Source of the DNA: Candidatus Nomurabacteria bacterium GW2011_GWA2_40_9 | GTDB lineage: Bacteria; Patescibacteriota; Minisyncoccia; Phycocordibacterales; UBA9973 | Direction: 5' to 3' | Assembly: GCA_000993955.1 (NCBI GenBank) | Contig: LBZW01000005.1 | Coordinates: forward strand, 1 to 33,498 | Length of the DNA: 33,498 nucleotides | Shown here: positions 1 to 33,498 of the stretch, piece by piece | Position numbering within the stretch: the stretch's first letter is position 1 | Layout of the letters: each line of letters begins with the position of its first letter | The notes under the pieces: generated by a model | What the model saw: the letters and a program-made list of their open reading frames with translations, nothing else | Database searches by the model: none | Told to the model about the DNA's origin: nothing | Position numbers and translations under genes: made by a program

Positions 1-442
1 CTTGTACAGATTCCCAACTACTCCCCTCGAGTTCCACATATGTCGGAATCATTGGCCAAGTATCAATATCAACTTCAACATTATTGAGAACATATCGTTC
101 CCGTTTATTTTCTTCATAAAATTTTTCAATCATTCCGATTTCTTTCAAAAATTGATCAGTAAGAACGAAATTACTCACTATCACTTCTACCTCTTTCATT
201 CCCCCATCGCGTGCACCATTCACTCCTGCATTTATTCGCTCTTTATATGTAAGAACTATTCTATCCCCTTCATCACGAAGCCGCACCCAAGCATTTTTAT
301 TTTTCGCCAGTGGTAATCCCGGAAAATCGTATGCTTTCCTTTTATAATCAAAACTACCAATAAACTTAGCCCCTAATTCTGAAAGTTTGGCTTTTAATTT
401 ATCTACATCAATATCTACAAATTTTGCTTCTATTTCTTCCAT
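1..442 (-). CDS. CYTH-domain (class IV adenylate cyclase/thiamine triphosphatase-like) protein, truncated at the window edge
   Basis: Manual minus-strand translation MEEIEAKFVDIDVDKLKAKLSELGAKFIGSFDYKRKAYDFP...WVRLRDEGDRIVLTYKE...; E-x-E-x-K N-terminus typical of CYTH. Absent from the ORF track because it has no stop in the window. Confidence 0.75.
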   Translation of the reverse strand, partial: MEEIEAKFVDIDVDKLKAKLSELGAKFIGSFDYKRKAYDFPGLPLAKNKNAWVRLRDEGDRIVLTYKERINAGVNGARDGGMKEVEVIVSNFVLTDQFLKEIGMIEKFYEENKRERYVLNNVEVDIDTWPMIPTYVELEGSSWESVQ

Positions 443-754
443 AAATTTTATTCTTTATTTTTTTGATTATTTATAAAAGCCTTGTACAGTCTTTTCATTT
501 TACTCCTAAAATCTTCTTCAGTTAGCTTGCCTTCCGTGCGTCCTTCACTATACAGTTTTTGTCCTAATAAAAATGCATCTTCATCTAAATCTAACTCAGA
601 TTTTTCTTCCAATTCTTGTTTTTTGTTTGTACGCTTTTTAAGTCACATTTTTATTATTCCTTTTTCCATAAATATAAATTATTCTTAGTGATATGTTTTT
701 TTATAAGTTTTATTTAAAGATTTAAAAATATAAAAATATAAAAATTAGCACAAA

Positions 755-1213
755 TTAATTATCATAAAAACGCTTATAAACTTCCGGGGCTTGTGTGCGT
801 AAAATTTCTTTCATTGGATCTTCTTTTTCTAGTTTTTTATACTGAGTACCTGCACTTGCTCCTTTTTTTACTTTTTCTGCAAAACTTTGAATCAAACGAG
901 AACATTCTCTGGCTAAATTATTTAAATATTTAAATTTTTCAATGTTTAAATATCCAGTATCTAACGCCACATAAAGCTGAGCACGCACTTCACCAGCAGA
1001 ACCTTTTGCAATATACAGATAATTCAAAAACTCATTTTTTGTTCCTCTTTCAAATCCTTCGGCAATATTACTCATCACTGAGACACTAGCTCTAGTAATC
1101 TGATCTTTAAAGCCGTAATCTTTACAATCTTTTAATTCTTTATAGACATATTTAGTGAGTTCTCTGGCTTTACTAAAACAAATCAAATCTTCAAATTGTG
1201 AAATAGTAGCCAT
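755..1213 (-). CDS. four-helix bundle protein (S23 / rRNA intervening-sequence protein family)
   Basis: 152 aa ORF; FEDLICFSKARELTKYVYKE...SVMSNIAEGFERGTKNEFLNYLYIAKGSAGEVRAQLYVA is characteristic of the family. Confidence 0.85.
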   Translation of the reverse strand: MATISQFEDLICFSKARELTKYVYKELKDCKDYGFKDQITRASVSVMSNIAEGFERGTKNEFLNYLYIAKGSAGEVRAQLYVALDTGYLNIEKFKYLNNLARECSRLIQSFAEKVKKGASAGTQYKKLEKEDPMKEILRTQAPEVYKRFYDN

Positions 1214-1268
1214 GTTAATTTATATGTATTTTACTTTAAATTTTTAAATATTTATATTTTTAAATCTT

Positions 1269-1294
1269 CACGAAAAAATTACCATTTTTTCGTG
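1269..1294 (-). terminator. hairpin terminator after the 927-aa ATPase gene
   Basis: CACGAAAAAATtaccATTTTTTCGTG immediately after the stop at 1296. Confidence 0.6.
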
Positions 1295-1295
1295 A

Positions 1296-4079
1296 TTATT
1301 GCATACTGCTATTAAACCTCCCCATAATTTCTTCTTCCACTTCTGCACGGTCGCGGCCGTATTTCATGTAGGAGAGTTCTTTTAAGTCACCAACTATGTC
1401 AGGATTGCCGGCTTCGGGGGCGATGGTTTTTATATTGAATGGTTTTGTCGGTTGACCATTTACGAGCATGCTCATGTAGGCATTGTAGTTGTCTAGTTTT
1501 GTGATATCGCTTGCGGTAAAGACTGGCTTGAACTTTGGTTCAAGAAATGTAGCATCTTCTGTACCCACTCGAAACACAGCCATCGAGCCCACATTTCCAA
1601 ATACTGCATTTCTTATTCCCTCATCAAGCTGAGAGATATACTGATGAGCGATGTTTAGAGACAGTCTGTATTTTCTCGCTTCAGACAAAATAGAAGAGAT
1701 AGAGTCCGTGGTCACATTTTGAAACTCATCTATATATAGATAAAAGTCGTTCATCTTCTGTCCAAACATATCCACACGAGAGAGTGCTGCCATCTGTATC
1801 TTGCCCACAAGCACAAGACCAATCAAGTTTGCATTTATATCCCCCAGTCTGCCTTTTGAAAGATTCACCAGAAGTATTTTCTTTTCATCCATTATTTTTC
1901 TAAAGTTAAAAACAGAATTTTGTTGAAGTACTACGGGACGCATAATATCATTGCTTATAAAGTTATCAAATTTGGAAGAAATATAAGGCACAAAGTTTGC
2001 AAGAGATTGATCTCCGGTAGTTTCTTCTGCAGAAATCCAAAATTGTTTGATAATAGGATTCTTGCATTTAGCTAGTTTCAAATCTCGAAAAGTTTTATCT
2101 GCCAAAACTCGTGTAATCTCAAGCAGAGTAGAGCCAGAATCTGGATCCTCCATCACTAAAAATGCACTATTTCTGAAATACTGCTCAAACATAGCTCCAC
2201 CGCCCACCTTCATGTCAAAAAGTTTATTGAAAATTCCCATCATTTCATTTACTACAAATGTCTTTTGCTCTGGATACTTTGGATCATATTCCAGCATGTT
2301 TAGCCCCATCGGGCGAGCTGTGTATGCAGGGTCAAAATAAATCACATCATCTATTCGTTCTTTTGGAACTCTAGAGAGAATAGTCTGTATGTCTGTGCCG
2401 TGTGGGTCTATGTAGCAACATCCGTCGCCATTTTTTATATCCTGGGTCACCATGTTCAGCATGATGTTTGTCTTACCAGTACCAGTCTGACCGATAACAT
2501 AGAAATGACGCATGCGGTCTTCTCTATTCATGCGTACGGTTGTGTCCTTACCTCTGTAACTATTTATGCCAAGGACGATACCACTGTCCCCCGAAGTGGA
2601 AAGTTCCATCGGTGCAGGGGCGATGCCGGCTTTTGCTTCTTTGAGTGAAGGCTGACTAGACACACCCACAGGAAAGTGAAACACGGAAGCAAGCTCTTTT
2701 AGATTTAGTGGCAATGTATTCTCTACCGAAAAAGCCCGATAAGAAAAATCATGAAAAAGATTTTTCAAATTACTTCGTTCTACTTTTTCAAATACAAAAG
2801 AATTGCTTGCTACTTCAGTGAATTGGTTAAAGGAAGATTCTATTTCCTTGAGTATTGCCTCTGCACGATCTTTTGTATCTGCTGAAGTGATGATACGAAT
2901 GTTTGATTTTACTATAGTGCTCTTCAATTTGTTAGTTATCTTTTCTGCAGCCCCCTCGTCCACTGCTCGCCGGCCGGCCATATTTTTGTCCTTTTTTTCT
3001 TCTGGTTTTTTTGGACCAAACAAGAAACTCTTGCCTGCACTCCAAAATGCTTTATGAAATTTATAGAAATTGTCCGACGCATGCTTTACAGACATGCCAT
3101 CTTTTATGTCGTCGAGTATCATATGAAATTCATTTATAAATTTATCCCCTGCTGGCACTATCGTGAGCTGTATAGCAGCACCTTCTCCTGTAGTCTTCAG
3201 CTTTGAAAATACATTGAGGATAGTGTTCATCGGGTCGTGATCTATATTCTCATAAGTCTTGATAGGCAACACCACCCTCTCGGAGAGAGTAGCATACGCA
3301 CCAGCAGAGCCTCCACCTTCATTGAATACATTGTAGTCATTTGTAACCTCGTTTATTTTAGCATTGTGATAATATGCCATGATTTGTTTTTCAAAAAGAG
3401 AGATGTGTTTGTTTGGGATAGCCACATACACTACTACTTCATCGCTCTCATTACTGAGTGCTACTTCAAGGGTAAAATAATTCTCTTTTTCATTTCTCTT
3501 ATCTTCGGCTATAGACATCATACCCGCATAGAACTGCTCCATGCCTCCTATAAATTCTTTGAACCCTTTTGCCTTATCTCCTTCATTGTCTGATGGCGGA
3601 AGAGTAACTTCAAACAATGTCATGTTTAAAGATTTGTATAGAGGCGTGCCATCTTTTAGATCTGTTATCATTTGTCCTGATTTTAGATACTGAATGAGAA
3701 GTCTGTGAAAATCATCATCTATATGCGGGCTTTCCATCTTTGCTACTACTTCGAGTGCATTCCTAATACCCTTGGTTATGACAAGTCCGAGCAATTCCTC
3801 CATAATCACATCGTGGCTCTCGGGAACAAGCTTGAGCACTATGCCTTCTTGATCATCTTCTGTCATTCTGTTTTCTTTGTGTATTACTTCTCCTATCGGT
3901 ATATCTTTATATTCTGAAACTGTCTCTCGAAGTGCATTTGCATTTGCATGTTCAAAGTGCCCACGGTCTATGAGCTCTTGTTCCTTCTTAGAAATATGTG
4001 CACGCAAATAAGAAAGCTCTTCTTCTGGAGTTTTAAATTTAGGTAATCCTTTTAAGAACGATTCTCGAATTCCTTGCAT
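1296..4079 (-). CDS. large VirB4/TraD/HerA-type ATPase (type IV secretion-like DNA-transfer ATPase)
   Basis: 927 aa; Walker A YVIGQTGTGKTNIMLNM, CCYIDPHGTD, Walker B-like FYLYIDEFQNVTTDSISSILSEARKYRLSLNIAHQYISQL. Confidence 0.8.
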   Translation of the reverse strand: MQGIRESFLKGLPKFKTPEEELSYLRAHISKKEQELIDRGHFEHANANALRETVSEYKDIPIGEVIHKENRMTEDDQEGIVLKLVPESHDVIMEELLGLVITKGIRNALEVVAKMESPHIDDDFHRLLIQYLKSGQMITDLKDGTPLYKSLNMTLFEVTLPPSDNEGDKAKGFKEFIGGMEQFYAGMMSIAEDKRNEKENYFTLEVALSNESDEVVVYVAIPNKHISLFEKQIMAYYHNAKINEVTNDYNVFNEGGGSAGAYATLSERVVLPIKTYENIDHDPMNTILNVFSKLKTTGEGAAIQLTIVPAGDKFINEFHMILDDIKDGMSVKHASDNFYKFHKAFWSAGKSFLFGPKKPEEKKDKNMAGRRAVDEGAAEKITNKLKSTIVKSNIRIITSADTKDRAEAILKEIESSFNQFTEVASNSFVFEKVERSNLKNLFHDFSYRAFSVENTLPLNLKELASVFHFPVGVSSQPSLKEAKAGIAPAPMELSTSGDSGIVLGINSYRGKDTTVRMNREDRMRHFYVIGQTGTGKTNIMLNMVTQDIKNGDGCCYIDPHGTDIQTILSRVPKERIDDVIYFDPAYTARPMGLNMLEYDPKYPEQKTFVVNEMMGIFNKLFDMKVGGGAMFEQYFRNSAFLVMEDPDSGSTLLEITRVLADKTFRDLKLAKCKNPIIKQFWISAEETTGDQSLANFVPYISSKFDNFISNDIMRPVVLQQNSVFNFRKIMDEKKILLVNLSKGRLGDINANLIGLVLVGKIQMAALSRVDMFGQKMNDFYLYIDEFQNVTTDSISSILSEARKYRLSLNIAHQYISQLDEGIRNAVFGNVGSMAVFRVGTEDATFLEPKFKPVFTASDITKLDNYNAYMSMLVNGQPTKPFNIKTIAPEAGNPDIVGDLKELSYMKYGRDRAEVEEEIMGRFNSSMQ

Positions 4080-4100
4080 TGTTTAATTATACAACAAAAA

Positions 4101-4886
4101 TTAATTTTGAGTTAGAATCTCTGGGCCATCTTCTGTTATGAGAATAGTATGTTCAAAATGCGCACTGTGTTTACGGTCTGCAGTGTGAAATGTGTAACCG
4201 TCTTTGTCGAGGGTGACATTTTTGGTTCCCATGTTCAGCATAGGCTCTATTGCCACTACCATGCCTGCTTTTATTTTCTCTCCTGTGTTTGCTTTGCCGA
4301 AGTTTGGGATATATGGGTCTTCGTGTATAGCTACACCCACCCCGTGTCCAGAGAGGACTTCTACGATGCCATAATTTTCTTTTTGCAAATGTTTAGAATG
4401 CACAAAATTTTCTATAGCAAAACCTATATCCCCCACTCTATTGCCCACTACAGCATTATGTATCCCCACTTGCAAAGCTTGCTCTGTTATCGCCAAGAGT
4501 TTTTTAATTTGCTCACTTATATTTCCCACTGCCACAGTCATTGCCATATCAGTAAAAAGTCCTTTATGTTTTAAACCCAAATCAATAGATACTATGTCAC
4601 CTTCTTTTAAAATTTTGTCTTTTTTTGGAATGCCGTGCACCACTTCTTCGTTCACTGACACACACAAGCTAGCTGGAAATGAAACTTTTGCTCCCTCTGG
4701 TTTATAATTTAAAAAAGCTGGCTCGTCGCCATATTCTCTTATCAACTTCTCTGCATATTTATCTAATTCATAAGTAGAAATACCTGGTTTTATAATATCT
4801 TTGACTTTATGCAATACTTCTGACAAATGTCTGCCTCCTTCTCTGAGAATTTCTATTTGTTCTTTTGTTTTTATTATGATGCTCAT
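4101..4886 (-). CDS. map: methionine aminopeptidase type I
   Basis: 261 aa; SIDLGLKHKGLFTDMAMTV, SGHGVGVAIHEDPYIPNFG, AIEPMLNMG. Confidence 0.95.
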   Translation of the reverse strand: MSIIIKTKEQIEILREGGRHLSEVLHKVKDIIKPGISTYELDKYAEKLIREYGDEPAFLNYKPEGAKVSFPASLCVSVNEEVVHGIPKKDKILKEGDIVSIDLGLKHKGLFTDMAMTVAVGNISEQIKKLLAITEQALQVGIHNAVVGNRVGDIGFAIENFVHSKHLQKENYGIVEVLSGHGVGVAIHEDPYIPNFGKANTGEKIKAGMVVAIEPMLNMGTKNVTLDKDGYTFHTADRKHSAHFEHTILITEDGPEILTQN

Positions 4887-4894
4887 TTGTGTTT

Positions 4895-4988
4895 ATTCTC
4901 ACACTTTCGGAGTACCCTTTAGGGGGAAGTGGAAGTATTTATCCACCCCGTCCCGATGTTCATCGGGGCACCCCTCAAGAGGGGAATT
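4895..4988. repeat. R-family intergenic element, copy 1 (outer arm partly degenerate)
   Basis: Shares AGTACCCTTTAGGGGGA.GTGGAAGT.TTTATCCACCCCG...CACCCCTCAAGAGGGGAATTTT with 20287-20369 and, inverted, with 31615-31713. Confidence 0.85.
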
Positions 4989-5672
4989 TTAACTAATAGT
5001 TGTCCCCAAGAATTCTTTTCCGTCTAAATAATTTGCTAGGTTTTCTATAGGCTTGCCGTTCATGATGGCTACTTCCAATCCATGTTCTTGTGCCATCTTT
5101 GATGCTATAGGGTCAAAAGGAGAATTAAGCCCCGGATTCCATTCTGCTGGTATAAGTGCACGATAATCTGCCCAAGAAATTTTCTCTATCTTTTTCGCAT
5201 CTGGATTTATTTTTGGATCTGCGTCATACACATAGTCTGTGTTTGATAAATTTATTATTTTCTTAGAGCCTAATTGCCTGCCCAACATAACCGCCACATA
5301 ATCAGTGCTCCATCCAGGCTTCCAACCACCTGAGAGAATAATTGGTTTGTTTGAGAAAATAGGTATAGTGGGGTCCAAGATTATTTCTTGTTCAGCTAAT
5401 TCACCAAATAGAATTTTTATAAATTCAGCATTGAAACGAGTTGAATAAATACCAAGCCAATCTAATTCAGAATCATTTATTTTCTTTAAATTTTTTATTA
5501 CATCTTGATACTTCCTGCATATCTTTCCCCCACCTGTTATAATCACAAACTTTTTGCCTTTTTCTACATGAGAAAGTATTAAAGATTTAAATTTTTTCAA
5601 AAAATCCTTGTCTATTTCCTCTGGAATGATGAGTGAACCACCGAGAGATATTATTATCGTTTCATCATTCAT
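4989..5672 (-). CDS. pyrH: UMP kinase
   Basis: 227 aa; amino-acid kinase fold motifs ISLGGSLI, VIITGGGK, INLSNTDYVYDADPK, SPFDPIASKMAQE. Confidence 0.85.
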   Translation of the reverse strand: MNDETIIISLGGSLIIPEEIDKDFLKKFKSLILSHVEKGKKFVIITGGGKICRKYQDVIKNLKKINDSELDWLGIYSTRFNAEFIKILFGELAEQEIILDPTIPIFSNKPIILSGGWKPGWSTDYVAVMLGRQLGSKKIINLSNTDYVYDADPKINPDAKKIEKISWADYRALIPAEWNPGLNSPFDPIASKMAQEHGLEVAIMNGKPIENLANYLDGKEFLGTTIS

Positions 5673-5696
5673 AAGAAAATTTTTAAAATATATTAA

Positions 5697-6197
5697 TTAG
5701 AATTTCAATGCCATAGCTGGCAAAACATTGTCTTCATATTCATCAAACCTTTTTGCAATACTGTCTCTGGTGTCATCTTCTCTGCCTCGAGAGAGACTGC
5801 GTTCTATGGCTTCGGGTTTTCCTACTTTGATATAAATAATTTTTACATTTCTTCTCTTGTAAAACTTCATCATGGATTCAAAAGTTTGAGCTTGAACAAC
5901 TGTGCGAGGATAACCATCTACTAAAAGGTGTTTGTCTATAGTTAGGTGAGCTATTAAATCATTTGCCACTAAAGAATTGGTCAAAAAGTCTGGCTGAAGC
6001 TCCCCTCGGAGCAAACTGTCTCTGATTAGGTTTGCAGTATAGCTTTCAGTGTCTAGAATTTTTCTAAAACCTGTGCCAGGTCCTATCTTTAAACACTCTT
6101 TTACATCTTTTTCTTTTAAAAAGTCTCTTAATAAATCCATCTGAGTCCCTTTACCAGACCCCGCTATTCCAAAAAATACTATAGTTTGACTTTGCAT
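5697..6197 (-). CDS. adk: adenylate kinase, C-terminus short
   Basis: Start trimmed to MQSQTIVFFGIAGSGKGTQ; VDGYPRT and KRFDEYEDNVLPAM motifs; ends ALKF* without the usual C-terminal helix. Confidence 0.85.
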   Translation of the reverse strand: MQSQTIVFFGIAGSGKGTQMDLLRDFLKEKDVKECLKIGPGTGFRKILDTESYTANLIRDSLLRGELQPDFLTNSLVANDLIAHLTIDKHLLVDGYPRTVVQAQTFESMMKFYKRRNVKIIYIKVGKPEAIERSLSRGREDDTRDSIAKRFDEYEDNVLPAMALKF

Positions 6198-6261
6198 AAT
6201 ATGTTCATTATATAAAATATCACTTGAATAATCAAGGGTTTTATAATAGAATGGCTTTATT

Positions 6262-6864
6262 ATGAAAAAACTTGGATTTAATATAGTGCTCCTTGGGATG
6301 ATAGCTTCTGGAAAAGATACACAGGCAGCAATACTAAAGAAAAAATATCCATTACAACTAGTTGAAACTGGAACATACACTAGGAAACTTTTAAAAGAAA
6401 AAAGTGAGAATGGAGAGTGGGCCAGGCGTACTGCAGGAAAAGGCAAACCATTGCCTACAGTACTGTTACAAAAATTTCTAATTAAAGAAATAAAAAACAA
6501 ATCAAAAGGTAAGGATTTGCTTTTATTGGGAGGTAGGCTTAAACCAGAAGCACAGTTATTTAAAAAAATAATGTATACTAATAAAGAAAAAATACTTGTG
6601 TTTTATATAAGTCTACCGGACAAAGAAGTAATCAAAAGATCTACTGCTCGTCAGAGAAATACAGACGACACTATCTATATTAAAAAAAGGATAAAGTGGC
6701 ATAAAGACCAAGTTTGGAAAACAGTAAAATATTATCAAAAACTAGGATTGATGAAAATCATAAATGGTAATCAGACTATTCCTAAAGTTACAGAAGATAT
6801 TTTAAAAGCTATTGAAGAATACAAAACCAACCCTCGAAACCTAGCCCTAGAAACTAGAACCTAA
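6262..6864 (+). CDS. adenylate kinase-like P-loop nucleoside/nucleotide kinase paralog
   Basis: 200 aa; NIVLLGMIASGKDTQAAILKKKYPLQLVETGTYTRKLL resembles the Adk P-loop and NMP-binding region; divergent from adk. Confidence 0.7.
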   Translation: MKKLGFNIVLLGMIASGKDTQAAILKKKYPLQLVETGTYTRKLLKEKSENGEWARRTAGKGKPLPTVLLQKFLIKEIKNKSKGKDLLLLGGRLKPEAQLFKKIMYTNKEKILVFYISLPDKEVIKRSTARQRNTDDTIYIKKRIKWHKDQVWKTVKYYQKLGLMKIINGNQTIPKVTEDILKAIEEYKTNPRNLALETRT

Positions 6865-6866
6865 TT

Positions 6867-8008
6867 TTAGTATTCTCTCATAGATACCTGAGCATCTACT
6901 TTTTTTATCAAGTCAAGGACCACAGACACCACGATGAGCAGTGCCGTACCGCCAAGGGCGATAGCGGTGATACCTGTCGCTGCTCGCATCACGAGTGGCA
7001 AGACTGCGATGAATCCAAGGAACACTGCCCCGAGGAGAGTGATGCGACTGAGAACCTTTGATATATATTCTGAAGTACATACAATACTGATGTTTGAGAA
7101 AAAGAAACCAAAGCAGTAGATATTTTTATTAAAGTAGCGTTTGTAGAAGTAGCTAGGAAGTTACCAATAAGCTGAGGGAAAAGCAAAATAGACAATGCAA
7201 AAATGATAGGGATAACTCCAGCTTGATTCACACGAAGTGGTAGATATGTAGTCCCCCCGCCATACATCTTTGCTCCACGAACACGCTTTGCATAGGTTAC
7301 AGGTATAGGACGCTCTGCTTCTGTTACCACTACTACCCCCGCTATAACCAATAGACTCAACGCTACAAATAAAATATATAGTGGAATCTGAGAAGGATCA
7401 AAAGTAAAGAGTAATTGACTGATTTCAGTAGGAAGAGCAGAGACGATACCAGCAAATATTATGAGAGATACACCATTGCCGATACCAAACTCTGACATGA
7501 GCTCGCCGAGCCACATAGTCAGTATTGCACCAGCAACCACGATCACCAAATTTGTAATTCTATCGAATGCAGTCAAATTTACGAGAATACCCTGAGTTTC
7601 AAGTATAGCCAAGAGACTGAATCCCTGTATAGCAGCTAGTGGCACAGTGAGTAGTCTGGAATACTGAGTAAATTTCTTTCGTCCCGCTTCACCTTCTTCA
7701 TGATAAATCTTTTTGAGTGCAGGCACCATGATAGTGAGTAGTTGCATAATAATAGAACCTGTAATATACGGTCCTACTCCGAGCATGATGATAGACAGGT
7801 TTGAGAGTCCACCTCCAGAGAATATGTTCAAAATTCCAAAGAATTGATTGTTTGACAAGAAACGATTTAGGGCAAGGGTATCTATCCCAGGAATAGGAAT
7901 AGCAGAAAGTAAACGAAAAACAAACAGTGCCCCCACGACAAACAAGACTCTGTTTCTCAAAGTTCTATCTGTCCAAACGAGTTTTATTTTCTTAAAAAAA
8001 TTTTGCAT
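6867..8008 (-). pseudogene. secY: protein translocase SecY, internally deleted and frame-disrupted in this sequence
   Basis: Frame 1: MQNFFKKIKLVWTDRTLRNR...TSVLY. A second frame from about 7076 down to 6867: TSEYISKVLSRITLLGAVFLGFIAVLPLVMRAATGITAIALGGTALLIVVSVVLDLIKKVDAQVSMREY*. The segment between is missing. Confidence 0.85.
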
Positions 8009-8010
8009 AT

Positions 8011-8322
8011 TTATTTTATTTTAATATGCCTTCCTTTAATACCAAGACGCTTTCTGATAAGAGCATATGTTTCTAGCTTTCCATCCATAGAAAGGACTTT
8101 ATCTTTAGATATTATAAAAGGAGTTTTTACAGACTTAAATTGATAACCTCTTAATTTTGGAAGTTTTTTAATAATATCACGAAGTTCTGGACGGCGTTTG
8201 TTACCAGCACGAGCTGTCTGACCCTTGCCTCCTCGACCTGCAGTCTTTGCGTGCTTTCCACCACGGCCTATGAGTCGGTCTTTTTTGTTCTTATTTTTTC
8301 TTTTTAAATTATGTATTTGCAT
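8011..8322 (-). CDS. rplO: 50S ribosomal protein L15, short C-terminus
   Basis: 103 aa; NLKRKNKNKKDRLIGRGGKHAKTAGRGGKGQTARAG and KLPKLRGYQFKS; lacks the usual distal domain. Confidence 0.88.
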   Translation of the reverse strand: MQIHNLKRKNKNKKDRLIGRGGKHAKTAGRGGKGQTARAGNKRRPELRDIIKKLPKLRGYQFKSVKTPFIISKDKVLSMDGKLETYALIRKRLGIKGRHIKIK

Positions 8323-8340
8323 GGTTCTAATTTGAAATTC

Positions 8341-8907
8341 TTAACTCGTAATTTCTAATTTATCTGGACTGACTTCTTTACCTGCTAGAACTACTGTCTC
8401 AGGAACTGGCTTTGAGTATTTTGTAGAGATAGAAGAAAGTGCAGACATGACAGCCTTTGCATTATTCAATTTGTTTTTACTCTTTGAGAGTATTTTTCCT
8501 GTTATGTCTTTGATACCAGCTAGTTTTGCTATGTCACGAAGCACTGATCCTGCTACGAGTCCACGACCCTTGTTTGGCATGATCATAACAGAAGAACTTG
8601 AGAACTTAGCAGATACAAGGTGTGGGATAGATGAAGTCTTGGTGAGTTTTAGTTTCACCATATTCTTCTTTGCATTTCGGAGAGCTTTATTGATAGCCAG
8701 CGATGTGTCTCCTGCTTTCCCGAGGCCGAGTCCTATACCACCTTTTTTATCTCCCGCAATAAGTGCAACAGAAAAAGAAAAACGGCGTCCTCCAGCCACC
8801 ACACGAGTCACACGGCGAATGTCTAATATTTTCTGGTCAAATTCTGGCTTTGGTCGTCCAAAAGAACTTCCTCTGCGTGTATTCTTTTTTTCGTTTGTTT
8901 TTTCCAT
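8341..8907 (-). CDS. rpsE: 30S ribosomal protein S5
   Basis: RVTRVVAGGRRFSFSVALIAGDKKGGIGLGLGKAGD. Confidence 0.97.
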   Translation of the reverse strand: MEKTNEKKNTRRGSSFGRPKPEFDQKILDIRRVTRVVAGGRRFSFSVALIAGDKKGGIGLGLGKAGDTSLAINKALRNAKKNMVKLKLTKTSSIPHLVSAKFSSSSVMIMPNKGRGLVAGSVLRDIAKLAGIKDITGKILSKSKNKLNNAKAVMSALSSISTKYSKPVPETVVLAGKEVSPDKLEITS

Positions 8908-8915
8908 AAATTTTA

Positions 8916-9257
8916 TTAAAACTTGAGACCTGCACCTCTCGCAGCATCTGCTACTAATTTTACACGTCCAGTATATTTAAATCCATTTCGGTCGAAAACA
9001 ACAGTAGCTATTTTCAGTGCTTGTGCTTTTTCTGCTATAGCCTCGCCTACTTGTTTTGCTCTTTCAGTTTTTACGCCTTTTGCTACTTTTATATCACTAG
9101 CTTCTGCTAGAGTTTTATTTGTAGTGTCGTCAATAAGCTGAGCATAGATAAATTTGTTTGAGCGGAACACAGACAAACGCGGACGAACAGCTGTCCCACT
9201 CACTCGTGCTCTGATTTTTGCTTTTAGTCTTATTCTTTTGTCTTGTTTGTTTTGCAT
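8916..9257 (-). CDS. rplR: 50S ribosomal protein L18
   Basis: [20 protein letters not shown]...[20 protein letters not shown]. Confidence 0.97.
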
Positions 9258-9276
9258 GTTTTTTTTATACTTTGTA

Positions 9277-9330
9277 CCACATGTCGGACTTGTGGGCTAA
9301 TTTATTTCTGTCCACAAGTCCGACATGTGG
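9277..9330. repeat. H-family inverted-repeat element, copy 1 (rplF/rplR spacer)
   Basis: CCACATGTCGGACTTGTGG - 16 nt - CCACAAGTCCGACATGTGG, perfect 19-bp arms. Confidence 0.97.
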
Positions 9331-9333
9331 TCT

Positions 9334-9879
9334 CTATGTAATCTTCTTCCCAGCCTTGCGTCTGATAACTTCATCTTCATAACGCATACCCTTACCTTTG
9401 TATGGTTCTGGCTTCTTGAGTGCACGAACAGATGCTGCAAAGCTTCCTACTAATTCTTTGTCTATACCTGTGATAGTGATATTGTTCTTTTCTGCTGTAG
9501 CAGTGATACCTTCTGGAATTTTTACGATAACTGGGTGAGAGAATCCTAACGCAAAGTGAAATTCTTTACGCTGACCGTCAATTTTTACTTCAGATTTGAA
9601 TCCAACTCCTTCCAATATAAGCTTCTTTATATATGGAGTTTCTACTCCCTTGATCATGTTGTTTATATGAGAAGCATAAGTACCCCAAAGTGATTTTGAA
9701 AATTTATCGTTTCTTTGAATATTGAGAGTTATTGTTTTGTCGGTAATGGTAATCGTGATATCGTCTCGAAATATTTTACTGATAGAGCCGTTCTTGCCGG
9801 ATACAGTCAGAACACCCCCTACTTTGGTGACTTTTATTCCTGCTGGTATTGTTATTTCTTTTTTTCCAATTCTTGACAT
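9334..9879 (-). CDS. rplF: 50S ribosomal protein L6
   Basis: Start trimmed to MSRIGKKEITIPAG; ends EPYKGKGMRYEDEVIRRKAGKK. Confidence 0.97.
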   Translation of the reverse strand: MSRIGKKEITIPAGIKVTKVGGVLTVSGKNGSISKIFRDDITITITDKTITLNIQRNDKFSKSLWGTYASHINNMIKGVETPYIKKLILEGVGFKSEVKIDGQRKEFHFALGFSHPVIVKIPEGITATAEKNNITITGIDKELVGSFAASVRALKKPEPYKGKGMRYEDEVIRRKAGKKIT

Positions 9880-9897
9880 AAATTTTTTATTTATTGT

Positions 9898-9938
9898 CCA
9901 CATGTCGGACTTGTGGGCACCACAAGTCCGACATGTGG
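9898..9938. repeat. H-family inverted-repeat element, copy 2 (rpsH/rplF spacer)
   Basis: Same 19-bp arms, 3-nt loop (gca). Confidence 0.97.
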
Positions 9939-9945
9939 TCGTATT

Positions 9946-10332
9946 CTACCACATTTTAAACAACGCTTCCCCACCGACTTGTTCTTTTCTCGCTTCACGT
10001 CCTGAAAGTATTCCTTTTGGTGTAGAGAGAACTAAAAGCCCAGATCCATTTCTCACGGTATTAATATCTTTCATCCCAAAATATACACGGCGAGATAGTT
10101 TTGAAACTCTTTCTACTTCTGTAATTTTTGGAGCCTTGCCATTGTAGATAAGTCCGAGTTCTAGAACTGGCTGGCCTTTCTTTGCTTTTTTTGCAACACT
10201 AGATATGTAACCTTCTTTTTGGAGGCACAACGCTATAGCATTTTTTAATTTAGAATAAGGTAAAACAACAGTTTCTTTTCCTGCTTTACCTCCATTCTTT
10301 ATACTTATTATCATGTTTGATATTGAATCCAT
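9946..10332 (-). CDS. rpsH: 30S ribosomal protein S8
   Basis: MDSISNMIISIKNGG...SGLLVLSTPKGILSGREARKEQVGGEALFKMW. Confidence 0.96.
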   Translation of the reverse strand: MDSISNMIISIKNGGKAGKETVVLPYSKLKNAIALCLQKEGYISSVAKKAKKGQPVLELGLIYNGKAPKITEVERVSKLSRRVYFGMKDINTVRNGSGLLVLSTPKGILSGREARKEQVGGEALFKMW

Positions 10333-10338
10333 AAAATT

Positions 10339-10524
10339 TTACCAACTAGACTTTCTTACTCCTGGTAAATTACCTTCGTTTGCTTGTTCTCGGAAACAGA
10401 TACGACAAAGTCCGAAATCTCGCATAAAGCCTTTTCCTCGGCCACAACGAAAACAACGGTTCTTCTGCCGAGTTGAAAACTTTGGTGTCTTTTTACTTCT
10501 TGCTATAACTGATGTTTTTGCCAT
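10339..10524 (-). CDS. rpsN: 30S ribosomal protein S14, zinc-binding type
   Basis: 61 aa; [38 protein letters not shown]. Confidence 0.97.
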
Positions 10525-10702
10525 CCCATTAGAAAATTAAATAATAATGACTAGTGATTTTTTAATGTCCCCATAATTTTCTAACGGGACAAGTAAATTA
10601 AGAAAATAAAAGTCTTACAATATCTCACTTTTTTTCTTCAAAACCCCTTTTTTTAGGGATCGCAAAGGAGAAAAGTGGATTGATTAAAACTCTATTCCCT
10701 TG
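10525..10702 (-). promoter_or_regulatory. long rpsN leader with potential alternative helices
   Basis: 10574-10588 is complementary (15 bp, one wobble) to 10525-10539 next to the ATG; competing stem 10566-10571/10586-10591. Confidence 0.5.
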
Positions 10703-10708
10703 GGTCCT

Positions 10709-10737
10709 ATACTAGCAGATTGCTTTACAAGAGTCAA
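10709..10737 (-). promoter_or_regulatory. promoter of the rpsN operon
   Basis: On the minus strand TTGACT-17 bp-TAGTAT with CTGC upstream of -10; same form upstream of tuf and rpsS. Confidence 0.75.
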
Positions 10738-10783
10738 ATTTAAATGTTATTATATAGATTATTAATAATTAAAAAATTATGTT

Positions 10784-11227
10784 ATGAAATTAGAAAATCA
10801 ACCAAAAATTAAAATAAACAAAGAGAATGTGTCTGAAAAAAAATTATTCGATAAACTTTATGTTTGGGGGGCTGGAGCTCCTGAATTTCTAGATGAACTT
10901 AAATCCTACGAAGAAATGAACTTAATAAAAAGAGAGGATTTTGTAAAATTAGAGAAAGTACAAGAGCATGTAAAAAAATTATTATTCGATAAACTTTATG
11001 TTTGGGGGGCTGGAGCTCCTGAATTTCTAGATGAACTTAAATCTGTAAAAGAACTAAACATAATAACAGAAGAAGAATTTATGAAAATGGATGAAGTAAA
11101 AAAATTAATAAAGAAAAATCTTGAAGATAAACTTGATGTTTGGGGGCCTGGTTCTACTCAATACAGGGATTATCTAGCAGCAGCAGAAAAATTAGGATAT
11201 AAAAAACTTGAAAAAGAATTTGCTTAA
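10784..11227 (+). CDS. uncharacterised tandem-repeat protein (about three 46-aa units, DKLYVWGAGAPEFLDELKS)
   Basis: 147 aa ORF; 63-nt identical segments at 10843-10905 and 10981-11043, plus a diverged third unit. Confidence 0.8.
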   Translation: MKLENQPKIKINKENVSEKKLFDKLYVWGAGAPEFLDELKSYEEMNLIKREDFVKLEKVQEHVKKLLFDKLYVWGAGAPEFLDELKSVKELNIITEEEFMKMDEVKKLIKKNLEDKLDVWGPGSTQYRDYLAAAEKLGYKKLEKEFA

Positions 11228-11235
11228 ATATAAAA

Positions 11236-12372
11236 TTATATTAAAAAATCAAAATAATTATCTTTAGTGATAATTTGTATAGGTGAATCTGGATATGCTT
11301 TGTCCCATTCAGAAAGAGACACAATATCTCTAGTAAAATTCCATTTACATTCAAAAGCTTTATATCCATTGTACTCCTCTATAATATCTATTTCTTTCCC
11401 ATTCTCATACGATTGATAAAAATAATATTCTGGATGAGATAATCTTTCATATGAATTTTTCTTTATTCTTTCCATATAACAAAAATTCTCCCATAATTGT
11501 CCCCTATCAGCACGAGTACTCGCTTCTGTAAAATTACCAATTATTGCATTGCGTATTCCGGTATCATAAAAATAGTATTTTGGTTTAAATTTCAAGCTTT
11601 TACTCAATTTATTTGAAAAAGGTAACACTTTATGAATAACAAAAGTTTTCTCTAATAGATTTAAATATCTTTCAACTGTTTTCTGATTTAAACCTACTTC
11701 ACTAGCTAATTTTGATGATGATACTGGTTGCCCAATATATTGAGCAAGTAATTTTATTAAATGAAATAATTGTGATGGTGCTTTTATTTTTTCTAGTGCA
11801 AATATATCTTTCAATAAATATCCTTCAACAATTTCTTTTAATTTTGATTCTTTTTCAAAAGTTGATTTTGCTGTGTAAATTTGAGGATACAATCCATACA
11901 CTAGTAAAGTATTTAAGTTATCTTCTATTTCGTGACGCGGAAATTGTTTGGCTAATTCTTGCAAACCAAACGGATATAATGTAATAAGCTCTCTCCTGCC
12001 AACTAATGGTTCTCCTATTTTGTTTGCCAAATCAAAAGAACTAGAGCCAGTTGCAATGACAATCAAATCTGGGCGTGCATCTATCATTATTTTCAACCCT
12101 AATCCAATATTTGGCACATTTTGTGCTTCATCTATGATATATATAGAAAGACCTTCTACACGATTTAATATCCGTTTTGTATCACCTGAACCTAATATCT
12201 CTTGAACAGTTATATTATCACCAGAATCAACCAAATAAGGCACAGAAAGATCTTTTGTGTAATGTTTAAATAATGTTGTTTTACCTGCTCTCCGTGGTCC
12301 ATATATCACTAAAACTACTCCTTTTGATACTAAAGAGCTTATATTATATGTTCTTTTTATATATTCATTCAT
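11236..12372 (-). CDS. ATP-binding protein, AAA_14 / DUF4143 family (copy 1)
   Basis: Start trimmed to MNEYIKRTYN; Walker A YGPRRAGKTTLF, Walker B IYIIDEAQNV, ATGSSSFDLANKIGEPLVGR. Confidence 0.9.
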   Translation of the reverse strand: MNEYIKRTYNISSLVSKGVVLVIYGPRRAGKTTLFKHYTKDLSVPYLVDSGDNITVQEILGSGDTKRILNRVEGLSIYIIDEAQNVPNIGLGLKIMIDARPDLIVIATGSSSFDLANKIGEPLVGRRELITLYPFGLQELAKQFPRHEIEDNLNTLLVYGLYPQIYTAKSTFEKESKLKEIVEGYLLKDIFALEKIKAPSQLFHLIKLLAQYIGQPVSSSKLASEVGLNQKTVERYLNLLEKTFVIHKVLPFSNKLSKSLKFKPKYYFYDTGIRNAIIGNFTEASTRADRGQLWENFCYMERIKKNSYERLSHPEYYFYQSYENGKEIDIIEEYNGYKAFECKWNFTRDIVSLSEWDKAYPDSPIQIITKDNYFDFLI

Positions 12373-12380
12373 ATAATACG

Positions 12381-12408
12381 AGTATAGCAGATACTCATAT
12401 TTTGTCAA
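12381..12408 (-). promoter_or_regulatory. promoter of DUF4143 ATPase copy 1, near-leaderless
   Basis: TTGACA-16-TATACT with TGC extension; -10 ends 8 nt before ATG 12372. Confidence 0.7.
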
Positions 12409-12464
12409 ATACTAGTAGCAGTACTACTGATATTTTGAAATATCTCTCATAAAAATTCTATTTT

Positions 12465-13031
12465 CTATTTCTTCTTCTTTTCGTCTTCTTTCTTGAAAGG
12501 CATGCCGAGGAGTTCAAAGAAGGCTAAGCCTTCGGGCTTTGTTTTTGCAGTAGAGACGAGGGTGATAGCTAAACCGAAAATATCTTTTACATCTTCATCA
12601 GCTGTTTCTGGGAAGATGGTGTGTTCTTTTATACCCATAGTCAGGTTACCGATAGCATCTACTGTAGAGAGGTTTATCCCACGAAAGTCTTTTGTTCGAG
12701 GAAGAGCTATATTGATGAGCTTTTCTAGAAATGCATACATACGAGCTCCACGAAGAGTCACCACCACCCCGATAGGGTCACCTTGGCGAACTTTGAAAGA
12801 AGCGATAGATTTCTTTGCCCCTTTTTTTGTCGGTTTCTGCCCAGTGATCTTTGCAAGTCTATCGGCCACTTGGTCGTTTTTGTTCTTGTCTTTCTTGATA
12901 GCTGTACCTGTACCGACATTTATCACGACTTTTACTAGTCGTGGGGTAGCCATTTTATTTTTGAAATGAAAGGCGTCTTTCATTTTTCCAAATGTTTCAG
13001 CTTCTTTTTCTTTTACAGTTAAATGTTTCAT
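12465..13031 (-). CDS. rplE: 50S ribosomal protein L5
   Basis: ATPRLVKVVINVGTGTA...GQKPTKKGAKKSIASFKVRQGDPIGVVVTLRG. Confidence 0.97.
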   Translation of the reverse strand: MKHLTVKEKEAETFGKMKDAFHFKNKMATPRLVKVVINVGTGTAIKKDKNKNDQVADRLAKITGQKPTKKGAKKSIASFKVRQGDPIGVVVTLRGARMYAFLEKLINIALPRTKDFRGINLSTVDAIGNLTMGIKEHTIFPETADEDVKDIFGLAITLVSTAKTKPEGLAFFELLGMPFKKEDEKKKK

Positions 13032-13036
13032 ATAAT

Positions 13037-13255
13037 TTAATTTAATTTTTTAGCATTTGAAGCATGCACAGGCATAGCCATATTTATGACACTACCTTTT
13101 TCCCCCGACTTTCTAGGTCGCTGATGCTTCTTCATCATGTTTATACCTTCTACTACTACTTTGTTTTCAGTAGGTATTGCTTTAGTAATTTTTCCTTTCT
13201 TTCCTTTGTCTTTACCAGCTATCATTATTATATTGTCTCCTTTTTTTAATTTCAT
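13037..13255 (-). CDS. rplX: 50S ribosomal protein L24
   Basis: Start trimmed to MKLKKGDNIIMIAGKDKGKKGKI; KW-type motif. Confidence 0.95.
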   Translation of the reverse strand: MKLKKGDNIIMIAGKDKGKKGKITKAIPTENKVVVEGINMMKKHQRPRKSGEKGSVINMAMPVHASNAKKLN

Positions 13256-13269
13256 ATTTTTATTTTGCA

Positions 13270-13324
13270 CCACATGTCGGACTTGTGGACTAATTTAACT
13301 TCTGTCCACAAGTCCGACATGTGG
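13270..13324. repeat. H-family inverted-repeat element, copy 3 (rplN/rplX spacer)
   Basis: CCACATGTCGGACTTGTGG - 17 nt - CCACAAGTCCGACATGTGG. Confidence 0.97.
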
Positions 13325-13329
13325 CTCTA

Positions 13330-13701
13330 TTATATAACTTCAGGTGCTAAAGAAATTATCTTTTGAAAACCTTTTTCCGCCAACTCTCTCGGCATCGGTC
13401 CGAACACACGCCCTGCTTTTGGATCCATCTTGCCTTTTTCTAGTATTACCACAGCATTGTCATCAAAACGAATATATGAGCCATCTTTTCTACGGTATGC
13501 AGCACGAGTTCGCACTACCACAGCTTGATGCACATCTTTCTTCTTGACTCCCTTTCGAGGTGAAGCCACCTTTACAGTAATAACAACGAGTTCACCGATA
13601 CTAGCGTATCTTTTCTTTGAACTTCCAAGAACCTTGAATACCTGTCCGACGGTACCCCCTGCATTGTCTGTTATTTTTACTATTGTTTGTGGTTGAATCA
13701 T
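13330..13701 (-). CDS. rplN: 50S ribosomal protein L14
   Basis: [16 protein letters not shown]...[26 protein letters not shown]. Confidence 0.98.
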
Positions 13702-13961
13702 ATAATTACTTTAAATCTTTTATCTTTTGAAATCGGTCTAGTTTCTACGATCTCTACGATGTCGCCTGTCTTGTATTTATTATCTTCATCATGTGCTTTA
13801 TACTTCTTACTCACTTTGTAGAACTTGCCGTATTTTGGATGTTTGATAAAGCGTGATACAGAGACTACTACTGTCTTGTTCATCTTGTCAGAAACAACTA
13901 CACCTTTTAATGTGCTTTTGTTCTTCTCTTCTATTTCTTTTTTTTCTGTTCTTGTTTTCAT
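13698..13961 (-). CDS. rpsQ: 30S ribosomal protein S17
   Basis: [29 protein letters not shown]. Confidence 0.97.
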
Positions 13962-13997
13962 GTATTTACATTATAACTTTACAAACTTTATAACTTT

Positions 13998-14189
13998 CTA
14001 CTTTTTTGCCTTTATCGCAGTCATTATTCTAGCTATGTCTTTTTTTATAGTCGCTTCTTCTTTCACATTCTTTGACTTTGAACCTTGTGTATTAAAACGC
14101 AATACTCTGAGGCTCTCTGTCAAAGCAACTAATTTTGTCTTCAATTCTTCTTTATCACTTTCTTTTAAATTGTCTTTTTTCTTTGTCAT
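13998..14189 (-). CDS. rpmC: 50S ribosomal protein L29
   Basis: 63 aa; position between L16 and S17; ELKTKLVALTESLRVLRFNTQGSKSKNVKEEATIKKDIARIMT. Confidence 0.9.
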   Translation of the reverse strand: MTKKKDNLKESDKEELKTKLVALTESLRVLRFNTQGSKSKNVKEEATIKKDIARIMTAIKAKK

Positions 14190-14201
14190 TGTTTTTTGTG
14201 T

Positions 14202-14241
14202 CCCCCTCTCCTTTTTAAGGAGAGGGTTGGGGTGAGGTGAA
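14202..14241. repeat. T-family GC-rich hairpin repeat, copy 1 (rplP/rpmC spacer)
   Basis: CCCCCTCTCCTTTTTAAGGAGAGGGTTGGGGTGAGGTGA; near-identical to 15626-15664. Confidence 0.9.
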
Positions 14242-14667
14242 TTATTTATTAACTCTAGCTACGATACGGGTCTTTACTGGCAATTTACTGCCTGCTTTGC
14301 GAAGTGCTTCACGAGCTATCTTCTCATCCACTCCGTCAACTTCAAATATAATACGCCCCGGTAAAACTTCAAAACAATAACCTTGTGGGTCGCCTTTACC
14401 CTTTCCCATACCCATCTGAGCTGCTTTTTGAGTAAAAGGTCGGTCAGGGAAAATACGCACCCAATATTTGCCAGCTTTGGTGAGTGTACGAGAGATAACT
14501 TTTCTAGAAGCTTCTAGTTGGTTTGATTTTACTCGTGCCTGACTTTCAGCTTTTAATCCAAAAGAACCAAAAGAAAGCTTTGTGCCTCTGGTGTCAGCAG
14601 TAAAAGCCTTTGGATTTACTCGTCCAACCTGCCACTTTCTGAATTTTACTTTTTTTGGAATAAACAT
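14242..14667 (-). CDS. rplP: 50S ribosomal protein L16
   Basis: FIPKKVKFRKWQ...MGMGKGKGDPQGYCFEVLPGRIIFEVDGV. Confidence 0.97.
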   Translation of the reverse strand: MFIPKKVKFRKWQVGRVNPKAFTADTRGTKLSFGSFGLKAESQARVKSNQLEASRKVISRTLTKAGKYWVRIFPDRPFTQKAAQMGMGKGKGDPQGYCFEVLPGRIIFEVDGVDEKIAREALRKAGSKLPVKTRIVARVNK

Positions 14668-14682
14668 AATATTTTATTTCTT

Positions 14683-15212
14683 TTATTTCTTAGCGAATAT
14701 TTTACCTCTATAAATCCACACCTTGATACCGATCACTCCGTACGCTAGGTTTGCTCGTTCTCGTTTGAAATCAATATCCGCACGGAAAGTCTGAAGTGGA
14801 ATACTTCCTCTTTTCAGCTCTTCCGTCCGAGCAATTTCAGCTCCACCGAGTCTTCCCCCGAGCACAATTCTCGCTCCTTCCACTCCCTGAGCTTGCATTA
14901 CTTTTTCTATTACTTGCTTTATTACTCGGCGATACGGCATTCGTTTTTCTAGTCCTTCTGCTATCATATAGGCCACTATAGCAGCATCTGCTTCTGGATT
15001 TGTTACCTCTACTATTTCTAATTTAAAATCTTCAGCTTTTGGAAGTTCTAATTTTTCCATTTTTTTAAGAATATCTGCCTTGAGCTTTGTAGCCCCTTCA
15101 CCAGTCCTACCTATAATCATTCCTGGTCGTGAAGTCTTTATGATGAATCTTGTAGTCTTTTGATTTCTAGTATTACTAATCTATGTGCATATGGGTGAAC
15201 TATTTTTGACAT
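14683..15212 (-). pseudogene. rpsC: 30S ribosomal protein S3, internally deleted and frame-disrupted in this sequence
   Basis: N-terminal MSKIVHPYAHRLVIL from ATG 15212, then a different frame ...KTTRFIIKTSRPGMIIGRTGEGATKLKADI...YGVIGIKVWIYRGKIFAKK*; the intervening conserved segment is missing. Confidence 0.85.
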
Positions 15213-15220
15213 AAAATGAA

Positions 15221-15598
15221 TTAGGTGCTAGGGACTAGTTTCTTACTTTTAACTTTCGACTTTATACTTTTAACTGCTTGTTCTCCAAGAACAAGCGTCA
15301 CATGACTTGTACGCTTGTTGATTCTCGCCCCTCTTCCCATGGCTCTGGGCATCATACGCTTCATGACTATGCCCTTGTCAACGCAAATTTCTTTGATAAA
15401 GAGATTTTCCCTCTCCGCGCCTGTTTGTTTTGCATTTGCAACTGCACTTTCTATGAGTTTCTTGATAGGCATTCCTGCCCGCTTCGCCAAAAAGTCTAGT
15501 GCCACCACTGCCTCGTCTATACTTTTCCCTTTTACGAGGTCAGCAACGAGCCGAACTTTTCTGGGTGATTGTCTGTAATTTTTTAAAAATGCTTTCAT
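15221..15598 (-). CDS. rplV: 50S ribosomal protein L22
   Basis: KNYRQSPRKVRLVADLVKGKSIDEAV...RMMPRAMGRGARINKRTSHVTLVL. Confidence 0.97.
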   Translation of the reverse strand: MKAFLKNYRQSPRKVRLVADLVKGKSIDEAVVALDFLAKRAGMPIKKLIESAVANAKQTGAERENLFIKEICVDKGIVMKRMMPRAMGRGARINKRTSHVTLVLGEQAVKSIKSKVKSKKLVPST

Positions 15599-15625
15599 GT
15601 TTTTTTATAATTATTTTTTCATCTT

Positions 15626-15664
15626 CCCCCTCTCCTTTTTTAAGGAGAGGGTTGGGGTGAGGTG
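15626..15664. repeat. T-family GC-rich hairpin repeat, copy 2 (rpsS/rplV spacer)
   Basis: CCCCCTCTCCTTTTTTAAGGAGAGGGTTGGGGTGAGGTGA. Confidence 0.9.
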
Positions 15665-15666
15665 AT

Positions 15667-16017
15667 TTATTTCTTCTTCGCTCCCGGTATGGCTGCAGCT
15701 GTCGCAGTTTTTGCTTGGGTTATTTCAGCTTCTTTCTTCTTTTGTTCAAGTTCTTTCTGCATCTTGCCTCCGTGCTTTGTAAATTTCTTTGTAGGAGAAA
15801 ATTCACCCAGTCTGTGCCCCACCATGTCTTCGGTCGCTAGTACTGCTATATGCACCTTGCCATTATAAACTCCAAACGAAAAACCTACCATCTCTGGAGA
15901 AATAACAGCAGCTCTTTTCCAAGTCTTTATGATTTCAGTATTTAACGGATTTTTACCAGCTATTTTTTTAAGTAGCCTCTCGTCAATATTTATTCCTTTT
16001 TTGATTGACCGTGTCAT
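15667..16017 (-). CDS. rpsS: 30S ribosomal protein S19 with Ala/Lys-rich C-terminal extension
   Basis: MTRSIKKGINIDERLLKKI...VYNGKVHIAVLATEDMVGHRLGEFSPTKKF. Confidence 0.97.
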   Translation of the reverse strand: MTRSIKKGINIDERLLKKIAGKNPLNTEIIKTWKRAAVISPEMVGFSFGVYNGKVHIAVLATEDMVGHRLGEFSPTKKFTKHGGKMQKELEQKKKEAEITQAKTATAAAIPGAKKK

Positions 16018-16065
16018 GTATATTTATATTTTCTATAAGAAAAAGCTCTAACGAGCTTAAGCTCC

Positions 16066-16095
16066 ATACTAGCAAATATGGGAGCGAAATGTCAA
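16066..16095 (-). promoter_or_regulatory. promoter of the rpsS operon
   Basis: TTGACA-18-TAGTAT with TTTGC extension, 49 nt upstream of rpsS. Confidence 0.75.
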
Positions 16096-16101
16096 ATTAT
16101 T

Positions 16102-16308
16102 TTAAGTTGAATAATCAATACCAGAATCTTTTAAAATACGAGCAGTAAGACCTTTCTTTAGTACTCTTCCATGGCAAGGTACAGAGATCGGCGGAAAGCC
16201 ATTTTTACGGAAAATTTTATGACTACCCTTTTGTCTGGAAAAAAGAAAGCCATTTTGTTCAAGCAAAGAAATGATTTCTTTATCAGTAAATATAGGAAGT
16301 TTAGGCAT
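16102..16308 (-). CDS. hicA: HicA family toxin (mRNA interferase)
   Basis: MPKLPIFTDKEIISLLEQNGFLFSRQKGSHKIFRKNG...VPCHGRVLKKGLTARILKDSGI. Confidence 0.92.
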   Translation of the reverse strand: MPKLPIFTDKEIISLLEQNGFLFSRQKGSHKIFRKNGFPPISVPCHGRVLKKGLTARILKDSGIDYST

Positions 16309-16537
16309 ATACGAGTACTGCGCCAATAAGCGGAGACGCTTTTTGTGGCTGAATATCCCCAACTTCACTCAATTCTTCTAGATAAAGTTCAATTGCTTCA
16401 GTGATATTTCTTTCTGCTTCTTCTAAAGAATCCCCTTGAGTATTGCAACCAGGCAAACTTGGAGCATATGCGACATACCCCCCTTCTTCCGAAGGTTCGT
16501 ATACTACACTAATAAGTTTTGTTGACATTTTCTTCAT
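16301..16537 (-). CDS. hicB: HicB family antitoxin
   Basis: VVYEPSEEGGYVAYAPSLPGCNTQGDSLEEAERNITEAIELYLEEL; overlaps hicA start. Confidence 0.92.
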   Translation of the reverse strand: MKKMSTKLISVVYEPSEEGGYVAYAPSLPGCNTQGDSLEEAERNITEAIELYLEELSEVGDIQPQKASPLIGAVLVYA

Positions 16538-16574
16538 AAAAACATTATACCATAAAATGGCTTTCTTCCAAAAT

Positions 16575-16802
16575 CTATAAATTCTCTTCTATTGGTGCGG
16601 GCTCTGTTGCAGGAATTTCTTGTGGCGTTGCCTCATCACCTGTAACTTCTATAATTTCTATTTCTGGTTCAGTAGCATCACCTCCCCCTGCCCCTCCTCC
16701 ACAAGGAGGGGAGTTGATTCTTCTCCTCCGAGTTTTGGAGGAGTGTCGCTTGAGGACGAGGTGGTGGAAGAGGATGGGGTGGTTTGATTGTGTTGATGAC
16801 AC
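16575..16802 (-). other. low-confidence ORF / gene remnant containing a GC-rich repeat insertion
   Basis: N-terminal half is CTCC/GGAG hairpin-repeat sequence; C-terminal half acidic, Thr/Pro-rich. An overlapping frame upstream is open without an ATG. Confidence 0.3.
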
Positions 16803-17046
16803 TAGCAGTTTGATTTGTATTAGGTAAAGAGAATATAGCTACTAGTTCATGACCTGCTGGTTGTAATATATTTTGGATGTAAGGGGTGAAGAGAGAAAAG
16901 ATACTTTTTTCTTTAGAACCCTTTTGACCATATTTTTATTTATTTTCTCCTCTTAATTTTTTAAATTTAATTAAGTAGAAACTAATATATTATACAACTT
17001 TTACTTGTGAGAAAAAAGAGGAGTGAGGTGGGGATAACTTTGCAAA

Positions 17047-17078
17047 TAAAAAATCTCTCAGATGAGAGATTTTTTATT
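17047..17078 (-). terminator. hairpin terminator downstream of higA
   Basis: AAAAAATCTCTCagatGAGAGATTTTTTATTT. Confidence 0.8.
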
Positions 17079-17384
17079 TTAAACTAACTCTAATTCCTTA
17101 TTAAATACCCTTGCAATCCTATTGAGCGTACCTATGGAAAAACTGTGAGTTCCGCTTTCAATTCTAGCAATAACAGACTGAGGCATCTGAGCTTTACCTG
17201 CAAGATCCTTTTGTGTCAAATCCTTTTCTAGCCGAATATGTTTTATTTGATTTGAAAGCTTTAAACGAGCAAGTTCTTCATTATAAGAGCCCTGAAATGC
17301 TTCAGATTTAAAACTCTTAGCAAAAACCTCATCAAATGTATATAGCTTCAATATTTTATTTTTCCCTGCTTTTATTTTTTTCAT
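17079..17384 (-). CDS. higA: HigA-like XRE-family antitoxin
   Basis: HIRLEKDLTQKDLAGKAQMPQSVIARIESGTHSFSIGTLNRIARVF. Confidence 0.88.
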   Translation of the reverse strand: MKKIKAGKNKILKLYTFDEVFAKSFKSEAFQGSYNEELARLKLSNQIKHIRLEKDLTQKDLAGKAQMPQSVIARIESGTHSFSIGTLNRIARVFNKELELV

Positions 17385-17399
17385 ATATTTTTTATTAAA

Positions 17400-17708
17400 T
17401 TAAATTTTTATAATTCTTTTATATATCTTTTCTGCATATTCTATTTCCTTTTTGGGTGTTCTTGCACTTTGTTTGATAAATGTGTGAATAAAATATAGAA
17501 ATTCTTGCTGTATAAAAAATACGAATCTGTACTTTTTTATTTTAAGTTCGCGAATAGGGGTTCGAAGAATTTTTGTTTCTACAAGCTCAAAGTGTCCCTC
17601 CTTCATTGCTGTGATGGCAGCTGTTGCTTTAGCACGATCCGCCTCAGGCATAGAATTCAACATCTTTTTTACATCATCGAGAAACAATGCTGTATATCTC
17701 TTTTCCAT
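17400..17708 (-). CDS. higB: HigB/RelE-like toxin (phage gp49-like)
   Basis: MPEADRAKATAAITAMKEGHFELVETKILRTPIRELKIKKYRFVFFIQ; paired with the XRE antitoxin. Confidence 0.85.
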   Translation of the reverse strand: MEKRYTALFLDDVKKMLNSMPEADRAKATAAITAMKEGHFELVETKILRTPIRELKIKKYRFVFFIQQEFLYFIHTFIKQSARTPKKEIEYAEKIYKRIIKI

Positions 17709-17762
17709 CTAAACATTATTATAATATCTTTATATCAAATTTACAATTACTACATCAAATAT

Positions 17763-17792
17763 AGTATAGCAAAGTTGCTATACTCATGTCAA
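17763..17792 (-). promoter_or_regulatory. upstream higBA promoter with palindromic operator
   Basis: TTGACA-18-TATACT; palindrome TATAGCAA-AG-TTGCTATA (17765-17782) overlaps the promoter. Confidence 0.65.
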
Positions 17793-17795
17793 CAA

Positions 17796-17826
17796 AAAAC
17801 TCCGAAGGGAGTTTTTTGTTTTTTCT
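17796..17826. terminator. bidirectional hairpin terminator
   Basis: AAAAAACTCCgaaGGGAGTTTTTTGTTTTTT. Confidence 0.8.
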
Positions 17827-17894
17827 TGATTATTTTTAAAATTATTATCCTTTTTTGTTCTTGCCGACTTTTAGTTTATTTTCTTCTTTTACAC

Positions 17895-17950
17895 AAAGTA
17901 ACTACTTTTTGTATAGTAGAGTTGCATAAAGTAGCTACTTTATGTATATT
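17895..17950 (+). promoter_or_regulatory. promoter/operator of DUF4143 ATPase copy 2
   Basis: Two palindromes 33 bp apart (AAAGTAACTACTTT 17895-17908; AAAGTAGCTACTTT 17928-17941); TTGCAT-17-TATATT ending 7 nt before ATG 17958. Confidence 0.65.
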
Positions 17951-17957
17951 AGAGTAT

Positions 17958-19088
17958 ATGAAAGAAATCAATAGAATAATTGAATTAAAAATTAAAGAAA
18001 AGTTGTTTGATGGTAGGGTTGTAATACTCTATGGTCCAAGAAGAGTGGGTAAAACTACTTTGGTAAAAAAACTAATAAGAGAATACGGTGGTAAATATTT
18101 TTCTTGTGAGGAGCCAGATGTAGCTAGAGCATTAACAAATAAAACATCTACCGAGATGAAAAAGTTCTTGGGCGATGCGAAGCTTGTAATACTAGATGAA
18201 GCACAAAAAATACACAATATAGGGACAAGCTTGAAACTACTAATAGATAACTTTCCAGATATGCAAATCATTGCCACAGGATCGAGTTCTTTTGACTTGG
18301 CAAATAAAATAAACGAACCATTAACAGGTAGAAACTGGGAATTTCATTTATATCCTTTTTCTATGGCGGAGCTGACTGATAGCTTTGGTACTTTAGAAAC
18401 AAACAGACTTCTTGATTTCTTTCTAACTTACGGCACATATCCTGAAGTAGTTTTTGAAAATAATAATAGAGAAGACTTGCTAGAGAAAATTACAAATGAT
18501 TATTTATATAAAGACATTCTTTCATATGAAGGAGTCCGCAAGCCCGAAATATTAAAAAAGATATTGAGGTTACTCGCACTACAAGTAGGACAACTTGTAT
18601 CCTATTCTGAAATTGCTGAAAAAGCTGAAACTAGCAGAGATACAGTCAGGTCTTATATAGAGATATTAGAGAAAGCCTTTATAATATTCAAACTTCCTCC
18701 GCTTACAAAAAGAAAAAGAGATGAGATAAAGCTTATGAATAAGATATATTTCTTTGATACTGGAATTCTAAATACCTTACTTCAAAATTACAATATGCCT
18801 GAATTTAGGAAAGACAAGGGTCATGTATTTGAAAACTTTTTCATAGCAGAAAAAATGAAACAACGGAGCTATCAAAGTATAAAAAATACCGTCTATTACT
18901 GGCGTAACAAAAGTGGCAATGAAATAGACTTTATAGAAGAATATCGCACAGGAGAAGAATACAGATTATTTGAGTGCAAATACACCGACAACAAAAAAAT
19001 TGTCATTCCTTCTCAATTTATAGAAACATACGGAACAAACAAAATACAAATTATTAGCAAGGAAAATATTTTAGAAAATCTTTCTTAA
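17958..19088 (+). CDS. ATP-binding protein, AAA_14 / DUF4143 family (copy 2)
   Basis: Start trimmed to MKEINRIIELKIKEKLFDGRVVILYGPRRVGKTTLVKKL; VILDEAQKIHNIGTSLKLLID; ATGSSSFDLANKINEPLTGR. Confidence 0.9.
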   Translation: MKEINRIIELKIKEKLFDGRVVILYGPRRVGKTTLVKKLIREYGGKYFSCEEPDVARALTNKTSTEMKKFLGDAKLVILDEAQKIHNIGTSLKLLIDNFPDMQIIATGSSSFDLANKINEPLTGRNWEFHLYPFSMAELTDSFGTLETNRLLDFFLTYGTYPEVVFENNNREDLLEKITNDYLYKDILSYEGVRKPEILKKILRLLALQVGQLVSYSEIAEKAETSRDTVRSYIEILEKAFIIFKLPPLTKRKRDEIKLMNKIYFFDTGILNTLLQNYNMPEFRKDKGHVFENFFIAEKMKQRSYQSIKNTVYYWRNKSGNEIDFIEEYRTGEEYRLFECKYTDNKKIVIPSQFIETYGTNKIQIISKENILENLS

Positions 19089-19933
19089 TTTCCTTTTTTG
19101 TTCTTGCCGACTTTTCGGCGGGAGACGATGAATACATTTGAATACTTCTTTGGACTGCGGGTCTTTCGGCCTCCGGTGACTTTACCCCACATAGTTTTTG
19201 GTCTCTTTGTTCCGCGTCCTTGCCTGCCTTCACCTCCACCATATGGGTGATCCACTGGGTTCATGGCACTACCACGCACTCGAGGACGGATTCCCTTCCA
19301 ACGACTGCGTCCAGCTTTACCATAGTTTTCCAAATGTCGTTCTTCGTTTGATACAGTACCTACGCAAGCGTAACAGTTCTCGTTCACTTTCCTGACTTCG
19401 GTAGAAGGCATCTTTATGTTTGTCTGCCCGTCTGCATTTGCCACAACTTGAGCAAATATTCCAGCTCCGCGGGCTACCTTTGCACCGCCCATAGGCTTGA
19501 GCTCTATATTGTAAACAAATGTTCCTACGGGAATATTCTTCAGTGGTAGTCTATTGCTCGGCATAAGTGGTGCATTTGGAGAAACTATAAATGTGTCCCC
19601 TGGCACAACACTCTTTGGAAGAATGACATATCTCTTTTCGCCGTCTTTATAAACTGCGAGGCCGATAAATGCACCACGGTTTGGGTCGTATTCTACAGAA
19701 GTTATCTTTGCAGGGATTTCTTTTTTGTTATACAAGAAATCAATCTCTCGGAAAAGTCGCTTGTGTCCCCCACCCTTGTGTCTCATAGTTATCCGTCCAG
19801 CATTGTTTCGTCCGACAGAACGCTTGAACCCATGAGTAAGAGACTTTGTAGGTTCTGATTTTGTCAGAACTCCACGGTAGGTCACATTTGTCATTCCCCG
19901 TCTTGATTTACTTGTAGGTTTATATGATTTCAT
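19085..19933 (-). CDS. rplB: 50S ribosomal protein L2
   Basis: ATG start MKSYKPTSKSRRGMTNV; GRITMRHKGGGHKR; RGSAMNPVDHPYGGGEGRQGRGTKRPKTMWGK. Confidence 0.98.
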   Translation of the reverse strand: MKSYKPTSKSRRGMTNVTYRGVLTKSEPTKSLTHGFKRSVGRNNAGRITMRHKGGGHKRLFREIDFLYNKKEIPAKITSVEYDPNRGAFIGLAVYKDGEKRYVILPKSVVPGDTFIVSPNAPLMPSNRLPLKNIPVGTFVYNIELKPMGGAKVARGAGIFAQVVANADGQTNIKMPSTEVRKVNENCYACVGTVSNEERHLENYGKAGRSRWKGIRPRVRGSAMNPVDHPYGGGEGRQGRGTKRPKTMWGKVTGGRKTRSPKKYSNVFIVSRRKVGKNKKGN

Positions 19934-19943
19934 TGTTTTTGTT

Positions 19944-19985
19944 CCCAAAGCCTTGCTTAGGGAGCTCCCTAAGCAAGGCTTTGGG
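19944..19985. repeat. 42-bp perfect palindrome in rplW/rplB spacer
   Basis: CCCAAAGCCTTGCTTAGGGAGCTCCCTAAGCAAGGCTTTGGG. Confidence 0.97.
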
Positions 19986-19993
19986 GTCTTTTA

Positions 19994-20275
19994 TTATAAA
20001 ACTTCTATCTTATCGCCCTTTTTTAAATATATAAGTGCTTTTTTGCCACCTTGTTTTACCCCTTTCTTGCCACGAACGACTATGTTTTTCTTTGGCACTG
20101 TTAGCACATTTACTTTTACTGGCTTCATTTTGTATAAAGCAAAAATAGCTTTCTTGATTTCTGTCTTATTTGCATTTGCAGTCACATCAAAAGTGTAAAC
20201 ATTTGCCTCTGCAGCACCAGATGCTTTTTCTGTAATTCTCGGGTTCTTTATTATTTTTGTAATTATTATTGTCAT
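19994..20275 (-). CDS. rplW: 50S ribosomal protein L23
   Basis: IIKNPRITEKASGAAEANVYTFDVTANANKTEIKKAIFALYKMKPVKVN. Confidence 0.96.
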   Translation of the reverse strand: MTIIITKIIKNPRITEKASGAAEANVYTFDVTANANKTEIKKAIFALYKMKPVKVNVLTVPKKNIVVRGKKGVKQGGKKALIYLKKGDKIEVL

Positions 20276-20286
20276 ATTGTTGTTTT

Positions 20287-20369
20287 ATTCTCCTCTTGAG
20301 GAGTACCCTTTAGGGGGAGGTGGAAGTGTTTTATCCACCCCGCCTTCGGCACCCCTCAAGAGGGGAATT
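20287..20369. repeat. R-family cloverleaf-like intergenic element, copy 2 (rplD/rplW spacer)
   Basis: ATTCTCCTCTTGAGGAGTACCCTTTAGGGGGAGGTGGAAGTGTTTTATCCACCCCGCCTTCGGCACCCCTCAAGAGGGGAAT. Confidence 0.92.
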
Positions 20370-20370
20370 T

Positions 20371-21042
20371 TCAGCCTCTCGATTCAAAAAACTTTACACT
20401 CTCTTCCGGATTTTCTATTAAAAGGTACTTATGGTTCAGGACATCCAGTGGATTTAAATTCTTTAAGAAAACTATATCAAGAGCTGGGATATTTCGGTAA
20501 CTCTTTTCTGCTTTTTCGTTGCGTCCGTACAGAGCTGTGAGGATTCTAGGTTTCTTTGAAGTAGCTACCAAAAAAGAACCTTTGCTCCAACCACCAGCTT
20601 TTGCTAAACTTTTCATAACATCAACTCCGGATTTAGTGCTAATTTTAGACATAGCTAGAGAATCCACAAAAATAATTTCTCCATCTTTCATCTTCTTTGA
20701 AAGTACAGAAAATAATGCCTGTGCACGCATACTCTTGCTGATCTTTCGTTTGTAGTTTTTCTCTGCAAGTGGTCCGTGGGTCACACCTCCACCTACCCAT
20801 ATAGGCGAGCGAGAAGAACCGTGCCTAGCCCGTCCAGTGCCTTTTTGTTTCCAAGGCTTCTTGCCTCCACCGCGGACTTCTCCTCGGTCTTTGGTATCTG
20901 TGGTACCAGAGCGTTTGTTGCTTCGCATGCCTTCTACTACTTGGTGCACTAGGTCAGCACGCCATTTTGCAGAAAAAACTTTGGAAGGCAAACTAATTGT
21001 CGTAGTAGAGATTCCTTTTTGATTGTATATTTTTGCTTCCAT
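20371..21042 (-). CDS. rplD: 50S ribosomal protein L4
   Basis: Start trimmed to MEAKIYNQKGI; GKKPWKQKGTGRARHGSSRSPIWVGGGVTHGP; stop TGA. Confidence 0.97.
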   Translation of the reverse strand: MEAKIYNQKGISTTTISLPSKVFSAKWRADLVHQVVEGMRSNKRSGTTDTKDRGEVRGGGKKPWKQKGTGRARHGSSRSPIWVGGGVTHGPLAEKNYKRKISKSMRAQALFSVLSKKMKDGEIIFVDSLAMSKISTKSGVDVMKSLAKAGGWSKGSFLVATSKKPRILTALYGRNEKAEKSYRNIPALDIVFLKNLNPLDVLNHKYLLIENPEESVKFFESRG

Positions 21043-21043
21043 A

Positions 21044-21658
21044 TTATTTTGAAAAAATTTCAACCAAAGACCCTCGTCGTCCAGGAATTGCTCCTTTTAT
21101 TAATAAAATATTGTTTTCTTTGTCTATGAAAATTACTTTTAGATTTTTCTGAGTGATCCTGTCCCCACCCATTCTCCCTGCCATACGCATGCCTTTTGGC
21201 ACATGTGTTCGGAGTCCTCCACCGATAGATCCATGTTCGCGTTCAGAGTGCTTTTGTCCGTGACTGCGAGGCCCCCCATGGAAACCATGGCGTTTGACAA
21301 CACCTTGAAAACCTTTACCTTTTGAGACACTAGAAACCTGAAGTTTGTCCCCTGCTTCAAAAAGATCAGCAACATTAAAATTATCGCCAACTTTACAGGT
21401 CGGCTCTGCGTCTTGTCTGAATTCTTTTAAGAAGCGAAAATTACCAAGGTCTTTTAGGTGACCTTTTAGTGCTTTGCTCAAATTGTTTGCATTTTTAGTC
21501 CCGAAGCCAATTTGTACAGCATTGTATCCATCTGTTGCCTTTGTCTTTACTTGAGTGACCACAGTAGGACCAGCGTTTACAACTGTTACAGGAAATACTT
21601 CTCCTTCAGTAGAAAAATACTCCATCATATTCACTTTTGTTCCCAAAATAAATTTCAT
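21044..21658 (-). CDS. rplC: 50S ribosomal protein L3
   Basis: Start trimmed to MKFILGTKVNM; GKGFQGVVKRHGFHGGPRSHGQ...MRMAGRMGGDRITQKNLKV. Confidence 0.98.
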   Translation of the reverse strand: MKFILGTKVNMMEYFSTEGEVFPVTVVNAGPTVVTQVKTKATDGYNAVQIGFGTKNANNLSKALKGHLKDLGNFRFLKEFRQDAEPTCKVGDNFNVADLFEAGDKLQVSSVSKGKGFQGVVKRHGFHGGPRSHGQKHSEREHGSIGGGLRTHVPKGMRMAGRMGGDRITQKNLKVIFIDKENNILLIKGAIPGRRGSLVEIFSK

Positions 21659-21667
21659 AATTTCTGT

Positions 21668-21709
21668 CCACATGTCGGACTTGTGGAAAACCACAAGTCC
21701 GACATGTGG
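21668..21709. repeat. H-family inverted-repeat element, copy 4 (rpsJ/rplC spacer)
   Basis: CCACATGTCGGACTTGTGG-AAAA-CCACAAGTCCGACATGTGG. Confidence 0.97.
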
Positions 21710-21716
21710 TCTATCT

Positions 21717-22166
21717 TTACAGCATTTTCACATCTATGTCCACACCAGAAGGTAGAGACAAGTTTGTCAGCGCTTCGACTGTTTTTGGATTCGGATTTAT
21801 AATATCAATCAGTCTCTTGTGTACTCGTATCTCAAACTGTTCTCGTGCATTTTTATAAACAAAAGATGCACGATTCACAGTGTATTTCTTGATCTCTGTG
21901 GGCAATGGCACAGGACCCACGACGACTGCATCGTATCTGACTGCGGTGTCTATGATCTGCTTTACAGAAGCGTCCAATATTTTGCTCTCATAAGCCCTGA
22001 CTCGGATACGAAGAACCACTTTGCCATCTTCTTTCTTGTCTTTCTTGGAGATTGCTTTCGTGATCTTTGTTCTAACTTTTACAGTAGTATCTTTTGTCCC
22101 GCCTGCATTAGCTATGCTTGAAGCATTGCGGGCAGGCTTTTTTATTTTTGTTTCTGTGTTTGCCAT
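21717..22166 (-). CDS. rpsJ: 30S ribosomal protein S10 with ~45-aa N-terminal extension
   Basis: [73 protein letters not shown]. Confidence 0.96.
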
Positions 22167-22181
22167 GAATTTAAATATGTT

Positions 22182-22235
22182 CCACATGTCGGACATAGGG
22201 GCAACTTTTTTTTAGTCCCTATGTCCGACATGTGG
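22182..22235. repeat. H-family inverted-repeat element, copy 5, covariant (tuf/rpsJ spacer)
   Basis: CCACATGTCGGACATAGGG - 16 nt - CCCTATGTCCGACATGTGG; inner arm changed on both sides so pairing is kept. Confidence 0.97.
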
Positions 22236-22242
22236 TCTAAAT

Positions 22243-23436
22243 CTATCCTAGTATTTTAGTAACAACTCCTGCTCCAACAGTCTTGCCTCCTTCACGAATA
22301 GCAAATCTCTGTTGTTCCTCAAGAGCCACGGGAGTAACCAATTTAACTGTTATCTTCACTGTATCTCCAGGCATAACCATCTCTGTGCCTTCTGCTAGAG
22401 TCACATCTCCTGTCACATCTGTAGTTCGGATATAGAATTGAGGCTTGTAACCCTTGAAGAAAGGAGTGTGTCTTCCACCTTCTTCCTTTTTCAAAACATA
22501 AATTTCACAAGTAAAATTGTCGTGTGGAGTAGTGGTACCTGGTTTAGAGAGCACTTGTCCACGAGTGATATCTTCTTTCTTTAAACCACGAAGAAGGATA
22601 CCAGCATTGTCCCCAGCCATTCCTTCTTGCAAATTTTTGTTAAACATTTCAATACCTGTAACAACTGATTTTTGAGTAGCTTTGATTCCAACGATTTCGA
22701 TTTCTTCACCTACCTTTACTACTCCTCTTTCGATTTTACCTGTAACCACTGTGCCACGGCCTTCGATAGAGAATATGTCTTCTACTGGCATAAGGAAAGG
22801 CTTTGATATGTCGCGTTCTGGAACTGGGATGTAAGTGTCAAGTGCGTTTGTAAGCTCAAGAATTTTCTTTGCCCATTCGTCATCAACTGTTGTAGCTTCG
22901 AGGCCTTTCAAAGCAGAACCACGAATAACAGGAGCCCCTACGCCGTCAAAACCTTGCTTTGTTAAGAGTTCGCGGATTTCTTCTTCCACCATGTCTATCA
23001 TGTCTTTGTCGTCAACCATATCGCACTTGTTCAAAAATACAATCATCTTTGGCACACCGACTTGCTTCGCAAGTAATACATGTTCTCTAGTCTGAGGCAT
23101 AGCACCGTCAGTAGCTGCAACCACAAGAATAGCACCGTCCATCTGAGCAGCACCTGTAATCATGTTCTTTATGTAGTCAGCGTGTCCTGGAGCATCAATG
23201 TGTGCATAATGTCGTGCATCTGTTGCATACTCATTATGAGAAATATTTATCGTAATACCACGAGCTTTTTCTTCTGGAGCATTATCAATTTGATCTACTC
23301 CTCTAAGACGAACTGTTTTACCAGCTAAATTAAGCACATGCAAAATTGCAGCTGTTAAAGTTGTCTTACCGTGGTCAACATGACCAATGGTTCCCACATT
23401 TATATGTGGCTTGTCTCTTTTAAATTCTTCTGCCAT
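22243..23436 (-). CDS. tuf: elongation factor Tu
   Basis: 397 aa; [53 protein letters not shown]. Confidence 0.99.
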
Positions 23437-23650
23437 ATTTTTGTTATTACTAGATAGAACTCAACATACGATTACCAGTTGTTGGGGTCTAGCTACTAAC
23501 TGCGTCTCGCCGAAGCTTCATGCAAAGGCGGACTGATTAATCCTTCGCTTTTCGCTCAGGATCCGACTGTTGTCGGACTTATAATAAATTCTATATATTT
23601 TATAAACTCACTTGCTATAAATTTGCAATAGAAAAACCGCAAAAGTGCAG
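23437..23650 (-). promoter_or_regulatory. long, potentially structured tuf leader
   Basis: About 215 nt from the predicted TSS to ATG; stems GTCCGAC-aaca-GTCGGAT and ATCCT...AGGAT. A second promoter-like pair TTGCAA-18-TATAAA lies at 23599-23628. Confidence 0.45.
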
Positions 23651-23658
23651 CTCCCATC

Positions 23659-23686
23659 ATACTAGCAGATTAAAAATGAATGTCAA
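23659..23686 (-). promoter_or_regulatory. promoter of tuf operon
   Basis: TTGACA-16-TAGTAT with CTGC extension. Confidence 0.8.
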
Positions 23687-23698
23687 ATAAAAAAAAGG

Positions 23699-23848
23699 TC
23701 ATTGCTGACCTTTGACTTCTTCCCATTCGATAATGATATTTAAATCATTATCTTTAAAAATATTCACTACAAAGCCAAGCTTTCTTAGAAGCTCAGCAAA
23801 ATCTAGAGCAAGCTCTAGATTTTCTAGATCAAATTTTTTTCTGTTCAT
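23699..23848 (-). CDS. 49-aa acidic small protein
   Basis: MNRKKFDLENLELALDFAELLRKLGFVVNIFKDNDLNIIIEWEEVKGQQ*; stop overlaps a terminator hairpin (AAAGGTCAgcaaTGACCTTTTTTTT on the minus strand). Below the ORF-track size cutoff. Confidence 0.65.
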   Translation of the reverse strand: MNRKKFDLENLELALDFAELLRKLGFVVNIFKDNDLNIIIEWEEVKGQQ

Positions 23849-23892
23849 GTCGCAATTTTTTTTAAAAAAAAGTGAACGATATCTTCTTCAAC

Positions 23893-23953
23893 CTACTCTC
23901 TCTCTCTGGATTTGTCAAGCAAACAAAAAAACAGAAGCAAGGCTTCTGTTTTT
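23893..23953 (-). promoter_or_regulatory. terminator-promoter module, copy a
   Basis: ACAGAAGCaaGGCTTCTGTTTTT hairpin next to TTGACA-AATCC-(AG)6-TAGGTT. Confidence 0.6.
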
Positions 23954-23975
23954 CTGTATGTCCTATTTATTATTT

Positions 23976-24080
23976 TTACTTTTCGTGATTACCTTTCTTC
24001 GCAGCTATAATGAGAAGAAAAAGCGCAATAAGTACTAACGCTCCCAATATATATATATTTACCATAATATTTGTATTCAT
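23976..24080 (-). CDS. 34-aa single-TM small protein
   Basis: MNTNIMVNIYILGALVLIALFLLIIAAKKGNHEK*; 6 nt after the upstream membrane-protein ORF. Confidence 0.55.
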   Translation of the reverse strand: MNTNIMVNIYILGALVLIALFLLIIAAKKGNHEK

Positions 24081-24086
24081 AATTAA

Positions 24087-24275
24087 TTATTCATATTTTC
24101 TAGTAATAATGTAACCCGACCAAGATAAAAGTGACAAAAACAGACCAAGAAGCACAACAAAATAATTTATATCGTTACTCATCAAACTTGCCAGAAAAAC
24201 TGAAGCAAAGAAAATTTGTCCAAGGTCTTTACTTACTTCCCCTAAAGCTTTTGGATTTATAAGCGATCTATACAT
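24087..24275 (-). CDS. small membrane protein (two predicted TM segments)
   Basis: Start trimmed to MYRSLINPKALGEVSKDLGQIFFASVFLASLMSNDINYFVVLLGLFLSLLSWSGYIITRKYE; -10 TACAAT 6 nt upstream of the ATG. Confidence 0.7.
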   Translation of the reverse strand: MYRSLINPKALGEVSKDLGQIFFASVFLASLMSNDINYFVVLLGLFLSLLSWSGYIITRKYE

Positions 24276-24307
24276 GATTAAATTGTAACATATAGATAAA
24301 AATAAAT

Positions 24308-24385
24308 GCAAACAAAAAATCCCCAAAGCGGTTTTGTCTATTTATCCATTTTTCAGGAGAAGGACTAACAGCTTTGGAGATTAGA
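24308..24385 (-). terminator. long-hairpin terminator, related to 27068-27143
   Basis: Minus strand: ATCTCCAAAGCTGTTAGTC...AACCGCTTTGGGGATTTTTTGTTTGC. Confidence 0.6.
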
Positions 24386-24388
24386 GAA

Positions 24389-24550
24389 TTATTCGTCTGG
24401 GAATAAGTCTTTAAATTTAACAAAACGAAAATTTTCCATGTTGGCTTCTGGAATTTTTTTTGGCTTTTTGTATTTCACAAAAATAAAAATTATGGCAACT
24501 ATCATGCCAAAAAAAACCCAAGTAAAAAAAATAAATTCAATCGTTTTCAT
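24389..24550 (-). CDS. small single-TM protein
   Basis: MKTIEFIFFTWVFFGMIVAIIFIFVKYKKPKKIPEANMENFRFVKFKDLFPDE; exact start uncertain. Confidence 0.5.
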   Translation of the reverse strand: MKTIEFIFFTWVFFGMIVAIIFIFVKYKKPKKIPEANMENFRFVKFKDLFPDE

Positions 24551-24605
24551 AATAAAAAATTTAGATCTGGACATACAATGCAGATCTGGAACAGATATTT
24601 TCTTA

Positions 24606-24674
24606 AAACTACTCTCTCTCTCTTGATTTGTCAACCTAATCAAAAAAATACAAGGTCTTGCCTTGTATTTTTTT
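24606..24674 (-). promoter_or_regulatory. terminator-promoter module, copy b
   Basis: ATACAAGgtcttgCCTTGTATTTTTTT hairpin next to TTGACA-AATCA-(AG)6-TAGTTT. Confidence 0.6.
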
Positions 24675-24690
24675 GAGAGTTTTTTAAGTT

Positions 24691-24975
24691 TTAAATAAAA
24701 GAGTATTTTTTATAAATACGATCGTGGTGGTCATAATCGGCAAAAGTTATCTCTTCATTTTCTATTTTATAAACCAAAACAAATGATCCAATATGAACTC
24801 TACGGTAGTTTTTTATAACATTACGAAGAGGTTTGCCGACAAATGGATTGGAAATTATTTTATATACTTGGTCTTCTATTTTCTTTAATCCTGATTTATC
24901 TTTTCTTGCCATTTTCTCAAGAATTTTTTTAAATTCTATAGAAAAAACAAAATTTATTTTTTGATTAATTTCCAT
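24691..24975 (-). CDS. RelE/ParE-family toxin
   Basis: MEINQKINFVFSIEFKKILEKMARKDKSGLKKIEDQVYKIISNPFVGKPLRNVIKNYRRVHIGSFVLVYKIENEEITFADYDHHDRIYKKY. Confidence 0.88.
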   Translation of the reverse strand: MEINQKINFVFSIEFKKILEKMARKDKSGLKKIEDQVYKIISNPFVGKPLRNVIKNYRRVHIGSFVLVYKIENEEITFADYDHHDRIYKKYSFI

Positions 24976-24977
24976 AA

Positions 24978-25208
24978 TTAAAGAGAATTAAAGAAATTTT
25001 TTACCTCATTTTTATTTTTAAACTTCATACCCTTACCCAAAGATAGCCCTTTTTCAATCTTAGAAAGTCTTTTTATATATTCAGGTTTTATTTCATCTTG
25101 AGCAATGTGATAGACAATATTTTGCAAACGAGTCAAATCACCCCGAAGTTTTTCTTGAGTATCTAAAATTTGCATATATTTATTTCTGGGCATAGTTACA
25201 ATATTCAT
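24978..25208 (-). CDS. putative antitoxin partner of the RelE-like toxin
   Basis: 76 aa, directly upstream of the toxin with a 2-nt gap. Confidence 0.7.
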   Translation of the reverse strand: MNIVTMPRNKYMQILDTQEKLRGDLTRLQNIVYHIAQDEIKPEYIKRLSKIEKGLSLGKGMKFKNKNEVKNFFNSL

Positions 25209-25325
25209 ATCTCTAGCATATCAAAAAATAAATTTAATATCAAATAAAAAAAGTGCCTATTTCTAAATGTAATTTAAATTTCTTTTTCATGATGAAAGAA
25301 TTTTTAGTTAACAAATATTTTCTTA

Positions 25326-25387
25326 AATCTACTCTCTCTGGATTTGTCAAGCAAACAAAAAAACAGAAGCAATGCTTCTGTTTTTTT
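25326..25387 (-). promoter_or_regulatory. terminator-promoter module, copy c
   Basis: ACAGAAGCaatGCTTCTGTTTTTTT hairpin next to TTGACA-AATCC-(AG)4-TAGATT. Confidence 0.55.
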
Positions 25388-25406
25388 GGGTTATATATTG
25401 TAGATT

Positions 25407-25640
25407 TTATCTTGCGTAAGAAAGTCTGTTTACTTGAGGAATATTCAACACTTTGTTACTTTGTTTGAGAAATTTGGATGCTTCTACTATTTCTATCAAA
25501 ACCGGAATATTGTTTTTAGTAAAATGCACTATGAAATTACCGAGTTCAGAAGCAAAATCTATCTGACCTTTATTTAAAAGTTCCAAGCTCATCACATCAG
25601 ATTCAGAATCATATTTAATTTTGGTTTTTTTATTTATCAT
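25407..25640 (-). CDS. DUF2283 family protein
   Basis: KIKYDSESDVMSLELLNKGQIDFASELGNFIVHFTKNNIPVLIEIVEASKFL. Confidence 0.8.
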   Translation of the reverse strand: MINKKTKIKYDSESDVMSLELLNKGQIDFASELGNFIVHFTKNNIPVLIEIVEASKFLKQSNKVLNIPQVNRLSYAR

Positions 25641-25884
25641 ATTGTGTTTTTCTTCCCGGATAAAAAGTAATAATTTTTATAACTCGCATTTCTATTTTAT
25701 ATACTACTCGTAACACATGACTTTTATTTAAACTTGCTTGGGCAATGAGTAATGGGAGCCGACTAGAGTCTATTTTTTCAGGTTTTATTACAGTACTTTC
25801 TACTATTTTCTTTGAAATTATAACTCCATGTTTTTCTAATAAGCTAAACTTTTCTTGAGCATGTTTTGTAAAGTATATAATCAT
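25630..25884 (-). CDS. DUF4258 family protein (TA-like partner of DUF2283)
   Basis: IIYFTKHAQEKFSLLEKHGVIISKKIVESTVIKPEKID...LRVVYKIEMRVIKIITFYPGRKTQYDK; overlaps DUF2283. Confidence 0.75.
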   Translation of the reverse strand: MIIYFTKHAQEKFSLLEKHGVIISKKIVESTVIKPEKIDSSRLPLLIAQASLNKSHVLRVVYKIEMRVIKIITFYPGRKTQYDK

Positions 25885-25979
25885 ATAAATTTACACACTT
25901 AAATTGTAACATATACAGAAAAATAAAAAAAGGCCTAATAAAAGCTAAAACGGATTTGATTTTTAAAAAATCTATTTTA

Positions 25980-26150
25980 TTAAATTCCAAAATATAGAGA
26001 TAGTGCTTCACTTAAATTTTTAAGTGCTTCTTTTTTTGTCTTGCCAAAACTAGAAATATCAACATTTAAACATTGAGACACATAATATTTCCCTTCTTTC
26101 CAAACTATATTTTGTAAATTTAACTTCTTTGAACCGAGATAACACAAATG
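25980..26150 (-). pseudogene. HicB-like antitoxin remnant
   Basis: KKLNLQNIVWKEGKYYVSQCLNVDISSFGKTKKEALKNLSEALSLYFGI lacks a clear native start and partner. Confidence 0.55.
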
Positions 26151-26160
26151 TTTTGAGGGG

Positions 26161-26352
26161 CTAAAAAATATTCTGAGTTCCGTAAAAATTGTTAAAAGCT
26201 TCTTTAGTTGCCAGATTCCCGTACTTCTCCCAGAATGCAAGAATCCGACACCTTTCTTTTGCTTGTTCGGTAATCATATGCCTAAACCGTAGCATACGAT
26301 TCCAGATTGTTATGAATCCTTTTGTTCCTTTTAATTTGTTAAATTGTCGCAT
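26161..26352 (-). pseudogene. transposase/integrase N-terminal HTH remnant
   Basis: ITEQAKERCRILAFWEKYGNLATKEAFNNFYG resembles the HTH start of IS481/IS3-like transposases; no catalytic domain follows. Confidence 0.5.
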
Positions 26353-26402
26353 AAAAAGACTTAATTAAAAGTCTCATATGTATCTGAACTTGTGCAGCAA
26401 AC

Positions 26403-26440
26403 AAAACAAAAAAGACGAACACCCGGCGTTCGTCTTTACG
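26403..26440 (-). terminator. hairpin terminator
   Basis: AAAAAAGACGAACaccCGGCGTTCGTCTTT. Confidence 0.65.
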
Positions 26441-26464
26441 GATATCTTTTTGATTAGTATATTT

Positions 26465-26740
26465 TTAAAAAAATTTTGGATGTGAACCTATATCCACTAA
26501 AAGAAGTATCAATTCCTTATCTAAAATCTTATAGAGTAACAAAATGTTTGGATAGATATGGCATTCGCGAATGCCTTCCAATTGACCCTTTAATTTATGA
26601 TCATGATATTTTGCATCAAGCGGAATTCTTTTCTGAATCAATTCAATAATTTTTTCAAGTTTTGAAACATCAAAATTCTTATTTTGCATATACAGCTTTA
26701 AAGACTTTTTATATTTCTTTGATTCAATTATTGAGAGCAT
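26465..26740 (-). CDS. yafQ: YafQ family toxin
   Basis: LDAKYHDHKLKGQLEGIRECHIYPNILLLYKILDKELILLLVDIGSHPKFF. Confidence 0.92.
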   Translation of the reverse strand: MLSIIESKKYKKSLKLYMQNKNFDVSKLEKIIELIQKRIPLDAKYHDHKLKGQLEGIRECHIYPNILLLYKILDKELILLLVDIGSHPKFF

Positions 26741-27029
26741 ATACTTTTTTACCTAAAATTGCTTCATGCATTTGTCTTGCAGTTTTATAAGTTTTTATTT
26801 TTTTATTTTTCAAATCTCTCTCAATATTTGCTATTTCTTTTAGAATTTCAGATTCATATCGTTGAGTATATCCATTTATAGTCTTCACTTCAAAAGGAAT
26901 CTTCTTCTCTTGCACGCTCTGGTATAAAAAAAGCTTCACAGCGCTAGAAATATCCAGACCCATAAGTGCAAAAGTCTTGCGAGCATCTTCTTTTATTTTT
27001 TCATCAATTCGTATATTTAAAGTAGTCAT
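26724..27029 (-). CDS. dinJ: DinJ/RelB family antitoxin
   Basis: MTTLNIRIDEKIKEDARKTFALMGLDISSAVKLFLYQSV; overlaps yafQ. Confidence 0.92.
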   Translation of the reverse strand: MTTLNIRIDEKIKEDARKTFALMGLDISSAVKLFLYQSVQEKKIPFEVKTINGYTQRYESEILKEIANIERDLKNKKIKTYKTARQMHEAILGKKVYALNN

Positions 27030-27035
27030 GATATA

Positions 27036-27063
27036 AGTATATACATTGTGCGCACAAAGTCAA
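27036..27063 (-). promoter_or_regulatory. leaderless dinJ-yafQ promoter with palindromic operator
   Basis: TTGACT-16-TATACT, -10 ends 6 nt before ATG; perfect palindrome TTGTGCGCACAA (27046-27057) in the spacer. Confidence 0.75.
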
Positions 27064-27067
27064 GCAA

Positions 27068-27143
27068 ATAAAAAATCCCAAAACGGTTGGTAATCTTTAT
27101 GCTTCGTTTTTTAGAAGCGACTTGCCAACAGTTTTGGGGATTA
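27068..27143 (-). terminator. long-hairpin terminator of fusA
   Basis: Minus strand: ATCCCCAAAACTGTTGG...CCAACCGTTTTGGGATTTTTTATTTG with a nested hairpin. Confidence 0.7.
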
Positions 27144-27170
27144 AAAATCATGGTTTTTTGATTTTATTTT

Positions 27171-29318
27171 TTATTTTCGTGCAGATATTATCATTTCCGC
27201 CACATTATTTGGCACGATGTCGTAACGAATGAATTCCATAGTGAAAGATGCACGCCCTTCGGTCATAGAGCGGAGGCCTGTCATGTATCCGAACATTTCT
27301 GAAAGCGGCACGATAGCCTTTACAACTTTGTTCATGCCACGATCTTCCATACCTTCGATCAGTGCACGCTTACTAGATAAATTTCCTGTGACATCTCCCA
27401 TAAATTTATCTGGGGTGACTACTTCTACTTTCATCATCGGTTCTAGGATCACTGGCTTTGCCATGCGACATGCATCCTGTATTGCCATTGATGCTGCTAT
27501 CTTGAAAGCCATTTCGTTTGAGTCCACTTCGTGGAAAGATCCATCCCAAAGGTCTACAGACACATTGACCATCTTGAACCCTGCAAGTATTCCACGGTCG
27601 AGTCCTTCTTTGAATCCTTTTTCACAAGGCGCAATGTACTCCTGCGGGATAGCTCCTCCTTTGATGCTGTTTATAAATTCAAAACCTTCTGACCTCTTGG
27701 TATTCTTTGGTAGGTCTTCTATTTCTTCTTTTGTCAATGCCACCATAGGCTTGACCTTGATCTTTACATGACCATAGTTTCCGCGTCCGCCAGACTGCTT
27801 GATGTATTTACCTTCTGTTTCAGATGTGCCGTTTATAGTCTCTCTATATGCTACCTGTGGCTTACCTACATTTGCTTCCACGGTGAACTCTCTCTTCATA
27901 CGGTCCACAATAATTTCCAAATGAAGTTCCCCCATACCTGCGATGATAGTCTCTCCTGTTTCTTGATCGGTGGTCACTTTGAAAGTAGGGTCTTCTTGGG
28001 CGAGACGGTTGAGTGCCATGCCCATTTTTTCTTGGTCAGCTTTTGTCTTTGGTTCTATGCGAAGTGAGATAACTGGTTCTGGAAAAACGATTCTGTTTAA
28101 TTCTACTGGAGCATTTTCATCACAAAGAGTATCTGAAGTAATAGTGTCTTTTAGACCTACTGCTGCTGCTATCTCCCCTGCATATACTTTCTTTACCTCT
28201 TCTCGGTCGTTTGCGTGCATACGCAAAATTCTACCAATTCTTTCTTTATTTCTAGTTCGAGGATTATAAACATAACTTCCAGCAGAAAGAAATCCTGAAT
28301 ACACACGGAAGAAAATAATTTGCCCTACGAATGGATCAGTAGCCACCTTGAAAGCGAGTGCTGAAAAAGGTTCTGTGTCAGACGCATGTCTAACCATAGG
28401 CTCCTCAGTATCAGGATTGATTCCCGGGATCGGAGGAATATCTGTCGGAGCTGGGAGATAATCTACAACTGCATCGAGCACGAGCTGAACACCCTTGTTC
28501 TTCAAAGCTGAGCCAGCAAATACTGGGAAAATTTCGTTTGCGATGACTGCCTTGCGGAGTACTTTTTTCAAAGTATCATAACTAGGAACTATGCCTTCTA
28601 AATATTCAATCATCAAAGCTTCGTCATTTTCTACTATTTTCTCTACAAGTTCATTGTGAAAGCCGAGCGCTTGTGCTTTGTATTCTTCAGGAATTTCTTT
28701 TTCTAATACAACATTGCCCATCTCGCCTTCAAAGTAATATGCTTTCATTTTGAGTAAATCTATCACTCCTTCATGTTTTTCTTCAAGGCCTATAGGTATC
28801 TGCATGCGGACTGCTTTTTTTGTCAGTCTGTCTAAAATAGTTTTGTATGAATGTTCAAAAGATGCACCTATTCTATCTAATTTATTTATAAAACAAATTC
28901 TAGGCACATTTGCTTCATTAGCATAGCGCCAGTTTGTCTCAGACTGTGGCTCTACTCCCGCTACTCCGTCAAACACTACCACTGCCCCGTCGAGCACGCG
29001 AAGAGAACGCTTTACCTCTACGGTAAAATCTATATGTCCTGGTGTATCTATAATATTAAATCTGTGTTTTAAATTTTTATTTTTTAAATCATAGGTAGGA
29101 GTCCAGAAACATGTTACAGCCGCAGAAGTGATAGTGATACCCCTTTCTCTTTCTTGTTCCATCCAGTCAGTGGTTGTCTCTCCGTCATGTACCTCACCTA
29201 TCTTGTGTGATACGCCAGTATAAAATAGTACACGCTCTGTCGTGGTAGTCTTGCCTGCATCAATGTGCGCAATGATTCCAAAATTGCGAACTTTTTCTAG
29301 TGGATAATCTCTTTCCAT
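27171..29318 (-). CDS. fusA: elongation factor G
   Basis: Start trimmed to [35 protein letters not shown]; 715 aa, full length. Confidence 0.98.
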
Positions 29319-29388
29319 ATAACGAACACTATATATTATACAAATATTTTTTGCAAATAAAATGATAAGTCTTGTATAATAGAAAAAT

Positions 29389-29640
29389 TTATCTTGCAAC
29401 CGATAATTCTGACTCTAAATTATACAAAGGTATATTAGATATGTTTGTAAAACTTTTTATAGAAAGCTGATTTTTGGCATCTAGAATTTCAATGCCTATA
29501 GTGTTTCCTCTTTTATCTAAGTCAACCATCATCCTGTCTGAGAGTTTCAATGTATTAAAAACCTTACCTTTTTGAAAAGTTATATACAATGCATCTGCAA
29601 TTTTGTCGTATGTTGATTTCATAAGTTCTCTTTTTAGCAT
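29389..29640 (-). CDS. DUF2283 family protein
   Basis: [48 protein letters not shown]. Confidence 0.85.
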
Positions 29641-29658
29641 GATCAGTAAGAACTATTT

Positions 29659-29820
29659 TCATATTTTTTGTCCGTGAAAATTTATATCAAGGATTGTACC
29701 TGTTGATTTATTTATCCAATATTCATGAGAACCCTCTCTTTGTTTATGAAAAACAAAACCATTTTCAGAAATGAAATCTATCACATCTCTATAAGTCCAA
29801 TTAAACAGTCCTCGAGGCAT
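29659..29820 (-). CDS. HicA-like toxin, C-terminally shortened
   Basis: MPRGLFNWTYRDVIDFISENGFVFHKQREGSHEYWINKSTGTILDINFHGQKI* (53 aa, below the ORF cutoff); overlaps the upstream HicB-like ORF. Confidence 0.75.
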   Translation of the reverse strand: MPRGLFNWTYRDVIDFISENGFVFHKQREGSHEYWINKSTGTILDINFHGQKI

Positions 29821-30136
29821 ATGGAAAAATTAAAAAACTATAAGGTGACTTTATTGGTTTCTTGCTTTTTATTTCTTCTATTGCCCTATAATATACATCC
29901 CAATATTCTTTTGGGGCATATCTATTAAGTAAATCATTTGACATATTTTCTGCTCGAACAACTTTCAAATGCCCTTGAGCTGCTTCTTGTATACTTTTCA
30001 TTAATTTTTCGGGGTTATTGCCTTCTTCAATAATATCAAAAGTAAGACAAACACCAACAAAAGTCTTGCCTTCTTTATATACCAAAAATTCAATAAGTCC
30101 TTTTTCTTTTGTATTTTTAACTCTCTCTATTTTCAT
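29801..30136 (-). CDS. HicB-like antitoxin
   Basis: LIEFLVYKEGKTFVGVCLTFDIIEEGNNPEKLMKSIQEAAQGHLKVV; leaderless -10 TATTAT 6 nt upstream. Confidence 0.7.
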   Translation of the reverse strand: MKIERVKNTKEKGLIEFLVYKEGKTFVGVCLTFDIIEEGNNPEKLMKSIQEAAQGHLKVVRAENMSNDLLNRYAPKEYWDVYYRAIEEIKSKKPIKSPYSFLIFPYASRTV

Positions 30137-30280
30137 ACTTAAATAATATATAATTCAAACATTTTTTGCAAACCGTTCACGGACGACGGGGCAAATAAAA
30201 ATGGCAGGGGGTTATCTGCTAAAAAAGTCCTACCAAATTTCATTCTTCCTCCTATTCAAACTCTTTAAGTTTTAATTCTA

Positions 30281-30565
30281 TTAATTCATCCATAAAACTT
30301 TATTGTTAAAAACATAATCAGTAAATGATTTCTCGGCAGAATCAAAGTCAATTATATCAAAAAAATATGGTATGGTGGTATCTTCAATTTTTTCTTTTAA
30401 ATCAGATACTCGTATACCCGAAGCATTTGCACCGATAACTCCTATATCTATGTCATTAAATCTTTCTTTACTTATAGACGAACCAAATATAAAATACCGA
30501 TTTCTAAGAGACGGATCAAAATCTTTTATAACTTCTTTTATTTGGGGGATATATCTATCTAACAT
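30281..30565 (-). CDS. nucleotidyltransferase-like protein (MNT-type)
   Basis: NRYFIFGSSISKERFNDIDIGVIG: GS...D-x-D-type motif. Confidence 0.8.
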   Translation of the reverse strand: MLDRYIPQIKEVIKDFDPSLRNRYFIFGSSISKERFNDIDIGVIGANASGIRVSDLKEKIEDTTIPYFFDIIDFDSAEKSFTDYVFNNKVLWMN

Positions 30566-30628
30566 ACTAAACATTATAGCATTTTTATTGTAAACACCAA
30601 AAAAACTTGAGTAGGAACTTTTTAGCTT

Positions 30629-31099
30629 CTACCAAGCAAAGTGAGCGAATGCCTTGTTTGCTTCGGCCATCTTGTGAGTGTCTTCTCTTTTCTTGATAGC
30701 AGACCCTTCGTTTTTTGAAGCTAGGATTAGTTCTTCGGCGAGTTTTATATGCATAGGCTTGCCTTTGCCTTTTCTAGCAGCGTCCCGGATCCAGCGCATA
30801 GCTAGAGCGAGTCTGCGCTCGGCACGAACCTCTCGTGGGACCTGATAGTTTGCACCTCCGATACGCTTTGAGCGGACTTCAGTCAGTGGGCCAGCGTTCT
30901 TTATAGCGAGGTCAAATATCTCTAGTGGATTTGGGTTACCAGTCTTTTCTTTGATCACATCAAAAGCCTGATACATGATCTTTCTTGAAGTTTCCTTTTT
31001 TCCAGACCACATGATGTAGTTTATAAACTTCTCTAACTTGGCAGAGTTGTAGATAAAGTCTGGCTGTACTATATTTCTGTTTTTTACTTTTCTTCGCAT
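30629..31099 (-). CDS. rpsG: 30S ribosomal protein S7
   Basis: MRRKVKNRNIVQPDFIYNSAKLEKFINYIMWSGKKETSRKIMYQAFD. Confidence 0.98.
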   Translation of the reverse strand: MRRKVKNRNIVQPDFIYNSAKLEKFINYIMWSGKKETSRKIMYQAFDVIKEKTGNPNPLEIFDLAIKNAGPLTEVRSKRIGGANYQVPREVRAERRLALAMRWIRDAARKGKGKPMHIKLAEELILASKNEGSAIKKREDTHKMAEANKAFAHFAW

Positions 31100-31142
31100 A
31101 TATATGATTAGGTTCTAGTTGCTAGGTTCTAGTTTCTATTAA

Positions 31143-31571
31143 TTACTTTTTCTTGTCGCCTGCTTTTGGTTTTTTATTTCCATAGAGAGATCTACTTTGT
31201 CTTCTCTTCTCTACACCTTGGGTATCTAGCACACCGCGTACTATGTGATATCGTACTCCAATCAAGTCCTTTACACGGCCACCACGAAGCATAACCACTG
31301 AGTGTTCTTGGAGGTTGTGCCCTTCTCCTGGGATATATGCAGTCACTTCCATTCCGTTTGTCAGTCGTACACGGGCTATCTTTCGGAGAGCAGAGTTCGG
31401 CTTCTTTGGAGTGGTGGTGGTCACCTTTGTACACACACCTCGTTTGAAAGGGGCAGGGAAAAATACTGGTCGATTTTTTAAAACATTGAAACCACGAGCA
31501 AGAGCCACAGTTTTTGATTTGCGGTGTACTTTTACTCGGCTTTTCTTTACTAATTGATTTATGGTTGGCAT
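31143..31571 (-). CDS. rpsL: 30S ribosomal protein S12
   Basis: Start trimmed to [69 protein letters not shown]. Confidence 0.98.
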
Positions 31572-31614
31572 TAGTTCGTTTAATCTACTACATCTCGTAA
31601 AAAAATGCAAATTT

Positions 31615-31713
31615 ATTCCCCTCTTGAGGGGTGGCTCGGTAATCCGAGACGGGGTGGATAAATACATCCACCTCCCTCTGCTTGCTAGCAGAGTACTCCT
31701 CAAGAGGAGAATT
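31615..31713. repeat. R-family cloverleaf-like element, copy 3, inverted orientation
   Basis: ATTCCCCTCTTGAGGGGTGGCTCGGTAATCCGAGACGGGGTGGATAAATACATCCACCTCCCTCTGCTTGCTAGCAGAGTACTCCTCAAGAGGAGAAT. Confidence 0.92.
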
Positions 31714-32330
31714 TACAAAGACAACCCCGTAATGAGCTTAAACAAAAACCCCAAAATAGGTGACAAAAACTCCGAAAAGAAGAATATAAAGATAAGCAGA
31801 AAAATAATAGAATATTGTTCTATAGAATCTATTGCTCGAGAAAAAGACTGCGGAAGTAATGGAAAAAGTATTTTGGACCCATCTAGTGGAGGTATAGGTA
31901 CTAAGTTAAAGATAGCCAATGCCAAGTTTATGATGACAATAGAGTAGAGCATAAAATCATACCCAGTCGGCATATCTAGTGCATAAGTAAAACGCAAAAT
32001 AAGTCCAAAGAAAACTGCAATAAAAAGATTTGCACATACTCCTGCTGCAGCCACTGCGATGCTCCCCCATTTGCGGTCAGACAAATTGTCTGGATTATAC
32101 GGCACAGGCTTCGCCCAGCCGAAAGCAAAGCCTGTAGAGAAATACAAAAGAGCTGGAATAATCAGAGATCCCCACAAATCTAAATGCACTATTGGGTTGA
32201 GTGTGAGCCTGCCCGCATGCCGAGCAGTCTTGTCTCCGTAGAGTTCTGCCACATAGCCATGAGAGACTTCGTGAATGACGACGGACATGATAAGTATTGC
32301 TATGTAAAAGATTGCATCAATAATTTGCAT
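31713..32330 (-). CDS. M50 family site-2 zinc metalloprotease
   Basis: HEVSH zinc motif, NLVPIPPLDGSKI, multiple TM segments. Confidence 0.92.
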   Translation of the reverse strand: MQIIDAIFYIAILIMSVVIHEVSHGYVAELYGDKTARHAGRLTLNPIVHLDLWGSLIIPALLYFSTGFAFGWAKPVPYNPDNLSDRKWGSIAVAAAGVCANLFIAVFFGLILRFTYALDMPTGYDFMLYSIVIINLALAIFNLVPIPPLDGSKILFPLLPQSFSRAIDSIEQYSIIFLLIFIFFFSEFLSPILGFLFKLITGLSL

Positions 32331-32362
32331 AATGATAACTTTAATGATAGCATAAAAAAACT

Positions 32363-32611
32363 ATGGCGAAAATATGTGTTATAACTAAAAAGGGTTCAAT
32401 AGTCGGGGGCGGATACTCAAACCGTACTCGTGCGACCAAATTCAACCCGACTGGCAAGAAACGCAAATTCCCAAATCTCCAGAAAAAGAGAGTGTTTGTG
32501 CCTGAACTCAATAAAACTATAACTATCGAAGTTTCCACTCGTGGCCTCCGCACAATAAAGAAAAACGGCGTATACGCTACCCTCCTCAAAGCTGGATTGG
32601 TGAAAACTTAA
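32363..32611 (+). CDS. rpmB: 50S ribosomal protein L28
   Basis: MAKICVITKKGSIVGGGYSNRTRATKFNPTGKKRKFPNLQKKRVFVPE. Confidence 0.95.
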   Translation: MAKICVITKKGSIVGGGYSNRTRATKFNPTGKKRKFPNLQKKRVFVPELNKTITIEVSTRGLRTIKKNGVYATLLKAGLVKT

Positions 32612-32625
32612 ATAATACCGAGTGC

Positions 32626-32655
32626 TTGCATATATCTGATACTTTATGTTATACT
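32626..32655 (+). promoter_or_regulatory. promoter of candidate ncRNA
   Basis: TTGCAT-18-TATACT. Confidence 0.6.
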
Positions 32656-32661
32656 TGATGT

Positions 32662-32756
32662 ATAACTAGCTTACAAGGACAAATTCCTTTTAGGAAAAGT
32701 TTAGTAATAAACTACTTGCAAAGCTGACCGCCCCGAAAGGGGCGGTTTTCGTTTTT
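32662..32756 (+). ncRNA. candidate structured small RNA (~95 nt) with intrinsic terminator
   Basis: Outer stem AGCTT-a-CAAG/CTTG-ca-AAGCT enclosing TTCC(ttttta region)GGAA and AGTTTA-gtaa-TAAACT hairpins, then ACCGCCCCgaaaGGGGCGGTTTTCGTTTTT. Confidence 0.6.
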
Positions 32757-33300
32757 ACTCCTCTAAAATAATTAGTATTTTTTTGACAAATTTTGAATAG
32801 AGATATTGAACTCTTTCGTCCTCTGGGTTTTCGTATCTATATCTAACTACTCCAGCAATAGCATCTGCTATACGCAATGCAGGATATGCTTCATCGTTTG
32901 CTGTTTTTAATTTTTGAACAGAAATACCTTTGTCACGCAAAACTTTTTTAAATTTTCTTTCATAACTTTTACTTTTTTTACCATCTATTATCATAGATAT
33001 GACATTTCTCTCAACTACCAAGTGTTGCAAGGCATATTCGTAACCGCTACTAGCAAAAAATGGGTTTTTTATTAAAGCTATTTTTATTTTAAAATCTTGT
33101 TTGCAAATTTCTTCTATGAAAAGCTTTCTCACGCTCCATGCACTATGTGACCAATGAAAATTTTTTATCCCTATTTTCTTTTCTGCCTCTAAAACTGCGT
33201 TTTGCAAAACATCCAAATTTTCAACGGTAATATAAACCAGAGCAATAGATGATTTACCTTTTTGTTTATCTACACCTGATTCGTCTAGAAAAATGTACAT
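32755..33300 (-). CDS. DUF3800 domain protein (RNase H-fold-like)
   Basis: MYIFLDESGVDKQKGKSSIALVYI...ALRIADAIAGVVRYRYE. Confidence 0.88.
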   Translation of the reverse strand: MYIFLDESGVDKQKGKSSIALVYITVENLDVLQNAVLEAEKKIGIKNFHWSHSAWSVRKLFIEEICKQDFKIKIALIKNPFFASSGYEYALQHLVVERNVISMIIDGKKSKSYERKFKKVLRDKGISVQKLKTANDEAYPALRIADAIAGVVRYRYENPEDERVQYLYSKFVKKILIILEE

Positions 33301-33327
33301 TTGGATATTTTAACATAAAAATTTTAA

Positions 33328-33378
33328 GAAAAACGGCGCTTATGCTACTCTACTAAAAGCTGGATTGGTGAAATAAAA
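33328..33378 (+). pseudogene. ectopic 3' fragment of a second rpmB (L28) copy
   Basis: AAGAAAAACGGCGCTTATGCTACTCTACTAAAAGCTGGATTGGTGAAATAA = KKNGAYATLLKAGLVK*, matching the rpmB C-terminus KKNGVYATLLKAGLVKT*. Confidence 0.85.
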
Positions 33379-33402
33379 AAGAGGCGGCCCTACGGGGCCG
33401 CC
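33376..33402 (-). terminator. intrinsic terminator for a minus-strand gene entering from the right edge
   Basis: Minus strand GGCGGCCCCGTAGGGCCGCCTCTTTTTTATTTC. Confidence 0.75.
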
Positions 33403-33407
33403 TTGAA

Positions 33408-33497
33408 CTAATAATGCGTGCGAATGATTTTGGGTGGTTTTGGGTTTTGATTTTTTGGTTTTGGTTTTGGCCTGGGATTTAGTGGGTGGTGGTCGCA
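33408..33497 (-). CDS. C-terminal end of a Lys/Pro-rich protein, truncated at the window edge
   Basis: Frame ...CDHHPLNPRPKPKPKNQNPKPPKIIRTHY* stops just before the terminator. Confidence 0.4.
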   Translation of the reverse strand, partial: CDHHPLNPRPKPKPKNQNPKPPKIIRTHY

Positions 33498-33498
33498 A

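What the first reader, a model, noticed from the sequence alone, without database searches (positions are those of the whole stretch)
32626..32756. Candidate independent ~95-nt structured ncRNA after rpmB
TTGCAT-18-TATACT is followed by a compact three-way-junction-like fold: AGCTTaCAAG pairs with CTTGcaAAGCT, enclosing hairpins TTCC/GGAA and AGTTTA-GTAA-TAAACT. A strong intrinsic terminator (ACCGCCCCgaaaGGGGCGG-TTTTCGTTTTT) follows. There is no ORF and no downstream co-directional gene, so a cis-riboswitch role is unlikely.
Basis: partly seen in the sequence, partly recalled or inferred. Interest (0 to 1): 0.7.

Follow-up and report, generated by a model that had tools for sequence, protein, structure and literature searches.

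The report
Mobile RNA-plus-nuclease gene cassette
The predicted small RNA is real and belongs to a known but functionally uncharacterised family (DUF3800-II RNA); it forms a compact unit with a neighbouring RNase HII-like nuclease gene, and that unit looks like a mobile cassette that was inserted at the end of a ribosomal-protein gene.

Summary
In detail: promoter, compact three-way-junction RNA and terminator are at the stated place. It is not an orphan RNA: it scores 64.9 bits (cut-off 43.2) to Rfam RF02961, DUF3800-II RNA. In Patescibacteria, 34 of 35 loci of this protein clade carry the RNA, always convergent; the other is cut by a contig end. The stems covary strongly. The AlphaFold model matches archaeal RNase HII, and a DEDD-type acid set is invariant. 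The unit behaves as a cassette. In the window 48 bp of the rpmB end recur (42/48) just beyond the DUF3800 gene. Six of 34 units have such flanking direct repeats (6 of 363 controls). Two same-genus genomes carry the unit at different sites, each empty in the other. In a third genome a toxin-antitoxin pair sits at the same rpmB site with the same tail duplication. Best guess, partly inferred: a mobile RNA-protein module, probably a nuclease effector held or shaped by its RNA, spread by recombination at host-gene tails. The RNA family is known; the cassette biology, and a second such family outside Rfam, appear new.

The parts
32363..32611 (+). rpmB (ribosomal protein L28), the host gene at whose 3' end the cassette sits
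   Evidence: Pfam PF00830 50.3 bits; matches in 41/41 related genomes
32558..32605 (+). functional copy of the rpmB tail (RNA-side direct repeat, 48 bp)
   Evidence: 42/48 identical to 33326-33373; score 66 against a shuffled maximum of 24
32626..32655 (+). promoter of the RNA: TTGCAT-18-TATACT, extended -10 TGTTATACT
   Evidence: sequence; position conserved in homologues
32662..32729 (+). DUF3800-II RNA core (RF02961), three-way junction
   Evidence: 64.9 bits, E 2e-11; covariation in all four helices
32726..32755 (+). intrinsic terminator, stem 32726-32747 plus T-rich tail; 3' end of the transcript
   Evidence: sequence
32755..33300 (-). DUF3800 protein, 181 aa, RNase HII-like fold; convergent partner of the RNA
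   Evidence: PF12686 31.3 bits, cut-off 21; AlphaFold pLDDT 88 and Foldseek hits to RNase HII
33326..33373 (+). displaced copy of the rpmB tail (gene-side direct repeat); in-frame stop at 33374-33376
   Evidence: also found by the L28 protein search (G000:C5:33317-33373)
33382..33403 (.). hairpin after the displaced tail (GGCGGCCC-TACG-GGGCCGCC), taken as the original rpmB terminator
   Evidence: in several relatives with an empty site rpmB is followed directly by a terminator
32612..33325 (.). inferred cassette (about 714 bp): promoter, RNA and terminator facing the DUF3800 gene
   Evidence: bounded by the two rpmB tail copies; comparison with empty sites

Best explanation
32612-33325 is a mobile two-gene cassette: a short structured RNA (RF02961) with its own promoter and terminator, facing a gene for a small RNase HII-fold nuclease (DUF3800). 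Shown by sequence: the RNA, its partner gene, their fixed convergent arrangement, covariation, the nuclease fold with an invariant DEDD-type acid set, patchy distribution, and insertion at the rpmB end with a duplicated tail. Inferred: (i) the conserved RNA binds the nuclease and holds it inactive or shapes its activity, as RNA antitoxins do for other effectors, so that the unit acts as an addiction or defence module; (ii) cassettes spread when DNA carrying cassette plus host-gene tail recombines with the recipient's tail, leaving one tail copy on each side. Step (ii) needs no recombinase of the cassette's own.
For: RNA identity: RF02961. Partner: PF12686. Fixed architecture: a genome scan with the protein gave 35 patescibacterial loci; 31 have an RF02961 match over cut-off and L065, L070 and L079 are added by the session model; all lie on the strand opposite to the gene; L087 is cut by its contig end. 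Structure: 91.9% of cells paired, 185 double-change cells against 55.5 shuffled, slid controls 19-36. RNA and protein distances correlate (Mantel r 0.51, 0/5000). Nuclease: invariant D6, E7, D106, D146 in 33 proteins; AlphaFold model; best PDB matches are archaeal RNase HII, E about 1e-5. Mobility: direct repeats in 6/34 units against 6/363 control window pairs, p 1.6e-4: L069 37/37, L064 59/61, L059 59 bp, window 48 bp, L057 82 bp, L063 121 bp; in all six the RNA-side copy begins 52-72 nt from the RNA 5' end. RNA in 2/80 same-genus genomes, at different places; rpmB site empty in G358, polA site empty in the window's genome. Only 12 of 595 locus pairs share a flanking protein, some of them trivially. 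Same tail duplication (113 bp, 98%) around a toxin-antitoxin pair at the rpmB site of G385. The window's two tails differ at six positions that change one amino acid (P 0.004 for random changes), as expected of two tails that each evolved under selection. No variable unpaired segment: unpaired AAC, GACAAA and AAAG are among the most conserved positions, as for a protein-binding RNA. Natural competence is shown in Saccharibacteria (PMC10633639); an RNA neutralising an effector by direct binding is shown for AbiF/RCd22 (PMC12373285).
Against: Nothing here measures RNA-protein binding, toxicity, nuclease activity or defence. RNA antitoxins of type III systems are co-directional and upstream of the toxin; this RNA is convergent. 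28 of 34 units have no clear flanking repeat; these may be older or may have come by another route. The window's displaced tail lies 125 bp from a contig end of a 75%-complete MAG, and the next native gene (DEAD-box helicase) is not joined to it in this assembly. One RNA copy (L011) has no recognised DUF3800 gene beside it, and L010 and L081 hold a second RNA.
Confidence: 0.6

Rival explanations
1. Transposon-like element: the DUF3800 RNase H-fold protein, perhaps with its RNA, is itself the integrase, and the flanking repeats are long target-site duplications.
For: RNase H fold; retroviral integrases appear lower in the Foldseek list; direct repeats up to 100% identical bracket the unit; patchy distribution.
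Against: Repeat length varies from 37 to 121 bp; no inverted repeat between the flanks of the window unit above shuffles; the same kind of tail duplication surrounds a toxin-antitoxin pair without any DUF3800 gene; the closest fold is RNase HII, not integrase.
Confidence: 0.1
2. RNA-guided nuclease: the RNA directs the RNase H-fold protein to nucleic acid targets, as omega RNA does for TnpB or IscB.
For: RNase H-fold nuclease plus small structured RNA in a mobile unit; DUF3800 proteins occur in some type V-A2 and VI-F CRISPR loci (PMC12669027; PMC10910872).
Against: No variable single-stranded segment that could be a guide: the RNA is paired or conserved throughout and ends in a terminator. 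RNA and gene are convergent, and the RNA does not run into flanking DNA.
Confidence: 0.06
3. Antisense regulator: the RNA pairs with the 3' end of the DUF3800 mRNA (type I-like).
For: RNA and gene are convergent, and in 7 of 35 tabulated units the gene's end overlaps the RNA core by 18-21 nt.
Against: In most units the gene ends 0-117 nt before the RNA core, so overlap is confined to terminator or tail; the conserved part is a three-way junction with fixed unpaired bases, which simple antisense would not require.
Confidence: 0.1
4. Ordinary 3' end of the rpmB transcript: only read-through into a terminator.
For: No other terminator was found between the rpmB stop and 32726, so read-through into this terminator probably occurs as well.
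Against: Same RNA and promoter next to many unrelated genes; several relatives without the cassette have a plain terminator after rpmB.
Confidence: 0.02

Closest known systems
DUF3800-II RNA, Rfam RF02961 (Weinberg et al. 2017, from my own knowledge; paper not held)
   Same: Sequence and structure over the full model, 64.9 bits; adjacent DUF3800 gene
   Different: Nothing in the RNA itself.
Other DUF3800 RNAs: RF02968 DUF3800-IX (beside the second DUF3800 gene of this genome, L052, and in L089, L090), RF02962 DUF3800-III (L092, L098)
   Same: RNA on the strand opposite to the gene, just past its stop
   Different: Different RNA models and more distant proteins; no direct repeats found in the DUF3800-IX loci
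RNA-controlled effectors: AbiF/RCd22 and type III toxin-antitoxin systems such as AvcID
   Same: Small unit of a ncRNA and an effector protein; the RNA neutralises the protein (PMC12373285; PMC10511110)
   Different: In AbiF and ToxIN-type systems the RNA lies upstream and co-directional, with repeated motifs; here it is single and convergent, and neutralisation is untested
RNase HII
   Same: Fold (Foldseek E about 1e-5) and an Asp-Glu pair in a DESG motif with two further invariant Asp
   Different: No significant sequence match to any solved chain; activity and substrate unknown

Membership tests
RF02961 DUF3800-II RNA | covariance-model score above the curated cut-off | tested here: met
   64.9 against 43.2 bits over positions 1-69/69
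RF02961 DUF3800-II RNA | association with a DUF3800 gene | tested here: met
   PF12686 at 32755-33300 (-); 34/35 loci
RF02961 DUF3800-II RNA | stems supported by covariation | tested here: met
   (alignment fitted to the model, so it leans towards it; slid controls far lower)
RF02961 DUF3800-II RNA | discrete transcript in the cell | not testable with these tools
   promoter and terminator only by sequence
PF12686 DUF3800 | score above gathering cut-off | tested here: met
   31.3 against 21 bits
RNase HII | RNase HII fold | tested here: met
   TM-score only about 0.5-0.6
RNase HII | DEDD active site | tested here: inconclusive
   D6, E7, D106, D146 invariant, placed in strand 1, at the end of the strand 102-106 and in helix 142-157 of the model; not superposed atom by atom
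RNase HII | sequence-level homology to known RNase HII | tested here: not met
Type III toxin-antitoxin | RNA upstream, co-directional, usually tandem repeats | tested here: not met
   RNA convergent and single
Type III toxin-antitoxin | RNA neutralises protein by binding | not testable with these tools
   needs an experiment
RNA-guided nuclease (OMEGA type) | variable guide segment | tested here: not met
Transposon / insertion sequence | terminal inverted repeats and a fixed-length target duplication | tested here: not met

The most novel reading that the evidence does not exclude
Patescibacteria carry a class of mobile cassettes, each a small RNase H-fold (or other small) protein facing its own structured RNA. 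They accumulate singly or in arrays at the ends of host genes, using copies of the host-gene tail as recombination sites: a recombinase-free counterpart of integron arrays. DUF3800-II is one type; an 'IDQSG' RNase H-fold protein with an RNA family absent from Rfam is another.
Probability: 0.4. Interest if true: 0.75.

Novelty: new member of a known kind. Interest (0 to 1): 0.52.

Why it matters
DUF3800 RNAs have, as far as I could find, been catalogued without a function. Showing that the DUF3800-II RNA faces an RNase HII-like nuclease gene in essentially every locus, and that the pair moves as a cassette and displaces gene tails, turns an orphan RNA family into a testable RNA/nuclease module. 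It also suggests how tiny, gene-poor bacteria exchange such modules without obvious transposases.

Tried and rejected
Viral contigs hold no relative of the protein. PDB sequence search found no homologue. NCBIfam gave nothing for the DUF3800 protein, and PADLOC only a weak match to retron RT-DUF3800 models (E 0.0016). I tested whether the functional or the displaced rpmB tail is nearer to the genus: neither is, and the two are nearer to each other (42/48) than to any other rpmB tail examined (at most 41/48), so the donor must be close or the duplication local. Inverted repeats at the cassette ends were not found. The own-genome helicase 3' end is not assembled next to the displaced tail. The high flanking-repeat score of L058 was discounted because N-masked stretches inflate it. 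A literature search for gene cassettes with direct repeats in the Candidate Phyla Radiation found no paper. The paper that defined the RNA family is not held, so what it says of arrangement or function could not be checked.

Full report
1. The observation. The sequence is as described: TTGCAT 32626-32631, 18 bases, TATACT 32650-32655, RNA core 32662-32729, terminator stem 32726-32747. The stretch folds far better than shuffles (z -4.96), though part of that is the terminator and the plain MFE fold pairs the outer stem otherwise.

2. Identity. The whole-window Rfam scan gives one match over cut-off, RF02961 DUF3800-II RNA, 64.9 bits against 43.2, over the full model. The RNA is therefore a member of a catalogued family.

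3. Structure. The alignment was fitted to the model, so the count leans towards it, but the margin is large. Unpaired AAC, GACAAA and AAAG are among the most conserved positions. A promoter lies at a fixed distance in front: 31/34 units have TGnTAnnnT, 21/34 at least 9/12 matches against 2.5% of shuffles.

4. Partner. A scan of bacterial genomes with the protein alignment gave 35 patescibacterial loci plus distant DUF3800 proteins. 31 of the 35 have an RF02961 match over cut-off, and L065, L070 and L079 are added by the session model; L087 is cut by its contig end. The RNA is always on the strand opposite to the gene, past its start and at its 3' side. In 7 of 35 tabulated units the gene's end overlaps the RNA core, otherwise the gap is mostly 0-117 nt (the two larger gaps come from interrupted or mis-delimited reading frames). 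RNA and protein distances correlate. Distant DUF3800 proteins carry RF02962 or RF02968 RNAs in the same arrangement, and the window's own genome has a second pair of the DUF3800-IX type (L052).

5. The protein. AlphaFold on 33 sequences gives pLDDT 88; the best solved structures are archaeal RNase HII (E about 1e-5), with retroviral integrases further down. D6-E7 (in DESG), D106 and D146 are invariant. The motif and spacing resemble the RNase HII active site as I know it from the literature; I did not superpose atoms. An earlier paper calls DUF3800 an RNase H fold with a catalytic rearrangement (PMC10910872), so the exact relation is open.

6. It is a cassette. A 48-bp stretch of the rpmB end (32558-32605) recurs at 33326-33373, 42/48 identical, followed by a stop and a hairpin. 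Across 34 units, 6 have flanking direct repeats scoring 60 or more, against 6 of 363 control window pairs (p 1.6e-4): 37/37 in L069, 59/61 in L064, and longer, more diverged ones in L059, L057, L063. The control pairs come from the same loci and are not fully independent, and L057 lies in a repeat array. In all six the RNA-side copy begins 52-72 nt from the RNA 5' end, that is just upstream of the promoter. Same-genus relatives often have rpmB, a terminator and then a convergent helicase gene, which I take as the empty site. G358 has its unit after polA instead and an empty rpmB site; the window's genome has an empty polA site, like most of the genus. Only 2 of 80 genus genomes hold the RNA.

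7. How it moves (inference). In G385 a ParD-like/RelE-like pair sits at the same rpmB site with a 113-bp, 98% duplication of the rpmB tail and part of its terminator. So tail duplication does not depend on DUF3800. In the window the two tails differ at six positions that change one amino acid (P 0.004 if random); both tails seem to have evolved under selection, as expected if one came with the cassette from a close relative. Recombination between tails would give exactly this. Natural competence is documented in Saccharibacteria (PMC10633639). The two tails are nearer to each other than to any other rpmB tail examined, so a local duplication is not excluded.

8. Arrays. The Uhrbacteria contig L013 holds about eight copies of a 100-230 bp tail repeat, separated by single-gene cassettes, one of them the DUF3800-II unit. 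Most other cassettes also show a promoter-like site and a structured stretch facing the gene. One type, an 'IDQSG' protein, was followed: AlphaFold pLDDT 95 with RNase H topology, weak Foldseek matches to RNase HI (E 0.01). RNAs in the same position fold alike by eye in several genomes and have no Rfam match. I did not build a model for it.

9. Function. Shown: conserved RNA, conserved nuclease-like protein, near-obligate pairing, signs of mobility. Not shown: binding, activity, phenotype. I favour an effector held or shaped by its RNA, because the RNA is constant and has no guide-like segment, because the unit has the size and lifestyle of toxin-antitoxin modules, and because RNA neutralisation by direct binding is established for AbiF/RCd22 (PMC12373285) and an RNA antitoxin is described for AvcID (PMC10511110). 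The convergent layout differs from those.

10. Verdict.

Noticed in passing
L013:1-6480 (G248:C36; same contig as L057) and L058: Arrays of single-gene cassettes separated by copies of a host-gene tail repeat; cassettes include DUF3800, NYN and unannotated proteins, most with a facing promoter-like site and structured stretch.
   Followed up: partly
L129, L130, L131, L132, L134, L144: Candidate RNA family outside Rfam (about 60-85 nt, starts near ATCGGG, closing stem doubles as terminator) facing an RNase H-fold 'IDQSG' protein.
   Followed up: partly
L041:1750-1900 (G396, after rpmB): Another promoter plus structured RNA plus terminator after rpmB, facing an unannotated 164-aa ORF that resembles by eye the 143-aa ORF in array L013; no Rfam match.
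   Followed up: partly
L051:2608-3455 (G385, rpmB site): ParD-like/RelE-like toxin-antitoxin pair inserted at the rpmB end with a 113-bp, 98% tail duplication.
   Followed up: yes
L052:5048-5762 (own genome, C9): Second DUF3800 RNA/protein pair of the genome, type DUF3800-IX, same convergent layout.
   Followed up: partly
L010:1994-2062, L081:4828-4892, L011:1501-1575: Extra DUF3800-II RNA copies beside a unit (L010, L081) and one copy without a recognised DUF3800 gene (L011).
   Followed up: no
window 32649-32667: The -10 region and RNA start form an inverted repeat, GTTATAC-TTGAT-GTATAAC, possibly an operator.
   Followed up: no
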